A DNA stretch of 64,000 nucleotides, taken from positions 2,418,001 to 2,482,000 of the forward strand of contig NZ_CP151657.1 in the NCBI RefSeq assembly GCF_038405225.1, given 5' to 3'. This document shows positions 1-64,000 of the stretch, in pieces. The position numbers and the translations under genes are program-made. The first letter of the stretch is position 1; each line of letters opens with the position of its first letter. Below the pieces are notes generated by a model. The model had not been told where the DNA came from and made no database searches. It was given only the letters and a program-made list of their open reading frames with translations. Source of the stretch: Arthrobacter citreus. GTDB taxonomy: Bacteria > Actinomycetota > Actinomycetes > Actinomycetales > Micrococcaceae.

Positions 1-422
1 TTGACGATCGACCCGCCGCCGGCCTTCTGCATTTCGGGGATTTGGTAATACATCCCGTAGAACACCGAGTTCAGGTTCACGTCGATGACCCGCCGGTAGC
101 CCTCCAGATCGATTTCCGTCACCAGGCCCAGAGGCCCGCTGATGCCGGCGTTGTTGAAGGCCAGGTGCAGGCCGCCGAATTCGCTGACGGCGGTGCCCAC
201 GGCGCCTTTGACGTCATCGGCGCTGCCCACGTCTCCGACTGACGGCACTGCCGTTCCCCCGGCCTCCGATATGGAGTTGACCACCGCCTGCGCGGCTTCC
301 AGGTCCAGGTCGTTGACGACGACGTTGGCGCCTTCAGCGGCCAGCGCGATCGCCGTGGCTTTGCCGATTCCCGACCCGGCGCCCGTCACGAGGGCCGTTT
401 TTCCCGCAAACTGGTCAGCCAT
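1..422 (-). CDS. SDR family NAD(P)-dependent oxidoreductase (C-terminus cut by window edge)
   Basis: Cytoplasmic short-chain dehydrogenase/reductase, substrate unknown. The 140 visible residues hold the N-terminal half of a Rossmann fold: the cofactor motif GAGSGIG near residues 15-21, an acidic residue after beta-2 (VVVNDLD) that usually favours NAD(H), and the NNAG motif near residue 90. The catalytic Ser and YxxxK lie beyond the window. The ATG is preceded by a good ribosome binding site (AGGAG, 5 nt away). It is divergent from the macrodomain gene, with a 161-bp gap in which I see no clear operator. The family call is sure; the specific reaction cannot be assigned. Confidence 0.85.
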   Translation of the reverse strand, partial: MADQFAGKTALVTGAGSGIGKATAIALAAEGANVVVNDLDLEAAQAVVNSISEAGGTAVPSVGDVGSADDVKGAVGTAVSEFGGLHLAFNNAGISGPLGLVTEIDLEGYRRVIDVNLNSVFYGMYYQIPEMQKAGGGSIV

Positions 423-583
423 AATTACTCCTCCGGTTTTTCGTCCGGGCATCGCCGGGCGTCATGGGTTTGGCTTGTGTCCCATGATCCGGTCCGCCCT
501 CCGGTTTCGGAAGATCCGGAGCCGCGTGCAGCCGCTTCGCCCGCTAACTGGCCGGCACCGGCGGCCGGTGGAAGACTGGCCGG

Positions 584-1138
584 ATGCAGATTCGCATCAG
601 TAACGGAGACATCACCGCCAGCACCGCCGACGCCATAGTGAACGCGGCCAATTCCTCGCTGCTGGGCGGCGGAGGCGTGGACGGAGCCATCCACCGCGCA
701 GCGGGACCCCGGCTGCTCGCAGCATGCCGGGAACTGCGCGCGGGAGACTGGGCAGGCGGCCTGCCTGTTGGGGAGGCGGTGGCCACTCCCGGCTTCGACC
801 TTCCGGCCCGGTGGGTCATCCACACCGTTGGCCCCAACGCCCGGGCCGGGGAAACCGACCCGGAGCTGTTGGCATCCTGTTTTCGCCGGTCCCTGGATGT
901 TGCCGAAGAGCTCGGCGCCGAGACGGTGGCCTTCCCCGCCGTCAGCGCCGGGGTTTACGGCTGGAACCCGGCAACCGTGGCCGAGGTGGCCCTGCGGACG
1001 GTACTGGACTATCCGGCCCGTGCCGTGAAGTCCGTGGAGTTCGTGCTGTTTGGCGAACCCGCCGAGCATGTTTTCCGCAGGGCGTGGCAGGAACTGGCTG
1101 CTACTTCAAAAACAGGGACCGAAGACGACCCGTCGTGA
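584..1138 (+). CDS. macrodomain protein, probable O-acetyl-ADP-ribose deacetylase
   Basis: Single macrodomain of 184 aa. It carries the ADP-ribose-binding signature [18 protein letters not shown] at residues 20-37 and the second loop PAVSAGVYG near residues 125-133. Bacterial members of this MacroD/YmdB class hydrolyse O-acetyl-ADP-ribose or remove ADP-ribose from proteins. The Asn and the Gly-rich loop of that class are present, so activity is likely; the substrate is inference. A weak SD-like GGAAG lies about 11 nt upstream of the ATG. The 3' end overlaps the convergent ABC permease gene by 38 bp. Confidence 0.88.
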
Positions 1139-1949
1139 CCACCAGGCCCAAACCAATCATGACCACGAAGTACAGCAGGTGTCCGGCGGTTGCCCAGGTC
1201 AGCATGCCAACGCTGAGCTGCCGCATCATTTCCACTCCGTGCCAGAGCGGCATGGCCTGGATCACCCATTGGAGGCCCTGGGGGTACACGCTCAGCGGAT
1301 AGAACGTTGCGGAGAACAGGAACATGGGCAGCATGACAAAGTTCACCCAGTCCAGCTGCTGAAAGGTCTTCATGTAACTGGTGATGGCCATGCCGAAGGA
1401 GGCAAACCCGAAGGCCACCACCACGGCCGCGGGAATCATGAGCAGCGCCCAGGGAGAGGTCACCAGCCCCATGGCAGCCATGACAGCCGTAAAGCCCGTT
1501 GCGTACATGGCACCGCGCAGCAGGGCGAGAAGGATTTCCCCGAGGGCGACGTCGAGCGGCCCCAGGGACGTGGCCAGCATGCCTTCATAGAGCTTGGCGT
1601 AGTTGAGCTTGAAGAAGACGTTCATGGTGGAGTCGTACACCGCTCCGTTCATTGCTGAAACGGCCAGCAGTGCCGGGGCAATGTAGTTGGCGTACCCGAT
1701 TTCCTCACCGCCCGGGCCGGCAACGGTACCAATCAGGGAACCCAGGCCAATACCCATGGCCACCAGGTACAGCACCGGTTCCACGAACCCGCTGATCATG
1801 ATGGACCAGTTGCTGCCCCAGGTGGCCTTCAGCCCGCGGGCGAAGACGGAGCGGATGTTTCGGGCATAGAGGGACCCCAGGAAACGGCCCTCCGGGTCCA
1901 GCTGGGCGGGCGCCAGGCGCGGCGGCGCCGTCGTGTTGTCCGTGGTCAT
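1101..1949 (-). CDS. ABC-2 type transporter permease (second permease)
   Basis: Integral membrane subunit of an ABC-2 (DrrB/ODV-type) exporter, 282 aa, with about six hydrophobic segments. The start chosen is the ATG giving [10 protein letters not shown]; it overlaps the stop of the upstream permease in an ATGA junction, so the two are translationally coupled. The C-terminal part (motif [22 protein letters not shown], shortened: [12 protein letters not shown] ... MPLWHG) is the typical ABC-2 membrane signature. Last gene of the exporter operon. Family members export drugs, polyketides or cell-wall lipids; the substrate here cannot be told. Confidence 0.88.
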
Positions 1950-2851
1950 TTTCCCAGCCTCCGGGTGAAGTTCCGGCGTGCCAGCACCCAGCCGACAAAG
2001 CCGAGGACCAGCAAATAGCCCACATGGACAGCGGTGAGTGCCGGTGGCTCGGCGTAGCCGTAGCTGAGGATCCGTCCAAGCTCGGTGGAGTGCCACAGCG
2101 GAGAAATCCAGCCGATCCAGCGGATGGCCCCGGGCAGGGATTCCAGCGGAAAGAAGGTGCCGGAGAACAGGAACAGCGGCATCACGATGAACCGCTGCAC
2201 CATCGCGAACTGCCCCTTGTCTTCCACCAATGACGCACTGAAAGCCATGAGCGACAGCCCGAAGGCCACACCGCCGAGAATCGCGGTGAAAATCATCAGC
2301 CACGCTGTGGCGGGCTGTTCCACTGCGCCGAAGAGCAGCAGGAACAGGAAGTACGTGCCGGTGGTGATGAGCAGCCGGACCGAGAAACCGATCAGGTGCC
2401 CGTCCACCAGCTGGTTGCTGGAAAGCGGCGACGCGTTGGGACCGTAATAGGTGCGGTGCCATTTGAAGCCGCCCATGACCGTGTAGGTGTTTTCTTCGCT
2501 GGCCACCATGATGGCTGCGGTGGCCAACAGGGCAGGTGCCACGAAGACGAGGTAGGAGACCGTGGTCCCGTCGCCGGCGTCGAACGCCGCGTCACCGGTG
2601 TCCACCAGCGACGCCAGGCCCACGCCCATGCCGAAGAGGTACACCAGAGGGGTCCCCACCGCGGTCATGAGCACGGTCCACCCGTAGCCGCGCATCCGCC
2701 GGATCCACATTTCGGCGTAGTAGAAGGCGCCGAAGCGCCTCGCCCGGGACGCTGTTTGCTCCGGTGTCAGCGGAGAACGCAGCCCCAGCACAGCATGCTG
2801 GCCTGCACCTGCTTCCCCCACCGGCTTGCCTGAAAGCTGCCGCTCAGTCAA
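1946..2851 (-). CDS. ABC-2 type transporter permease (first permease)
   Basis: 301-aa multi-pass permease with the ABC-2 signature FFPLESLPGAIRWIGWISPL (about residues 240-259) and ending in a basic tail. A cytoplasmic N-terminal arm of about 40 aa precedes the first membrane helix. It overlaps the ATPase gene upstream by 8 bp and the second permease downstream by 4 bp, so the order is ATPase, permease, permease. It is paralogous in layout to its neighbour, suggesting a heterodimeric channel served by one ATPase type. Confidence 0.88.
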   Translation of the reverse strand: MTERQLSGKPVGEAGAGQHAVLGLRSPLTPEQTASRARRFGAFYYAEMWIRRMRGYGWTVLMTAVGTPLVYLFGMGVGLASLVDTGDAAFDAGDGTTVSYLVFVAPALLATAAIMVASEENTYTVMGGFKWHRTYYGPNASPLSSNQLVDGHLIGFSVRLLITTGTYFLFLLLFGAVEQPATAWLMIFTAILGGVAFGLSLMAFSASLVEDKGQFAMVQRFIVMPLFLFSGTFFPLESLPGAIRWIGWISPLWHSTELGRILSYGYAEPPALTAVHVGYLLVLGFVGWVLARRNFTRRLGK

Positions 2852-3809
2852 TGAGGCTCCTGCCGGTCAGCCGAAGGAACACGTCTTCGAGGGATGAGCG
2901 GCGCACCAGCGAGGTGATGGGACGCAGTCCGCGGGAGCTGACCGCCTCCAGGGCGGCCTCGCCGTCGTCGGCATAGATCAGGACGCGGTCCGGGAGGGTT
3001 TCGATCCGGCTCCCGATTCCTTCCAGTTCGCCGGCCACCGTTGTATTGCGCTCAGAACCGAAGCGCAGTTCCAGTACCTCCCTCGTGGAATGCTCACGGA
3101 TCAGGGCAGCGGGTGATCCTTCCGCCATGATCTTTCCCTTGTCCACCACCACCAGTCGGTCGCACAGCTGCTCCGCTTCGTCCATGTAGTGGGTGGTCAG
3201 GATCAGCGTGACGCCGGCTTCCTTGAGCCGGAACAGCCGGTCCCAGAGGATATGGCGCGCCTGCGGGTCCAGTCCCGTAGTGGGTTCATCCAGCAGCAGG
3301 ATCTTGGGGTCGTTAATGAGCGACCGGGCGATGGTCAGCCGCCGCTTCATACCGCCGGAGAGCGAATCCACCCGGGCCCTGGCCTTGTCCGTCAGCTGGG
3401 CGAATTCCAGCAGCTCATCAGCCTTCGGTCCCAGATAGCTCTTGGGCAGGCCGAAGTACCGGCCGTAGGCCAGGAGGTTGTCGCGCACGCGCAGGTCTTC
3501 ATCCAGGTTGTCCTGCTGCGGCACCACCCCCAGGTGGGCACGCACCTCGGGCCCGTACCGGTCCGGGTCCAGGCCCATGATGGTGAGGTCCCCGGAGGTG
3601 CGCGATGACACGCCGCCGATCATTTTCATGGTGGTGGATTTGCCGGCGCCGTTGGGGCCGAGGAGCCCAAAGGACTCCCCTGCCGGGACGTCGAAGCTGA
3701 TGCCGTCAACGGCGTGGAAATCGCCGTAGGTCTTGCGGAGGTTCCGGGCCGAAATGACGGTGGAGGAGGCGGTCTTGGGGACAGTCGGGGCTGATGTGAT
3801 CTGCGGCAC
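2844..3809 (-). CDS. ABC-2 exporter ATP-binding protein (DrrA-like)
   Basis: 321-aa ATPase energising the exporter formed with the two downstream permeases. Walker A GPNGAGKST near residues 53-61, Q-loop in VVPQQDNLD, signature LSGGMKRR near residue 149, Walker B LLLDEPT near residue 171, and switch His in TTHYMDEAE. A C-terminal domain follows, as in DrrA/daunorubicin-type ATPases. The GTG start sits exactly 6 nt after a TAGGCT -10 box on the minus strand with no Shine-Dalgarno, so the operon is probably transcribed as a leaderless mRNA. Confidence 0.92.
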   Translation of the reverse strand: MPQITSAPTVPKTASSTVISARNLRKTYGDFHAVDGISFDVPAGESFGLLGPNGAGKSTTMKMIGGVSSRTSGDLTIMGLDPDRYGPEVRAHLGVVPQQDNLDEDLRVRDNLLAYGRYFGLPKSYLGPKADELLEFAQLTDKARARVDSLSGGMKRRLTIARSLINDPKILLLDEPTTGLDPQARHILWDRLFRLKEAGVTLILTTHYMDEAEQLCDRLVVVDKGKIMAEGSPAALIREHSTREVLELRFGSERNTTVAGELEGIGSRIETLPDRVLIYADDGEAALEAVSSRGLRPITSLVRRSSLEDVFLRLTGRSLID

Positions 3810-3848
3810 TCGAACAGCCTAGTGCACCAGCCCCGACCTGAGGAACAG

Positions 3849-4850
3849 TTAGGCGAGGATGCCCGCTGCGCGCTCGGCTGCCTCCACAACGTTGGACAGC
3901 AGCATGGCCCGGGTCATGGGACCCACTCCGCCGGGGTTCGGCGAAATCCAGGATGCGACGTCGGCCGCTGCCTTCTCCACATCGCCGGTGAGGGTGGTCT
4001 TGCCGGTCTCGGGATCGGTGACCCGGGTGACCCCCACATCCAGGACAATCGCGCCGGGCTTGAGGTCCTCGGCCCGAATCATTTCGGGGAATCCGGCGGC
4101 AGCCACCACCACATCGGCTTCCTGCAGGTGCGTGTAGAGGTCCACGGTCCCGGTGTGCGCCAGGGTGACGGTCGCGTTGATCGGGCGCCGGGTCAGCAGC
4201 AGGCCCAGCGGCCGGCCCACGGTGACGCCGCGGCCCACCACCAGCACCTTTTTGCCGTTGAGCGATATGCCGTTGCGCACCAGCAGCTGCACGATTCCGT
4301 GCGGAGTGCAGGGCAGGGGCGCCGTCATGGGTTCGCTGACGTTCAGCACCAGGCGTCCAAGGTTCACCGGGTGCAGGCCGTCGGCGTCCTTCTCCGGAGC
4401 GATCCGCTCGAGGATGGCGTTGGTGTCGATGTGCGCCGGCAGCGGAAGCTGGACAATGTAGCCGGTGGTGGCCGGATCCGCGTTCAGCTCATCGATGACC
4501 TGTTCCAGGCCTTCCTGGCTGATGTCTTCCGGCAGGTCGCGGCGGATGGAGTTGATGCCCACCTGCGCGCAGTCCTTGTGCTTGCCGCCAACGTAGGAAT
4601 GCGAGGCGGGGTCGTCGCCCACCAGGACGGTTCCCAGCCCCGGGGTGATGCCGTGTTCGTCCTTCAGGACGGCAACGCGCTGCGCCAGTTCATCCTTGAT
4701 GTCCTTTGCTGCCTTGCGTCCGTCCAGGATCTGCGCAGCCACGGGAGTACCGAAGTCGGTCCTCTCCTTCTTCTCCCAGGCCAGATTCACGCCGCTTTCC
4801 TCGGAGCTTTCCGGGGTGTCGGTGTTATCCGTTGTGATGGAGCCTTCCAT
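3849..4850 (-). CDS. folD: bifunctional methylenetetrahydrofolate dehydrogenase/cyclohydrolase FolD
   Basis: Interconverts 5,10-methylene-THF and 10-formyl-THF in the cytoplasm, with NADP. The conserved YxxxK ([10 protein letters not shown]), the VQLPLP segment and the KDADGLHP motif are all present, followed by the Rossmann motif [11 protein letters not shown]. The start is uncertain: the chosen ATG ([10 protein letters not shown]) has an AGGGAAG site 5 nt upstream. Upstream in-frame ATG and GTG codons exist, and a GTG 60 nt inside would also serve. With any of these the protein has a 20-45 aa polar N-terminal extension before the usual first strand (VAAQILDG). It follows glyA closely in the same operon and shares its ZTP riboswitch. 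Confidence 0.95.
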
Positions 4851-4873
4851 GTTGCTTCCCTTTTCCATGCTCG

Positions 4874-6157
4874 TTACCACTCTTCCTGTCCCGGGTACAG
4901 CGGGAAATTCTCAGCAAGCGCGGTGACCCGCGCCCGCAGTGCGTCGACGTCGGGGGATGGTTTCAGGGCGGCCGCAATAATTTCGGCCACCTCGGTGAAC
5001 TCCGGGGCACCGAAACCGCGGGTGGCCAGGGCGGGGGTGCCGATGCGCAGCCCGGAGGTGACCATCGGCGGGCGGGGGTCGAACGGAACCGAATTGCGGT
5101 TCACGGTGATTCCCACGGAGTGCAGCAGATCCTCGGCCTGCTTGCCGTCCAGGGCCGAGTGGCGCAGGTCCACCAGGATCAGGTGCACATCGGTTCCGCC
5201 GGTCAGGACGGAAACGCCGTGCTCCGCCACATCGGGTGCGGTGAGCCGGTCGGCAATGATCCGGGCGCCTTCCAGGACCCGTTCCTGCCGTTCCCGGAAC
5301 TCTTCGGATCCGGCGATCTTGAAGGCCACGGCCTTGGCGGCAATGACGTGCATCAGCGGTCCGCCCTGCTGGCCCGGGAAAACGCTGGAGTTCAGCTTCC
5401 TGCCGTACTGTTCCTTGGCCAGGATGATGCCTGAGCGGGGGCCGGCCAGAGTCTTGTGGACCGTGGACGTGACGACGTCGGAGGCGGGAACCGGGTTGGG
5501 GTGCAGTCCGGCGGCCACGAGACCGGCGAAGTGGGCCATATCGGTCCACAGGTACGCGCCAACCTCATCGGCAATGGAACGGAATGCGTCGAAGTCCAGG
5601 TGGCGGGGGTAAGCGGACCAGCCGGCCACAATAACCTGCGGGCGTTCCGCAAGCGCCTGCTCCCGGACCTTGTCCATGTCCACCCGGTGCGTCTGCTCGT
5701 CCACGCCGTAGGCGGCAACTTCGTAGAGCTTGCCGGAGAAGTTCAGCTTCATGCCGTGGGTCAGATGCCCGCCGTGGGCCAGGTTCAGGCCCATCAGCTT
5801 TTCGCCCGGGGTGATCATGGCGGCGAGCGCAGCTGCGTTGGCCGAGGCTCCCGAGTGCGGCTGGACGTTCGCGAACTCGGCTCCGAACAGGGCCTTTACC
5901 CGGTCGATGGCCAGGTTCTCGGCAACATCAACATGTTCGCAGCCGCCGTAATAGCGCCGGCCGGGATAACCCTCGGCGTATTTGTTGGTCAGGACGGATC
6001 CCTGGACCTCAAGGACCGACCTCGGGGCGAAATTCTCCGAAGCGATCATTTCCAGGGTGTTGCGCTGGCGTGCCAGCTCATCATTCAGGACGGCGGCAAT
6101 TTCCGGGTCGACGTCGGATAGCTTCGCGTCGGTCACGGGTTGGGTGGACAGTCTCAC
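4874..6157 (-). CDS. glyA: serine hydroxymethyltransferase
   Basis: PLP enzyme converting serine plus THF to glycine plus 5,10-methylene-THF, which feeds FolD encoded next. 427 aa, the usual length. Seen: the N-terminal MIASENFAP, the [14 protein letters not shown] segment, the SGASAN substrate loop, the cofactor Asp/His region ([10 protein letters not shown]) and the PLP lysine in [12 protein letters not shown]. The GTG start has a strong AGGAG 7 nt upstream. First gene of the glyA-folD operon; its leader carries a ZTP riboswitch. Confidence 0.97.
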
Positions 6158-6265
6158 GAGGATCTCCTGGGAAAGGGGTTCTATGGGTCAGGCTACCTGC
6201 CGGCACTCCCGCGCTCTGGAAACAACAAAGCATCCGGGCATGGCAGACAGACGGTGGCTTGACCT

Positions 6266-6345
6266 CCGGCCCAGGCGTGCGATCCGTGGTCTGTGATGCT
6301 TGGCCGCTCCCTGGTGGTGGCCCACCTAACGCCAGTTGCGACATT
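6266..6345 (-). promoter_or_regulatory. ZTP (pfl) riboswitch in the glyA-folD leader
   Basis: Read on the minus strand the leader contains the ordered hallmarks of the pfl/ZTP motif: CGCAACTGGC, a GGTGG-GCCA-CCACC hairpin, AGGGAGCG, then after a short variable stretch the highly conserved GCCTGGGC. ZTP/ZMP accumulates when 10-formyl-THF is low, and the aptamer classically sits upstream of glyA, folD and purine genes, as here. A TACGAT -10-like box at 6349-6354 would start the RNA right at the aptamer. The distance from the aptamer to the glyA GTG is about 110 nt; I cannot see a clear U-tract terminator, so control could be on translation. Confidence 0.85.
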
Positions 6346-6455
6346 TTTATCGTAGCGGATCACATCGGCCGGACACCCAAATGCGTCGAAACCGGACTCA
6401 TGGAATAGGCGGCGGGGGCGAGCGGGTTGAACCAGGCAGCAGACCATGATGAAGG

Positions 6456-7637
6456 ATGGGCATCTTGATAAAGGACGGGCAAGTGGCGCAGGACCAAACG
6501 GTGGACGTTGCGGTCATTGGCGCCGGCCAAGCAGGGTTGAGCGCCGCGTATTACCTGCAGCGCCGCGGACTCGCAGCCGGAACCGGGTTCGTGGTGCTGG
6601 ACGCCAACGAAGGACCCGGCGGTGCTTGGCGGCACCGCTGGGATTCGCTGACCCTGGGGTCCGCCCACGGCATTCATGACCTGCCAAATCTGGCCCTGGG
6701 CACCCCTGATCCCCGGGAGCCGGCGTCGTCAGTTGTCAGCCGCTACTACGGAAGCTACGAGGCTGAGTTTGGATTGCAGGTGCAGCGTCCGGTCCGGGTG
6801 CTGAAGGTCAGCGGGAACGACGCCGAAAACGACGACGGCGGCGGCCTGCTGCGGATCGATACGGACCGCGGGTCCTGGCGGGCGCGGGCCGTTATCAACG
6901 CGACCGGAACGTGGGACAAACCCTACTGGCCCAGCTATCCGGGCCAGGAAACCTTCCGCGGGCTCCAGCTGCACACCCATGATTTTCGCAGCGCCGGGGA
7001 CTTCACCGGCCGCCGCGTGCTCGTGGTCGGCGGCGGAACATCGGCAGTCCAGTTCCTGCTGCAGCTCAACGACGCCGGCGCGCAGACAGTGTGGTCCACC
7101 CGCCGCCCGCCCGAGTTCACCCGGACACCCTTCGACACGGAATGGGGCAGGGACGTCGAGCAGCGGGTCAGCGGGCGCACCCGCGCCGGGCTTCCACCGC
7201 TCAGCGTTGTGGCGGCCACCAAGCTGCCGCTGACGCCCCAGTATGAGGCGGGGATCGACGCCGGCGTCCTTATCTCCCGCGGCCCGATTACCCGGATCAC
7301 TGCGGACGGGGCCGTTTTTGCCGACGGCAGCGCCGCCGGGGCCGACGTCATTCTCTGGGCCACGGGCTTCCGTGCGGCGCTGAACCATCTGGCTCCCCTG
7401 CATCTGCGCGAGCCCGGAGGCGGTATCCGCATGAACGGTCCGCAGGTGGAGAAGCTGCCGCAGCTGTTCCTGGTGGGCTACGGCGAGTCGGCGTCGACGC
7501 TTGGCGCCACAAGGGCGGGGCGGGCGGCAGCCCTGGCAGCATTGGACCTGCTAGGTCCGGCTGCTACTCCACGTCCTCCCAGGAGAACTCCGTCCGAATC
7601 CCCTGTTCCCAGTCGCGGCGCAGCACTGCGTACGTAA
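6456..7637 (+). CDS. flavin-containing monooxygenase-like NAD(P)/FAD oxidoreductase
   Basis: 393-aa two-dinucleotide-domain flavoprotein. FAD site IGAGQAGLSA near residues 21-30, NADPH site VVGGGTSAVQ near residue 189, and the ATGF motif near residue 307 that is typical of group B monooxygenases and related reductases. A canonical FMO fingerprint is not obvious, so substrate and true monooxygenase activity are open. Start alternatives: the ATG used here, or a GTG 27 nt downstream (VAQDQTVDV) preceded by AAGGACGGG, which has the better ribosome site. The 3' end overlaps the convergent GNAT gene by 74 bp. Confidence 0.8.
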   Translation: MGILIKDGQVAQDQTVDVAVIGAGQAGLSAAYYLQRRGLAAGTGFVVLDANEGPGGAWRHRWDSLTLGSAHGIHDLPNLALGTPDPREPASSVVSRYYGSYEAEFGLQVQRPVRVLKVSGNDAENDDGGGLLRIDTDRGSWRARAVINATGTWDKPYWPSYPGQETFRGLQLHTHDFRSAGDFTGRRVLVVGGGTSAVQFLLQLNDAGAQTVWSTRRPPEFTRTPFDTEWGRDVEQRVSGRTRAGLPPLSVVAATKLPLTPQYEAGIDAGVLISRGPITRITADGAVFADGSAAGADVILWATGFRAALNHLAPLHLREPGGGIRMNGPQVEKLPQLFLVGYGESASTLGATRAGRAAALAALDLLGPAATPRPPRRTPSESPVPSRGAALRT

Positions 7638-8100
7638 CCGACGCAATCCTGGTGCCGTCGTCAAGCAGCCAGTCCTCCCGGTAATGGGCTTCCTTGAGGA
7701 ACCCGGACCGGAGAAACGTTTTACGCATCGCCACATTGTCCTCGCGGGTCCTGCCCGCAAACCGGTGCGCCTGAGGCTGGCTGTCGAAAACCAGCCCGGT
7801 CAAGGCCTGGAGAACCGGGACCCCTACCCCCTGTCCCCGGGCTTCCTCCACCAACCGCAGGTCAAAGGTGGGGCACTGGCTCTGCAGCCGTTCCACTATG
7901 GCCAGTCCCAGCCGGTGGTTGTCCCCGTACACCCAATAGGTGCGGACGTCGTCGGCTTCGAACCTGCCGTCCATAATGAGCTGACGCACCAGTTCCTCCG
8001 ACGGAGCGGTGATCCGGTGGTACGGAAAGCTGTTGGTGGTCAGGAACTTGACCAGCTCTTCGACATCCTTATCGGAGAGCGGCATGAAAGTTACGTCCAT
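7564..8100 (-). CDS. GNAT family N-acetyltransferase
   Basis: 178-aa protein with the GNAT acetyl-CoA loop in EARGQGVGVPVLQALT (Q/RxxGxG/A, near residues 88-103) and the C-terminal RTREDNVAMRKTFLRSGF segment that marks motif B. The substrate is unknown. The ATG lies exactly 6 nt after a TAGGCT -10 box and lacks a Shine-Dalgarno, so the transcript is probably leaderless. It is divergent from purU with only 45 bp between starts, so the two promoters overlap in their upstream parts. Confidence 0.85.
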   Translation of the reverse strand: MDVTFMPLSDKDVEELVKFLTTNSFPYHRITAPSEELVRQLIMDGRFEADDVRTYWVYGDNHRLGLAIVERLQSQCPTFDLRLVEEARGQGVGVPVLQALTGLVFDSQPQAHRFAGRTREDNVAMRKTFLRSGFLKEAHYREDWLLDDGTRIASVTYAVLRRDWEQGIRTEFSWEDVE

Positions 8101-8145
8101 TTCCTTAGCCTAAGGGAGTGCCGCACGGACGGGTAACCTTGAAGG

Positions 8146-9036
8146 GTGACCGACATTCCCGCTTCCCCGGCAGCCTCAGCCGCACCCTCCAAAGCTCCCG
8201 CCTACACCCTGACCCTGTCCTGCCCGGACCAGGCAGGAATAGTGCATGCCGTATCCGGCGGCCTTGTTGCGGCGCGGGGAAACATCACCGAATCCCAGCA
8301 GTACGGCAGCCCGGAAACGGGAACGTTCTTCATGCGGGTCGATTTCACGGCTCCCGGTTCCCACGCCGAGGTGCGGGAAACCCTGGCTCCGGTAGCGCAG
8401 GCGTTTGGCATGGAGTGGCAGCTGCACGCCGCCGGAGCGCCGGTGCGAACGCTGATCATGGCTTCGAAGTCCGGACACTGCCTGAACGACCTCCTTTTCC
8501 GGCAGCGCGCCGGGACACTGCCCATCGAGATCCCGGCCATCGTTTCAAACCACCAGGACCTCGCCGGGCTTGCCGCCTTCTACGGCGTCCCGTTCCACCA
8601 CATCCCCGTTCTGCCCGGCGGCAAGGAGGCCGCTGAAGCCCAGCTGCGCGGACTGATGCAGGATCTGGATATTGAGCTGGTGGTGCTGGCCCGCTACATG
8701 CAGATCCTCAGCAACCAGCTGTGCCGGGATCTCTCCGGCCGCGCCATCAACATCCATCATTCCTTCCTGCCCTCGTTCAAGGGCGCCAAGCCATACCATC
8801 AGGCACATGCCCGCGGCGTGAAGCTCATCGGCGCCACTGCGCACTACGTGACGTCGGATCTGGACGAGGGACCCATCATTGAGCAGGAAGTCATCCGGGT
8901 GGACCACGCCCGCTCAGCGTCACAGCTGGTAGCGCTCGGCAGCGACGTCGAAGGCCGGACGCTCTCGAAGGCCGTGCAGTGGCACGCCGAGCACCGCGTC
9001 CTGCTGGACGGAAAGCGGACCATCGTTTTCAACTGA
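8146..9036 (+). CDS. purU: formyltetrahydrofolate deformylase
   Basis: Hydrolyses 10-formyl-THF to THF and formate, balancing the one-carbon pool. 296 aa: N-terminal ACT domain (TLSCPDQAGIVHAVSGGL, residues 23-40) that binds regulators in the E. coli enzyme, then a formyl-transferase fold. The catalytic triad environment is visible in AINIHHSFLPSFKGAKP (Asn, His) and DLDEGPIIEQ (Asp). The GTG start is 6 nt after a TAACCT box with no ribosome site, so it is probably leaderless. It lies near glyA-folD, acting on the same cofactor. Confidence 0.95.
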   Translation: MTDIPASPAASAAPSKAPAYTLTLSCPDQAGIVHAVSGGLVAARGNITESQQYGSPETGTFFMRVDFTAPGSHAEVRETLAPVAQAFGMEWQLHAAGAPVRTLIMASKSGHCLNDLLFRQRAGTLPIEIPAIVSNHQDLAGLAAFYGVPFHHIPVLPGGKEAAEAQLRGLMQDLDIELVVLARYMQILSNQLCRDLSGRAINIHHSFLPSFKGAKPYHQAHARGVKLIGATAHYVTSDLDEGPIIEQEVIRVDHARSASQLVALGSDVEGRTLSKAVQWHAEHRVLLDGKRTIVFN

Positions 9037-9130
9037 GGTGAGCACCCTTCTCCGGGGTGCGCGGTTGCCGTGCGGCGCAACCGGCGAAGGCCTCACCGCC
9101 GTGTGCGGGGTGTCCGGCTAGGCTGGCCCC

Positions 9131-9673
9131 ATGGCTTACGTTATTTCGCTCCGGGGCCGGACCCCGGACATCGACTCTTCAGTTTTCCTCGCTCCCACAG
9201 CGTCACTTATCGGTGATGTTTTGATGGCGCCGGGATCCAGTGCCTTCTACGGCGTCTGTGTCCGCGGGGACTCCAATTCTATCCGCGTTGGTGCCGGCAG
9301 CAACCTGCAGGACAACGTGGTGCTCCATGCTGATCCCGGGTTCCCGACCACTGTGGGTGAGCGTGTCAGCATCGGCCACAATGCGGTGGTCCATGGCTGC
9401 ACCATCGAAGACGACTGCCTCATCGGAATGAGCGCCACGGTCATGAACGGTGCAGTCGTGGGTACCGGCTCCCTGGTCGCGGCCGGCGCCGTGGTGCTGG
9501 AAGGGACCGTTATTCCGCCCCGGTCCCTGGTGGCCGGCGTTCCCGCTAAGGTCCGGCGCCAGCTCACCGACGAGGAATTTGCCGGAGTGCAGGCCAATGC
9601 CGCCAATTACCTCGTGACCGCCGCCGCTCACCGTGATGCGCTGGAAGTTGAGCCGGAGGCCAGCAGCCAATAG
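9131..9673 (+). CDS. gamma-carbonic anhydrase family protein (left-handed beta-helix)
   Basis: 180-aa protein of hexapeptide repeats forming a left-handed parallel beta-helix, as in CaiE/PaaY/YrdA-type gamma-carbonic anhydrases. The zinc-ligand pattern is visible: NVVLHADPG (His), GHNAVVHGC (two His). The VAGVPAKVRRQLT end is typical. Many members have no demonstrated anhydrase activity, so the function is tentative. The ATG is 6 nt after TAGGCT, so it is likely leaderless. Confidence 0.85.
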   Translation: MAYVISLRGRTPDIDSSVFLAPTASLIGDVLMAPGSSAFYGVCVRGDSNSIRVGAGSNLQDNVVLHADPGFPTTVGERVSIGHNAVVHGCTIEDDCLIGMSATVMNGAVVGTGSLVAAGAVVLEGTVIPPRSLVAGVPAKVRRQLTDEEFAGVQANAANYLVTAAAHRDALEVEPEASSQ

Positions 9674-9775
9674 CGGGTGTGCGGGCCCGGGGTTGGGTTC
9701 GAATGTTGACGGCTGCCGCGGGCCGGGGTTTAGCTGTAGCAACCCAACTGTGCGTGTTTCTCAGAGAAGAGGACC

Positions 9776-10885
9776 ATGAACGCCCCGCACATTCCCGTCC
9801 CGCCGTGTGCAGTCCCGGGGGCACCCAGCCCGGTTCGGAAAACCGGACGAACACTCCGCTGGGGCGTGGTCTCAACGGGCAACATTGCAGCCAAAGTCAC
9901 CGAGGACATCGCGCGGCTGGAGGATGCGGTCCTGCAGTGCGTGAGCTCCCGCCATGAATCCTCTGCCGTCGAGTTTGCCGACCGGTTTGGAGTCGCGCGC
10001 GCCTGCTTCGACAACCCCCGGGCCACCGGATATGCGCAATTGGTTGAGGATCCCGAAGTGGACGTTGTCTACGTCGCGGCTCCCCAGCCGCAGCACTATG
10101 AAATATCCAGGGCGGCTCTGCTGGCCGGTAAAAACGTGCTCTGTGAAAAGTCGCTCACCACCAACGCCCGGGAAGCGGAGGACCTCATAGGAATTGCGTC
10201 CACCCGGGGGCTCTTCCTGATGGAGGGGGTATGGACACGGTTCCTGCCCTGTGTTAATCGGGTCTGGGAAATCCTCGCCAGCGGTGAACTGGGCGACGTT
10301 CAATGGGTGCAGGCGGACCTGGGGTTCCCATCCGGTCCCGGGCCTGAAGGCCGGGCTTCGGATCCAGAGACAGATCCTGAGACAGGTGCCGGAGCGCTGC
10401 TGGACCTTACGGTGTACCCGCTGACGCTGGCCGTGGGAGCCCTCGGATTCCCGGAAAGTGTGTCGGCTGTCGGCGCCATCACCGGGACGGGTGTCGACCG
10501 GCAGAATGCCCTGCTTCTAACCTATCCCTCCGGTGCCTCGGCGCAGCTGATGTCATCGCTTGTCTCCCTCGGCACCCGCACAGCCACCATTTCCGGAGCG
10601 AAGGGATGGCTGCGGACCGGGGCGCCGCTTCACAATCCGGTGGAGCTCACCGTTGCCCCCTTCCATGGCGACCAGCGGGTGGAGCGGTTTCCGCAGGTGG
10701 GCAACGGCTATACGTATGAGCTGCGCGAAACCACCCGCTGCATCCAATCAGGGCTCCCCGAGTCCCCCACCATGAGCTGGGACCATTCCCTGCAAACCAT
10801 GCGGCTTTTTGATGACGCCCGCACCCAAATGGGAGTGCATTACCCGAACGACGGCGTTACCGTCCGTCCACCCGTCCGTCGTTGA
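9776..10885 (+). CDS. Gfo/Idh/MocA family oxidoreductase
   Basis: 369-aa NAD(P)-dependent dehydrogenase of sugars or polyols. N-terminal Rossmann motif WGVVSTGNIAAK (residues 29-40), the CEKSLTTNAREAEDLI segment carrying the family's EKP-like motif (here EKS instead of EKP), and a C-terminal alpha/beta domain. A proline-rich extension of about 25 aa precedes the Rossmann fold. A ribosome site AGAAGAGGA precedes the ATG. The stop codon lies inside the first unit of a 14-bp tandem repeat. The natural substrate is unknown. Confidence 0.85.
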   Translation: MNAPHIPVPPCAVPGAPSPVRKTGRTLRWGVVSTGNIAAKVTEDIARLEDAVLQCVSSRHESSAVEFADRFGVARACFDNPRATGYAQLVEDPEVDVVYVAAPQPQHYEISRAALLAGKNVLCEKSLTTNAREAEDLIGIASTRGLFLMEGVWTRFLPCVNRVWEILASGELGDVQWVQADLGFPSGPGPEGRASDPETDPETGAGALLDLTVYPLTLAVGALGFPESVSAVGAITGTGVDRQNALLLTYPSGASAQLMSSLVSLGTRTATISGAKGWLRTGAPLHNPVELTVAPFHGDQRVERFPQVGNGYTYELRETTRCIQSGLPESPTMSWDHSLQTMRLFDDARTQMGVHYPNDGVTVRPPVRR

Positions 10886-10946
10886 ATCGCCGTCGCTGAA
10901 TCGCCGTCGTTGAATCGCCGTCGCTGAATCACCGTCGCCGAACCGC
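10877..10946 (+). repeat. 14-bp direct tandem repeat, five units
   Basis: Five consecutive units of CGTCG(T/C)TGAATCGC, the last two diverged (CGTCGCTGAATCAC, CGTCGCCGAACCGC). The first unit carries the TGA stop of the upstream oxidoreductase gene, and every later unit repeats the TGA in different frames. It lies just before the shared terminator. Function unknown; slippage-prone microsatellite-like DNA is the simplest reading. Confidence 0.85.
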
Positions 10947-10971
10947 CTGACCGTTCTCAGGACAGCGCGGA

Positions 10972-11003
10972 GAAAGCGGCCCTGCACAAGCAGGACCGCT
11001 TTC
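10972..11003. terminator. bidirectional hairpin terminator between convergent genes
   Basis: Stem GAAAGCGGCCCTG / CAGGACCGCTTTC with a CACAAG loop and one mismatch. It lies between the convergent oxidoreductase and DUF3618 genes. Short A/T tracts within the stem ends (AAAG/CTTT) provide a modest U-tract on both strands. Confidence 0.7.
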
Positions 11004-11044
11004 GTCAACCGATACCAAGGCCGGCGGGCCGGTCTGGGCTGCCC

Positions 11045-11641
11045 TCAGGCGTTGCGGACGTTGTCCTGGGCGTCGGTGGCTTTGCTCTTCACATCGCCTG
11101 CAGCACCCTGGCCCTCCTGCTTGACGTTCTGGGCAGCCTCAGTAGCCGTCGCCTTGACGTTCTCCATGGCTTCCTGTGCTGGCTCCTTGAGGCCCTGCGC
11201 CATTTCCTTCGCCGTGTCGGTGACCTGGGTCGTCAGGGGCTCCGCCGCTGTCTTGATGTTGTCCGCCGCCACGCGTTCCTTCTCGCTGGCGGGAATCAGT
11301 GAAGCCGCCAAAAGCCCGGCGCCAAAGGCAATGAGCCCGGCGGCAATCGGGTTGCCCTGCGCCTTCGCGGTAAGCTTCTGCGGCGCCTCGCCCACTGCCG
11401 AACCGGCGCGCGAAACGCCGTCGGACGCTGAACCGGTGCCGGACTGAACCTTGTCCGTCATGGAATCTGCAGCTCCCATCACTCTGTCCTTGACGCCGGA
11501 GACAGCGTCCTTCATCTTGTCGGTCTGCCGCTGAACAATGTGGGATGGGGTGACCTTGTCAGCCACCGCGTCCACATTGCTTCCAAGCCGGCGGCGGGTT
11601 TCTTCAATGTCTGCCCGTATCGCATCGGGATTTTCGCTCAT
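11045..11641 (-). CDS. DUF3618 domain-containing protein
   Basis: 198 aa. The first 50 residues match DUF3618 (PDAIRADIEETRRRLGSNVD, then a DKVTPS motif). A mid-protein membrane helix (about residues 98-120, NPIAAGLIAFGAGLLAASLI) follows a Lys/Ala-rich amphipathic stretch, and the C-terminus is a long charged Ala-rich helix with repeated AQ/KE/VK heptads. Last gene of a tightly coupled trio: its ATG overlaps the holin-X stop by 4 nt. Families of this trio occur together in actinobacteria near the envelope; the molecular role is unknown. Confidence 0.85.
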   Translation of the reverse strand: MSENPDAIRADIEETRRRLGSNVDAVADKVTPSHIVQRQTDKMKDAVSGVKDRVMGAADSMTDKVQSGTGSASDGVSRAGSAVGEAPQKLTAKAQGNPIAAGLIAFGAGLLAASLIPASEKERVAADNIKTAAEPLTTQVTDTAKEMAQGLKEPAQEAMENVKATATEAAQNVKQEGQGAAGDVKSKATDAQDNVRNA

Positions 11642-12057
11642 CGTGGGTCCTCATTCGGTTTAAGGGTTCCGGGGATTTCCTGCAGGGTCTCGGATGTCTG
11701 GGGCATTCCCTTGATCTTCCGCATTTCAGTACGTCCGCGCATCGCGAGCACGGCGGCAATAATTGCCCAGATGACGGCCACGACGAGCCCCGACCAGCCC
11801 AAGCCGATCAGGTTCCCGAGAGCCTGCCAGAGCGCGATGGAGAGAAACAGGAGGACAAAGTATCCGCCCACTGCGGCGCCGGCGAACATGCCGGCTCCTT
11901 TACTTGCACGGGTGGCTGACTGTTTCAGCTCAACCTTCGCCAGTTCCACTTCCTGACGCATCAAAGTGGACATATCCTGCGTCACCTGCCCGAGCAGATC
12001 TCCCAGGGATGTGCTCTCAGCCTTTGTGGGGGGCGGTTCAGGGATTTCTGTGCTCAT
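11638..12057 (-). CDS. holin-X / phage holin family III-like membrane protein
   Basis: 139 aa with two membrane helices (about residues 55-77 and 85-107) after an amphipathic stretch containing MRQEVELAKVELKQSA, the signature of the Putative Actinobacterial Holin-X family (DUF1469-related). Despite the name, these chromosomal proteins are not part of prophages; no phage gene is nearby. The start codon shares one base with the upstream stop (TGATG), and the stop overlaps DUF3618 by 4 nt, so the three genes are one translational unit. Confidence 0.85.
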   Translation of the reverse strand: MSTEIPEPPPTKAESTSLGDLLGQVTQDMSTLMRQEVELAKVELKQSATRASKGAGMFAGAAVGGYFVLLFLSIALWQALGNLIGLGWSGLVVAVIWAIIAAVLAMRGRTEMRKIKGMPQTSETLQEIPGTLKPNEDPR

Positions 12058-12854
12058 CAGTGCCGACCACCGCTAAAAGGATCACTGGCGCGCGTCCCCG
12101 ATGCCGGCAGCTGGTCATCCGATACCGGCGGGCGTCCTGCAGGGTGGGTGGGCTCCGTGGCGAACGGATCATCTGCCACTCCCCCCGTATTGACGGTTCC
12201 GGTCCCGGCATACGTGGGCTGGACCGGAGGCTCGGGCGGATAAATCGTTTCCGGCGTTGTCATTGTTCCGCTGCCCGCTGTGTTCCGGGGACCGGGCGTG
12301 GACTGGCTTTCGGGCAAGCCGGCGCTGAGCCCCTTGTTGAGCCTCCCGGCCAGGAATCCGGCACCTGCAGCAATGGCAAGGAACGCGACAGGCCGCTGCC
12401 GGGCAAAGGACTTGACTTCGTCGACCAGGGAGCCGGGATTCCGGTTGTCGAGCCAGGAGGCAACGGAGGATGAACGTTCGGCTGCCTGCCGGACCAAGTC
12501 CGAGGCGACACCGGGCTGATCGGAATTATCAGCCATGGAATGCAGCTCGCCCGCTACGGAGCGAAGACCCTCAGCAACCTTCTGCTGCTGGACACCAGCC
12601 TGATTGGTGAGGTCGCTCCGCGCCTGGTCAAAGAGGTCCCTGGCGTTGGCCGTCACTTCTGAGGCAACCCCGGCGGCCTCGGTCTTAGCGGTTTCCGCCA
12701 CGTGCTGGGCGCTTCCTGCGGCGTCCTGTGCGAGACCGGCAGCCTGTTCCTTAGCTGCACCCGCTTTGGCGGACTTGGCATCGGATGAATTTTCCTGGGC
12801 CGGGGTTGCGGCATGACTTCCGTCTCTGGGCCACTCGTTTTCCGTCATCGTCAC
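12057..12854 (-). CDS. single-helix-anchored protein with Ala/Lys-rich helical N-terminus
   Basis: 265 aa, no firm family. Residues 25-90 form an Ala/Glu/Lys-rich amphipathic repeat region resembling LEA or apolipoprotein-like helices (KSAKAGAAKEQAAGLAQ). A short hydrophobic segment VAFLAIAAGAGFLAGRL sits near residue 153, followed by a Pro/Gly/Thr-rich disordered tail to the C-terminus. First gene of the DUF3618/holin-X operon. Related actinobacterial proteins are annotated only as hypothetical; a peripheral membrane or envelope stress role is inference. Confidence 0.75.
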   Translation of the reverse strand: MTMTENEWPRDGSHAATPAQENSSDAKSAKAGAAKEQAAGLAQDAAGSAQHVAETAKTEAAGVASEVTANARDLFDQARSDLTNQAGVQQQKVAEGLRSVAGELHSMADNSDQPGVASDLVRQAAERSSSVASWLDNRNPGSLVDEVKSFARQRPVAFLAIAAGAGFLAGRLNKGLSAGLPESQSTPGPRNTAGSGTMTTPETIYPPEPPVQPTYAGTGTVNTGGVADDPFATEPTHPAGRPPVSDDQLPASGTRASDPFSGGRH

Positions 12855-12931
12855 TCTCTCTCATGAATCGTTGCGGATGGAGAATCAGAATCCTTGCCGA
12901 TGAAGATCAGCTAGACGAACATACTTGATAA

Positions 12932-12978
12932 TAAGCACACTTAGTACCTGTTAGTAAAGCTGAAGTAAGCACACTTAG
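12932..12978. promoter_or_regulatory. direct repeat TAAGCACACTTAG x2 upstream of the DUF3618 operon
   Basis: The 318-bp gap between the divergent trio and the next plus-strand gene holds two perfect copies of TAAGCACACTTAG, 34 bp apart (12932-12944, 12966-12978), in a locally AT-rich stretch (CATACTTGATAATAAG, then a T7 run). Each copy is itself partly palindromic (TAAG...CTTA). This looks like a regulator binding site pair; the regulator is not identifiable. The rest of the gap contains only the GATCCGATCCAA repeats before the next gene. Confidence 0.5.
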
Positions 12979-13172
12979 GATTTTTTTGTAACCCTTGATC
13001 CACCCAGCCGGCAACGGCCCGGCCGGACCCGCCCGGCACCCTTGTGGAGCCCCGGGAGCACGTGATTGGCTGGCGGCCAGACCGCCGCCCCCGGGCGTCG
13101 GTTTTTGCTCAATCCAATCCGCAGTTCGATCCGATCCAAGCTGTATCCGATCCAAAGCAAGAGGAGATTCCA

Positions 13173-13712
13173 GTGGCAGGAAATTTGTTTGCCCGGTCCG
13201 TGCACGACCTCACCGCGGCCGCGTGGTTCGGAGGTTCACTGATGGGGGCCATCGGGCTCAACGGCGCGGCGGCCGAGGCCAAAGACCCGGCGGAGCGCAC
13301 CCGGCTCTCCAGCCTGGGATGGAAGAAATGGGCCCCGGTTCAATCAGCCGCGATCATCTCGCATTTCGTCGCCGGACTGGCGCTCATCGGAGACAACAAA
13401 GGCCGAGTGGCGAAGCAGGAAGGGGTGGGGTCGGCAACCATCTACAAAACCTGCGTTACCGTGGTTGGCGCACTGGTGACCCTTTATGCCGGCATCGTCG
13501 GGCGCAAAGTGGAAAAGTACTCCGAGGAGGGTGCCGTGGGAGCGACGGAACCGTACCCGGCCGCTTCCAAGGAACTGCAATCAGCGCAGCGCCAGCTGAA
13601 GCTGCTGCAGTGGTCAATCCCGCTTTTCTCCGGCGCCGTGATCGTCATGGGTGCCCAGCACGGTGAAATGCAGCGGGCCAGCAACGTCCTCCAGGGCCTG
13701 CTGCGGTCCTAG
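13173..13712 (+). CDS. hypothetical multi-pass membrane protein
   Basis: 179 aa. The chosen start is the GTG (VAGNLFARSVHDLTAA) preceded by AAGAGGAGATT; longer in-frame starts upstream give a Pro/Arg-rich segment unlike protein. Three or four hydrophobic segments are seen: around residues 15-35, 60-80 (AAIISHFVAGLALIG), 95-115 (TCVTVVGALVTLYAGIVG) and 150-170. No family recognised with confidence; similar proteins in actinobacteria are annotated as membrane hypotheticals. It is divergent from the envelope trio. Confidence 0.75.
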   Translation: MAGNLFARSVHDLTAAAWFGGSLMGAIGLNGAAAEAKDPAERTRLSSLGWKKWAPVQSAAIISHFVAGLALIGDNKGRVAKQEGVGSATIYKTCVTVVGALVTLYAGIVGRKVEKYSEEGAVGATEPYPAASKELQSAQRQLKLLQWSIPLFSGAVIVMGAQHGEMQRASNVLQGLLRS

Positions 13713-13784
13713 ATCCGCCGGTTCCCGGCCGGTTGGACCTCCCGCCTCCCGGCCGGGGCTGCGCACCGGGCCTTCCGGTCACGG

Positions 13785-13818
13785 CGGGCGTCTTTTTTCG
13801 TACCGCGCCCGTCTTTTT
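13785..13818 (+). terminator. intrinsic terminator after the membrane protein gene
   Basis: CGGGCG stem with CGCCCG partner followed by TCTTTTTC. A second T-run (TCTTTTTT) lies in the loop. It is placed about 75 bp after the preceding plus-strand stop. Confidence 0.55.
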
Positions 13819-13848
13819 CGGGTTTCACCACCCCGCACGCTATACATC

Positions 13849-13889
13849 CTTCGGCGCCCATGGTTATCTTCAGACGATGGGCGCCGAAG
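13849..13889 (+). repeat. 13-bp perfect inverted repeat spanning the GCS2 start codon
   Basis: Left arm CTTCGGCGCCCAT (13849-13861) and right arm ATGGGCGCCGAAG (13877-13889), perfect over 13 bp, with a 15-nt loop. The right arm begins with the ATG of the GCS2 gene, and the loop contains a TATCTT -10-like box placed 6 nt before that ATG. A second possible -10 (TATACAT, 13841-13847) would instead put both arms in the RNA, hiding the start codon in a very stable hairpin. Confidence 0.9.
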
Positions 13890-15346
13890 TGAACAGCAAA
13901 ACGTACAGCCGCGAGCAGCGAACGCGTTACCGTCAGCGGCTGCTGGAGAACCTTGACCGGTTTGCCGGTTATCTTTCCACCGCCACGTTTGCCGATACGT
14001 GCAGCATCGGCCTTGAACTTGAGCTGAACCTGACGAATCAGGATTTCGCTCCCGCGCTCAGGAACGCGGCCGTCCTCGAGGAGATCGCGGATCCGGCTTT
14101 CCAAACCGAAATCGGCGCCTTCAACATTGAGATGAACCATCCGGCCCTTTCCATCAAGGGCTCGGGCCTGAGGGACCTCGAAGACTCCCTCCGATACCAG
14201 CTGAACCGTGCCGACACACGCGCTGCCGACGTGAAAACCGAGATCCTCATGGTGGGAATCCTGCCGACACTTCAGCCCGCCGTGCTTGAGGACAAGGAAT
14301 GGTTGAGCGCGGGCAAGCGCTACGCCGCGTTGAACACTTCCGTCCTCCAGGCACGCGGCGAAGACGTGCACGTGGATTTGCGGGGCGCTGAACCCTTGTC
14401 CTTTTACGCCAAGAACATCGCCCCGGAGGCAGCCTGCACCTCGGTGCAGCTTCACCTTGAGGTGAGCCCGGAGGACTTTGCCCCGGCCTGGAATGCGGCC
14501 CAGATCATTGCCGCGCCACAGGTTGCCCTGGCCGCCAACTCCCCCGTCTTCCTGGAACACGTCCTGTGGCATGAAACCCGCATTGAGCTCTTCAAGCAGG
14601 CCATTGACACCCGTCCGCCCGAGATGAGGAACCAGGGTGTGCGGCCACGGGTCTGGTTCGGCGAACGGTGGATTACATCAATCTTCGATTTGTTCGAGGA
14701 AAACGTCCGCTACTTCCCCGCCCTCCTGCCGGAACTCTCACGCAGCAGCGGAGGATCCACGGCAGCCGGGGCTCCCCTGCTCCCGGAACTGCGCCTGCAC
14801 AACGGGACGGTGTACCGGTGGAACCGCCCGATCTATGATCCCGGGGATCACACCCCCAACCTGCGTCTGGAGAACCGGATCCTTCCGGCCGGCCCCACAG
14901 TGCTGGACGTTGTTGCCAACGCCGCTTTCTTTTACGGACTGGTGCATCATTTGCGCACCGCCGATCGTCCCCTGTGGAGCCGGCTGGCATTCAAGAGCGC
15001 CGCGGACAACTTCCTTGCCTGCGCCCGTTCAGGGCTGGAAGCCACCGTGTACTGGCCGGGCATCGGTGAAACCCCTGTCGCCGAGCTGATCATCCGCCAC
15101 CTGATTCCGCAGGCTGCCGAAGGGCTCCGTGAGCTGGGCGTGGACGACCATCTGATTGGGCGGTATCTGGATGTGGTCCGGGAAAGGGCCCGCACGGAAC
15201 AAAACGGGGCCTCCTGGCAGATCGCCTATCTGCGGCGGCTTGAGGGCGAGGGGATGGAACGCAGGCCGGCCCTGGCGGAAATGACCCGCAGATACTGGGA
15301 AAACATGCACACCAATGCCCCGGTGCACGAGTGGCCGGTTGACTGA
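13877..15346 (+). CDS. glutamate--cysteine ligase family 2 (GCS2/YbdK-like) protein
   Basis: 489 aa. Carboxylate-amine ligase of the GCS2 superfamily: the metal/ATP-binding strand TCSIGLELELNLTN near residue 40, IGAFNIEMNHPAL near residues 80-92, the central LHNGTVYRWNRP segment and the basic ENRILPAGPTVLD near residue 340. Family members ligate glutamate to cysteine, but many actinobacterial paralogues have unproven substrates, and these bacteria use mycothiol rather than glutathione, so a different amide product is likely. The ATG is chosen because the TATCTT box lies 6 nt upstream; the longer in-frame version starts in the terminator region. Confidence 0.82.
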   Translation: MGAEVNSKTYSREQRTRYRQRLLENLDRFAGYLSTATFADTCSIGLELELNLTNQDFAPALRNAAVLEEIADPAFQTEIGAFNIEMNHPALSIKGSGLRDLEDSLRYQLNRADTRAADVKTEILMVGILPTLQPAVLEDKEWLSAGKRYAALNTSVLQARGEDVHVDLRGAEPLSFYAKNIAPEAACTSVQLHLEVSPEDFAPAWNAAQIIAAPQVALAANSPVFLEHVLWHETRIELFKQAIDTRPPEMRNQGVRPRVWFGERWITSIFDLFEENVRYFPALLPELSRSSGGSTAAGAPLLPELRLHNGTVYRWNRPIYDPGDHTPNLRLENRILPAGPTVLDVVANAAFFYGLVHHLRTADRPLWSRLAFKSAADNFLACARSGLEATVYWPGIGETPVAELIIRHLIPQAAEGLRELGVDDHLIGRYLDVVRERARTEQNGASWQIAYLRRLEGEGMERRPALAEMTRRYWENMHTNAPVHEWPVD

Positions 15347-15398
15347 ACGGCGCGCGAAAAAAATCTTGCTGTTCTGGGCGGTGAAACCGCTATGGGTT

Positions 15399-15425
15399 CT
15401 GGCACTCGTACATGCCGAGTGCTAA
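15399..15425 (+). promoter_or_regulatory. CIRCE element (HrcA operator) upstream of hsp20
   Basis: CTGGCACTC-N9-GAGTGCTAA, against the consensus TTAGCACTC-N9-GAGTGCTAA: the right arm is perfect, the left arm deviates at two positions. It overlaps a candidate promoter (TGGCAC, 17 bp, TAATCT at 15423-15428), so HrcA binding would block RNA polymerase. Confidence 0.82.
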
Positions 15426-15437
15426 TCTGAATTCATT

Positions 15438-15458
15438 CTTGAGCCGATGTGACTCAAG
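15438..15458 (+). promoter_or_regulatory. HAIR element (HspR operator) upstream of hsp20
   Basis: CTTGAGC-N7-ACTCAAG, against the HspR consensus CTTGAGT-N7-ACTCAAG: one mismatch in 14 fixed positions. It begins 12 bp after the CIRCE element, around the expected transcription start, giving a second heat-shock repressor a roadblock position. Confidence 0.85.
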
Positions 15459-15529
15459 TTATCGACCCTTCAGAAGTTCCGAATATCGATTCGCCTGCCG
15501 TGCAGGTGGGCGTTAGGAGTTGATGACAG

Positions 15530-16120
15530 ATGGCCATGAAGTTTGATCCATTCCGCGAGCTCGACCGGATGGCAGGAGCCCTGCTGGATCCGCGGCAGCG
15601 GCTGCGGTTGATGCCCATTGACCTCTACCGAGAGGGCGACCACTACATCCTGAATGCCGATCTGCCCGGCATTGATCCGGGTTCCGTCGATGTGGATGTG
15701 GACGGGCAACTGCTGACCATCCGGGCAGAACGCACCATCCAGGCCTCTGACAGCGTTACCTGGCTGACCCGGGAACGTGAATCCGGGTCATTCCTGCGCC
15801 AGCTGAACCTTGGGCAGGGGATCAACATTGAAGGCATCTCCGCCAAGTACGAGAACGGCGTCCTCAGCGTTCTGATTCCGGTCAGCGAAAGGGCGAAGCC
15901 CCGCAAGATCGAGGTGTCGTCCTCCTACAAGGATTCGAACACCATCAGCGGCCAGTCCAGTTCGGAATCGGTGACCTCGTCAGCTTCCAGCGGATCGGGT
16001 TCCTCCGGTTCGGGGTCGGGTTCCGGTTCTGACTCCTGGTCATCCGGCTCCGGGTCATCCGGGTCAGGATCCGGTCCCTCCGGATCAGGTTCCTCCGGCG
16101 ATCAGGGTTCCGGCATCTAA
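15530..16120 (+). CDS. hsp20: Hsp20/alpha-crystallin family small heat-shock protein
   Basis: ATP-independent holdase chaperone of the cytoplasm, 196 aa. N-terminal arm (FDPFRELDRMAGALLDPR), alpha-crystallin domain residues 28-120 (MPIDLYREGDHYILNADLPG, GSFLRQLNLG, ENGVLSVLIPV), then the terminal KPRKIEV. Odd feature: instead of a short flexible C-terminus it carries a Gly/Ser-rich tail of about 60 residues with SGSGSG repeats. TAGGAG lies 10 nt upstream of the ATG. Both CIRCE and HAIR operators precede it, so heat control by HrcA and HspR is expected. Confidence 0.93.
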   Translation: MAMKFDPFRELDRMAGALLDPRQRLRLMPIDLYREGDHYILNADLPGIDPGSVDVDVDGQLLTIRAERTIQASDSVTWLTRERESGSFLRQLNLGQGINIEGISAKYENGVLSVLIPVSERAKPRKIEVSSSYKDSNTISGQSSSESVTSSASSGSGSSGSGSGSGSDSWSSGSGSSGSGSGPSGSGSSGDQGSGI

Positions 16121-16163
16121 AGACATCGGAAACGCACCGAAGCAGTAACGAACCCCGTACCAA

Positions 16164-16207
16164 ACGACGGCGGCGCCCCACCCGTGAAGGTGAGGCGCCG
16201 CCGTCGT
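16164..16207. terminator. strong bidirectional terminator between hsp20 and icd
   Basis: Stem ACGACGGCGGCGCC / GGCGCCGCCGTCGT, with a further CACC/GGTG pairing inside. It separates two convergent genes. There is no long T-tract on either side, as is common in high-GC genomes. Confidence 0.8.
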
Positions 16208-16229
16208 CGTGCGCTGAAGCGTCCGGACT

Positions 16230-17450
16230 TTAGCCCAGACGGGTCTTCAGGTTGGCATCCAGCTCAGCGAGGAATTCCTCGGTGGTCAGGTATGCCTGGT
16301 CCGGGCCGACCAGGGCCGCGAGGTCCTTGGTCATCTTGCCGGATTCGACCGTCTTGATGACAACGTCTTCAAGGGTCTGGGCGAAGTTGGTGACCTCGGG
16401 GGTGTTGTCCAGCTTGCCGCGGTGCATCAGGCCACGGGTCCACGCGAAGATCGAAGCGATCGGGTTCGTGGAGGTGGGCTTGCCCTGCTGGTGCTGGCGG
16501 TAGTGGCGCGTGACCGTACCGTGAGCGGCTTCGGCCTCAACGGTCTGGCCGTCCGGGGTCATCAGCACGGAGGTCATCAGACCCAGCGAGCCGAAGCCCT
16601 GTGCCACGGTGTCGGACTGGACGTCGCCGTCGTAGTTCTTGCAGGCCCAAACGTAGCCGCCCTCCCACTTCATGGCGGAGGCAACCATGTCATCGATCAG
16701 GCGGTGCTCGTAGGTGAGGCCGGCTGCTTCGAACTGGTCCTTGAACTCGGCGTCGAAGACTTCCTGGAACAGGTCCTTGAACTGGCCGTCGTAGGCCTTC
16801 AGGATCGTGTTCTTGGTGGAGAGGTACACCGGGTAGTTCCGCTGCAGGCCGTAGGCGAAGGATGCCCGGGCGAAGTCGCGGATCGAGTCGTTGAAGTTGT
16901 ACATACCCATGGCCACGCCGCCGTCGTCACCGTACGTGACAACCTGGGTCTTGATTTCTTCCCCGCCGTCCTTGGGGGTGTACGTCAGCGTCAGGGTGCC
17001 GGCGCCCGGAACCTTGAAGTTGGTGGCCTTGTACTGGTCGCCGTGTGCGTGGCGGCCAATGATGATCGGCTTGTTCCAGCCCGGGACCAGGCGCGGGATG
17101 TTGGAAATGATGATCGGTTCGCGGAAGACGACGCCGCCGAGGATGTTGCGGATGGTCCCGTTCGGGGAAACCCACATCTTCTTCAGGCCGAATTCTTCAA
17201 CGCGTGCCTCGTCCGGAGTGATGGTGGCGCACTTGACGCCCACGCCGTGTTCCTTGATGGCATTGGCAGCGTCGATGGTGACCTGGTCATCAGTGGCGTC
17301 ACGGTTCTGGATGGAGAGGTCGTAGTACTTCAGGTCTACGTCCAGGTACGGGTTGATCAGGCGGTCCTTGATGAACTGCCAGATGATGCGGGTCATCTCG
17401 TCGCCGTCGAGTTCTACAACAGAACCCACAACCTTGATTTTCTCAGCCAC
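16230..17450 (-). CDS. icd: NADP-dependent isocitrate dehydrogenase (type II, homodimeric)
   Basis: TCA-cycle enzyme making 2-oxoglutarate and NADPH. 406 aa, of the eukaryote-like type II subfamily rather than the monomeric form. Seen: [16 protein letters not shown] at the N-terminus, the substrate loop [20 protein letters not shown], the [11 protein letters not shown] segment with metal-binding Asp, and the NADP-binding [14 protein letters not shown]. The start chosen is GTG (VAEKIKVVG) with AAGGAGAT 4 nt upstream; a longer in-frame version adds an unrelated 28-aa leader. Monocistronic between two hairpins. Confidence 0.96.
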
Positions 17451-17567
17451 ACGATCTCCTTGTGTGTTGGTGGGCACCGGAGCATGACTTGTGGCATGAC
17501 GGAGCCCGTCTTTTTGGTCTGTATTTGTGTCCAACTATGCCACAGCCCACTCGGGCCGCCCTAAACC

Positions 17568-17598
17568 CCGGGACCGCAGATTACTCTTGCGGTCCCGG
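17568..17598 (-). terminator. hairpin downstream of purH
   Basis: Perfect 11-bp stem CCGGGACCGCA / TGCGGTCCCGG with a 9-nt loop, between the end of purH and the icd promoter. On the minus strand only a short GGTTT follows, so termination may rely on the stem alone. Confidence 0.65.
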
Positions 17599-17624
17599 AT
17601 GTCGAGGGCGGACGGGCGGCGTTC

Positions 17625-19238
17625 CTAGTGGAAGAAGTGCCGGGCGCCAGTGAAGTACATGGTCACGCCCGCAGCATTTGCCGCTTCGATGACTTCAGCG
17701 TCGCGGATGGACCCGCCGGGCTGGACGACGGCGCGGATGCCGGCGTCAAGGAGGATCTGCAGGCCGTCAGCGAACGGGAAGAACGCATCCGATGCAGCGA
17801 CGGAACCGCGGGCGCGTTCGTCTTCCGGCCCGCCGAGGGTGTTGGCCCGTTCGACGGCGAGGCGACAGGAATCCACCCGGTTGACCTGTCCCATGCCTAC
17901 GCCAACGGAGGCGCCGTTATGCGCCAACAGGATCGCATTGGATTTGGCGGCGCGTACCGCGGTCCAGGCGAAGGCCAGGTCGGCCAGGGTCGCGTCGTCG
18001 GCAGCATCGCCGGACACCAGCGTCCAGTTCTCGGGGCTGTCTCCCTCGGCCTGCATTTTGTCCGTTTTTTGGATCAGCATGCCTCCGGAGACCTGCCGGA
18101 ACTCGGCCACGTTGCGGCCGTAGCCTTCCGGCAGCGTCAGCAAGCGGATGTTCTTCTTAGCTGCAAGGATTTCCACTGCTTCGGGCTCGAATTCCGGAGC
18201 GATGACAACTTCGGTGAAGATGTCCTTGACGGTTGCTGCCATCCCGGCGGTCACTATCCGGTTGGCTGCGATGACGCCGCCGAAAGCGGATACCGGATCG
18301 CAGGCGTGGGCCTTGGCATGGGCATCCGCGATGGGGTCGGCCGCGTCCGGGGAAGCAACCGCGACACCGCAGGGATTTGCATGCTTGACGACGGCGACCG
18401 CCGGCTCGTCGAAGTCGAACGCTGCGCGCAGTGCGGCGTCGGCATCCACGTAGTTGTTGTAGGACATGGCCTTGCCGTGCAGCTGATCCGCTTGGGCGAC
18501 GCCGGGCATGGCGCTCTTGTCCACATAGAGGGCAGCGTCCTGGTGCGGGTTTTCGCCGTAACGCAGCACTTCCGAACGTTCCAGCGCCAGACCTGTGTAG
18601 GCGGGCCAGCTGGTGCCCTCGGCGGTGCCTCCTCCGAATTGTTCGGCAGTCCAAGCTGCAACTGCTGTGTCATAGGCTGCGGTGGAGGCAAAAGCTTCGG
18701 CGGCAAGGCGACGCCGCTGGTTGAGGTCGAAACCGCCTTCCGCGGCGGCTGTCACAACCTCCGCGTACTTGTCCGGGTCCACCACGACGGCGACCGAGGG
18801 GTGGTTCTTTGCCGCGGCACGGACCATCGAGGGTCCGCCAATGTCGATCTGCTCGACAACCTCGTCCTGGCTTGCCCCGGACTTCACGGTCTGCACGAAC
18901 GGGTAGAGGTTCACGACCACCAGGTCGAAAGGCTCTATTTCCATTTCTTCCAGCTGGGTCACATGGTCCTCGCGGCGGCGGTCAGCCAGGATTCCGGCGT
19001 GGATCCGCGGGTGCAGTGTCTTGACCCGGCCATCGAGGCATTCCGCGAATCCGGTGACGTCAGCAACCTCAGTGACTTCAACCCCCGCTGCAGCAATCTG
19101 CTTGGCGGTGGAACCCGTGGATACGATGCTCACTCCGGCGGCGGCGAGACCCCGCGCGAGTTCCGTCAGTCCCGTCTTGTCATAGACAGAGATCAGGGCC
19201 CGGCGGATAGGAACACGGTTCAGCGGCTGTGAGCTCAC
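17625..19238 (-). CDS. purH: bifunctional AICAR formyltransferase/IMP cyclohydrolase
   Basis: Last two steps of IMP synthesis, consuming 10-formyl-THF. 537 aa. N-terminal IMP cyclohydrolase ([35 protein letters not shown]) and C-terminal AICAR transformylase with the catalytic KHANPCGVA motif, the FGGVIAANR segment and the C-terminal ARHFFH. The GTG start (VSSQPLNRV) has GGAGAAT 5 nt upstream; a longer in-frame version is a His/Thr-rich artefact of the repeat upstream. Transcribed alone here, with a hairpin after the stop. Confidence 0.96.
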
Positions 19239-19332
19239 GCAATTCTCCAAAAGTGGGGGGTGTCGGTGGCTACAGTTTAGGTCACAGCGCCTTGCGGGGC
19301 AGAGTGTGAAGCGCGGCTGGATGACGTGCTGC

Positions 19333-19382
19333 TTTGTGTGTATGGCTTCTCTGTGTGTGGCTTCTTTGTGCGTGTGGCTTCG
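19333..19382. repeat. three imperfect direct repeats of TGTGTGTGGCTTCT
   Basis: TTTGTGTGTATGGCTTCT, CTGTGTGTGGCTTCT and TTGTGCGTGTGGCTTCG follow each other in the 195-bp gap between purH and the DUF222 gene. They lie about 95 bp upstream of the purH start. No function can be assigned; they could be slippage products or operator-like copies. Confidence 0.6.
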
Positions 19383-19433
19383 GGCCATTGGGTCGGGGAG
19401 TCTTTCTCTTTTGAGCTGTTAGGTCCCGCGCCG

Positions 19434-21314
19434 TTAATCATGTCCCGGTGCCGCTCCGTCTGGGAGCCTTGCAGCCGTTGACGGGAGGCATGGCGCAGAG
19501 GACCGGTATAAGTGACCGGAGGGGGTTGTTGTTAGCACCGAATGCCGGCCAGAGCCCCCGCCTCGATCAGGTCCAGCGGATGTCCTGGTTGCCCCGGTTA
19601 CCCGTGATTCCCAGCCGGGTGCTTCCTTGGCCTGGTTGCAGGCTTGGCAGAGTCCCTGAATGTTCTCGGCAGTGGTGGTGCCGCCTGCGTGGACGGGTGT
19701 GATGTGGTCGTAGTGCCGGATCGGTGCCCCGCACCACGGTGTGCGGCAAACCTGATCGCGGGCTGCGATGAGCCGGGCCAGACCGTGGGGCACCAGCCGG
19801 GCGCGCGAGTCCATGGCCGTGAGTTGCCCACTGGTCGGGGCGATGTAGAGCCGGCGGAGCCATACTTCGATTTGCGGATCCGGACGCGTGGGTGGTGTGC
19901 CCCAGCCCGTGCCCGTGCCGGTTTGAGTGTGTCTGCCCGGGCTCCATGGTGGCGGGTTACCGGGTCTGCTACCCGGGCCTCCCCTACTGTCAGGCCTATC
20001 GAACCCGTCCAGTCCATCGGGTCCCGGTTCTGGTTTTGGTTCCGTTGGATCTGGTCCCCGGATGAGGTCTCTGGCCCACTGGGCCGGGACGATTCCGTAG
20101 CCGGTAAGCACTGCCGGTTCCGCTCCGTCGGGAACAAACGATGTGCTCTGCCCTCCGGTTGCCGGTTCCGCGGAAGCCAGGGGTCCTGGTTTTGTATCGG
20201 GTCTAACCTCGGGCGGGGTTCTATCTGCACCGCCGGGGTCGATGCCGGCTTCGGTCCAGGGGCGGCTGTGGCCCGCGCTCCTGCTGCCGCTCCCGGCACC
20301 GGCCCCGGTTGTGCAGTCCCCACCCCGGCCGGACCGTGCTTTTTCAGCGCCGGGGCCAGCCCCGGCGCTGGTGGTTGTCGTGTCGGTGGGCAGGATGCCG
20401 TGCAGCAGGGTCTGATCCGTCATGATCAGCTGCACCTCGATCCGCACATCCTCAGCCCGGGCCTGCCCGGTGGCCCGTTCCACGAGCGTGTCCGCCATGA
20501 TCTGGCCCTTAGTGCGTGGATCCCCGGCCCCGCGCAGGCGGTCCGCTTCCCGGGTCAATGCTGCATACACACCCACGCCTTGGGCCACCGGCAGCAGGGC
20601 TGTCAGATAGGTCATGGTGTCCGGTGCCGGACGGCAGGACACAAAACGTTCCGACACGGCGTGGGCGGCACGGTTGACCACGGAGTGCGGATCCAGGCCA
20701 TAGGACAGGGACTTGATCCTGGCGATTAGTTTCCGGTCACCGAGGCCTTCGAGCTCGGCCAGGTTCCCGGCGACCTGCCGGTCCACTTCCTGCCGATCGG
20801 CCAGGGACAGGCACGCGGTCTCGCGGACCAGCAGGGTGGCCCGCCACTCACTGATCACTCCCTGGGAGAGTGCGGCGAGGGTGTGGGGCATTTCCGTGGT
20901 CAGGATCCTTGCCAGGCCCAGCAGTTTCGCTCCGTGGTGCGGGGATTCCCGGCGGGCCAGAGCCACTTCAGCGGCGACGCCCTTGCCGAGCTGGCCGGAG
21001 GCGAGTCCCGCGGCGGCCTGCGCGCGGCGGGTGGAGGCATCAAAAGCCGCAGCGGCCCGGGCCTGGGCGGCGGCAATGGCACCCTTTAAATCCTCCAGGA
21101 CCCGGATCTCCCGGATCAGCAGGACCCGCTCCAGGGCCTCCAACTCCGCAAGCGTGCCGGCACCCGGGGTGCCCGCCGCCGCCGGCTGCGGCTCCGGTTG
21201 CTGTGTTCCAAGCACCCGCCCGCTTTCGCCGCCGTCGCCCGGGGAAGACGACACCCGGCGGACGGCACCCGGGGAGGCAGCCTCGCCGTCGTCGTTTCCC
21301 GTGGAGTAGTACAT
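19434..21314 (-). CDS. DUF222 / HNH endonuclease (13E12 repeat family) protein
   Basis: 626 aa. Residues 40-290 match DUF222 (LAELEALERVLLIREIRVLE, then the RAHAVSERF-type region AAHAVSERFVSC). The C-terminus has an HNH nuclease: RDQVCRTPWCGAPIRHYDHI with Cys and the core HYDHITPVHAGG, then ENIQGLCQACNQAKEAPGW. Between them lies a long Gly/Pro/Thr-rich disordered region of about 200 aa. Members are abundant multi-copy actinobacterial proteins of unknown cellular role, sometimes linked to mobile DNA. The ATG (MYYSTGNDD) lies near the 5' end; a start further in is possible. Confidence 0.85.
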   Translation of the reverse strand: MYYSTGNDDGEAASPGAVRRVSSSPGDGGESGRVLGTQQPEPQPAAAGTPGAGTLAELEALERVLLIREIRVLEDLKGAIAAAQARAAAAFDASTRRAQAAAGLASGQLGKGVAAEVALARRESPHHGAKLLGLARILTTEMPHTLAALSQGVISEWRATLLVRETACLSLADRQEVDRQVAGNLAELEGLGDRKLIARIKSLSYGLDPHSVVNRAAHAVSERFVSCRPAPDTMTYLTALLPVAQGVGVYAALTREADRLRGAGDPRTKGQIMADTLVERATGQARAEDVRIEVQLIMTDQTLLHGILPTDTTTTSAGAGPGAEKARSGRGGDCTTGAGAGSGSRSAGHSRPWTEAGIDPGGADRTPPEVRPDTKPGPLASAEPATGGQSTSFVPDGAEPAVLTGYGIVPAQWARDLIRGPDPTEPKPEPGPDGLDGFDRPDSRGGPGSRPGNPPPWSPGRHTQTGTGTGWGTPPTRPDPQIEVWLRRLYIAPTSGQLTAMDSRARLVPHGLARLIAARDQVCRTPWCGAPIRHYDHITPVHAGGTTTAENIQGLCQACNQAKEAPGWESRVTGATRTSAGPDRGGGSGRHSVLTTTPSGHLYRSSAPCLPSTAARLPDGAAPGHD

Positions 21315-21370
21315 AGCTTCTATTTTAGTGATCCAGGCTCTATTTCCTGCGGGTTTTACATACGGGATAC

Positions 21371-21401
21371 TTACTCGAAAAGCCCTCTCCAGTTACTCGA
21401 A
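21371..21401. promoter_or_regulatory. paired TTACTCGAA direct repeats before the MFS gene
   Basis: Two perfect TTACTCGAA copies at 21371-21379 and 21393-21401, start to start 22 bp, i.e. about two helical turns. They sit in the 317-bp gap between the divergent DUF222/HNH and MFS genes, beside AT-rich promoter-like sequence (TTTTACATACGGGATAC). Likely a regulator site. The rest of the gap shows nothing else I can name. Confidence 0.45.
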
Positions 21402-21631
21402 GGACCGCTTCATCAGAGGCCTTCCACCCCTGTGAAAATCAGCAGGTGCCTTTCACGCTTAAATCGCGGACCGGAAGGAATCATTAACGTCGATGGCCTC
21501 TTCAGACGTCATTTTTGCTGTCCCATGCGGTGCTTTGCTGAATCGTCCGGCCGGCGTTGTACAGTTTCCTCGGACCTGCCAAGAGTGCTGGCCATCCCTA
21601 CTCTCAAGCCTCACGGAAGGCCACCCCACCC

Positions 21632-22984
21632 ATGACAACCACTGATACCCTGCCCACCGGCGATCAGGTGGTCCAGGACCTGCCTTGGAAGTGGAAGGTT
21701 CAGGGGCGAATCTTCATCATTGGCGGCTTGGGATTCATGTTTGATGCCTGGGATGTCACGCTCAACGGCGTCCTGATTCCGCTCCTGTCCAAGCACTGGG
21801 CGCTGGAGCCGGCGCAGGCCGCGTGGATCGGTACGGCCAACCTGCTGGGCATGGCCATAGGAGCGTTTGTCTGGGGCTCCATTGCCGATGCCATCGGCCG
21901 CAAGAAGGCTTTCACCGCCACGCTCCTTGTTTTTTCCCTCTTTACGATTTTGGGGGCCTTCTCCCCCGACATTGTCTGGTTCTGCATCTTCCGGTTCATG
22001 GCCGGGTTCGGCTTGGGCGGCTGCGTGCCGGTGGATTACGCCCTGGTGGGTGAGTTCACGCCGCGTAAACAACGCGGCCGGGTGCTCACAGCGATGGACG
22101 GCTGGTGGCCGGTGGGCGCCGCGCTTTGCGGAGCGACGTCGGCACTGATCATGGCCACATTCGCTGACTGGCGGTACACCATGCTGATCATGGTGCTCCC
22201 TGCGCTGCTCGTGTTCTGGGTCCGCCGATCCGTCCCGGAATCGCCGCTGTTCCTGGTCCGCAAGGGCCGCACCGCCGAGGCGGAAACTGTCATTAACGAC
22301 CTGATCAAGCGCACCGGTTCCGACGTAAAACAGTGGCGGCTTCCGGCGCCTGAGGCAGCGGCCAAGTTCTCCATGGGATCTGTTGCCACCCAGCTGTCGG
22401 ATCTTTGGCGGTACAGCTGGAAAATCACGGTGGCGGCATGGTCGCTCTTCTTCACCATCCTGCTGGTCTACTACTTGGCCCTGACCTGGATGCCGAAAAT
22501 CCTCGTGGATGCAGGCTTCAAGGAATACGCCGCGTTCCTCACCACCTCGGGGATGGCCGCCGTCGGACTCTTGGGAGTTATCGCTGCCGCGCTGCTGGTG
22601 GAGCGGGTCGGACGAAAGTGGATCCTGGCCGTGACTGGGCCGCTGTCCGCCGCCATCCTGGTCATCGTTGCCCTGGTCCTCGATGTCCCCGCCGCTGCCA
22701 CCGCTTGGCTGCTCGGCTACGGTTTTGTTGTCCAAGTAGCCATTCCGGTGCTGTACGCCTACATATCCGAGCTGTACCCCACGGAGCTTCGCGGGAGCGG
22801 GTTCGGATGGGCGTCGACCGTTTCACGGGTCGGCGCAGGGCTGGGCCCGCTGATCTTTGTGTCGGTCATGTGGCCTTACCTCGGGCTGCCGCTGTCCTTC
22901 GCCTTGGCCGGTGTGCTGGTGATTCTGGCCGTGGTGTGGATGCTGCGTTTCGCGCCCGAGACAAAGGGTGCCGCACTGGACTAG
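21632..22984 (+). CDS. MFS transporter (sugar/metabolite:H+ symporter type)
   Basis: 450-aa inner-membrane protein with 12 predicted helices. MFS signatures are present: GSIADAIGRKKAF (loop 2-3, near residue 85), the FGLGGCVPVDYALVGEFTP region, and the sixth-loop PESPLFLVRKGR motif typical of the SP/AAHS/NiaP class, then VERVGRKW in the second half. The ATG (MTTTDTLPTG) is chosen over an upstream in-frame one; GGAAGG lies about 12 nt upstream. The substrate cannot be read from sequence; the related NiaP proteins take up nicotinate and others aromatic acids. Confidence 0.88.
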   Translation: MTTTDTLPTGDQVVQDLPWKWKVQGRIFIIGGLGFMFDAWDVTLNGVLIPLLSKHWALEPAQAAWIGTANLLGMAIGAFVWGSIADAIGRKKAFTATLLVFSLFTILGAFSPDIVWFCIFRFMAGFGLGGCVPVDYALVGEFTPRKQRGRVLTAMDGWWPVGAALCGATSALIMATFADWRYTMLIMVLPALLVFWVRRSVPESPLFLVRKGRTAEAETVINDLIKRTGSDVKQWRLPAPEAAAKFSMGSVATQLSDLWRYSWKITVAAWSLFFTILLVYYLALTWMPKILVDAGFKEYAAFLTTSGMAAVGLLGVIAAALLVERVGRKWILAVTGPLSAAILVIVALVLDVPAAATAWLLGYGFVVQVAIPVLYAYISELYPTELRGSGFGWASTVSRVGAGLGPLIFVSVMWPYLGLPLSFALAGVLVILAVVWMLRFAPETKGAALD

Positions 22985-23011
22985 ACGATGAGACGGATCG
23001 GGCCAGGGCGG

Positions 23012-23590
23012 CTAGGAAACCGGAAGCCCCTCGGCGCTGATCCGGCTCAACGTCTCCAGCAGCAGCCGGCGTTCCTGGACCTTGATCCGCTCATGCAGGC
23101 TCTCTTCGGTGTCTGTGTCCAGCACATCCACGGCGGCCTGGGCCAGGATGGGGCCGGTGTCCACGCCGGCGTCGGCAATGTGCACGGTGCAGCCGGTGAC
23201 CCTGACCCCATAAGCCAGCGCGTCGCGAACGCCGTGTGCGCCGGGGAAGGACGGCAGCAGGGCTGGGTGGGTGTTGATGTAGCGGCCTTCAAAGGTGTTG
23301 ATGAAGTGCTCATCGACAATGCGCATGAAGCCTGACGACAGCACGATGTCAGGACGATACGACGCCACTTTTTCCGTCAATGCCAGATTCCAGTCGGAAC
23401 GCCGGTCGAAATCGCGGAAATTCACGACGAACGTTTCATAGCCGGCGTCGGCGGCGCGCTGCACCCCAAAGGTGCCGGGACGGTCGGCGCCAACGGCGGC
23501 GATTTCGACGTCGAGGGTCCTCTCCGCAACGGCGTCCAAGACGGCCTGAAGGTTGGAACCGGTACCGGACACGAGAACAACAATGCGCAT
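23012..23590 (-). CDS. purN: phosphoribosylglycinamide formyltransferase (GART)
   Basis: Third step of purine synthesis, using 10-formyl-THF. 192 aa. N-terminal phosphate-binding VSGTGSNLQAV (residues 7-17), the HPALLPSFPGAHG motif with catalytic Asn-Thr-His, and the catalytic Asp in ADAGVDTGPILAQ. The ATG is exactly 6 nt after a TAAGGT box and without SD, i.e. a leaderless-type start; a second such promoter drives the divergent gene 39 bp away. In Arthrobacter the usual neighbours purH and a DUF6350 gene are also close by here. Confidence 0.96.
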   Translation of the reverse strand: MRIVVLVSGTGSNLQAVLDAVAERTLDVEIAAVGADRPGTFGVQRAADAGYETFVVNFRDFDRRSDWNLALTEKVASYRPDIVLSSGFMRIVDEHFINTFEGRYINTHPALLPSFPGAHGVRDALAYGVRVTGCTVHIADAGVDTGPILAQAAVDVLDTDTEESLHERIKVQERRLLLETLSRISAEGLPVS

Positions 23591-23629
23591 GCGTCAACCT
23601 TAGGCTCAGGCGTCCCCTAGGGTTAAACC

Positions 23630-24067
23630 ATGAACAACGACGGCCGTACCCCTGATCAGATTCCTTCGCCGTTGCAGCCGGCACCGCAAAAGACGCCGGC
23701 AACAGACGAGCAGAAGCAGGACGCCCGCGGCTATCTGCGGATTTTTGTGGCCCTCGTTGTTGCCGTGTTGCTGACCTCCGGGTTGGCGCTGCCGTGGAAG
23801 CTCGTCCCCCTCGCCCTGGCCCTCGCCGCCGTCGTCGTCGGCATCATGACCCTCATCAAAGTGGTGCGCTTCGGCATCGGCCCGGCCCAGATGTTCATCA
23901 CGGCCCTGGGTTTGGCGGCGTCGGTGGTGATGACGCTCGGCCTGGGTCTTGCCGTTGCCACATGGGACAGCACCGAAAAGCTGGAAAACTGCATGAGCAA
24001 CGCGCTGACCATGCAGGCCGAGCAGGAGTGCCAGGCGGAGTTCACCAACGGCATCCTGCCGGGCTAA
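23630..24067 (+). CDS. hypothetical three-helix membrane protein
   Basis: 145 aa: a polar Pro/Gln-rich N-terminal 40 residues, then three hydrophobic segments (about residues 36-52, 55-78 and 86-108) and a short periplasmic-type tail with two Cys (ENCMSNALTMQAEQECQ). No named family is recognised. The ATG lies 6 nt after TAGGGT. It shares a 39-bp divergent promoter region with purN, so co-regulation is possible. Confidence 0.78.
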   Translation: MNNDGRTPDQIPSPLQPAPQKTPATDEQKQDARGYLRIFVALVVAVLLTSGLALPWKLVPLALALAAVVVGIMTLIKVVRFGIGPAQMFITALGLAASVVMTLGLGLAVATWDSTEKLENCMSNALTMQAEQECQAEFTNGILPG

Positions 24068-24115
24068 GCCCCCGCTAAGGCCAAGCGCCAGCGAAGGCTA
24101 AGCGCGCCGTCGTCC

Positions 24116-25399
24116 TCAACGTTCCTCGCGTTCAAGCCACGGCCCGACGGCGTAGCCAACGACGACGCCCACTGCCACTTCCGCGGCTATCCAAAGGCCC
24201 GTCCACAGCGGATCCGCGCCGACCTCGACAAAGCGGCCCACCCCCGCCGAGCCGCCGGTAATAAGGACCACTCCCGCGGCCAGGATTCCCGACACCAGCC
24301 CCACAAAGGCGCCCAGCAGAAGCGTGGACACCGGAGCCGTGAACCATCGGGCCCTGATTTTCAGGGACAGCCATTCATCGAAGTGGTTCTCGCCCTCACG
24401 CAGGAACCACCAGCCCGCAAGGATCCCCGCCACCACCGGCAGCATCAGCGCTGCAACTCCGTATTCCATGCCGCCCACCGGCAGGGCTGCCAGCACCGGC
24501 ACGGCCGGCAGCGGGCCCACAGTGGTTTCGAGCGGGCTGATGATACTGCCCGTCCCGATCGCAAACCCGGCGCCCGAGGTCCAGCCCAGCGCCCAGCCGG
24601 CGAAGTTGGGCATCAGACCAAGTTCGACGACGGTCAGCACCACACCGCCGATGATGCCCGCATCCAGGTGCTGGTACACCGAAACGATGTCCGCCCAGCT
24701 CATGACCAGCGCTGCAGTGAGCAGCAGGGCTGACAGTCCCAGTGCTGCGGTGATTCCCACAGCACCGGCGCGGATGACGGCCCATACGTAGGATCCGGCC
24801 CAGCGTGAATGCTGGCTGGTGCGGGAGATCCAGTCCGTCAGGTCCACACCGATCAGCCGCACCCAGGAACCCGCCTCGCGGCGGGCACCAATAACCAGTC
24901 CCAGCCCCGCCGCGATGAGCGGCACCAGGGCGCCCGCCGTGACCGAGATGGTGACGTCGTCGTTGGCTGAAAAATAGGCCGCGGCCCAGCCGAGAAGAGC
25001 GTAGGTTCCCAGAGCACCCAGCAGTGCCTGCCACAGCTGATCCGTATAGGAAGCCTTCGCCAGGCGCCGGCCCGCCCGCCAGGACAGGAAAAACGGGATC
25101 AGGGTCAGGCCCAGCGGAAACAGGGACAGCACTCCCGTGGTTTCAGCCGCGGCCAGGGTTCCGGCAGGGAACGTCAGGTTCAGCGGCACGCCGTGAATCA
25201 GGAGCCAGCCTTGCCCTCCCAACCGTGCCAGCGATGCGAAGTCACGGTCGTTAAAGCCATCGGCAAACCACACGCCGATCAGCGGCAGGAAGATCAGCAG
25301 GGCGGAGAGGACTGCAGCTTGGCCGAGTTCGACCACTCCCTGCAGCCACAGGGGCATGGGTAGGACGCCCGGAGATTTCGGGCGGGTAAAGAGTTTCAT
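24116..25399 (-). CDS. DUF6350 family multi-pass membrane protein
   Basis: 427 aa, about 9-10 hydrophobic segments, with the Micrococcales DUF6350 layout: first helices ELGQAAVLSALLIFLPLIGVWF, the WLLIHG segment near residue 70, then regular Gly/Ala-rich helices. Members are usually encoded near purN and purH, as here, but no function is known. The ATG (MKLFTRPKSPG) is taken as start; a GTG 21 nt upstream is also in frame but lacks a ribosome site. It is followed by a 48-bp gap to the convergent membrane gene. Confidence 0.82.
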   Translation of the reverse strand: MKLFTRPKSPGVLPMPLWLQGVVELGQAAVLSALLIFLPLIGVWFADGFNDRDFASLARLGGQGWLLIHGVPLNLTFPAGTLAAAETTGVLSLFPLGLTLIPFFLSWRAGRRLAKASYTDQLWQALLGALGTYALLGWAAAYFSANDDVTISVTAGALVPLIAAGLGLVIGARREAGSWVRLIGVDLTDWISRTSQHSRWAGSYVWAVIRAGAVGITAALGLSALLLTAALVMSWADIVSVYQHLDAGIIGGVVLTVVELGLMPNFAGWALGWTSGAGFAIGTGSIISPLETTVGPLPAVPVLAALPVGGMEYGVAALMLPVVAGILAGWWFLREGENHFDEWLSLKIRARWFTAPVSTLLLGAFVGLVSGILAAGVVLITGGSAGVGRFVEVGADPLWTGLWIAAEVAVGVVVGYAVGPWLEREER

Positions 25400-25460
25400 C
25401 TCCCCTATCGTCCCATTCACCGCACGGCGGGTGGTTCAGGAGCGGCCGTGTCGGCGCCGC

Positions 25461-26213
25461 TTAGGCCGCGAGGTCGAGGATGCCCTTGGCCAGCGCAGCC
25501 GCAGCTCCGAAGAACGCAAAGATCACGACGGCGGCGCGCGCCTGGTCATCGCGGATGAACCGCTGCAGCTTCTCCCCGGCGTAGATGCCGCTGATGATCA
25601 TCAGCGCGATGAGCGCCCAGGCCCATGGTTCGAACGGCGGCATTTGTCCGGGGTCCAGGGACAACTTGGCGGTCAGCGTAACAATGGCGATGGTGACGAA
25701 GAACGGCTGGAGGGTGGCGGCAAAGGAGCGCTGGGGCCAGCGTGCCATGAGGGCGTAGGCGCTCACGGAGGGACCGCCCACCCCGGCCACCGCGTTGGTG
25801 ATTCCCGCGATAAAGCCCGCCACAGCCTTGGGCGGGTTTCCGGTCACGGTCACCGAGGTTCGCTGCATCAGCAGTGAAGCAGTCAGCGCCACCAGGACAA
25901 CTGCGCCAACTACCACTGCCATCGGCGCCGAGGGCAGATAGACGGCTGCCACTGAGGCTGGAATGCTCCCGCACACCGCCGGAATGGCCAGCCACCTGTA
26001 CATGCTCCAGTCAATGTCCTTCCAGACCCGGAGCATGATCAACGACGAGGAAACCAAACCGCACACGTTCACCATCAGGACGCCGCCGTGTGAGCCGAGG
26101 ATGATCACCAGGAACGGGGAAATAAGCAGAGCAAAGCCAAGACCTGCAATCCGCTGAGCAATGGCGCCAATGAAAACAGCTACGAGTACAACGATGAGGA
26201 GTCCGATAGTCAC
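25461..26213 (-). CDS. TSUP (TauE/SafE) family sulfite/organosulfur exporter-like permease
   Basis: 250 aa with eight hydrophobic segments and the TSUP pattern (GLGFALLISPFLVIILGSHGG at the N-terminus, AVAGVGGPSVSAYAL in the middle). Proteins of this family export sulfite or other small anions; the substrate is unknown. The GTG start (VTIGLLIVV) is chosen because a TAGTGT box lies 7 nt upstream; an upstream in-frame GTG would overlap that box. Its -10 overlaps the -10 of the divergent DUF1684 gene by two bases. Confidence 0.85.
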   Translation of the reverse strand: MTIGLLIVVLVAVFIGAIAQRIAGLGFALLISPFLVIILGSHGGVLMVNVCGLVSSSLIMLRVWKDIDWSMYRWLAIPAVCGSIPASVAAVYLPSAPMAVVVGAVVLVALTASLLMQRTSVTVTGNPPKAVAGFIAGITNAVAGVGGPSVSAYALMARWPQRSFAATLQPFFVTIAIVTLTAKLSLDPGQMPPFEPWAWALIALMIISGIYAGEKLQRFIRDDQARAAVVIFAFFGAAAALAKGILDLAA

Positions 26214-26236
26214 CCCGAACACACTACGCTGAAGCC

Positions 26237-26872
26237 ATGGTCTCCCCCGTCACAGTGCTCCAGACAGCGGATTGGCGCCGCCGCGTCTTCGGCCTGTACG
26301 CCCAGGTGCGGCTCACCGCACAGGAGGTGTCGCCGTCGTACGCTCATGACTTGTGGCGCGCTGAACGCGACAAGCTCTTCGCCGAACACCCCGCCTCCCC
26401 CTTGAAGCCCCATGCCCGGGAGCGCTTCCGTGGCCTGGAGATCGGCGCCTACGATCCCGGTCTGCGCTGCGACGCAATAATCGACGACGACGGCGCTGGC
26501 CAGGAAATGAATGTCCAGACCGGAACGGACGGGATGGTGCCGTTTGTCCGTCTCGGCACGGTGGACGCCGACGGCGTGGGCCGCCTCGCCGTGTGGCGGC
26601 TGACCTCCTATGGGGGCGGGATTTTCCTGCCCCTGCGCGACGGCCTCTCCGGCACGGACGGGGGCAGCTACGGCGGCGGCCGGTACCTGTTGGACACGAT
26701 CAAGGGTGCGGATCTCGGTGCGGGCGCTGCCCCTGGAAGCCTGATCCTGGATTTCAATTTTCTGTACAACCCGTCGTGCGCTTATGACGAGGCCTGGGCG
26801 TGTCCGCTTCCCGGCCCGGACAACCGGACGGACACGCAGCTGCGGGCTGGCGAAATGTACGCGGAGTACTAG
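26237..26872 (+). CDS. DUF1684 domain-containing protein
   Basis: 211 aa. Family motifs: the N-terminal LWRAERDKLFAEHPASPL (residues 40-57), the central LDTIKGADLG, and the near-invariant C-terminal DFNFLYNPSCAYDEAWACPLP followed by PDNR. The fold and reaction are unproven; the conserved Cys-Ala-Tyr-Asp and Trp-x-Cys motif suggests a small-molecule or metal site. The ATG is 6 nt after TACGCT, so it is leaderless-type. Confidence 0.85.
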   Translation: MVSPVTVLQTADWRRRVFGLYAQVRLTAQEVSPSYAHDLWRAERDKLFAEHPASPLKPHARERFRGLEIGAYDPGLRCDAIIDDDGAGQEMNVQTGTDGMVPFVRLGTVDADGVGRLAVWRLTSYGGGIFLPLRDGLSGTDGGSYGGGRYLLDTIKGADLGAGAAPGSLILDFNFLYNPSCAYDEAWACPLPGPDNRTDTQLRAGEMYAEY

Positions 26873-26913
26873 CCCTGGCTGTTCATGGCGGCTGAGTGCC
26901 TAAGCTGGGACTC

Positions 26914-27471
26914 GTGACCGTTTCCGTTTCCGCCGCGCACCCCGGCGACGCAGCTGAGCTGGCCGCGCTGGCGGCCCTGACCTTTCCCTTGGCCTGTCCC
27001 CCGGCAGTAAGCCAGGAGGACAGCGCCTCCTTTGTGGCGGCCAATCTTTCGGACGAGTGTTTTCGGGACTATCTGGCCGACCAGTCCAAACGGGTTCTCG
27101 TGGTCCGGGAACGCGGCCACATCCGCGGATATGCGCTCCTGGTTCTTGCCCCGCCCGCCGACCCTGAAGTTACTGAAGCACTGCAGCATGTTCCCGGCCC
27201 CGCGGCGGAACTGTCCAAGTGTTATGTTCACCCCTCGGCGCACGGCTCCGGACTGGCCGCTGCACTGATGCAGGCGGCGAGGGAAGCAGCCGCAGCGCAG
27301 GGGTACCGCGCCCTCTGGCTGGGAGTGAATGACCTGAACGTCCGGGCCCAGGCTTTTTACCGCAAGTCCGGCTTTACGGAGGTTGGCCGGCGCAGCTTCG
27401 ACGTCGGGCCGCATACCTTCCGCGACTTCATTCTCGCTGCGCCCCTCGCCGCTGCCGGCCCCGGGGAATGA
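26914..27471 (+). CDS. GNAT family N-acetyltransferase
   Basis: 185 aa. GNAT motifs: YVHPSAHGSGLAAALMQAAREAAAAQG (Q/RxxGxG variant HGSGLA), and LNVRAQAFYRKSGFTEVG in motif B. The GTG (VTVSVSAAHPGD) is chosen as start: it lies 7 nt after TAAGCT. The longer in-frame form would begin upstream of that box. It has only 12 bp to the next gene, so the two may be co-transcribed. Confidence 0.85.
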   Translation: MTVSVSAAHPGDAAELAALAALTFPLACPPAVSQEDSASFVAANLSDECFRDYLADQSKRVLVVRERGHIRGYALLVLAPPADPEVTEALQHVPGPAAELSKCYVHPSAHGSGLAAALMQAAREAAAAQGYRALWLGVNDLNVRAQAFYRKSGFTEVGRRSFDVGPHTFRDFILAAPLAAAGPGE

Positions 27472-27483
27472 CACACTAATTTC

Positions 27484-28287
27484 GTGCAAACGTTCCTGCC
27501 GTATGACAGCTTCAGCCGCAGTGCCGGTGTCCTGGACCAGGCGCGCCTGGGCAAACAGCGGGTGGAGACGCTGCAGGTGCTGCGCGCCCTGGTCGTCCCT
27601 GATTACGGCTGGCAGAGCCACCCGGCAATGCGGATGTGGATGGGGTATGTTCCGGCACTGACGGCCTACGGGCTCGCGATGACCCGGGAATGGACCTCCC
27701 GCGGACACGCCGACACTGTTTTTGAGCAGATCCTGGAGTTCGCTCCGGAAGCCGCGCATGACGACGTCGCTCTGCCCCCGTGGTTCGGTGACGCGGCTTT
27801 TCATGAAAGCCACCGGTCCAACCTGATCATCAAATCTCCCGACATTTATGGGCCGCTCTTTCCGGAAACCCCGGGCGGACTGCCGTACGTGTGGCCGGAG
27901 CCGGAGCATCCCGAGCTGCCCGCGGAACCCGAGGGCGATGCGCTGTGGGTTGCCCGCCCCGCCCCGGGCACATCCGACCAGCCAACGATTGTGCTGCCCA
28001 TGCTGTCAGCGAAAGGAACTCCGATTTCCGGCAAGAAAGGCCGGCAACTGGTGAGGTTCCTGGAGGACATGGACGACGGCGACGACGTGGTCCTGCTCGG
28101 TGCCGACAGATCGGTGCTGCTTACCGGGAACGTGGGGCCGGTGCGGCTGACGAACGACACCGCTATCCGCACGGTGACCGTTACCGGGCAAGTTCCCCGC
28201 TCCGATTTTGATCACCCTGCACGGCTGCAGGATCCGCGGACGCTTTTCCGGGTGCCGCGGCCCGGTGCAGATGAGAGGCCTCAATAA
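27484..28287 (+). CDS. MSMEG_6728 family protein
   Basis: 267 aa. The N-terminal TFLPYDSFSRSAGVLDQARLGKQR (split here: TFLPYDSF ... LDQARLGKQR) and HPAMRMWMGYVPALTAYGL match the conserved actinobacterial family named after MSMEG_6728, which shares a fold region with pyrimidine-dimer DNA glycosylase-type proteins. The C-terminal 90 residues are a separate acidic segment. No reaction is proven. The GTG start is 6 nt after a CACACT box. The 3' end borders an AT-richer region. Confidence 0.82.
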   Translation: MQTFLPYDSFSRSAGVLDQARLGKQRVETLQVLRALVVPDYGWQSHPAMRMWMGYVPALTAYGLAMTREWTSRGHADTVFEQILEFAPEAAHDDVALPPWFGDAAFHESHRSNLIIKSPDIYGPLFPETPGGLPYVWPEPEHPELPAEPEGDALWVARPAPGTSDQPTIVLPMLSAKGTPISGKKGRQLVRFLEDMDDGDDVVLLGADRSVLLTGNVGPVRLTNDTAIRTVTVTGQVPRSDFDHPARLQDPRTLFRVPRPGADERPQ

Positions 28288-28459
28288 TTTGCGCGAAGGA
28301 GTATTCGGATCCATATTTCTTCCTCCGCAACCGAAACGATGGCTTGATCTCTATTATCCGAAGTTTGAGCAATTCTGCCTGGAGCTCGCGGATTTTCAGT
28401 TAAATAGGAAAAAACTCATCCCCGCAAAAATTATTTGTTACGGCATGCTCGGTAACCCC

Positions 28460-29179
28460 TCATTTGATGCTCTCAACCAACATGGCACGCCACGAACTAC
28501 CATCATGCGAAGCTTCAATTATCTGCACAATCGGTGCATATATACCTTCTACTATTCCGTAATCAACGCCATTTGGCCCAAAATATTCTAGGTCCTCTTG
28601 AGTAATCTGAATCAATACTTGATAATAGCCATCAGGTGTCAGAATAAAATCTGAATGTACACTCCGCGCCCTCACGCTGGATCCTGCCATCCAGTCTTGA
28701 TCATCGTACCCGGATTGCAGTGAAGAATAGTAGTTTTCACAAATGGAACAACTTGGCCCAGTTATCTTTTTAAGCGGCTCGGGATCTCCGGTCTCATACC
28801 CATAGTTAACCAGTGAATACCAATACTCAGCGAAAGCCTCGAGACCTTCCTTGGACTCCTGCTTCGCCAGCTCCGGCATGACCGGCAGGGGAACATTCTC
28901 GGCAGGACCCTCAGCAGTAGCCGGCTTATAGGCTGCAGCAGTCGATGGGGGCGTCGGGGTTGAGGAATCAGAAGCGGACTCGGTCGCATCGCCTGCCGCA
29001 CTCGCACTGCTGGTGGGCGCTGCACTGCGGGAAGTACCCTCAGCCGCATCAGCATGGGGATCATCGTTGGAACCAGTGCACCCGCCCAGGACTAGGACGG
29101 CAGCAAGTCCGAGCACACCCATCCGAGCGGCAGATCTGATCATGGGAAAGCCTGCAGGACTCAAGCCGGTACGGAACAT
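28460..29179 (-). CDS. DUF6318 family lipoprotein (copy 1)
   Basis: 239 aa. Signal peptide and lipobox (VLVLGGC, Cys at about residue 29), a Ser/Thr/Pro/Ala-rich linker (residues 35-85), then the DUF6318 core beginning AYKPATAEGPAENVPLPV and continuing through LAKQESKEGLEAFAEYWYSL. The ATG (MFRTGLSPAG) is chosen since GGGGGAG lies 7 nt upstream. The 5' half and its upstream DNA are almost identical to copy 2 about 1.9 kb away, while the 3' half is far more divergent and AT-richer. Likely surface-anchored; function unknown. Confidence 0.85.
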   Translation of the reverse strand: MFRTGLSPAGFPMIRSAARMGVLGLAAVLVLGGCTGSNDDPHADAAEGTSRSAAPTSSASAAGDATESASDSSTPTPPSTAAAYKPATAEGPAENVPLPVMPELAKQESKEGLEAFAEYWYSLVNYGYETGDPEPLKKITGPSCSICENYYSSLQSGYDDQDWMAGSSVRARSVHSDFILTPDGYYQVLIQITQEDLEYFGPNGVDYGIVEGIYAPIVQIIEASHDGSSWRAMLVESIK

Positions 29180-29291
29180 GTGAAGACTCCCCCAGGGAAA
29201 ATGGTGCGGGACTATGAGTGACGCCAATAGTACGCAGGCTGCGCCACAGCATACGGAGTTATCCACAGCACACCGGAGAAACCCGAAAACA
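29173..29291. repeat. long direct repeat (copy 1), partner at 31055-31173
   Basis: About 119 bp covering the start and upstream region of DUF6318 copy 1. It matches the same region of copy 2 almost base for base, with identical blocks such as GTGACGCCAATAGTACGCA and CACAGCATACGGAGTTATCC. It carries the promoter and ribosome site of each gene, so both should be expressed alike. Confidence 0.9.
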
Positions 29292-29318
29292 TCCGCAGAG
29301 TGCTCATGGGCGACACCA

Positions 29319-29357
29319 CAGCCACTGGGACTCAGTGAAGGTGAAGAAATCAAGACA
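29319..29357 (-). pseudogene. remnant of a lipoprotein gene like the one at 31192-31839
   Basis: On the minus strand this short stretch matches the interior of the intact lipoprotein gene (around 31326-31365): 29 of about 35 bases agree, with a one-base indel that breaks the frame. It follows the upstream repeat of DUF6318 copy 1, in the same relative order as the intact gene follows copy 2. This points to a duplicated block that lost most of one gene. The match is short, so the claim is tentative. Confidence 0.45.
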
Positions 29358-29462
29358 GAAGGAAAACCGTTCCCTGCTGGCACTTCGTTCGGGCGGAACA
29401 TATGGAGAGCCCAGAGGGCGTATCGCGCTCAAGCCAGCAATCTTGAAAGCGGGGGGTAGGCC

Positions 29463-30356
29463 TCAACATCCGAATCCGGCAGGATTTACGAGACAGTCAT
29501 CGGCCACGTTTCGAGACTCCGATTTCCACACGCTAATAGTCTGCGCCGCGGAGGGGACAGTAGCACGGCCATCGATCGGCACCATGGGACCACCGTTAAT
29601 GGAGTACTCACCGGAAAAGTAAATAACAACTCGTGCCTGATAGTCACCTGTTTCTCGGTATACATGGCTGGTGGGGGTTTCTTCGCCCCATCGCCCTTCA
29701 GGCAACGGAGCTCCCGCAAGCGGCATAGGACCATATACCACTCCGTCTCCGTAATCCCACTCATACTCAGTAGGGCGGGCAACTATTCGAATGTTTTGTT
29801 CAAGCATCTGGAAATCAAAAATCTGTTCCCCAGCCGCGACATAGAAGTTCGTGTGAGCGCCTACAAGGGTGTATGGACTGGGCTGGAACGTCAACACTGA
29901 CGGGGCAATGGGCCGTGATTGAAACTCAGTGAGTATAGATTCTCTTATTTGGTCTCCGATATCGCGGGGTTTTTCCGAGTAGATGCATGATGGCCCAGGA
30001 TGCAGAGGAGCCCATGCGTTGCCGTCTCCCTTTAAGCGGGTAAACCAATAAACTAATCTACCCCCAGCAGCGGCCTTGCACGCGTTTCGATTCTCATATA
30101 AGCATTGAATACTTCCGGCATCTTCATCGAAACACTTCAATTCAAACTTATACTCCATAGGGTCATCTGGGATTCCTGTTTCGACCGATGCCCATTCTCC
30201 GGAACCAGGTATGGGATAGTACGCGCCAACAGAGACATCACCATTGCCGATACCTCCTGACCCTCCGCCATCTGCGTATAGTGCAGGGGCGCTTACCGCC
30301 GGAGATAGGAGAGTAAAACATGCGACAATCATCACTACTCTCGGCCGGAGTTTCAT
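29463..30356 (-). CDS. secreted PKD-like domain protein
   Basis: 297 aa. N-terminal signal peptide (MIVACFTLLSPAVSAPALYA). A C-terminal Ig/PKD-type domain shows the WDYGDGVVYG (PKD WDFGDG motif) and YRETGDYQARVVIYFSGEY stretches. The middle holds several Cys (likely disulphides) with FQPSPYTLVGAHTNFYV. It begins 6 bp after the stop of DUF6318 copy 2, so it is the second gene of that operon. The base composition is AT-richer than the genome. Exported, surface or secreted; function not known. Confidence 0.78.
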   Translation of the reverse strand: MKLRPRVVMIVACFTLLSPAVSAPALYADGGGSGGIGNGDVSVGAYYPIPGSGEWASVETGIPDDPMEYKFELKCFDEDAGSIQCLYENRNACKAAAGGRLVYWFTRLKGDGNAWAPLHPGPSCIYSEKPRDIGDQIRESILTEFQSRPIAPSVLTFQPSPYTLVGAHTNFYVAAGEQIFDFQMLEQNIRIVARPTEYEWDYGDGVVYGPMPLAGAPLPEGRWGEETPTSHVYRETGDYQARVVIYFSGEYSINGGPMVPIDGRATVPSAAQTISVWKSESRNVADDCLVNPAGFGC

Positions 30357-30362
30357 GCTTCC

Positions 30363-31061
30363 CTACTTAATCGCAACAACATTGTCCGCTAACCAATGCC
30401 CGTCAACATATGATGCTTCAATCAGATGCACGGTTGTCGGAGGGAGGCCATCGTTCACTTCATAGACATGACCGTTTGGGCCCCGATACTCATAGGAATC
30501 CTGTCGAATTTGTGCAAGGACCTGAAATAGGTTCTTGCTCGTCAGTACATATTTCGAATCAGTATTCAATACTTCAAGCTCTCCGCCGCTTATCCAATCA
30601 TCATTTTTATAACCGGGGCCGACGATATCGAAAACACTTTTACAAACAATACAATCTGGGCCACTGATGTCCTCAAATGGTTGCAGGTTCCCCGTTTCGA
30701 AACCGTAATTGATTGTGGCATACCAGTATTCGGCGAAAGCCTCCAAGCCCTCTTTGGATTCCTGCTTCGCCAGTTCGGGGATGACCAGCAGGGGGACGTT
30801 CTCGGCAGGACCCTCAGCAGTAGCTGGTTTGTACGCAGCAGTCGGAGTGGACGTCGGGGTTGCTGAAGCGGACTTGCTCGCATCGTCGCCAGGGCCAGCA
30901 CTGCCGCTGGGAGATGCACTCTTGGAACTGCCTTCAGCAGCCTCGGCTCCAGAATCATCGTTGGCACCCGAACACCCGCCCAGAACCAGGACGGCAGCCA
31001 GCCCCAGGGCACCAAGCCGGGCAACAGAAAAGTCGGCAGGACGAAAACCGGTACGGAACAT
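30363..31061 (-). CDS. DUF6318 family lipoprotein (copy 2)
   Basis: 232 aa. Lipobox VLVLGGC near residue 25, a Ser/Ala/Thr-rich linker, then AYKPATAEGPAENVPLLV and LAKQESKEGLEAFAEYWY shared with copy 1. After about residue 115 the two copies still align (GPDCIVCK / GPSCSICE; PNGHVYEV / PNGVDYGI) but with far more change and markedly lower GC. The start (MFRTGFRPAD) is matched to copy 1. First gene of an operon with the PKD-like gene, 6 bp apart. Confidence 0.85.
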   Translation of the reverse strand: MFRTGFRPADFSVARLGALGLAAVLVLGGCSGANDDSGAEAAEGSSKSASPSGSAGPGDDASKSASATPTSTPTAAYKPATAEGPAENVPLLVIPELAKQESKEGLEAFAEYWYATINYGFETGNLQPFEDISGPDCIVCKSVFDIVGPGYKNDDWISGGELEVLNTDSKYVLTSKNLFQVLAQIRQDSYEYRGPNGHVYEVNDGLPPTTVHLIEASYVDGHWLADNVVAIK

Positions 31062-31173
31062 TTCGAGAACCCCCAGGACGAAATGGTGCGGGACTGTGAG
31101 TGACGCCAATAGTACGCAAGCTGGGCCACAGCATACGGAGTTATCCACAGCACACCAGAGGAACCGGAAAACT
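31055..31173. repeat. long direct repeat (copy 2), partner at 29173-29291
   Basis: Counterpart of the upstream repeat of DUF6318 copy 1; differences are scattered single bases (e.g. GACTATGAG against GACTGTGAG). It ends just before the lipoprotein gene that follows. Confidence 0.9.
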
Positions 31174-31191
31174 CAGTCCGCTAGGGGCGGT

Positions 31192-31839
31192 TCAGCGGGT
31201 GTCCCGCAGCGAAACCAGCATCCGCTTCACATCCCGGAATTCAGCCGAGTCCGCATACGCCGCAGCACCCTCGAGATAGGACTGTCCCGGCGCCGATTCG
31301 TCCGACGGGTACTCCCCTGCAAAACGGCCGCCGCTGGACTCGGTGAAAGTGAAAAAATCAAAAAGACCGCATTGTCCGCGGTCACCGGTTTCGCTGATGA
31401 CGGCGTAGGTAGCCACCGGTTCACCGCGCTCCGGGGAAGACGGAGAAATGGAACGGTAGACAAACCGCTGCTCCGTGCCCTGCTGAGAGTGCAATTCAGG
31501 CATGGGTTCAGTGTCATATTCCGTGTATTGGAGCGCTTCATCCGGATCCGAGCAAATGAGGTCGGCAATGAGGCCGGTGTCCAGGCGCGCAACCATGTCT
31601 CCCTCGCCGTCGTTCACCTTCACCGAGATTCCGCCGGCGGGGTCATTGGCGAGGGCAGGCTCCTCTTCCACCTTCCAGTCCGCCCGATGCTCGAACATCA
31701 GGGACCCGTCCGGAGTGGTGTAGGAAACCCAGGCTGCAGGAGCGCTGGCTGTTTCGCCGGTGTCCGGTGGACCGGCACAGGATGACATACTGAGCACAAG
31801 CAGCGTCGCCGCCGCCAGCGTGGTGTTACGGTATCTCAC
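31192..31839 (-). CDS. hypothetical lipoprotein
   Basis: 215 aa. Signal and lipobox LVLSMSSC with Cys about residue 21, then a soluble beta-rich domain (WVSYTTPDGSLMFEHRADWK near the start of the mature part). It resembles lipoproteins with a short PsbP/LpqN-like fold but I cannot confirm a family. The GTG start (VRYRNTTLA) has CGGGAGC 6 nt upstream; a longer in-frame ATG form has no such site. It is upstream of the DUF6318 copy 2 operon on the same strand; a fragment of a like gene lies by copy 1. Confidence 0.75.
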   Translation of the reverse strand: MRYRNTTLAAATLLVLSMSSCAGPPDTGETASAPAAWVSYTTPDGSLMFEHRADWKVEEEPALANDPAGGISVKVNDGEGDMVARLDTGLIADLICSDPDEALQYTEYDTEPMPELHSQQGTEQRFVYRSISPSSPERGEPVATYAVISETGDRGQCGLFDFFTFTESSGGRFAGEYPSDESAPGQSYLEGAAAYADSAEFRDVKRMLVSLRDTR

Positions 31840-32043
31840 ATCAGCTCCCGGAGATGTCCGCGCTAGCACTCAATGCTACTCAGCTGCGGCACCCGCGCCC
31901 AGAGCATCCGGTCGATCCGGGAAGCGTCCGGCATATCCGGTCCGTAACCGCGACGACCTGCACCAACATTGTGCAGAGCCGCACGAGCCGCGCCCCAAAG
32001 CCGCGGCCATGCAGCCCGCACCAGCAACTTATTGGAGGTTCCG

Positions 32044-33639
32044 ATTACAGATATAGCCGCAGAACACGATGTGTATTTCGGTACCCCCGAGCCCGTGCAT
32101 GAGAGCGAAGACCTTCAGACAGCTTCATTGGCCGTCATCGAGCGGGTGGAACACCGGCCCGACGTCGTCAAGGTCAAGGGACGCCTGACCCTGATGGACA
32201 CCGGCCTGACCCCGAACCAGGCCATGGTCGAAGACCTGCTGTTTGTCCGCAAAGTCCTGGACGACGCCGGCATCACGTACCTCCTCGTCCGCGGCAACGA
32301 CCAGCGCCCGGTCATCGCCATTGACCTGGCGCACCGCGAGGAATTGCGCCGCGCCATGGTTGAGGCCTGCCGCGAGGAGCCTTTTTACTCGCGCAGCGTG
32401 GACACCAAGAAAACGCGCACTGTGCTGATTGCGGACGGCGAACTCGCGCCCGCCAACACATCCCGCATTATCCGCGTCTTCCGGCCACGCGCCGTCAGCG
32501 GCACAAACCTGGTCTTCGGCCCCTCCGCTGGGGTGCAGCTGGAACTCTGGGACCTCGCCGGTCCCGAAATCACGCTGCCGGTGGAGAATTCCCTGACCCG
32601 GCGCACCCTGCCGGCCAACGAGGTGGTCCGCGGAACCGTGGAAAGGCACGGACTGACCTGGCCCACCATCGAGAACATGTTCGCGGATCACGCCACCGAC
32701 ATCGACTTCGACGTCGACCTCGTCTTTTCCTGGGTGGACGGCAGCTCCGCTGAATACCAGGCTGCCCGCGCTGAGCGGATGAAGGGCGCCGTCGTCGGCG
32801 AAGGTGATGACAACGAAGCCCGCTTCCGCCACATCAACGAGCTCAAGTACGCCCTGCGTTCGGTGTATATGTTTGCTCCCTGGATCCGCCGCATCTTCAT
32901 CGCCACCGATTCGGACCGTCCGGCTTGGCTGGCCGATCACCCGTCGGTGACCTTTGTCCCCGCGGAGGAGCACTTTAGGGACCCGTCGGTGCTGCCCACG
33001 CACAACTCGCAGGCCGTCGAAGCGCAGCTGCAGCACATCCCCGGACTGGCTGAGCACTTCCTGTACTCCAACGACGACATGTTCTTCGGCCGCCCGGTGG
33101 GTCCGGACCTGTTCTTCTCCCCCGGCGGCATCACCAAGTTCATCGAGGCCAGCACCCGGATCGGTCTCGGAGCCAACGATCCGGAACGCAGCGGATTCGA
33201 AAATGCCGCGCGGGTAAACCGGCGCCTGCTGTGGGAGCGCTTTGGCCGCATCACCACGCGGCACCTGGAGCACACGGCTGCGCCGCTGCGAAGGAGCGTG
33301 CTTCTGGAGATGGAGAACGAGTTCCCGAAGGAATTCGCCGCCACCGCCGCGAGCAGGTTCCGCGCCAAGGACAACATCTCGGTGACCAACTCGCTCTACC
33401 ACTACTACGCGCTGCTCACAGGGCGTGCCGTGACCCAGGAAACCGCAAAGGTAAAGTACGTGGACACCACGTCCTATGCCGGCCTGAAGACCCTGGACAA
33501 GCTGCTGGCCAAACGCAACATGGACCTGTTCTGCCTCAATGACGGCAGCTTCCCCGAGGTCCCGTCGGATGAACGGGCTGAGCGCGTCACCAACTTCCTT
33601 GAGAAGTTCTTCCCCATCAAGGCTCCCTGGGAGAACTAG
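32044..33639 (+). CDS. Stealth family sugar-phosphotransferase (capsule/glycan type)
   Basis: 531 aa. Transfers sugar-1-phosphate from UDP-sugars to build phosphodiester-linked glycans. All Stealth conserved regions are visible: CR1 FDVDLVFSWVDGSS near residue 225, CR2 RFRHINELKYALRSVYMFAP with IRRIFIATDSDRP, CR3 in LEHTAAPLRRSVLLEMENEF, and CR4 near the C-terminal CLNDG. The start is unusual: a perfect GGAGG with 5-nt spacing (32034-32038) points to ATT at 32044; in-frame TTG at 32032 and GTG at 32070 lack such a site. It overlaps the convergent hydrolase by 4 bp. Confidence 0.86.
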   Translation: MTDIAAEHDVYFGTPEPVHESEDLQTASLAVIERVEHRPDVVKVKGRLTLMDTGLTPNQAMVEDLLFVRKVLDDAGITYLLVRGNDQRPVIAIDLAHREELRRAMVEACREEPFYSRSVDTKKTRTVLIADGELAPANTSRIIRVFRPRAVSGTNLVFGPSAGVQLELWDLAGPEITLPVENSLTRRTLPANEVVRGTVERHGLTWPTIENMFADHATDIDFDVDLVFSWVDGSSAEYQAARAERMKGAVVGEGDDNEARFRHINELKYALRSVYMFAPWIRRIFIATDSDRPAWLADHPSVTFVPAEEHFRDPSVLPTHNSQAVEAQLQHIPGLAEHFLYSNDDMFFGRPVGPDLFFSPGGITKFIEASTRIGLGANDPERSGFENAARVNRRLLWERFGRITTRHLEHTAAPLRRSVLLEMENEFPKEFAATAASRFRAKDNISVTNSLYHYYALLTGRAVTQETAKVKYVDTTSYAGLKTLDKLLAKRNMDLFCLNDGSFPEVPSDERAERVTNFLEKFFPIKAPWEN

Positions 33640-34409
33640 GCGCCGGCTGGATTCCTTTCCGGCTGCCGTGCGGCGGCCAGAAAGGAATCCAGCAGCGCAC
33701 GGAACTGCCCGGGTTCGGTCCCCGGCGCCTCCGGGTGCCATTGCACCCCAAGCAACCATCCCGGCTGCCCGTCCAGCCTTTCCACGGCTTCGATGACCCC
33801 GTCGGCCGCGGCGGCGCTGATCCGCAGTCCCCTGCCCAGCTTCCGCACCGCTTGGTGGTGGCCGGACTGAACCGGCAGCGTCGGGCCGGCCCTGCGGCCG
33901 AGCGCGTCCGCCAGAAGGGTTCCGGGACTGACGACGACGGCGTGCGCCGCCATCCCGGTCCCGGCCGGAGCGGGATGCGCGGCCAGCAGCCGGTGAACCG
34001 ACCCGGCGCCAAGGTCTTCGTGCAGGCTGCCGCCGAAGGCCACATTGATCAGCTGCATGCCGCGGCAAATGCCAAGCACCGGAATCCCACGGCCGGCCGC
34101 GTCTTGGATCACCGCCAGCTCGGCGGCATCGGCCTCCGGGCAGATGTTGTCCAACGTGGGCTCGCGGGAGTTGCCGCCGTACCGGCGGGGATCGATGTCG
34201 CCGCCGCCGAGCACCAGGACACCTGCATACCCGGCGGCATCGATCGGCCCGGCAGCGCTGTCCACCGGCACCGGCGTTCCGCCGGCGTCGAGGACTGCGG
34301 CCAGCGCTGACTCGGCCAGCAGCTGCAGCTTGGCTGAGAAGCCGGCGCTGTGGGAGGCCGCGGACCGCGCCCAGATGAGCGCGATCCGCGGCGAGGATCC
34401 GTCGGGCAT
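33636..34409 (-). CDS. class I glutamine amidotransferase-like hydrolase (peptidase C26, gamma-glutamyl-GABA hydrolase type)
   Basis: 257 aa. Catalytic Cys in LGICRGMQLINVAFGG (residues 105-120), the nucleophile-elbow style GVQWHPE with His-x-Glu near residue 223, and the SGHHQAV segment. PuuD-like members cleave gamma-glutamyl-GABA in putrescine breakdown; the substrate here is inferred only. No ribosome site precedes the ATG. It is followed upstream by catalase on the same strand with a 35-bp gap, possibly co-transcribed. Confidence 0.85.
   Translation of the reverse strand: MPDGSSPRIALIWARSAASHSAGFSAKLQLLAESALAAVLDAGGTPVPVDSAAGPIDAAGYAGVLVLGGGDIDPRRYGGNSREPTLDNICPEADAAELAVIQDAAGRGIPVLGICRGMQLINVAFGGSLHEDLGAGSVHRLLAAHPAPAGTGMAAHAVVVSPGTLLADALGRRAGPTLPVQSGHHQAVRKLGRGLRISAAAADGVIEAVERLDGQPGWLLGVQWHPEAPGTEPGQFRALLDSFLAAARQPERNPAGA
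33646..33693 (+). terminator. long inverted repeat ending the Stealth transcript
   Basis: Arms GCTGGATTCCTTTC and GAAAGGAATCCAGC, perfect over 14 bp, with a GC-rich inner hairpin (GGCTGCCG/CGGCGGCC). It starts 6 bp after the Stealth stop and lies wholly inside the 3' end of the convergent hydrolase gene, whose last codons therefore form the palindrome. Confidence 0.7.
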
Positions 34410-34444
34410 GGGGGCCTGCCGCCGTCGTCGTTCGCGATGCGGAA

Positions 34445-36115
34445 CTACCGGGTGACCACCACGTGCTCATCGGGCACACAGTGCGTCATGGTCAGGCCCT
34501 CGACATCGCGCGGTCCGTTGGCACCCAGATTCTTCATCCAGGCCTTTTCCGCCTCGGACAGGGTCTGGGTTGCCAGCGGGCCCAGGTCCCGGACCTCCTC
34601 CAGTCCGATGCCCAGGCCCTCGCCGACGCGCGAGCCGAGTTCGTCGTCGCACATGTAGAAGTGCCACAGCATCCGCTCCTGGACCGGACGGACCGCTTCA
34701 CCAATGTTGGCCACAAAATTGGACACCAGGTCGTCCTTCTCCCACTGCTCCATCAGCTGGTAGCGCTGCCCGGCCTGGATGTAGTCATTGGTGCGCGGAA
34801 TCCGTGCCCGGGTCAGTCTGCCCGTGAGGTCCGGCCCCTGCTCCTCGTGCGCCGGCTTGGGCGCCTCGGGGATGCCTCCGGTAATGGAGGGTTCATAGTT
34901 CACGTGCGGATTCTGCCCCGGCGCCAGATCGGTGAAGTAGGACATTTGACCGCCGCGCTGGTTAGTGGCCGCCGGAGCGTGCTTGGGCGAGTTCACCGGC
35001 AGCTGAAGGTAGTTCGGGCCAACCCGGTAGCGCTGGGTGTCGGAGTAGCTGAAGGTGCGGCCCACCAGCATCTTGTCGTCCGAGAAGTCCAGCCCGTCCA
35101 CCAGGACACCGGTGCCGAAGGAAATCTGCTCGGCCTCGTTGTGGTGGTCAGTGATGTTCCGGTTCAGGGTCATGGTGCCGACGTACTTGGGTTCAAAGTC
35201 CTGTTCCGGCCAGGTTTTGGTGTCATCGAGCGGATCCCAGTCCAGCTCCGGATGGTCGTGGTCATCCATCATCTGCACGTAGAGATCCCACTTGGGATAG
35301 TCACCGGATTCGATGGCCTCGTACAGGTCCTTTGAGGCGTGCCCCAGGTCGTTGGCCTGGATGTTGGCGGCGTCTTCCTCGGTCATGGACTTCACGCCCT
35401 GCTGCGGCAGCCAATGATACTTCACCAGCTTGGTGTCACCCTGCTCGTTGACCCACTTGTAGGTGTTTACGCCGAAGCCCTGCATGTGGCGGTAATCCGC
35501 GGGGATGCCGCGCGGGCTGAACAGGTTCACCAGCATGTGCATGGATTCGGGAGTCTGCGACATGAAGTCGAAGATCCGGGCCGGCTCCTGCCGGAAGGTA
35601 ATGGGGTCCGGTTTCAGCGAGTGGATGACGTCGGGGAACTTGATGGCGTCCCGGATGAAGAAGACGCCCAGGTTGTTGCCCACCAAATCCCAGTTGCCGT
35701 CCTCGGTGTAAAACTTCACCGCGAAGCCCCGCGGATCACGGGCGGTCTCGGACGAATCCCGGCCGCCAATCACGGTGGAGAACCGGATGGCGACATCGGT
35801 TTTCTTGCCCGGCTCGGCGAGCAGGCGTGCCCGGGTATAACGGGCAATCGGCTCGTCGCCCCACTTTCCTGAAGCCTCAAATTCACCGTAGGCAACAAAA
35901 CCGCGGGCATGAACCACACGCTCGGGGATGCGTTCGCGGTCGAAGTGGCTGATTTTCTCCAGGAAGGGGTAGTTCTCCAAGGTGGCCGGACCCCGCGGTC
36001 CCACGGTGCGGCTGTTCTGGTTGTCATAGACCGGGTGGCCCTGGCGGGTGGTCAGATGCTGCTGGACGTCCTGCTGTTCGCCGTCGGCGGGGTGCTGATT
36101 CTCTGGCTCTGTCAT
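34445..36115 (-). CDS. katA: catalase (monofunctional heme)
   Basis: 556 aa. Degrades hydrogen peroxide in the cytoplasm. Catalytic His in [14 protein letters not shown], the Asn of [13 protein letters not shown], and the proximal Tyr in [15 protein letters not shown] are all there, plus the NADPH/heme region [10 protein letters not shown]. The ATG ([12 protein letters not shown]) has GGAGAGAACGTG just upstream. Small-subunit clade judging by length. No OxyR or FurA gene is adjacent and no operator is clear. Confidence 0.96.
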
Positions 36116-36256
36116 CACGTTCTCTCCGGGTCGGTGTCTGGCTGATCGAGGTGAAGATGTCCCTCTCAACTCTTTATGAGACGTACATCACCCGTCAACC
36201 GCTGTCTGGCCCGGACTGCAGTGGCGGCCAGCGGTCCCGCTTGGCACACTGGGGCC

Positions 36257-36679
36257 ATGACTACTGAAGAGCGCCCGCCCGTTGTGGAACTCACCGCAGA
36301 GCAGAGCTGGAAATACCTGGAGAAGACCTACCACGGCCGTTTGGCGGTCAGCGTGGCCAATCGGCCCAGCATTTATCCGCTGAACTACTACGCGCACGAC
36401 GGCGTCATTCTCTTCCGCACCAGCCCCGGCACCAAGCTGGCGGAGTTGACGGTGAACGACCACGTGGCCTTCGAGGCGGACGGCGTTCACAGTGACCAGG
36501 CCTGGTCCGTGGTGGTCAAAGGCGTTACGCGCCGGCTCGAACACCAAAGCGAGATTGACGCTGCGGACGAGCTTCCGCTTCGACCGTGGGTGCGGACGCT
36601 GAAGTACCGGTACGTGGAGATCCAGCCGGAAAGCATTACCGGGCGGTTCTTCAACCTGGGACCGGAACCGGAGCGGTAA
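36257..36679 (+). CDS. pyridoxamine 5'-phosphate oxidase family protein
   Basis: 140 aa. Split-barrel flavoprotein of the PPOX/nitroreductase-like type (GRLAVSVANRPSIYPLNYYA, FRTSPGTKLAEL, then VVKGVTRRLEH). Many members bind FMN, F420 or heme; activity is not proven. Short C-terminal RFFNLGPEPER. The ATG is 6 nt after CACACT; the longer in-frame form upstream would include catalase-side DNA and is unlikely. Confidence 0.85.
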   Translation: MTTEERPPVVELTAEQSWKYLEKTYHGRLAVSVANRPSIYPLNYYAHDGVILFRTSPGTKLAELTVNDHVAFEADGVHSDQAWSVVVKGVTRRLEHQSEIDAADELPLRPWVRTLKYRYVEIQPESITGRFFNLGPEPER

Positions 36680-36683
36680 GTCC

Positions 36684-37580
36684 CTAGGCGGAGGCCAGCT
36701 GCTGAGCGTCGAGAATTCGGATTCCCGCTGCTTTCAACCGCCGGCTTGTCTCCGCCTCGTCCACCCGCTCCCCGACCGTCCGGTCCTCGTCCAGCGGGAC
36801 CACCGAATGCACCACTGAATCCTCGTAGATGTGCACCATGTTGTACGCCTGCCCCGCGTCCTGTCCGCGCGTTCCCGGTACGGTCAGGTCCTGGGTGTAA
36901 CAGGTTGCCGACGCCACGGAGACGGGGATCCCGGCGAAGGTTGCGAAGGTGGAGTAATGCAGGTGCCCGGCAATGATGGACCGGACGTCCGTTCCCTCCA
37001 GCGCTGACGCCAGGTCACGCTGCTGGCGCAGCTCCACCAGGACAGCCAGGTCCTGGACGCTCGGGACCGGGGGATGGTGCATGGCCAGGATGGTGCCTTC
37101 CGGGGCCGGGGTCCTGAGGACCCCGCTCAGCCAGTTCAGCTGGGCGCCGCTCAGCTCCCCGTGATGGTAGCCGGGGACGGTGGTGTCCAGCGTGATGATC
37201 CGCAGGCCGTTGACCTGATAGACACGGTCCACCGGCGCCATATCCGGGGCTTCGTCCAGCAGGGAGGACTTGAAGTTCTCGCGGTTGTCGTGGTTGCCCA
37301 TGGCCCAGATAACCTGAGCTCCCATGCGTTCCGCGGCAGGCAGGACAATGTCGCGGAGTTTGGCGTATGCCTGCGGTTCGCCTTTGTCGGCCAGATCGCC
37401 GGTGAATACGATGGCCTCGGGCTTCTGCCCGGAGCCTTCAAGCCGGCCGAACAGGTCGCCCAGTTTTTCCTGGCTGTCCACGGCTCCGTACAGCGGGTTG
37501 TCGCCGCCTACCAGGTGTGTGTCGCTGAGATGAAGAATGAAATGACGCGGCCGGGGATGCTCGGCCGGGAGGAAATCCAT
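36684..37580 (-). CDS. calcineurin-like metallophosphoesterase (CpdA/3',5'-cNMP phosphodiesterase type)
   Basis: 298 aa. Five metallophosphatase motifs: [10 protein letters not shown] (D-x-H), FTGDLADKG (GDxxD), AMGNHDNR (GNHD), AMHHPPVP, and [10 protein letters not shown] (GHxH). These ligate two metal ions. Members with this spacing hydrolyse cyclic nucleotides or nucleotide esters; specificity unproven. AGAAGGTCC precedes the ATG. Confidence 0.88.
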
Positions 37581-37808
37581 GAGGACCTTCTAGTGTCGAC
37601 GACAGCTGCTAGTTCCTTCTCCTCCACTAAAGCAGAGTTTTGAGGAGAGGGTTAACTAAAACCGGCGTGTTCTCCTCCGGACCCTTCAAGCGGCCGTGCG
37701 GGCCGACGCCAGGGGCACCGGCCGCAGCCGGTGGATGATGTGCTCTGGCGCGCTGCCCCTCCCGGCCGTAGGCTCAGGGATGTCAGCGATTTCACGGAAG
37801 GACCCCCC

Positions 37809-38354
37809 ATGAGAATCAGCCACATTCCGCTGCGTCTGGTCACAGGCGCGTACATCTTGAATTCCGGCCTGGGCAAGCGAAACCTCGACAAGGAAAGCGC
37901 GGCCGGCCTGCAGCAGATGGCTTCCAATGCCTTCCCCCAGGTGATGGATCTTGACTCGGAGCGGTTCGGCAAGCTGCTCAGCGCAGCAGAAATTACGGTG
38001 GGGCTGACCCTGTTGATGCCGTTTGTCCCCAGCCGGCTCGCAGGGCTGGTCCTGGGAGCGTTCTCGGGCGGGATGCTCACCATGTACGCCAAAACCCCCG
38101 GCATGACCGAAGCTGACGGCATCCGGCCTTCGGCCCAGGGCACACCGCTGGCCAAGGACGTCTGGATGGCCGGGATTGCCGCTTCGCTGATCCTGGACCG
38201 CAAGAACAGGACCAAGATCAAGGAAGTCACCAAGGTCAAGGAAGTAAAGGTTCCGGCCCCGGTCAAGGCGGGAGTTGCCGCCGCAGCAGTCAAGACGGCC
38301 AAGAACGTCGCCGCAAAGAAGGACAAGAAGGACAGCAAAAAGTCCAAGGCGTAA
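37809..38354 (+). CDS. DoxX-like membrane protein with Lys-rich tail
   Basis: 181 aa. A hydrophobic region of about three segments (LRLVTGAYILNSGL, residues 60-90 VGLTLLMPFVPSRLAGLVLGA) typical of DoxX-like proteins, with an extra helix near residue 120. The last 55 residues are Lys/Ala/Val-rich (TKVKEVKVPAPVKAG, ending KKDKKDSKKSKA), perhaps nucleic-acid or membrane-surface binding. The ATG has GGAAGGACC upstream. Function not known. Confidence 0.8.
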   Translation: MRISHIPLRLVTGAYILNSGLGKRNLDKESAAGLQQMASNAFPQVMDLDSERFGKLLSAAEITVGLTLLMPFVPSRLAGLVLGAFSGGMLTMYAKTPGMTEADGIRPSAQGTPLAKDVWMAGIAASLILDRKNRTKIKEVTKVKEVKVPAPVKAGVAAAAVKTAKNVAAKKDKKDSKKSKA

Positions 38355-38400
38355 ATAGGGCCGGATTCGCTGCAGGAACCGCTATGGCATGATCATCAGC

Positions 38401-39141
38401 ATGCCCCGCATCGAATCCCCGCTCCCCCGCGAGTATCCGATTCGCCGCGTGCAGGAAAGCAGGAACCAGCCCCTTCCACGGACCGGCTGGCCAGCCACTT
38501 TGCCGGCTGTCGCACAGCTTCTGGACCGCGGGCTGGAACTCGGCCGCGCCACAGTGCTGGTGGGTGAGAACGGTTCCGGAAAATCCACCCTGGTGGAATC
38601 GGTGGCGCTTGCTTTCGGCCTGTCTCCGGAAGGCGGATCGACCGGGGCCCGGCACAGCACCAGATCCACGGAATCCGAGCTGGCGGAGCATCTGCAGCTG
38701 ATCCGCTCGCCGGGCAGCACGCGACGCGGATTTTTCCTGCGGGCCGAAACTATGCACGGCTTCTACACATACCTGGAACAAAACCCCCGGGCCGGCCAGC
38801 CCGATATCGATTTCCACTCGCTGTCCCACGGTGAGTCATTTTTGGAGCTGGTGGGTGACAGGTTCCGGGGGTCCGGGCTGTGGGTTCTGGACGAACCCGA
38901 ATCCGCGCTTTCCTTTCAGGGCTGCCTGTCGCTCCTGGCGACGCTAAAGGAAATTATGGACGACCCCGAATCTCAGGTCCTGCTCTCTACCCACTCACCC
39001 ATCCTGGCCGCCCTGCCCGGGGCCCTCGTGTTGGAAGTTGGCCCCTGGGGCCTTCGTCCGACGGCGTGGGAGGAACTGGAGCTGGTCGCGAACTGGCGGA
39101 ATTTCCTCAGCGGGCCTGAGCGCTTCCTGCGCCATCTGTAG
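38401..39141 (+). CDS. AAA-type ATPase (ABC-like, predicted ATPase)
   Basis: 246 aa. Walker A VGENGSGKSTLVE near residue 54, a compact ABC-like core with SHGESFLEL in place of the LSGGQ signature, Walker B LWVLDEPESALS, and a switch His in LLSTHSPILAALPG. This is the class of predicted ATPases of the COG3910 type with no transmembrane partner, possibly a DNA- or RNA-related motor; no substrate known. An in-frame ATG 12 nt upstream is an alternative start. The 3' end overlaps the convergent ASCH gene by 35 bp. Confidence 0.82.
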   Translation: MPRIESPLPREYPIRRVQESRNQPLPRTGWPATLPAVAQLLDRGLELGRATVLVGENGSGKSTLVESVALAFGLSPEGGSTGARHSTRSTESELAEHLQLIRSPGSTRRGFFLRAETMHGFYTYLEQNPRAGQPDIDFHSLSHGESFLELVGDRFRGSGLWVLDEPESALSFQGCLSLLATLKEIMDDPESQVLLSTHSPILAALPGALVLEVGPWGLRPTAWEELELVANWRNFLSGPERFLRHL

Positions 39142-39580
39142 CCGTGCGCGCCGTTTCCGCTGCCGGTAGCAGTTCCACAACACGGAAGCGCTCCATCAGC
39201 ACCACCGTGTCATCGTCAACCGTGAAGGACGGGTCGCCCAGGACGCCGCGGAGTTCGCTGCTGTGCCAAAACTCCTCATGGGCGGCTCTCCACTCCTCAA
39301 GGGTTTCATGGCCCTCGCCTTCGTCCCGCACATGCTGCAAATCCACCGTTCCCAAGCGGCCAAGCCGGATTTCCGTCACTTCAAGGACCGCAAGCGGACG
39401 CTCGCCGCTGTCCACGAGGATGGAACGGTCCCCCGGGCGGGGCAGCGGCTCCCCGCCGTCGTCGTCGTATTGAAGGGCGAGGCTGGTGGTGCTCGTCTTG
39501 GATCCAGCCAGAATGGCGGCGACCAGCGCGTCGCGCAGCGGACCGGGAAAGGCGAATTCGGCGTTGGGCAGGGATTCCAT
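39107..39580 (-). CDS. ASCH domain protein
   Basis: 157 aa. The ASCH fold (RNA- or nucleobase-binding, often near RNA processing or translation factors) is marked by LRDALVAAILAGSKTSTTSL at the N-terminus, GDRSILVDSGERPLAVLEVT in the middle, and the HVRDEGEG segment. The ATG (MESLPNAEF) lies 7 nt after TAGGCT, so it is leaderless-type; the longer in-frame version begins before that promoter. Confidence 0.83.
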   Translation of the reverse strand: MESLPNAEFAFPGPLRDALVAAILAGSKTSTTSLALQYDDDGGEPLPRPGDRSILVDSGERPLAVLEVTEIRLGRLGTVDLQHVRDEGEGHETLEEWRAAHEEFWHSSELRGVLGDPSFTVDDDTVVLMERFRVVELLPAAETARTATDGAGSAQAR

Positions 39581-39687
39581 TCCACGGAGCCTACCGGCTG
39601 GATTGGACGGCGTGGGCCAAACTGGCGGGAGGGACCCTGGCGTGGCTAGGGTGGGCTCCACCGTGCACTGATGCGAAAGGACAACCC

Positions 39688-40629
39688 ATGAACGAGGACC
39701 TGCCCGGGTTTGAGCTTTTTGCCCCCTTCTCGGTGGAGGTGAACGGCATCACGGTAACCGGGCGCATCTCCCGCCCGGACGGTTCCGGAGTTAAGCCGCC
39801 GCTGCTGCTGCTGCATGGGCACCCGGAAACCCACCTGATGTGGCACCGGATAGCCGATGATTTGGCCGCAGAGTTCACCGTCGTGGCCCCGGACCTGCGC
39901 GGGTACGGCGGCTCCTCCAAACCGGCTGGCGAGCCGGACCATTCCACCTACAGCAAGCGCGAAATGGCGAAGGACGCCGTATTGCTGATGGAGCACTTCG
40001 GTGCCGAACGGGGTTTCAGCGGCTTCGCGCTGTGCGCCCATGACCGCGGTGCGCGGGTGGGGCACCGGATGCTGGCCGACAATCCCGGCCTGGTCTCCCG
40101 GGCGATGTTTCTGGACATAGCTCCCACCCTGGACATGTATGCCGCCACCGACCGTGCATTTGCCGAGGCCTATTTCCACTGGTTTTTCCTGATCCAGCCG
40201 GAGCCAATGCCGGAGGCTTTGATCGAAGCCAACCCGCGGGGCTACATCGAGAACATCATGGGTACACGCTATGCCGGGCTGGCGCCGTTTCCCGCTTCGG
40301 TGCTGGACGCCTATGTCGAGGCGCTTTCCTCCCCCGGCGCCGTCCATGCCATGTGCGAGGACTACCGGGCCGCTGCCACCATCGATCTCGAACACGACCG
40401 GGCGGACCGCGGCGCCGGACTCACCCCTGACCTGCCACTGCGTGTGCTCTGGGGACGGCACGGAGTTGTGGAAGCCCAGTTTGATGCACTGGCGCTGTGG
40501 GAAAAGGCGGTGCCCGGCGTCACCGGCAGGGCCGTGGACGCCGGGCACTATCTTCCCGAAGAAGCCCCCGGCGAGGTCCTGGCGGAAATCCTCGACTTCT
40601 TTTCCGGGGGTACTACTCAGCGGGCCTGA
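39688..40629 (+). CDS. alpha/beta hydrolase, fluoroacetate/haloacetate dehalogenase-like
   Basis: 313 aa. Nucleophile Asp in CAHDRGARVGHR (where serine esterases have GxSxG), oxyanion/halide region LLHGHPETHLMWHRIA, and catalytic His in VDAGHYLPEEAPGEV. HWFFLIQPEPMPE matches the cap region of fluoroacetate dehalogenase (FAc-DEX). Halide release is therefore the leading guess, though epoxide hydrolases share the HDRG motif. AAAGGA lies 8 nt upstream of the ATG. It overlaps the convergent ABC gene by 17 bp. Confidence 0.85.
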   Translation: MNEDLPGFELFAPFSVEVNGITVTGRISRPDGSGVKPPLLLLHGHPETHLMWHRIADDLAAEFTVVAPDLRGYGGSSKPAGEPDHSTYSKREMAKDAVLLMEHFGAERGFSGFALCAHDRGARVGHRMLADNPGLVSRAMFLDIAPTLDMYAATDRAFAEAYFHWFFLIQPEPMPEALIEANPRGYIENIMGTRYAGLAPFPASVLDAYVEALSSPGAVHAMCEDYRAAATIDLEHDRADRGAGLTPDLPLRVLWGRHGVVEAQFDALALWEKAVPGVTGRAVDAGHYLPEEAPGEVLAEILDFFSGGTTQRA

Positions 40630-41614
40630 CCAGGCCCTCCGCCACCATCCAGTCAAAGGCCACCTGCTCCGGTTCCTCCCCCTGCACGTCCACCCTGAGG
40701 TTCAGCGAGCGCATGGTCTCATCATTGAGCTTTGCCGCCACCTGCTCCAGCACCGCCTCCAGCTCCGGGTATTTTTGCAGCGTCTCCGTGTAGATCACGG
40801 GCGCCGCGTTATAGGCGGGAAAGAAATTCCGGTCATCCTCCAGCACCACCAGGTCCAGGGCATCAATGCGGCCGTCGGTGGCAAAAACTTCACCCACGTT
40901 GCACTCACCCTGGTCCACCGCTCCGTAAATGGCCCCGGTGTCATAAATTCCGACATTCTGCTCCGGAACAACAGTGCCCCGGTTCAGCCCGTACAGCGCA
41001 AGCATGGGGTTGAACCCGTCCTGCCGTGAGTTGAATTCCGCGTCCACGCAGAAGGTCAGATCCTGCACCGGAAGGTTAGCCAGGTCCGAAATGCTCTGCA
41101 CCCCCAGTTCCTCGGCACGTTTCCGGCTCATGGCCATGGCGTAGGTGTTGTTCAGTTCCGCCGGTGCTCCCCAGGTCAGACCGTTGGCCTGGTCTGCGTC
41201 GTAGACCGCCTGCCACTGCTCCTGCTGGTCCGGAATTCCCAGCTCGTTTCCCAAATACGTCAGCCAGGCAGTTCCGGTGTACTCCCACATCACGTCCGCC
41301 TGTCCGCTGCGCAGGAGTTCACGGGCCGGCAGGCTGCCGGGAACGTTGCTCAGGTCAGTGACCTCGAACCCGGCCGCCTTGGACGCCAGGACTGAAATCT
41401 TGCCGAGGATAAGCTGTTCGGTGAAGTTCTTGGAAGTCACCGTCACCGACGCGTCCTCGGGCAGCCCCTCGATCCGCTCGATGCTTCCGCTGGCCACCGG
41501 CGGCACATAGGATCCCGCGGGCTGGAGTCCGCAGCCGGCCAGAACCAGGACGACGACGGCGAGCGCGGCCGCCAGCGCGGCCCCACTCCGTGATCGCGGC
41601 GGGAGTGGTCGCAT
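40613..41614 (-). CDS. glycine betaine/choline-type ABC transporter substrate-binding lipoprotein (OpuCC-like)
   Basis: 333 aa. Lipobox VVLVLAGC at about residue 28, then the OpuAC/QAT-type domain: VTVTSKNFTEQLILGKISV, WEYTGTAWLTYLG and the downstream VDQGECNVGEVFATDGRI motifs. It binds quaternary-ammonium osmoprotectants (betaine, carnitine, choline) at the outer face. AAAGGACTCTG precedes the ATG, whose first base is shared with the stop of the upstream permease (TGATG). Last of four genes transcribed together. Confidence 0.9.
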   Translation of the reverse strand: MRPLPPRSRSGAALAAALAVVVLVLAGCGLQPAGSYVPPVASGSIERIEGLPEDASVTVTSKNFTEQLILGKISVLASKAAGFEVTDLSNVPGSLPARELLRSGQADVMWEYTGTAWLTYLGNELGIPDQQEQWQAVYDADQANGLTWGAPAELNNTYAMAMSRKRAEELGVQSISDLANLPVQDLTFCVDAEFNSRQDGFNPMLALYGLNRGTVVPEQNVGIYDTGAIYGAVDQGECNVGEVFATDGRIDALDLVVLEDDRNFFPAYNAAPVIYTETLQKYPELEAVLEQVAAKLNDETMRSLNLRVDVQGEEPEQVAFDWMVAEGLVRPAE

Positions 41615-42483
41615 CAGAGTCCTTTCGGGCGGGCCAGATGCTCCACAAGCCGGCCGACCCAGTCCACCATCAGCGCCAGCAGGGCAACCATCACGGCGCC
41701 GGCCACCAGCACGCGGGGAAGGTTCAGGTTCACGCCCGTGGTGATCAGCACCCCCAGACCTCCGCCGTTGATGAAAGTGGCCAGGGCGCCGGTTCCCACC
41801 AGCAGCACCAGGGCCGTGCGGATACCGGCCAGCATCAGTGGAACTGCCAGGGGAAGCTCCACCCGCAGCAGTACCCGCGAGGCGCTCATGCCCATGCCGC
41901 GGCCGGCCTCCACCAGCCGCGGATCCACACTGTCCAGCCCCACCATGGTGTTGCGCAGCACCGGCAGCAGCGCATAGAGGACCAGTGCCACCACCGCCGT
42001 CCAAAAACCAAAGCCCAGCCAAAAAGCCAGCAGGACCACCAGGCCGATGGCCGGAGCCGCCTGGCCGATATTCACGACGGCGAGCACCGGGCCGGTCAGG
42101 AAACGCAGCGGTTTGCGGGTCAGCAGGATGCCCAGGGGAATCGCCACGAGGAGGACGATCACCGCGGAAATCAGCGTCAGGCGCAGGTGTTCCCCGATGT
42201 AAACCCACAGCGTTTCCGGGGACAGCGTGGCCAGTTCGGTCTGCGACAGCTGCGCCGCGGAGAGCCAGAACAGCAGCAGGGCCACGGCGGCAGTTATGCC
42301 GGCCAGCTGCCAGATCAGTCCGCGGACTGAGTTATCCCGGACCGGCTCGCCCGCCGTCGTATTGGTGTAGCGCCGCTCCTTTGAAGCCGCGTCCCTGGAC
42401 CCGGTGTCCCTGGACGCCTTGTCCCGTGGCGCAGGGGCCGGCGCTGAAGCGCGGACTCGCCCGGCGGCTTGGCTGCTGCTCAT
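41614..42483 (-). CDS. osmoprotectant ABC transporter permease (OpuCB/OpuCD type)
   Basis: 289 aa. After a 55-aa charged cytoplasmic extension, about five or six membrane helices. The BPD_transp_1 EAA-like loop is visible (EAGRGMGMSASRVLLRVELPLAVPLMLAGIR, shortened to EAGRGMGMS ... LPLAVPLMLAGIR). Coupled to both neighbours: ATGA with the ATPase and TGATG with the binding protein. Pairs with the other permease to form a heterodimeric channel. Confidence 0.9.
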   Translation of the reverse strand: MSSSQAAGRVRASAPAPAPRDKASRDTGSRDAASKERRYTNTTAGEPVRDNSVRGLIWQLAGITAAVALLLFWLSAAQLSQTELATLSPETLWVYIGEHLRLTLISAVIVLLVAIPLGILLTRKPLRFLTGPVLAVVNIGQAAPAIGLVVLLAFWLGFGFWTAVVALVLYALLPVLRNTMVGLDSVDPRLVEAGRGMGMSASRVLLRVELPLAVPLMLAGIRTALVLLVGTGALATFINGGGLGVLITTGVNLNLPRVLVAGAVMVALLALMVDWVGRLVEHLARPKGL

Positions 42484-43712
42484 TGCCGGCCGGCTTCCGT
42501 GGAGCCCGCCGGAGCGTCGGGCATGCGGCGCACCGAGGCTCCGCCAGCCGTCCCGCCGCGTGCCGCCGGTCCCCGGGCACGCACCGCCTGCAGGGTCAGC
42601 GGCGCGTCGATAACGCCGTCGAGCCTTCCCTGCGCGTCGGTGACCAGCGCCAGGCCCGGGGCAGAGACCAGAATGGTATTCAACGCATCGGCAAGGCTGT
42701 CGTCAGGGCCCACCAGTGGCAGGTCCGTGGCCCGATCGGCCGGCAGCGACGGCAGCTGCTCGAGTTCGGCAACCGGCAGCCAGGCCAGGGGCCGCCCCTC
42801 CCCGTCCACGACGGCCGCATAGTCCTGTCCCGCTTCCAGGGCCCGCGCCAACAGATCCCGCGGACTGTCCTCCACGGTTCCCGTCACCACCGGCAGCGCC
42901 GGGACGGCGCTCACATGGGCAAGCCCCAGCTGCTTTAGGCCGGCGTCGGAACCTATGAACTGACGGACAAAGTCATTCGCCGGAGCAGCAAGGATCCGCT
43001 CCGGGGAATCGTACTGGACCAGCCGCCCGCCTTCGGCGAACACCGCAATCCGGTCCCCCAGTTTTACTGCCTCGTTGAAATCGTGGGTCACGAAGACAAT
43101 GGTCTTTTGCAGATCGGAGTGGATGCTGATCAGTTCATCCTGCAGCCGCTCCCGGGTGATCGGATCCACGGCACCGAACGGTTCGTCCATCAACAGCACC
43201 GGAGGATCGGCGGCGAGCGCCCGGGCCACCCCCACCCGCTGCTGCTGGCCACCGGAAAGCTCCTTGGGATACCGGTCCCTGTACCGGTCCGGGTCCAGGG
43301 ACACCAGCTCGAGCAGTTCATCAACGCGACGCGCGGTCCGTGCCTTGTCCCACCCCAGCATCGAGGGAACGACGGCGATGTTAGCCGCCACGCTCATATG
43401 CGGGAACAGCCCTCCGGCCTGGATCACGTACCCGATGCCGCGGCGCAGTTCGTCGGCGTCGGCACCGGTGATGTCGTTGCCGCCCAGCAGGATCCGCCCG
43501 GAAGTCGGTTCGATCAGCCGGTTGATCATTTTCAGGGTGGTCGTTTTCCCGCAGCCGGACGGACCAACAAGCATGACCATGTCTCCGGCCCGTATCTCCA
43601 TGGTCAGCTCATTCACAGCCGAGCGGTCCTGCCCGGGAAAGCGTTTGGTGACGTTCTCGAGCAGGATTCCTTCGGAGGATGGCGGTGACGTGGAAAGATT
43701 CGATTCAGACAC
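42480..43712 (-). CDS. osmoprotectant ABC transporter ATP-binding protein with CBS domains (OpuCA/ProV)
   Basis: 410 aa. Walker A GPSGCGKTT near residue 48, signature LSGGQQQR, Walker B LLMDEPFGAVDP, switch FVTHDFNEA, then two CBS-type repeats in the C-terminal 130 residues (DYAAVVDGEGRPLAWLPV; PLVGPDDSLADALNTILV). In OpuA and OpuC the CBS module senses ionic strength or c-di-AMP to gate uptake. GTG start (VSESNLSTS) with GAGG upstream. It overlaps the upstream permease by 8 bp and downstream by 4 bp. Confidence 0.9.
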   Translation of the reverse strand: MSESNLSTSPPSSEGILLENVTKRFPGQDRSAVNELTMEIRAGDMVMLVGPSGCGKTTTLKMINRLIEPTSGRILLGGNDITGADADELRRGIGYVIQAGGLFPHMSVAANIAVVPSMLGWDKARTARRVDELLELVSLDPDRYRDRYPKELSGGQQQRVGVARALAADPPVLLMDEPFGAVDPITRERLQDELISIHSDLQKTIVFVTHDFNEAVKLGDRIAVFAEGGRLVQYDSPERILAAPANDFVRQFIGSDAGLKQLGLAHVSAVPALPVVTGTVEDSPRDLLARALEAGQDYAAVVDGEGRPLAWLPVAELEQLPSLPADRATDLPLVGPDDSLADALNTILVSAPGLALVTDAQGRLDGVIDAPLTLQAVRARGPAARGGTAGGASVRRMPDAPAGSTEAGRQ

Positions 43713-44346
43713 GGATACCTCGCGGAATTGTGAGCCTGCCCAGTCCAACGAGCAGCAGGTCAAGGATGAGGGCCAGCAGCACTACGCCAACCACTCCGGT
43801 CACCACCGATTCCAGGGAGTTGGCCCCGCCCAGCCTGGACAGTCCGGAGAAGATGAACCCTCCCAGTCCCGGGCCGAGGGCGTAGGCGGCCACGGCGGCT
43901 ATCCCCATCACCATCTGCCCGGAAACACGGATGCCGGCCAGGATCACCGGCCATGCCAGGGGAAGCTCAATCCGGTAGAAGATACGGATCCGTCCCATGC
44001 CCAAACCCCGGGCAGCTTCCACGGTGTTTGCCTGCACCTCCGACAACCCCACGATGGCGTTGCGGAGGATCGGCAGCAGGGCGAAGAAGCCCACCACAAC
44101 AACTGCCGGGCGTACCCCGAACCCCAGGGGCGCGATCAGTAACCCGATCATCGCAAAGGAAGGAATGGTCAGGCCGATGGCGCTGATGCTGTCCGCTGCC
44201 GAATGCAGGACGGGGTTCCGGTAGGTCAGTGCCGCCGCCAGGACCGCCAGCACGGCGGCAGCCACGAGGCACTGGGCCACTAAGCTGAAGTGCTGCCAAC
44301 TGGAAAACAGGATGTCGTTAAAACGCTGGGACACGAAGTCATTCAC
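43705..44346 (-). CDS. osmoprotectant ABC transporter permease (first gene of operon)
   Basis: 213 aa with about five helices and the EAA-type loop EAARGLGMGRIRIFYRIEL near residue 122, matching the second permease. GTG start; the upstream ribosome site is weak. First gene of the four-gene operon. The 96-bp gap to the next gene upstream holds only short GC-rich repeats, with no operator I can name. Confidence 0.88.
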   Translation of the reverse strand: MNDFVSQRFNDILFSSWQHFSLVAQCLVAAAVLAVLAAALTYRNPVLHSAADSISAIGLTIPSFAMIGLLIAPLGFGVRPAVVVVGFFALLPILRNAIVGLSEVQANTVEAARGLGMGRIRIFYRIELPLAWPVILAGIRVSGQMVMGIAAVAAYALGPGLGGFIFSGLSRLGGANSLESVVTGVVGVVLLALILDLLLVGLGRLTIPRGIRV

Positions 44347-44442
44347 GCCAAACCCACTTCATCTCTCGGTGGGGAGCCTGCGGTAATTCCAGCCTAGACC
44401 GGGCCCGGACACCTGTGCAGGGGCAAGCCCCGGCAGCGGGTC

Positions 44443-45456
44443 CTATGGAATCAGAACCAGCCGGATGGGATTGCCCTCCTTGGCCTCCAGCTGTTTGACC
44501 GCCTGGGCTGCATCGCGCAGCGGCAGCCGGGCGCTGACGGACTTGGCGAAGTCCAGCCGGCCCAGCCGGGTCAGCTTCACCAGCTCCGGCACGTGGTGCG
44601 CCTCGGAACCGTAGTGGCCCAGGATCTGCTTGCGGGCGTAGGAGAATCCGGTGCTGTCACTGATCGTGATGGGAGTGCCGCTGAGGCCCACCAGCACCAG
44701 CCGGCCGCGCCGGCCGAGGCATTTGACCGCCTGGGCCCGGACGGCGTCGACGCCGGCGAAGTCCAGTGCCGCATCCAGCCCCTGCCCGCCGGTGGCGGCT
44801 TTCATGGCGTCGCCAAAATCCTCCGCGAGGGGGTCCAGCGCATAGTCAGCACCAAAATCCAATGCACGCTGCCGTGCCTCCGGGATCGGGTCGACGGCGA
44901 TGATGGGCGCCGCTCCGATCAGGCGCAGCAGCTGAACGCCGTGCGCGCCAAGCCCGCCGATCCCCCAGACTCCCACGGCTTCGCCGGCACGAATATCAGC
45001 GGTCGAAGAAATGGCGCCCCAGGGGGTGGAAACGGCGTCAGGAACAATGCACGCCTGATCGAAGGGAATGTCATCGCCGAGCGGAACCAGCACTCCTGCC
45101 GGGACGACGACGTACTCGGCCCAGCCGCCGTCGTAGTCCACGCCCATGGTCAGCGTGGCACCCCCGTGCTCGTAGCCGGCCTGGATCACAACGCGGTCCC
45201 CTGCCGCGGCGGAGGTGACGCCTGGACCGGGCAGGTCAACGGTTCCGGCCACCTCATGCCCAAGCGTCACCTCGCTGCCCTGCAGGAACTGCGGGTGCAG
45301 CAGTCCCTGGATCAGGTGCACGTCGGAGAGGCAGACGCCGGCGGCACCCACCTTCACCCGGACAAAGCCGGGACGCGGCTCCGGGATGGGGACTTCCGTG
45401 AGGGTGAATTCCTTCGTCTCAACATTGAGACGTCCTGCAAGCATGGTGCCTGGCAT
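44443..45456 (-). CDS. zinc-type alcohol dehydrogenase without structural zinc cysteines
   Basis: 337 aa MDR superfamily. The catalytic Cys-His region (VGAAGVCLSDVH, GHEVAGTVDLPG) and the GIGGLGAHGVQLLRL cofactor loop are present. The four-cysteine structural zinc loop of classical ADHs is absent; that stretch instead reads AGYEHGGATLTMGVDYDGG with no Cys. The ATG has AGAGGTCCCC upstream. It lies just after a second ADH on the same strand, with a perfect hairpin between. Substrate not known. Confidence 0.88.
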   Translation of the reverse strand: MPGTMLAGRLNVETKEFTLTEVPIPEPRPGFVRVKVGAAGVCLSDVHLIQGLLHPQFLQGSEVTLGHEVAGTVDLPGPGVTSAAAGDRVVIQAGYEHGGATLTMGVDYDGGWAEYVVVPAGVLVPLGDDIPFDQACIVPDAVSTPWGAISSTADIRAGEAVGVWGIGGLGAHGVQLLRLIGAAPIIAVDPIPEARQRALDFGADYALDPLAEDFGDAMKAATGGQGLDAALDFAGVDAVRAQAVKCLGRRGRLVLVGLSGTPITISDSTGFSYARKQILGHYGSEAHHVPELVKLTRLGRLDFAKSVSARLPLRDAAQAVKQLEAKEGNPIRLVLIP

Positions 45457-45473
45457 GGGGACCTCTTTTCGCG

Positions 45474-45510
45474 ATGATGGGGACGGCGGAGTACCCGCCG
45501 TCCCCATCAT
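45474..45510 (-). terminator. perfect 16-bp hairpin between two alcohol dehydrogenase genes
   Basis: Stem ATGATGGGGACGGCGG / CCGCCGTCCCCATCAT with a 5-nt loop. It sits after the stop of the upstream ADH gene and just before the ribosome site of the downstream one. No T-tract follows, so it may act as a pause, mRNA 3' end protector or translation barrier rather than a classical terminator. Confidence 0.65.
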
Positions 45511-45522
45511 GCTCCTCCGTCG

Positions 45523-46578
45523 CTAGGCGTTCAAAATGACCTTGAGGGCATTCGTTTCCGCGGCGCGGGAGAACGTGTCATAGGCCTCGAGGATGTCCTG
45601 AAGCGGATAGCGGTGGCTGATGAACTCCTCCGCGGGGAGCTTTCCCTGCGCAATCAGCTTGAGCAGCATGGACAGGGTGTTGGTGTTGACCAGGCCCATG
45701 CTGATGTCGATGTTCTGGATCCACAGCTGATCCAGCGCCAGGCTGACCGGGGCGCCGTGCACGCCCACGTTGGCCACGTTCCCGCCGGGCCGGACAATCT
45801 GCGTGCACATCTCGAACGTCTTGGGGATACCGACAGCCTCCACCGCGACGTCCACCCCCCAGCCGTCCGTTTCTTTCATGATCTGGTCGCGCCAGTCGGA
45901 GTCGCCTGAATTCACGCCGTGTGTGGCACCGAACCGCTGCGCCTGCTGCACCCGGTTGGCGTCAAGGTCCACCGCAATGATCTTGGCGGCTCCGTACAGT
46001 CCGGCGGTGGAAATCACGGCAAGACCCACAGGCCCGGCACCGATGACCGCCACGACATCACCGGGCTTCACCTGCCCGTACTGCACGCCCATTTCGAATC
46101 CGGTGGGAAAGATGTCGCTGAGCAGGACACCGTGTTCCTGGGAGACGTCCTCGGGGAGCAGGTACATCGATGTGTCGGCGTACGGAACCCGGACGTACTC
46201 GGCCTGCGTGCCGTCGATCAGGTGTCCGAAGATCCAGCCGATGCCGGACTGCCCCTCGTCGCCGGTGCAGTGGGAGTAGACCCCGTCCTTGCAGAAACTG
46301 CAGGATCCGTCCGCTGAAACACAGGAGAGGATGACTTTGTCTCCGACCTTGAAGGAGTTCACGCTCGATCCGGTCTCCGTCACGGTGCCGACGCCCTCGT
46401 GCCCAAGGATCCGGCCCGGAGTAACGGCCGGCACATCGCCCTTGAGGATGTGAAGGTCGGTTCCGCAGATAGTGGTGGTGTCAATCTTGACGATGGCGTC
46501 CCGCGGTTCCGTGATCCGGGGGTCCGGCACGTCTTTCCAGGATTTCTGCCCGGGTCCTTCGTACACGAGTGCTTTCAT
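45523..46578 (-). CDS. zinc-dependent alcohol dehydrogenase (class-III-like, full four-Cys zinc site)
   Basis: 351 aa. Catalytic ligands in TTTICGTDLHILKGD and GHEGVGTVTETG, structural zinc cysteines in SCVSADGSCSFCKDGVYSHC, cofactor loop GAGPVGLAVI. The SDIFPTGFEMG segment resembles secondary-alcohol/aryl or formaldehyde-type ADHs of actinobacteria. An AUG with weak upstream A/G-rich sequence. First of two ADH genes on this strand. Confidence 0.92.
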   Translation of the reverse strand: MKALVYEGPGQKSWKDVPDPRITEPRDAIVKIDTTTICGTDLHILKGDVPAVTPGRILGHEGVGTVTETGSSVNSFKVGDKVILSCVSADGSCSFCKDGVYSHCTGDEGQSGIGWIFGHLIDGTQAEYVRVPYADTSMYLLPEDVSQEHGVLLSDIFPTGFEMGVQYGQVKPGDVVAVIGAGPVGLAVISTAGLYGAAKIIAVDLDANRVQQAQRFGATHGVNSGDSDWRDQIMKETDGWGVDVAVEAVGIPKTFEMCTQIVRPGGNVANVGVHGAPVSLALDQLWIQNIDISMGLVNTNTLSMLLKLIAQGKLPAEEFISHRYPLQDILEAYDTFSRAAETNALKVILNA

Positions 46579-46723
46579 GATGTCCTCGTCTGCTCCCGCC
46601 GACCAATTGCAGACTGCCTAAGCAACCTGGCCCGGGTGAATCCGGAAAACGGGCTCATTGGCTCCGTGCGGTCGGTCCTTATCCAGCCTAGGAGCGGGTG
46701 GGGCTGCCGGTAAGGGCGGGACC

Positions 46724-47134
46724 CTATTCCCCGTCGAGATACAGCCAGTTCCCTCCCACCCGAACAAAGCGGCTGGTTTCTTCCTGCACCCCCCGCCCTG
46801 ATCCGTCCCGGTAATGGGCGCGGAACCGCACCACACCACTGTCATCCAGCGGCCCGCCGGCCGCCGTTTCCACGATGTCCAGGCGCCGCCACTGCAGGTC
46901 CGCATCCAGCTCCAGCCCTGCCGGGCGGGTGGAGGGATGCCAGGTCTCCAGCAAATACCGGCGGTTGCCGACGGCGAAGGCGGAATACCGCGAGCGCATC
47001 AGCGCTTCGGCGGTGGGTGCTGTCTGCGTTCCCGAGTGGTATTTGCCGCAGCAGCGTGCATACGTTTCACCGCTGAGGCAGGGACAGCGGTCCTCGGGGG
47101 CGGGCACGGCAAAGGAATGGTTCGGCGAAGTCAT
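46724..47134 (-). CDS. YchJ/SEC-C-motif UPF0225 family protein
   Basis: 136 aa. SEC-C zinc motif near the start (CPCLSGETYARCC, residues 17-29), an ALMRSRYSAFAVG helix typical of YchJ, and an NTF2-like C-terminal fold (VRFRAHYRDGS, SRFVRVGGNWLYLDG). Members may act with SecA or nucleic acids; not proven. Start 6 nt after CATACT, leaderless-type. Confidence 0.87.
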   Translation of the reverse strand: MTSPNHSFAVPAPEDRCPCLSGETYARCCGKYHSGTQTAPTAEALMRSRYSAFAVGNRRYLLETWHPSTRPAGLELDADLQWRRLDIVETAAGGPLDDSGVVRFRAHYRDGSGRGVQEETSRFVRVGGNWLYLDGE

Positions 47135-47170
47135 CTGTCCAGTATGTCCGGTTTCCCCGGAAGCCCGCGG

Positions 47171-47500
47171 TTAGCTGCCGCCAAGGACAATTTCGGTTTC
47201 CAGGTTCATCCGCACGGCTTCAATGGCGGTTCTGATCCGTTCCTCGCGGCTCGGTGAAACGTCTCCAAGCCGGGACGCCGTATCCAGGCGCACCGACAGC
47301 TCATTCAAGGCGGACAGTGCCTGCTCATACTCCCCGGCAGCTGCGGCTTCACTCACATCGAAGACCTGTGACTGAAGCTCCTCGGCGGCCCCCGGTTCCA
47401 GGGTGGGAACCTCACATCCGGTCAGGAGCGTGACGGCCAGCGCCGTTCCAAGAACGACCCGCAAGCCGCCGCCCCTGTTTCGGCCCGTTGGGGTTCTCAC
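47171..47500 (-). CDS. small lipoprotein coupled to a Ser/Thr kinase
   Basis: 109 aa. Signal peptide and lipobox VTLLTGC (Cys about residue 29), then a helical Ala/Glu-rich mature part (about 80 aa). No family recognised. Its GTG overlaps the stop of the kinase gene by 4 nt, so it is translationally coupled and may be an extracellular partner of that kinase's system. Confidence 0.75.
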   Translation of the reverse strand: MRTPTGRNRGGGLRVVLGTALAVTLLTGCEVPTLEPGAAEELQSQVFDVSEAAAAGEYEQALSALNELSVRLDTASRLGDVSPSREERIRTAIEAVRMNLETEIVLGGS

Positions 47501-48915
47501 GGGGTGACACTTTCCTGCAGCTCCTCCAAGTGCTCTCCGAGCTGCCCGGGAACTGCGGGATATCCCTGGTCCGCGGGGAAAACTCCCAACCTGTCCGCCA
47601 CGAAGATCACTGACGTCACCAGCACCGCCATTGCGACCATGGCCAGCAGGCTCCTGCCCGCCAGCGCAAACCGCGACGGACGCTGCGGCAGTGTTGTCAG
47701 TGAGGCAGCGGTTCGTTTCCGCGCCGCTCCGATCCGCGGCGGAACCCGGGGTGGGGACACCGCACGGTATATCCCGCCCGAGTCGCCGGAATGATGCACC
47801 ACCGGTTCTTCCTCACGGGCCGGCTGGTCCTCATGGACCGGTTGTTCCTCATGGACCGGTTGTTCCTCAGGGATTGGCACATCCTGCAGGCTCGTCCGGT
47901 CAGGGGCCAGCTCGTCCCGGTCCGGCTCCGGCACCACCGCCGGGCCGGTGCTGCGCGGATCTTCCGCCGTCATGATCCCGGAAGCGCCGCCGTCGTCGTC
48001 CCGCTCTGTCCCGGACCGCTCAGGCGCTGGGACCGCCTCGGCAAGCTCCCTCGATGTCCAGCGGTAATCAAGCAGCGCGGCCGAAACCTCAGCTGCGGTG
48101 GGCCGCTGGTCCGGATCACGGGAGGTCATTGACTTGAGCAGAGAGCACCAGTAGTTTCCGAGCTCGTCCGGAACCTCGGGGTCACGGCTGAGGCGTGCAA
48201 TTGCCGCTTCAACCGCGCTGCCGCCAAATTCAATGCGGCCGGTGACGGATTCCAGCAGCACCAGGCCAAGCGAATAGATGTCACTGGAAAAACTGACATC
48301 CTGTGAACTGGCCTGCTCGGGGCTCAAATAATTGGCGGTGCCCAGCGTCGCGTTGGCGGCGGTGATCCGGGCGCCGTCGAGCATCCTAGCGATGCCAAAG
48401 TCGGTGAGCTTTGCCCGTGGCAGGGTCCCTGCAATAACGGGAGGCAGGAGGATATTGGCGGGTTTCACATCGCGGTGGATGACTCCCCTGCCGTGGATGT
48501 ACGCCAGCGCGCCGGCCAGTTCAGCCCCCAGATAAGCGGCTTCCGCCGGCGACAGCCTTTTGACCTCGCGGAGCCGCTTGCGCAGGTCCGGCCCGTCAAC
48601 GAGTTCCATGACCAAGAAGGCACGGGGCTCGCCGGCTTCGCCGTCATCACGACCGGCGTCGTCCTTTCCAGCGTCAAAAAGTGTCACCAGGCCCGGATGG
48701 GAAAGGGACGCCAGTAACCGCATTTCGGTTTCCTGGCGGTCAACGTCGTCTGGAGCGACTGCGCTGGCCCGGAAGAGCTTCACGGCGATGTCGCGGCCGA
48801 GAGCTTCGTCCTGTCCTCGGTAGACGGTGGCCATGCCACCGTGGCCTATGGGTTCGTTGAGACGGTAACGCCCTGAAATGAGCCGGTTGAGGCCATCTGC
48901 TGCGAAACTTTCCAT
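47497..48915 (-). CDS. PknB-like transmembrane serine/threonine protein kinase
   Basis: 472 aa. Kinase domain residues 15-280 with Gly-loop GHGGMATVYRG, catalytic Lys DIAVKLF, HRDVKPANI, DFGIARM and APE-like SPEQASS. A Pro/Glu-rich linker with internal repeats follows, then a membrane helix near residues 425-447 (SLLAMVAMAVLVTSVIFVA) and a short external tail without PASTA domains. A phosphorylation signalling role at the membrane is inferred. The small coupled lipoprotein may sense or modulate it. Confidence 0.92.
   Translation of the reverse strand: MESFAADGLNRLISGRYRLNEPIGHGGMATVYRGQDEALGRDIAVKLFRASAVAPDDVDRQETEMRLLASLSHPGLVTLFDAGKDDAGRDDGEAGEPRAFLVMELVDGPDLRKRLREVKRLSPAEAAYLGAELAGALAYIHGRGVIHRDVKPANILLPPVIAGTLPRAKLTDFGIARMLDGARITAANATLGTANYLSPEQASSQDVSFSSDIYSLGLVLLESVTGRIEFGGSAVEAAIARLSRDPEVPDELGNYWCSLLKSMTSRDPDQRPTAAEVSAALLDYRWTSRELAEAVPAPERSGTERDDDGGASGIMTAEDPRSTGPAVVPEPDRDELAPDRTSLQDVPIPEEQPVHEEQPVHEDQPAREEEPVVHHSGDSGGIYRAVSPPRVPPRIGAARKRTAASLTTLPQRPSRFALAGRSLLAMVAMAVLVTSVIFVADRLGVFPADQGYPAVPGQLGEHLEELQESVTP
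47812..47875 (-). repeat. 18-bp in-frame tandem repeat inside the kinase linker
   Basis: About three copies of an 18-bp unit containing CATGGACCGGTTGTTCC, encoding repeated six-residue EEQPVH/EDQPAR blocks in the Pro/Glu linker. Slippage at this repeat would change linker length in steps of six residues. Confidence 0.8.
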
Positions 48916-49104
48916 GCTGCAACCTCTTCTCGCCCTTCAAGCGTAGCTGAGGGAAATCGTGGCGTAGATGGGCCGTGATGACTTTTTTTAGCCCCCCTGA
49001 CAGGCCTCGCGGAAGTGTTCCCGCTGCGCTAAACTGCCCTGCCGCGAAGCATTACGGCAGGCCAGTTGGGGGGACTTTAACCCTGAGCTGCTCGAGGCTG
49101 CCCT

Positions 49105-49512
49105 TCAGGACTCGGAGTGAGCTTTTTCCTCCATGGGAGCGGAGTTCCAGGGATCAACGGCAGCCGCTCCGAGGGCGGAAAAGTCCTGCGGCCGGTCCGT
49201 GACCACGCACAGGTCATGGAGAATAGCCGTCGAAGCCATCATGGCGGTGAGCGTGCCGGCACCGTGACCCATCCGTGCCGACATCAGGGCCGTTTCAGGG
49301 TCAACGGGCAGGATGTGGCACGCGTACCGGCCGGTGAGTTCCCGGAGCCAGGGAAGGTCAGGCCGGGGCAGCTCCCCCAGGCTCAGGACGGAAATGAAGA
49401 TCCGCAGGCTGCTGCGCTTCCTCAGGAAGCCGATGACGGCGGGGCTTGCGTTCTCGCCGCGGATCTCCGCCAGCACGGGAGCATCCAGCAGCAGCCCCGA
49501 GCGTCCGTTCAC
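49105..49512 (-). CDS. PIN-domain VapC-like toxin, possibly degenerate
   Basis: 135 aa. Ribonuclease-type PIN fold: first acidic residue Asp10 in LLLDAPVLAEI, Glu47 in VLSLGELPRP, and the C-terminal CVVTDRPQDFSAL. Where typical VapC has DALIAATA, this one has TAMMASTA, so the third catalytic Asp (about residue 89) appears to be replaced by Thr. Activity is therefore doubtful. Start GTG overlaps the stop of the tiny antitoxin-like gene in a GTGA junction. Confidence 0.75.
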   Translation of the reverse strand: MNGRSGLLLDAPVLAEIRGENASPAVIGFLRKRSSLRIFISVLSLGELPRPDLPWLRELTGRYACHILPVDPETALMSARMGHGAGTLTAMMASTAILHDLCVVTDRPQDFSALGAAAVDPWNSAPMEEKAHSES

Positions 49513-49670
49513 TCCTGTCCCTCGGTTCGGGCCAGCAGGAAGTCCAGGAAGGAGGCCCGGGCCGTCACCACCTGCTCGTAGTCCTGCAGGGAGACTGCCA
49601 GCAGGTTATGCGGCGCCTGCTCGGCGAGGGGCGCTAAACCAGGTTGCGGGGGCGCTGTGGTCATGTTCAT
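49509..49670 (-). CDS. short Phd/YefM-like antitoxin, probably truncated
   Basis: 53 aa, immediately upstream of the PIN gene. The readable part LAVSLQDYEQVVTARASFLDFLL matches the C-terminal toxin-neutralising part of Phd-type antitoxins (aVLVSxxDYExL), but the usual N-terminal DNA-binding half is missing: only a Pro-rich MNMTTAPPQPG leads in. An in-frame ATG two codons upstream is equally possible. Too short for common cut-offs; found by reading upstream of the toxin start. Confidence 0.6.
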   Translation of the reverse strand: MNMTTAPPQPGLAPLAEQAPHNLLAVSLQDYEQVVTARASFLDFLLARTEGQE

Positions 49671-50014
49671 GGGCATACGGCGCCGTGCGCCGGTCCTTTC
49701 GGCGTGCTCTTGCCGGCACCGGTTGCCCGAAGGCGAGTGCTGGCCGCTTCTTCATCCGAACCACCCAACGAGCGTGGGGTTGGTATGCGGCCAAGTCGGA
49801 GCTTGGCGGCCGCAGTTCTTGAAGCTGTTGGAAGTATAACCAGCTTTGTCGGCCGGACGCGTCAGCCGGTCCATTATTGAGACACTGTTGCGGCCTTCGA
49901 CAGCTGCGTCCTTCGACAACCGGGGCACAACAGCCGTTGACCCCTGCCGTTCCTATAGTTACCGTTTCTTCGAACTGGCCAGACCAGTGGGTGGCCTCCG
50001 ACGGAAGTGGATGC
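49671..50014. other. 344-bp intergenic region, no gene seen
   Basis: Between the antitoxin-like gene and the SDR gene. I see no ORF with a credible start, no tRNA shape and no strong hairpin. It presumably holds the two divergent promoters. Confidence 0.5.
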
Positions 50015-50788
50015 ATGAATTACGCTGATCTCTTTGACCTTGCCGGCCGACGGATGATGGTGGTGGGAGCCGGGAGCGGAATAGGCCGCGAGGCTGCCCT
50101 GGCACTGGGCGCGCACGGGGCAAAGGTGGTCTGTGCGGACCGGGATCCGGAATCGGCAGCAGCTGTTGCCGGACTCATCGGCCCCGCGGCCGAGTCCCTG
50201 GTCCTCGACGTGCTGGATACGGCCGCGGTTCAGGCTGCCGCGGAGCGCTATGCGGACCTGGACGCACTGGTTTTCACCGCCGCCACAAATGTCCGCAAAC
50301 GGATCGCCGAGTACACGATGGAGGAGTTCGACCGCGTCATCAGTTTGAACCTCCGGGCGTCCTTTGCCCTGCTGCGGGCCTTCGGGCCACGCATGGCGGC
50401 CAACGGCGGCGGCAGCATTATTGGTTTTTCCTCCATCCGCGCCCTCACCGTGGAACCGGGCCAGGGCCCGTATGCCGCGACCAAAGCCGGGCTGGTCCAG
50501 CTGGCGAGGACGGCGGCCGCGGAGTTTGGTCCTTCCGGCGTCCGGGTGAATGTGATCGCCCCCGGCGTCGTCGAGACACCGCTGACCGCCCAAATCAAAG
50601 ATGACCAAGCCTGGTACGACGCCTACGCGGCAAAAAGTGCGCTGGGCCGCTGGTCCCGCCCGGAGGAGCTGGCCGGTGCAGTGGTGTACCTGGCCTCGGA
50701 TGCTTCCAGCTTTGTCACCGGATCCGTACTGACCGTGGACGGCGGCTGGACCGCCGTCGACGGTCGGTTTGACCCGCCCGCTTCCTAG
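50015..50788 (+). CDS. SDR family oxidoreductase
   Basis: 257 aa classical SDR. Cofactor motif VGAGSGIGREAAL near residue 17, acidic residue in CADRD after beta-2 (NAD preference likely), catalytic Ser in GFSSIRAL and YAATKAGLVQ (Y-x-x-x-K), C-terminal DGGWTAVDGR. The ATG (MNYADLFDL) is preceded by GGAAGTGG. It is convergent with the amidase (4-bp overlap); the pairing hints at shared catabolism, but the substrate is unknown. Confidence 0.88.
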   Translation: MNYADLFDLAGRRMMVVGAGSGIGREAALALGAHGAKVVCADRDPESAAAVAGLIGPAAESLVLDVLDTAAVQAAAERYADLDALVFTAATNVRKRIAEYTMEEFDRVISLNLRASFALLRAFGPRMAANGGGSIIGFSSIRALTVEPGQGPYAATKAGLVQLARTAAAEFGPSGVRVNVIAPGVVETPLTAQIKDDQAWYDAYAAKSALGRWSRPEELAGAVVYLASDASSFVTGSVLTVDGGWTAVDGRFDPPAS

Positions 50789-52242
50789 GGCAGTCCCGCC
50801 CAGTCCGGAACGGCGGATGCCGGCCGGTTGGCCTCGTACCATGCGGCGGCGCGGAGCAGGCGGTCGTCACTGCCCACCGGGCCGGACAGCTGGACGCCAA
50901 TCGGCCGTCCGTCGGCGGTGAATCCGCAGTTCACCGTGGCGGCCGGCTGGCCGGACATGTTGTAGGGGGCGGTGAACCCGATGTGCGCCATGGTGATGTC
51001 CGGATCGGGCACCGGCATCGGCTGTTCCGCCGGGAAGGCAGCCATGGGAGCAACCGGGGAGATCACGACGTCGAACCCGGCGGTGGCGTGAACGGTGCGC
51101 TGCCGGATCGTGTCCATGCTGTTGTAATGACGGATGGTCTCGCTGCCGCTGAAGGTGGCCCCGCGGGAGCACCAGCGGACAATGTAGTCCAGCAGCAGCG
51201 GCTTTTCCTCCGGTGCCAGCAGTTGATAGTCGGCGTAGGAGCGGGTGCGCCAAAAGTTGTCCAGTGCATCCAGCAGGTCCTGGTCCATAAACGGCTCCAG
51301 AACCTCAACGGCTCCGCCGGCGGACGCAAAAACATCCGCCACGTCCCGCACCGCAGCTTGGACTTCCGGTTCCACGGGCGCCCCGCACCCTGCGTCCTGA
51401 TGAAGGGCTATGCGCAGGCTGCCAGCCTCCGCCGCGGTGGTGGCGGAGGCCGTGTTCCAGTCCATCGCCGGATACGGCCTGGTGGAGTGGTCCCGCACGT
51501 CATAACGGGCAATAAGGCTCATGAGCGCGGCGGCGTCCCCAATGGTCCTGGCGAGCGGGCCGGCAGCGCGTCCCGGATACGGCGTGTCCAGGGGAACCAG
51601 GCCGGCGCTGGGTTTCAGCGTCGCAAGCCCCTGCCAGGTCCCCGGCAGCCGGATGGAACCGCCGATATCGGTTCCCACATGCAGCGGCCCGTACGCTGCC
51701 GCAGCCGCGGCACCGGCTCCGGCGCTCGAGCCGCCAGTGGTCCACCGGGGATTCCACGCACTCCGGGATATCCCGTGGCGGCTGGAAACACCGGAGGACA
51801 GCATGCCCCAGTCCGGCATGGTGGTGGATCCGAGGATGACGACGCCGGCCTCCAGGAGGCGGTCGGTCACCGGAGCATTGGTTCCGCTCACCGGCGGATG
51901 GGGAAGCGCCGTGCCTGACGGTTTGGGGACCCCTGCCCGCGCGACGTTCTCCTTGATGGTGCACGGCACCCCGTCCCAGCGGCTGAGCTGTGTTCCGTCC
52001 TCCCAACGTGCGGCGCTCGCCCGTGCCTGTGTCCGGACGTCGTCGGCGTCGAACCGGTAGAAGGCGTTCAGCTCGGGTTCGCGGGCCTCCACCCGGGCAA
52101 TCACCGCCTCGGCAACGTCCACCGGCGTCAGGGTTCCGGCCGCAAAGGCCCGGCCCATTTCCGCTGCCGACAGGGCATGAAGGGAATCCTGCTCCATGCC
52201 GGCACCGTCTGTGGCGCCCGGTTCGTGTGCAGTTTCCGTCAT
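50785..52242 (-). CDS. amidase (amidase signature family)
   Basis: 485 aa. Ser-cisSer-Lys triad: Lys in VPCTIKENVARAG (residue about 91), the Gly/Ser-rich GGSSAGAGAAA, and the nucleophile Ser in TDIGGSIRLPG. Hydrolyses amide bonds in the cytoplasm; the substrate class is not evident. GGAGGTCCACC precedes the ATG. It lies 61 bp downstream of a dipeptide-type ABC ATPase on the same strand, so it is probably the last gene of the uptake operon. Confidence 0.92.
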   Translation of the reverse strand: MTETAHEPGATDGAGMEQDSLHALSAAEMGRAFAAGTLTPVDVAEAVIARVEAREPELNAFYRFDADDVRTQARASAARWEDGTQLSRWDGVPCTIKENVARAGVPKPSGTALPHPPVSGTNAPVTDRLLEAGVVILGSTTMPDWGMLSSGVSSRHGISRSAWNPRWTTGGSSAGAGAAAAAAYGPLHVGTDIGGSIRLPGTWQGLATLKPSAGLVPLDTPYPGRAAGPLARTIGDAAALMSLIARYDVRDHSTRPYPAMDWNTASATTAAEAGSLRIALHQDAGCGAPVEPEVQAAVRDVADVFASAGGAVEVLEPFMDQDLLDALDNFWRTRSYADYQLLAPEEKPLLLDYIVRWCSRGATFSGSETIRHYNSMDTIRQRTVHATAGFDVVISPVAPMAAFPAEQPMPVPDPDITMAHIGFTAPYNMSGQPAATVNCGFTADGRPIGVQLSGPVGSDDRLLRAAAWYEANRPASAVPDWAGLP

Positions 52243-52303
52243 GGTGGACCTCCGTTGAGCGGGAGGGCTGCGGCCGGTGGACCGAAACCCCAGGAACGCG
52301 CGG

Positions 52304-54103
52304 TTAGTGCTGGGCTTGCCGTGCCGCCAATTCCCCTCGCAGGGTCATGGATGAGGCCACCAGTGTTTTGGTGTAGTCATGCACGGGATTCTCGTAAACC
52401 TGGGCTGTCGGGCCGCTTTCGACGATGAGTCCCTGGTTCATGACCACAACGTTGTCGCAGATATGGCGGACGACCCCGAGATCGTGGGACACAAAAACCA
52501 GAGTCAGCCGGTACCGGTCCACCAGGTCGGACAGCAGGTTGAGGACCTGGGCCCGGACCGAGACGTCCAGGGCGCTCACCGGCTCGTCGGCAACCAGTAC
52601 CCGGGGTTCGCAGATCAGTGCGCGGGCGATCGAAATCCGCTGGCGCTGCCCGCCGGAAAACTGGTGCGGAAACCTATCCGCGGCGTCGGGATCCAGCCCC
52701 ACGGCATTGAGCATTTCCTCCACCTTGTCCCGGTGCCTGCGGGTGCCCGACGGCTGGCCCGGGAGCAGGAGCGGCTCGGCGACGATGTCCCTGACCCGCA
52801 TCCGGGGATCCAGCGATCCCATCGGGTCCTGGAAGACAATCTGCAGCTGTTGGCGCAGCTGCAGCAGCTGCCGCTCACGGGCGCCGGCCACTTCGTTGCC
52901 GGCCACGCGCACGCTGCCCGACGTCGGCTGGTCCAGTCCGGCAAGGATCCGCAGCAGCGTGGACTTCCCGGATCCGGACTCCCCCACCACACCAAAGCGC
53001 TGGCCGGCCGCAACGTCGAAGGACACTCCCCTCAGCGCCTGAACCTCCGTGGGCTTTCCGAACAGCGAGCTCCGGCCCCGGCGGTACGTCCGGACGAGAT
53101 CCTTGACGCTGATGACGGGCTCGGCGGCTTCGGCTTCGGCTTCCGCAGCCGGCTGGCGCGCCGCGGCCGCGGCGGCGGCGGCGGCCGCGGGTTCGCGTGC
53201 CGCCGCGGACGACGCCGGCCGCCCGGGCTGGGAGGGAAGCGGCACCCCGGGCGGGGAGGCAAGCGGCGGTGCGTACTCCGCCGCGGATGCGACGGTGAAG
53301 AGCCGGCCCCGGCTGTCCGTGGCCTCCAAGTCGGAGGCGCCCAGCAAGGCCTTGGTGTACAGGTGCTGCGGGCGGGTGAAGACGTTGTCGGCTGATCCTT
53401 CCTCCACCACCCGCCCGTTGTTCATCACGAGGACGCGTTCACAGATGTTGGCAACTACTGAGAGGTCATGGGTGATGAAGAGCAGGCCGGTCTCTCTCTC
53501 ACTGACCGCTTCCAGTACAAGATCCAGCACCTGGCGCTGCACCGTGACGTCCAGCGCCGTGGTGGGTTCGTCGCAGATCAGCAAAGCGGGGTCATTGGCC
53601 AACGCCATGGCCAGCATGACGCGCTGGCGCTGACCGCCGGACAGCTGATGCGGATACGCGGCGGCAGCCTCAGCCGGATCGGGCAGCCGGACCGATGCGA
53701 GCAGCTCCACCGCCCTGGTGGCAGCCTCCCGGGAGCTGCCGGCGGTGCGGTGCTTAAGCATCACCTCGGCCACCTGCTTTCCCACCTTCATCAGGGGGTT
53801 GAGCGCGGTGAGGGGTTCCTGGAACACCATGGTCATGGCGTTGCCGCGGATCCGGCGCAGCCGCGCGTCGGGCGCACCCACCAGGTTCTGGTCCGTTCCG
53901 GCCAGATGAATGGATCCGGTGGCTTCCACGCCGTCGGGCAGTAGGCCCATCAGGGCAGTTGCGGTCATCGACTTGCCGGAACCGGATTCACCAATGAGCC
54001 CCACCCGTTCGCCCCGGCCCAGGGTGAGATTGAAGTCTTCCACGAGGACACGGTCCTTCGTGGAGATCGTCAGGCCTTCGACCTGCAGCAGTGGTTCGGG
54101 CAC
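52304..54103 (-). CDS. fused DppD-DppF-type ABC transporter ATPase
   Basis: 599 aa with two ATPase modules in one chain. Module 1: GESGSGKSMTA near residue 37, LSGGQRQRVML, LLICDEPTTALDV. Module 2: VGESGSGKSTLLR near residue 373, FSGGQRQRISI, VLVADEPVSALDV, with the Dpp-specific C-terminal region after each. The linker (about residues 270-330) is an Ala/Pro-rich low-complexity stretch including a run of Ala. Takes up peptides or related compounds with the neighbouring permeases. Confidence 0.92.
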   Translation of the reverse strand: MPEPLLQVEGLTISTKDRVLVEDFNLTLGRGERVGLIGESGSGKSMTATALMGLLPDGVEATGSIHLAGTDQNLVGAPDARLRRIRGNAMTMVFQEPLTALNPLMKVGKQVAEVMLKHRTAGSSREAATRAVELLASVRLPDPAEAAAAYPHQLSGGQRQRVMLAMALANDPALLICDEPTTALDVTVQRQVLDLVLEAVSERETGLLFITHDLSVVANICERVLVMNNGRVVEEGSADNVFTRPQHLYTKALLGASDLEATDSRGRLFTVASAAEYAPPLASPPGVPLPSQPGRPASSAAAREPAAAAAAAAAARQPAAEAEAEAAEPVISVKDLVRTYRRGRSSLFGKPTEVQALRGVSFDVAAGQRFGVVGESGSGKSTLLRILAGLDQPTSGSVRVAGNEVAGARERQLLQLRQQLQIVFQDPMGSLDPRMRVRDIVAEPLLLPGQPSGTRRHRDKVEEMLNAVGLDPDAADRFPHQFSGGQRQRISIARALICEPRVLVADEPVSALDVSVRAQVLNLLSDLVDRYRLTLVFVSHDLGVVRHICDNVVVMNQGLIVESGPTAQVYENPVHDYTKTLVASSMTLRGELAARQAQH

Positions 54104-54106
54104 GGG

Positions 54107-54994
54107 CTACCGGCCTCCGTTCAGTTTCGGATCGAAACGGTCGCGAAGTCCGTCTCCCAGCAGGTTGAAACCCAGGACGGCGACGGCGATGGCCGCTCCC
54201 GGCCAGATGGCCAGGGTGGGCTGGGTGCCGAGGAACTGCTGGGACTCCTGCAGCATCCGGCCCCAGGACGGAACCGGCGGGGGCGTGCCCAGTCCCAGGA
54301 AGGACAGTGCGGCTTCGGCCAGGACGGCAAGGGCAAAGGTCACGGAACACTGGACCACCACCATGCCGGCGATATTGGGCAGGACGTGCCGGCGGGCAAT
54401 CCGCAGTCCCCGCTGGCTCGAGGCCCGCGCCGCAAGGACGTATTCCGTGCTCATCACCTGCAGGGTGCCACTGCGCGCCACCCTGGCAAAACCCGGGATG
54501 GACCCGATGCCGATGGCCACCATGGCCGTTCCGGTTCCTGCGCCGAAAACGGCGCCGAAAACAATGGCCACCAGAAGCGCCGGAAAGGCCAGCAGAATGT
54601 CAGTGCCGCGCATGGTCACTTCTTCGGTGATTCCGCCGCGCATGCCGGCCAGAATGCCCAGCGGGGTGCCGACCAGCAGCGCGATGCCCACGGAGATCAG
54701 TCCCACGAACAGGGTGATGCGCGCTCCGTACAGAATCCCCGAAAACACATCGCGGCCGTAGCGGTCCGTGCCCATGAGGTGATCGGCGCTGGAACTGAGC
54801 AGGCGGTCCTGTGGAACGGCGCGCACCGGGTCATACGGGGTCCAGAAGAAGGAAATCACTGCGGCCAGGACAACGACACCTACCAGCAGCGAGCCCACGA
54901 TGAGGGTGGCGGAAAAACGGCGCTTCGTGGGGGCAGCCGCTGCCGGAAGGGGGGAACCCGTGGTCCCGGCGGGGATTGGCGCGATGTCGCTCAC
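54107..54994 (-). CDS. dipeptide/oligopeptide-type ABC permease (DppC-like)
   Basis: 295 aa. Cytoplasmic N-terminal arm, then six helices. The EAA loop reads AARASSQRGLRIARRHVLPN, and GTDRYGRDVFSGILYGARI is the DppC/OppC-specific motif. GTG start with AGAAGG upstream; a 4-bp gap follows the preceding permease. Pairs with the DppB-like gene. Confidence 0.9.
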   Translation of the reverse strand: MSDIAPIPAGTTGSPLPAAAAPTKRRFSATLIVGSLLVGVVVLAAVISFFWTPYDPVRAVPQDRLLSSSADHLMGTDRYGRDVFSGILYGARITLFVGLISVGIALLVGTPLGILAGMRGGITEEVTMRGTDILLAFPALLVAIVFGAVFGAGTGTAMVAIGIGSIPGFARVARSGTLQVMSTEYVLAARASSQRGLRIARRHVLPNIAGMVVVQCSVTFALAVLAEAALSFLGLGTPPPVPSWGRMLQESQQFLGTQPTLAIWPGAAIAVAVLGFNLLGDGLRDRFDPKLNGGR

Positions 54995-54998
54995 GGCC

Positions 54999-55946
54999 CT
55001 AGGCCTTCTTTCGGATGCGCGGGTCAAGGACTGTGTACAGGACGTCCACCACAAGGTTGATGATCAGGGTAATGGCAACGAGGACCATCACCACGGATTG
55101 GACCGTGAGCAGGTCACGGTTGCCCACGGCGTCCAGGAGCATGGACCCCAACCCGGGGATGACGAAGACCCGTTCGATGACGACGGCGCCGATGATGAGG
55201 GCTGCGAGCTGGACGCTGGCCACGGTGAGCACGGGAATGGCCGCGTTGCGCAGTCCATGCTTCACGAGCGCTTCGAGCTTGCCCAGCCCTTTGGCGCGGG
55301 CGGTGCGCAGGTAATCCTCGCTCATGATCTCCAGGACCGCCGAGCGGACATATCGGGACAGGACGGCTCCCTGCACCGAGGCAAGGGCCAGGACGGGAAG
55401 GCAGACCCGGCGCAGGAAGTCACCGAAGTCCTCGCCCGGCGGCGTCCAGCCATTTGCCGGGAACCAGCCCAGTCCCACCGCGAAGACGACAACCAGCATG
55501 ATGCCGGCGAGGAAGCCGGGGATGGCCACCCCCACCTGGCTCAGGCCGCTGAGCAGGACGCCGCTGACCTGCCGGTGGCGCACTGCCATCAGGGTGCCGA
55601 AAGGAATCGCTATCAGCAGGGCCGCCAGCATCGCCAGTCCCACCAGGATCAGGCTGACCTGGACCCGGTCCAGGACCTGGGGGCTGATGTCCTGCCGGGT
55701 CACGTAGCTGACGCCGAAATCTCCGCGGGGCAGCCCCAGTACCCAGTCGAAATACTGCACCACCAGCGGGCGGTCCGTACCGAACTCCCGGCGGGTTGCA
55801 GCCAGCAGCTCCGGCGTTGCGTTCACGCCGAGGGCTATCTGTGCCGGATCCCCGGGCACGGCACGCATGAAGAAGAACACGGCGACGGTCGCCGCAATAA
55901 AGGTAACCGCAAACCGTGCTGCGTTGATCAGCAGCCTCAGACCCAT
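54999..55946 (-). CDS. dipeptide/oligopeptide-type ABC permease (DppB-like)
   Basis: 315 aa. Typical DppB layout: first helix TFIAATVAVFFFMRAVPGDP, the EAA loop TARAKGLGKLEALVKHGLRN, and ENVFVIPG-like VIERVFVIPGLGSML. The ATG gives MGLRLLINAARF; a longer in-frame reading crosses the substrate-binding gene and is spurious. It begins 7 bp after that gene's stop. Confidence 0.9.
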   Translation of the reverse strand: MGLRLLINAARFAVTFIAATVAVFFFMRAVPGDPAQIALGVNATPELLAATRREFGTDRPLVVQYFDWVLGLPRGDFGVSYVTRQDISPQVLDRVQVSLILVGLAMLAALLIAIPFGTLMAVRHRQVSGVLLSGLSQVGVAIPGFLAGIMLVVVFAVGLGWFPANGWTPPGEDFGDFLRRVCLPVLALASVQGAVLSRYVRSAVLEIMSEDYLRTARAKGLGKLEALVKHGLRNAAIPVLTVASVQLAALIIGAVVIERVFVIPGLGSMLLDAVGNRDLLTVQSVVMVLVAITLIINLVVDVLYTVLDPRIRKKA

Positions 55947-55953
55947 GGTGGCG

Positions 55954-57468
55954 CTACTTCCAGCCGATGGACCCCAGGTCCAGGGCTTCCGTGACTGAGT
56001 TGGCGGGAATGCCGGTGACGTCAGCATTCGCAACCACGATGTTCGGGAACAGGAAGAGCACTTCGGCGGCGGCGTCGTCGGTAATGGTGCGCACCACTTC
56101 CTGCATGCCGGAAATGTAGCCCGCTTCGTCAGCGGTGTCGGCTGCGGCCGCCGTTTCGGCAATGGCTGAGTTGTCGTAGCCGAGGTAGTAGTCCGGGTTG
56201 TTGAACATGGTCAGCAGGTCACGGCTCTCCACGGCCAGGACAACGGACATGTCATAGTCATGCTTGGTGAACACCTGGTCCAGCCACACGGCGGGGAACT
56301 CGGCGGATTCGATGGTGGCGTTGATGCCCACTTCGGCCAGCTGCGACACCACAATCTCGGAGACGGCCGTGGCATAGGGGCGGGTGGGCACGGTGAAGGT
56401 GATGCTGAGATTTTCCGCACCGGCTTCGGCCAGCAGCTCCCGGGATTTCTCCGGATCGTAGGGGTACTTTCCGTTGAGGTCTTCGTAATAGGGATCGGTG
56501 GGCGGCACCGGAGCACCGATCAGGGTGCCGTAACCGCTCCATGCCGTGTCGACCACGGCCTGGTTGTCGATGGCATGCAGCACGGCCTGGCGGACGCGGA
56601 CGTCGTCGAACGGGGCGCGCTTGTTGTTCATGGACAGCATGATTTCGCCGTTGGAGGTCCCGTTCAGCACCTGGTAGGCGGGATCGCTTTCAAAGGATGA
56701 CAGCAGTTCCGGAGCCTGCATGTTGTGGACAACATCCACATCTCCGGAGCGGAGGGCATTGGTGGTGGCCACGGCGTCGGCAAAGTACTTCAGCGTTGCC
56801 GACTCGACCTTCGGTGCCTCTCCCCAGTAGTCGTCCCGGGCCTTCATCTCGATGGACTGACCGCGGTTCCACGCTTCAATGGTGAAAGGGCCGGTGCCGA
56901 TGGCGGTGGCGGCAAGGTCCTGGACCCCGTTCTCGTCGAACATGGCGCCCACGGGAGTGCCGAGATCAAAGAGCCAGGCGTTGGACGGGCGGGAAAGGAC
57001 AACCTCCACCTCCGTGTCGCCGAGGACGTTGACGGATTCCACCACGGACATCTTCGTTTTCAGGCTGGAAACCCAGGCGTCGGACAGGACCCGCTCAATG
57101 CTGAATTTGACGTCATCCGCGGTGAAGGCCTCGCCGTTCGAGAACGTGACGTCCGGGCGCAGGTTAAAGGTATAGGTGCGGCGGTCATCGCTGATGTCCC
57201 ACGATTCGGCCAGCAGCGGCTGGATGCTCCCCTCCTGGTCGATCTCGACCAATCCCTCATACACGTTGGACATCAGTGCCTGGGGAATGGCCGCGCCCGC
57301 CGTGGTGGTGAAGTCCAGGTTGGTCGGCTCACCGGTGAGCGCCACGGTGATGTCCGTCTGCTCCGAGGATTCAGCGGCTTCGGTTCCGCCCGACCCTGCG
57401 GAGCATGCCGAGACGGAAAGTGCCGCGGCCAGGATGACGGCGGGTACCCGGAGGTGGGTGGGTCGCAT
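55954..57468 (-). CDS. ABC transporter substrate-binding lipoprotein (DppA/SBP family 5)
   Basis: 504 aa. Lipobox LSVSAC near residue 22, then the SBP_bac_5 fold: [34 protein letters not shown], and [20 protein letters not shown]. Binds a peptide, nickel chelate or similar ligand outside the membrane. First gene of the operon binding protein-DppB-DppC-ATPase-amidase. The divergent GntR regulator begins 173 bp away. Confidence 0.92.
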
Positions 57469-57551
57469 AAGGATTCTCCTCTAAGAAAGTGCCGCGGACG
57501 CCGGTGGCGTCTAGCCAACAGCACGCACATATATATGTCTACACGTTGGAC

Positions 57552-57560
57552 GGTCAGACC
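57552..57560. promoter_or_regulatory. probable FCD-GntR operator (TGGTCTGACC type)
   Basis: GGTCAGACC is a perfect palindrome around a central A; with flanks it reads TGGTCTGACC on the minus strand, close to the FadR-type consensus TGGTnnnACCA. It lies in the 173-bp region between the ABC operon and the divergent GntR gene, near an AT-rich CATATATATG stretch that may be a promoter. Confidence 0.5.
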
Positions 57561-57641
57561 AGTGACAAAAAGGGCCCCTAACGCGTGCGCCGCTCCCCAC
57601 AGGCGGGTACATTCGGTAGTTCCCCACCACCGGAGGACGGC

Positions 57642-58397
57642 ATGAGCAAGATCAGTTTCACCCCGGCCGTGCCCGTGCTGACCTACGAGCGCGTGGTCGA
57701 GCAGATCGAAGAAGCCATCCTCTCCGGCACGCTGGAACCGGGACAGCATCTGCCCAGCGAGCGTGAGCTGGTGACCCAGTTCTCCGTCAGCCGCCCCACT
57801 GTCCAGGCGGCCCTGCGCGTGCTGCAAAGCAGGGGGCTGATCGCTTCGCGCCCCGGGGTGCGGACAGGACCCGAGGTCCTGCCGCTTTCCGGGCAGGCGC
57901 TGGAGCGGTCCTTCAGCACCCTCACGCGCGTGGCAGCCCTGTCCCTTTCCGATCTGGTGCAGTTCCGGATCATCCTGGAAAGTTCGGCCTGCCGCCTCGC
58001 CGCTTCCCTCCACACGGAGGATCAGCTGGAAGCCATGGCGTCCGCCGTCGGCCGCATGGAAGGAGCTGTACACGATGCCAACTGCTTCAATCGTGCGGAT
58101 CTGGACTTTCACACCGCCGTTTGGGAAGCAAGCCGGAACATTCTCCTTCAAACCAGCGGCCAGGCCGTGTCAGCGGCGATCCTTGGCCTGATGAATGACC
58201 GGATTTCGCTGGCTCCGGATCCCCGCCGCGCCATGGAAGAGTCGGCTGCCAGCGACAGAGTCCTCCTTGAAGCCATCACCGCGGGAAACAGCGCGGCCGC
58301 CGGCACGCATGCCCGCCGGGCTATCTCGGACCATTTTGCCCACTCTTTGGATAACCGCGGTAAAAAGGCACTCAGCGCACTCATGAGCGAGGATTAG
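57642..58397 (+). CDS. GntR family transcriptional regulator (FadR/FCD subfamily)
   Basis: 251 aa. N-terminal winged helix-turn-helix (TYERVVEQIEEAILSGTL, LPSERELVTQFSVSRPTVQ) and a C-terminal all-helical FCD ligand domain with metal-binding type residues (DLDFHTAVWEAS). GGAGGACGG lies just upstream of the ATG. Divergent from the dipeptide-type ABC operon, so it probably regulates that operon and itself. Confidence 0.9.
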   Translation: MSKISFTPAVPVLTYERVVEQIEEAILSGTLEPGQHLPSERELVTQFSVSRPTVQAALRVLQSRGLIASRPGVRTGPEVLPLSGQALERSFSTLTRVAALSLSDLVQFRIILESSACRLAASLHTEDQLEAMASAVGRMEGAVHDANCFNRADLDFHTAVWEASRNILLQTSGQAVSAAILGLMNDRISLAPDPRRAMEESAASDRVLLEAITAGNSAAAGTHARRAISDHFAHSLDNRGKKALSALMSED

Positions 58398-58474
58398 ACC
58401 CGTTTTTCCTGCCCTGGGCTGCTGCCCGACTTTATGGCTGAAGCCGCTTTTCGCCCGGATCGCTTAACGCAGAA

Positions 58475-58501
58475 GCAGGACGGGAAAAATTCCCGTCCTG
58501 C
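58475..58501. terminator. hairpin between the GntR and csp genes
   Basis: Stem GCAGGACGGGA / TCCCGTCCTGC with an AAAAA-type loop, similar in sequence to the terminator after the second csp gene. It can end both the GntR transcript (plus, followed by ATCTTATTC) and csp (minus). Confidence 0.75.
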
Positions 58502-58541
58502 ATCTTATTCAAGCCGTTCCCGAAGGAACCCAAATCTAGAT

Positions 58542-58745
58542 TTAGAGGGCCTGGATGTTTACGGCCTGGGGACCCTTGGGGCCCTGCTCGGTGTCGAAGC
58601 TAACCTTCTGGTTCTCTTCGAGGGAGCGGTAGCCACTCGAGTTGATAGCGGAGTAGTGAGCGAAAACGTCGGCGCTTCCGTCATCGGGCTCGATGAAGCC
58701 GAAGCCCTTTTCGGAGTTGAACCATTTCACGGTACCTGTTGCCAT
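58542..58745 (-). CDS. cold-shock domain protein (copy 1)
   Basis: 67 aa, the complete CSD length. RNA-binding RNP1 (KGFGFIEPD) and RNP2 (VFAHYSAI) motifs. Binds single-stranded RNA/DNA and aids translation in the cold. AAGGATGATTAAAA precedes the ATG. The protein differs from copy 2 at only five positions (R/K, E/D, S/N changes). A structured 5' leader of about 145 nt precedes it. Confidence 0.95.
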
Positions 58746-58894
58746 TTTTAATCATCCTTCTAAAGAAACCACCCCCGACCTTCGAGGAGTTTCACGCTGC
58801 GGCGCCGTATGCGGCAACCTATAGAAAAAGCGGCTGGCCCTTGATGTGGGCTTCGCCGCTTGAACACAGAATGCCCAACGCTACAACTTCGTCC
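58746..58894 (-). promoter_or_regulatory. structured 5' leader of csp copy 1
   Basis: From a TATACT -10 (58895-58900) the minus-strand RNA would carry a GCGGC...GCCGC hairpin (58828-58861) followed by TTTTTCT, i.e. a terminator-like shape, then a second hairpin CCTCGA/TCGGGG near the ribosome site. Both elements recur in the leader of csp copy 2 with compensating base changes, so a structural role is likely. An attenuator or thermo-responsive switch is inference. Confidence 0.6.
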
Positions 58895-58957
58895 AGTATA
58901 CACAGGGCCCCCCGGGCGCGGCACCCCATGAACCGTACTACTCGTTAAGCTGAAGGT

Positions 58958-60841
58958 ATGCGTTCTGCAACCGTTTCCGCCGCCTCGGGTTCATCCCGGG
59001 AGCCGGCGTCCTCCGCCTTCCCGCCCATGCCTTCTCCCATCAAAACCTACTTGGAACAAATCCACGCCGAAATCGCGGAGCTGAAGGACGGCAAGCCCTA
59101 CAGCAGCATTCCGGCCATGGCCAACGTGGATCCGGACAACTTCGGCATAGCGCTGGCAACAGCCGACGGGTACGTGTACGAAATCGGCGACACCCGGGAA
59201 GAGTTCAGCATCCAGTCCATCTCCAAGCCCTTCACCTACGGCCTGGCCCTGGCGGACCGCGGAATGGAGGCGGTGGACGCGAAAGTGGACGTGGAACCTT
59301 CCGGGGATTCCTTCAACGAAATGTCCCTGGCCGAAGGCACGGGGCGCCCGGCCAACGCCATGATCAACGCCGGTGCCCTCACCGCCACCTCCCTGGTCCG
59401 CGGTTCCGGCGGGATCACCCGCTTCAACCGGATCCTCAACACGTACTCCGCCTTCGCGGGACGCCAGCTGTCCGTCAGCGAACGCATCTACCGGTCCGAA
59501 CTGAAATCCGGGCACCGCAACCACGCGCTGGCCTACCTGCTGCGGTCCTTCGACATCATCGAGTCCGACCCCACCCCGGTCATCAAGGACTATTTCCGCC
59601 AGTGCTCGGTAATGGTTAACGCCCTGGACCTGTCCATGATGGCTGCCACGCTGGCCAACAGCGGGCGGAACCCGCTCTCGGGCGACCAGGTGCTGGATAT
59701 CGTGTCGGTTGAACGCGTCCTCTCGGTGATGGCCACCTGCGGCATGTACGACGACGCCGGCGCCTGGCTTTCCAGCGTCGGCATGCCGGCCAAATCCGGG
59801 GTGGGCGGCGGAACCATTGCCGTACTGCCGGGACAGGTGGGGCTTGCTGTCTACTCGCCTCCGCTGGATGCGCACGGATCAAGTGTCCGCGGGGTGGCCA
59901 CAAGCCAGCGGATCTCGCACGACATGCAGCTGCACTTTGTGCGGGCGGCACGGACCGGCCGCTCGGCCATCCGCAATGTCTATGACATAACGGCCGCACC
60001 GTCCGGAGTGCGGCGCACCGACGAAGCCACCGAGGTGCTGCGGGGCCACGGCCACCGGGCGCAGGTCCTGGAGCTCAACGGCGATTTGCTCTTCGCCGGC
60101 GCTGAGTCCGTGGTCCGCGCCCTGTCCAGCCTGGACGAGGACACCGAAATTGTGGTTCTTGACCTGCGCAGCGTCGATGAAGTGTCCGAGGTGGCGCTCC
60201 GGCTGTTCGCCGAGTCCGCCGAGATGCTCGCCGAAAGCGGCCGCGGGCTGGTGCTGGTGGACGGCGAGGGAACCGTCACTGACGATCTGGCCGGCCGCGG
60301 ACTGGAGGTCCCCTCCTTCCCCACCCGCAATGCCGCCGTCGAATACTGCGAGAGCAGGCTCATTGATACCTACGGGACCGAGTTGGTCATGCCCGACGTC
60401 ATGGAGCCCATTGATTCTCCGGCCCTGAACCAGCTGTCCCCCGAGGACGCCCAAGCGGTCCAGGACCGGATGGAGGAACGGGAGTACGACGACGGCGATG
60501 TGGTCCGGCGGGTCGGACAGCGGTTCGGCGGAGTGTTCTTCATCGTTTCGGGCACCATCGCCACATCGATGCCCGCGCCTGACGGTTCCCGGATCAAGCT
60601 CACCACCCTGGGTCCTGGCATGACGTTCGGGGAAATGGCCCTGGGTACGGACAAGCGGCAGGAGACCACGGTGAAGGCAGGCGGCCATGTCCGGCTCAAG
60701 ATCCTCACCGCGGATGCCATGGATTCCCTTGAAGCGGAAAACCCGCGCCTGGCCGTGGAGCTTTGGAAGGCGCTCACCCGTGACGCTTACACCCGGGTGG
60801 AGCAGTATCTGCGTGAAAGTGCGCTGCGCGCCCGCGACTGA
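58958..60841 (+). CDS. glsA: glutaminase fused to STAS and cyclic-nucleotide-binding domains
   Basis: 627 aa. Glutaminase (residues 28-340) of the serine-beta-lactamase-like fold with the S-x-x-K motif SISK (Ser87, Lys90), plus the YxN and KSGVGGG regions. A STAS-like domain follows (residues 355-460: HRAQVLELNGDLLFAGAES). The C-terminus is a CRP-type cNMP-binding domain (residues 500-615: GGVFFIVSGTIA, PGMTFGEMALG). Allosteric control of glutamine hydrolysis by nucleotide or another ligand is implied but unproven. The ATG is 6 nt after TAAGCT. It is flanked on both sides by csp genes. Confidence 0.93.
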   Translation: MRSATVSAASGSSREPASSAFPPMPSPIKTYLEQIHAEIAELKDGKPYSSIPAMANVDPDNFGIALATADGYVYEIGDTREEFSIQSISKPFTYGLALADRGMEAVDAKVDVEPSGDSFNEMSLAEGTGRPANAMINAGALTATSLVRGSGGITRFNRILNTYSAFAGRQLSVSERIYRSELKSGHRNHALAYLLRSFDIIESDPTPVIKDYFRQCSVMVNALDLSMMAATLANSGRNPLSGDQVLDIVSVERVLSVMATCGMYDDAGAWLSSVGMPAKSGVGGGTIAVLPGQVGLAVYSPPLDAHGSSVRGVATSQRISHDMQLHFVRAARTGRSAIRNVYDITAAPSGVRRTDEATEVLRGHGHRAQVLELNGDLLFAGAESVVRALSSLDEDTEIVVLDLRSVDEVSEVALRLFAESAEMLAESGRGLVLVDGEGTVTDDLAGRGLEVPSFPTRNAAVEYCESRLIDTYGTELVMPDVMEPIDSPALNQLSPEDAQAVQDRMEEREYDDGDVVRRVGQRFGGVFFIVSGTIATSMPAPDGSRIKLTTLGPGMTFGEMALGTDKRQETTVKAGGHVRLKILTADAMDSLEAENPRLAVELWKALTRDAYTRVEQYLRESALRARD

Positions 60842-61066
60842 CACACGGGGCTTCCCGTCCGGATTGTGTGAGTCCGACATTCCGGGCGGGCGCCGCCGGA
60901 GTACCGCCGACCAGGCCGGGCGGTGTGCTGGGAGTCAAGCCGCAGAGGGCCGGCACGGGTTCCCACCCTGTGTGGCTGCTGTGACGGTTGGTGCCACACC
61001 CGCCCCGGGAATGCTCAAACAGTGGGAAGCCGTGCGCAGCACGCCGCACATGGCCGCCGGTTAAAC

Positions 61067-61101
61067 ACAAAAGCAGGACGGGAAACCCGTCCTGCTTTTG
61101 T
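61067..61101. terminator. strong bidirectional terminator between glsA and csp copy 2
   Basis: ACAAAAGCAGGACGGG / CCCGTCCTGCTTTTGT with an AAA loop: near-perfect 16-bp stem whose A/T ends give a T-tract on both strands. It closes the convergent glutaminase and csp transcripts. The rest of the 299-bp gap before csp shows nothing further. Confidence 0.85.
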
Positions 61102-61140
61102 AAGGCAGATCAGTACAAGTACTGAACCAAAGTCTCTAAA

Positions 61141-61344
61141 TTAGAGCGCCTGGATGTTCGTAGCCTGGGGACCCTTGGGGCCCTGCTCGGTATCAAAGCT
61201 AACCTTCTGGTTCTCGTCCAGGGACTTGTAACCATTGGAGTTGATAGCGGAGTAGTGAGCGAACACGTCGGCGCTGCCGTCATCGGGCTCGATGAAGCCG
61301 AAGCCCTTTTCGGAGTTGAACCATTTTACGGTACCTGTAGCCAT
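61141..61344 (-). CDS. cold-shock domain protein (copy 2)
   Basis: 67-aa CSD protein with KGFGFIEPD and VFAHYSAI, nearly identical to copy 1 (changes such as SSGYRSLEE against SNGYKSLDE). The ATG (MATGTVKWF) is chosen, with AGAAGGAATATT upstream; a nine-residue longer in-frame version is spurious. Its leader matches that of copy 1. Confidence 0.95.
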
Positions 61345-61497
61345 TTTAATATTCCTTCTGGAGTGAAGCATAATCCCGACTTTCGGGGAGCTTCAGTCGC
61401 GGTGTGCCTTTTACCGCTTCTACAGAAAAAGCGGCTAGCCCGTTTGGGGTTTCGCCACTTGAAATACAAAATGCGCAACAACCAACAACTGAGTAAG
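61345..61497 (-). promoter_or_regulatory. structured 5' leader of csp copy 2
   Basis: Minus-strand RNA from about 61491 (TAGAGT box at 61498-61503). It carries a GTGGC...GCCGC hairpin (61429-61460) followed by TTTTTCT and a CCCGA/TCGGG hairpin near the ribosome site, in the same order and spacing as copy 1. Changed pairs keep the stems (GCCC/GGGC becomes ACCC/GGGC; TCG to CCG). Confidence 0.6.
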
Positions 61498-61635
61498 ACT
61501 CTACACCACTTTTGCCCAAAGGGATAACCGGTCATTCCCCGGGCCGTTTTTTCCAGTACTGGCGCGCGGCGGGAGCTGGGTTCAGAGCCGGGTTCAGAGC
61601 CGGATTCACGGGCCCCCGGGAGATGCCCCGCCCCG

Positions 61636-62196
61636 CTATCCGGGCATCAGCAGATGGGCGGGAATGGCACTCTTGTCCCTGATCCGACGCAGCAGCACCG
61701 GATTGATCAGCTCTCCACGGCGCAGCACGCTGACGTCGCCCGTCGGTTCCAGGATGACCAGGGCCACTTCGGAGAAGTTTCTGATGCCGGCCTGCCGCAG
61801 CTTGAAGTACAGCTCGTCTTCCTGAATGCGGGCGGCATCCAACCCGGACTGGACAACATCTTCCCCGGCCATGAGGAGGATCGGTTGACTCGACAGGTAC
61901 GCGCCGCGCTTGGTCCGGCGCAGCACGGCCTCCACCTGGAACAGGGCGATCATGGTGACCAGGCCAATAATTCCGGCCAGCAGGGTGGGTGTGTTCCCCA
62001 GGACAACGCGCCCCAGCACCGAGCCGAAGGCAATCACAATTGCCTTGTCCATGGTGGACCAACTGGCTAGGGTACGCTGGCCCGCTATTCGAATGAGGAC
62101 GAAGAAGGCTGCATATATGCCAATGGCCGACAGGACCACCGAGAGCGCTTCCAGCGGCGAGATTCCGAGGTTTTGCCACACGGCCATACTCCTCAT
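61636..62196 (-). CDS. DUF421 (YetF-like) membrane protein
   Basis: 186 aa. Two or three N-terminal helices (LSVVLSAIGIYAAFFVLIRI, MDKAIVIAFGSVLGRVVLG) and a C-terminal soluble DUF421 domain (GAYLSSQPILLMAGEDVV, then a VLEPTGDVSVLRRG strand). The Tyr-rich SQPILL site is typical. Function unproven in the family. The ATG of MRSMAV is used; one three codons later is equally possible. Confidence 0.83.
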   Translation of the reverse strand: MRSMAVWQNLGISPLEALSVVLSAIGIYAAFFVLIRIAGQRTLASWSTMDKAIVIAFGSVLGRVVLGNTPTLLAGIIGLVTMIALFQVEAVLRRTKRGAYLSSQPILLMAGEDVVQSGLDAARIQEDELYFKLRQAGIRNFSEVALVILEPTGDVSVLRRGELINPVLLRRIRDKSAIPAHLLMPG

Positions 62197-62366
62197 GTTG
62201 AACGGATGGAACCGTGTTCCCGGTTCCGGACGTTCAGCGGCAGGGGTGATGGCCGGGGATGTTGGGTGTGTTTCGGGGAGGCACCGGCAGCCACTGTGTC
62301 CGATTAAAAGCTGTGTCCGACAGAAAAAGGCTAGCCGGGCTGCGATGCCGGCGACAGGGTCGGAAG

Positions 62367-62834
62367 CTAGAAGACCGACGCGCCAAGATAGGGCAGCATG
62401 AGGTCCTTCTGCTCGGGGGCAATCCGCAGGAGCCTGCCGGTACCGCCGTCGACGAAGGCAAGGGTGGTTTCCGCCTTGGCACACGTTTGTCCGGTTACCG
62501 GGTCGCGGATGACATAGGCAATGGTGAGGCTGGCGCCCTTGAGCGCGCTGATCCATACGGCGATGTCGGCCGGAATGTTCCGATAGGTCAGTGGTGACAG
62601 GTATTTCACCCGATGTTCAGCGACCAGGGCCTGCGTGCCGGCAGGCACGTTATTAAAGAGGGCAACCACCGGCTCCCGGCCCGGCCCTCCGGTGCCGCCG
62701 GGCGGCCCGAAGGCATGGATGCGGGCTTCCTCCAGGATCCGGAGTATCTCCACGTTGTTCACGTGGCCGTAGGCATCCATGTCGCCCCAGCGCATGCCAA
62801 CGGAGCATTGGATGACCTGCGGTGTCTCAATCAT
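62367..62834 (-). CDS. acyl-CoA thioesterase, hot-dog fold (YbgC/4HBT family)
   Basis: 155 aa. The 4HBT active-site motif MRWGDMDAYGHVNNVEIL near residue 14-31, with catalytic Asp, and VKYLSPLTYRNI in the middle. Hydrolyses acyl-CoA thioesters; chain length unknown. The ATG lies 6 nt after CAGAAT. Confidence 0.88.
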   Translation of the reverse strand: MIETPQVIQCSVGMRWGDMDAYGHVNNVEILRILEEARIHAFGPPGGTGGPGREPVVALFNNVPAGTQALVAEHRVKYLSPLTYRNIPADIAVWISALKGASLTIAYVIRDPVTGQTCAKAETTLAFVDGGTGRLLRIAPEQKDLMLPYLGASVF

Positions 62835-62909
62835 GGTTCGATTCTGGCACAGGCCCGGATGCTCCGGTCCCGGGTGGCCGGCGTGCCACCCGGGACCTTG
62901 GGCCGGGTT

Positions 62910-63899
62910 TTAGGCCTTCGCCAGCTGCGTCTCTGCGGCCAGCAGCTCGAACGAGTGCAGCCGTGATTCGAGGGTCGGCGTCTGGGTGGCAACAATCAGC
63001 TCGTCGGCGTCCGCGTGCGTGGTGAACCAGTCCAGGTACTCGCGGACCTCGGCGGGTGTGCCGACGGCGGAGTAACGGCCCATCTGCTTCACCTGCTGGC
63101 CGCCCGGGGATTCCAGGATGAGGTCGGCTTCCTCGGGAGTGAACGTCCGGTCCCGGCCAAAGAGCTGGGTGACCCGGCGGCGCTGTCCATCCTCGAACAT
63201 CTGCCGTGCTTCTTCCGTGGTGTCCGCGGCGATGACGTTGACTCCGGCAATCACATACGGCTCGGCCAGCTGCTCGGACGGGCGGAAGTCGCGGCGGTAG
63301 ATGGCCACGGCGTCCTGCAGCGCCTGCGGAGCAAAGTGCGAAGCAAAGGAGTACGGCAGCCCCAGCGCAGCAGCGAGCTTGGCTCCGAACAGCGACGATC
63401 CCAGGATGTACAGCGGCACGTTGGTGCCCTTGCCCGGGGTGGCTTCAATGCCGGGGATCAGGGTGTTGCCGGTGAGGTAGCCCTGCAGCTCCTGGACGTC
63501 CTGCGGGAAGCTGTCGGAGGACATGGGATCGCGTCGCAGCGCGCGCATCGTCTTCTGATCACTCCCGGGCGCCCGGCCGAGGCCCAGGTCAATCCGGCCG
63601 GGGAAGAGGGTTTCCAGCGTGCCGAACTGCTCGGCAATGGTCAGCGGCGCATGGTTGGGGAGCATGACTCCCCCGGCCCCCAGGCGGATGGTGGACGTGT
63701 TGGCGGCGATGTACCCCACCAGGACACTCGTGGCTGATGAAGCGATGGTGGGCATGTTGTGATGCTCGGCGTACCAAATGCGCGTGTAGCCCAGCTTTTC
63801 GGCGTGCTGGGCCAGGGCCAGGCTGGACGCGAAGGAATCGCGCGCGGTTTCGCCCTCGTCGATGATGGCCAGATCGAGGATCGAAAGCGGGACAGTCAT
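62910..63899 (-). CDS. LLM class flavin-dependent oxidoreductase (luciferase-like)
   Basis: 329 aa. Bacterial luciferase-like TIM barrel: [20 protein letters not shown] near residues 38-57, [13 protein letters not shown], and the C-terminal [19 protein letters not shown]-linked monooxygenase or reductase of the MsnO8/YhbW type; substrate unknown. The ribosome site before the ATG is weak. The 100 bp upstream to the window end holds its promoter region. Confidence 0.9.
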
Positions 63900-64000
63900 A
63901 AAAGTTGGAGCCTTTCGTTGCGCAGGTGTCCCAAGCCGTTTGCCCGGACACGTTAGTAAGGTGCAACCGCAAAGACCGCTGCCTTATTTCACGCCCGTCA

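Follow-up and report, generated by a model that had tools for sequence, protein, structure and literature searches.

Adjacent CIRCE and HAIR operators at an hsp20 promoter of Arthrobacter citreus suggest dual repression by HrcA and HspR

Introduction

How do two chaperone-titration signals combine on one gene? HrcA and HspR are usually studied as parallel thermostats that read GroE and DnaK, and an hsp20 promoter with operators for both is a natural place to ask this question. HrcA is a CIRCE-binding repressor aided by GroE (PMC8533110), and HspR is a HAIR-binding repressor aided by DnaK (PMC8223512). A promoter of this kind lies in a stretch of 64,000 nucleotides (hereafter the window; genome positions 2418001-2482000) of the complete, 3.88-Mb genome of Arthrobacter citreus. 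An initial annotation of this DNA had placed a CIRCE and a HAIR side by side upstream of hsp20 and had proposed that the gene is controlled by both repressors. Here, we analyze the operators, their regulators and their conservation among relatives. We consider it quite likely that this is a compact two-repressor hsp20 promoter, which is derepressed only when HrcA and HspR have both released it.

Results

The operator pair sits between the stop of an upstream open reading frame (ORF; 15346) and the start of hsp20 (15530), and is made up as follows (window coordinates):

15399..15425, + strand: CIRCE operator (predicted HrcA site), CTGGCACTC-N9-GAGTGCTAA; 2/18 mismatches; kept in orthologues
15438..15458, + strand: HAIR operator (predicted HspR site), CTTGAGC-N7-ACTCAAG; 1/14 mismatches; kept in orthologues
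15530..16120, + strand: hsp20, small heat-shock protein (alpha-crystallin domain) of 196 aa; Pfam PF00011, E 9.3e-20

Scored against the consensus TTAGCACTC-N9-GAGTGCTAA, the CIRCE agrees at 16 of 18 bases; it reads CTGGCACTC-GTACATGCC-GAGTGCTAA in full, with both mismatches in the left arm and a perfect right arm. The HAIR follows after a gap of 12 bp (TCTGAATTCATT), reads CTTGAGC-CGATGTG-ACTCAAG, agrees with the consensus CTTGAGT-N7-ACTCAAG at 13 of 14 bases and ends 71 bp before the hsp20 start. The two elements were therefore described correctly at the outset, as a near-consensus CIRCE with a perfect right arm and a HAIR with one mismatch 12 bp past it.

In the Hsp20 protein, the alpha-crystallin domain occupies residues 34-130, and a Ser/Gly-rich low-complexity tail (window 15965-16117), whose length differs between species, forms the end; the open frames range from ~190 to 263 aa across the genus. 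The ORF 5' of the operators (window 13733-15346, up to 537 aa), when tested from 13901, gave no hit to Pfam or NCBIfam at E 0.001.

Both regulators invoked by the proposal were found to be encoded in the genome. HrcA was identified with TIGR00331 (308 bits), and its gene sits behind its own CIRCE. HspR was identified with NF047375 (140 bits, above the cut-off) and is encoded by the last gene of a dnaK-grpE-dnaJ-hspR cluster, the usual place of hspR; two HAIRs precede the cluster. A further HspR-like protein of the MerR family, which scores 92-101 bits and thus falls below the cut-off, is encoded in genus g8 on the opposite strand beside a second hsp20 (G062:C1:1737772, G085:C1:342038, G038:C93:49223 and G122:C1:730836). 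No HAIR was found upstream of such second hsp20 genes (L126, L133), and this protein is possibly a dedicated local repressor of the adjacent hsp20.

With up to three mismatches allowed, the CIRCE pattern matched seven sites in the genome, compared with 0 for the reversed-pattern control. Two of these sites are at groES/groEL, two at the second groEL (groEL2), and one each at hrcA, an FmdB/Ruc-type gene and hsp20; all but the hsp20 site lie where HrcA would be expected to act. The hsp20 HAIR is the sole genome site with at most one mismatch and is thus the best in the genome; two HAIRs at dnaK and one at clpB are among those with 2-3 mismatches. Only at hsp20 do CIRCE and HAIR occur together. 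None of the remaining sites for either element is paired, which rules out a composite at other chaperone genes of this genome. The promoters of its remaining two hsp20 genes (L128, L129) were also scanned, and neither operator was present (at best, 8 mismatches for CIRCE and 3-4 for the HAIR core). Shuffled upstream regions yielded no CIRCE with four or fewer mismatches, and 1/460 held a HAIR core with one mismatch or none; together with the genome-wide controls, these results rule out chance palindromes. The CIRCE at the FmdB/Ruc-type gene (L022, ~2986-3012; genome 364985) lies upstream of a gene for a small zinc-ribbon protein, and its assignment to the regulon is coherent because Rv0991c (Ruc) of M. 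tuberculosis likewise belongs to the HrcA regulon (PMC8223512).

The initial reading had been made to depend on conservation in relatives, and the composite proved to be conserved. By Hsp20, the closest named relatives are Arthrobacter gandavensis and other Arthrobacter species. An hsp20 orthologue was present in 29/29 genomes of the genus, and both operators were readable (each with at most three mismatches) in 25 of these 29 orthologues, at a gap of 11-13 bp. In the four exceptions, CIRCE is degraded (L060, L064), HAIR is lost (L071) or both are lost (L081). A missing regulator was ruled out as the cause of single-site loss, since hrcA and hspR were present in 29/29 genomes sampled, including those that had lost one site. 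Among the best 80 named relatives (Micrococcaceae and Microbacteriaceae), 71 carried both operators, 4 HAIR only, 1 CIRCE only and 4 neither, and the centre-to-centre distance was 33-38 bp in 69 of the 71 pairs.

A strict composite scan, which gave no reversed-control matches, matched 59/395 genomes of the family, 20/396 of the order and 3/396 of the phylum, one of the last three being atypical and away from hsp20. In a family sample, both sites were present in 47/62 orthologues at 55% identity or more, and neither site was present in 20/30 hsp20 genes more distant than these. All of the composites examined precede hsp20 except one (G468), which has a 29-bp spacer and no hsp20 nearby. Across 81 distinct composites, the bases of spacer and loop vary but the two palindromes are retained. 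Judging from these comparisons, the composite is not a one-off and is a widespread feature of this hsp20 clade. Near-perfect CIRCE arms with a spacer of 8 rather than 9 bases were observed at hsp20 in L092, L094, L095, L099 and L177; the arm spacing for HrcA is usually taken as fixed.

Other arrangements of the same operators were also found. In hsp20 promoters of family f86 (L229-L231), the order is reversed, with HAIR upstream and CIRCE downstream, close together, and this may be an alternative design for the same dual control. In genus g6 (L107, L108), a HAIR-CIRCE-HAIR sandwich lies upstream of hsp20. Both layouts fit the expectation if both sites are wanted regardless of layout. Because reordered variants exist, as do single-site variants in genomes that still encode both regulators, the operators must be gained, lost and reordered independently, yet in this clade they occur together far more often than apart. 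The orthologues that have lost one or both sites and keep both regulators suggest that dual control is not obligatory. Because hrcA and hspR are present and the composite is conserved, dual control of hsp20 by HrcA and HspR is well supported at the operator level, and at that level the original proposal stands.

The initial annotation had also claimed that the CIRCE overlaps a candidate promoter. Two elements of this promoter can be proposed:

15399..15404, + strand: putative -35 hexamer CTGGCA, within the CIRCE left arm; from position and comparison
15423..15428, + strand: putative -10 hexamer TAATCT, overlapping the CIRCE right arm; TANNNT in 79/81 distinct composites

The form TANNNT, which is the expected actinobacterial -10, was read from the hexamer after GAGTGC, and the sixth base of this hexamer, outside the CIRCE consensus, is T in 98% of the 81 distinct composites. 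TTGGCA or CTGGCA stands 18 bp upstream of the -10 in 52/81, and the G at the third base of the putative -35 departs from the CIRCE consensus A. Since TANNNT follows the CIRCE core so regularly, the CIRCE is probably embedded across the core promoter; the transcription start is predicted at ~15434-15436, and the HAIR would then begin a few bases past it. A strict sigma-70 consensus scan called no promoter at this locus, so the promoter is proposed from conservation. Thus, the claimed overlap is backed by the -10 and -35 across species, but not by the strict scan. At hrcA in this genome, the CIRCE is overlapped at its upstream end by a TAGACT in the promoter, and by this comparison the hsp20 CIRCE appears to be shifted upstream, leaving room for the HAIR. 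An alternative sigma factor could drive hsp20.

Finally, the leader between the HAIR and hsp20 has features that might add a posttranscriptional layer:

15459..15470, + strand: leader block TTATCGACCCTT, conserved and complementary in sequence to the extended Shine-Dalgarno region (putative, weakly supported); genus comparison
15492..15512, + strand: putative hairpin in the leader, immediately 5' of the Shine-Dalgarno sequence; z -2.4 for the predicted fold of 15457-15535
15515..15526, + strand: extended Shine-Dalgarno region AGGAGTTGATGA, almost unchanged across the genus; genus comparison

Directly after the HAIR, TTATCGACCCTT is strongly conserved in the genus amid drifting leader sequence, and in most leaders it ranks among the stretches that best complement the Shine-Dalgarno region. 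The RNAalifold consensus consists of exactly TTATCGACCCTT pairing with AGGAGTTGATGA, with 0 pairs showing a compensatory change. The fold of the shorter stretch (15457-15535) differed from shuffles by the z given above, and that of a longer stretch was no better than shuffles (z -0.03); leader models showed no opening up to 55 C, and the leader matched no Rfam family. The block is retained in L081 despite the loss of both operators, which hints at a separate role for TTATCGACCCTT. We regard a translational lock or RNA thermometer in this leader as a weakly supported lead from modelled folds. A triple lock on hsp20, with HrcA on the core promoter, HspR past the start and TTATCGACCCTT masking the extended Shine-Dalgarno region, seems unlikely; if it were true, expression would require both repressors to leave and the mRNA to be heated.

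Discussion

How might the two operators work together? In the two-repressor reading that we prefer, HrcA bound to the CIRCE would exclude RNA polymerase, because this operator reaches from the putative -35 to the putative -10. HspR bound to the HAIR, probably assisted by DnaK, would keep the polymerase from binding or from escaping, because the HAIR starts a few bases past the predicted start. One repressor alone should suffice to keep hsp20 down; if so, transcription would need both to be released, and the simplest logic would be NOR. In the bacteria that have been studied, the activity of HrcA is linked to GroE and that of HspR to DnaK. Expression of hsp20 would therefore require that both chaperone pools be overdrawn or that heat inactivate the repressors, and the expected output would be a tighter, later response than that of groEL or dnaK.

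Cooperative repression, in which HrcA and HspR touch across the 12-bp gap and form one complex, so that losing either largely opens the promoter (OR-type release), is conceivable, and we hold it only tentatively. In C. jejuni, the two repressors interact, and their binding to sites 27 and 11 bp apart is cooperative (PMC7464140); the tightly held spacing described above (33-38 bp in 69/71) would suit such contact. However, the H. pylori homologues bind independently, and HrcA and HspR of M. tuberculosis are reported to function independently (PMC7464140). Furthermore, the start site alone may fix the spacing, and orthologues with CIRCE only, HAIR only or the reverse order exist.

A division of labour is possible as well, although we would not expect it: HrcA would be released by GroE titration or heat and HspR by DnaK titration or proteolysis, and the response would be graded and multi-input, with no strict two-key lock. 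Consistent with this, GroE stimulates HrcA, and in C. jejuni HrcA no longer binds DNA at 42 C, whereas HspR remains active to 45 C (PMC8533110); in M. tuberculosis, HspR works with DnaK and is degraded via the proteasome (PMC8223512). However, both sites at hsp20 are predicted to overlap initiation, and partial release of one repressor should yield little unless occupancy is incomplete. That a single operator matters in this strain, the other being a relic or a weak auxiliary site, is very unlikely: the CIRCE left arm carries 2 mismatches and sister lineages have lost CIRCE or HAIR singly, but both palindromes have been kept amid drifting spacer and loop bases in the 81 distinct composites, the HAIR is the best in the genome, and a relic would not persist across several families.

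The two-repressor promoter can also be set beside known systems. The initial annotation had assumed that HrcA and HspR rule separate regulons in actinobacteria, and this is only partly right, since published work places acr2 (hsp20) of M. tuberculosis under HspR, HrcA and PhoP, and groEL2 of that species is likewise under joint HrcA/HspR control (PMC7464140). Like the gene studied here, acr2 is an actinobacterial small heat-shock gene under both repressors. Compared by description only, it differs in that PhoP is described as the nodal regulator recruiting either repressor, whereas Arthrobacter hsp20 has two canonical adjacent operators on its predicted core promoter.

In C. jejuni and H. pylori, the groESL and hrcA promoters are under dual HspR/HrcA control (PMC7464140), with CIRCE-like and HAIR-like sites on one promoter; the C. 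jejuni distances of 27 and 11 bp compare with 12 bp here. There, the targets are groESL and hrcA-grpE-dnaK; HrcA covers the start site, and HspR binds upstream of the promoter. In contrast, the Arthrobacter target is hsp20, the CIRCE would span -35 to -10 with the HAIR downstream, and the HrcA targets do not form a subset of the HspR regulon.

The HspR regulon of Streptomyces (dnaK, clpB, lon) and of Deinococcus, in which hsp20 is under HspR (PMC2687793), is similar in having HAIR operators and hspR in the dnaK operon, but CIRCE is not mentioned at those promoters in PMC2687793. Streptomyces albus hsp18, in turn, differs in using RheA. The groESL promoter of Streptococcus and Staphylococcus resembles the present case in that two heat-shock repressors, CtsR and HrcA, act on one chaperone promoter (PMC7464140), with CtsR instead of HspR and groESL instead of hsp20.

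No composite CIRCE/HAIR at an hsp20 of Micrococcales turned up in a literature search that took in a minority of subscription journals. The parts themselves, and joint HrcA/HspR control at other promoters, are already known. What appears to be new is a conserved, fixed-register CIRCE-HAIR tandem in the hsp20 promoter across several families of one order. In these harmless soil bacteria, the tandem layout, its reverse form and the single-site losses provide ready-made variants for AND, OR or graded logic.
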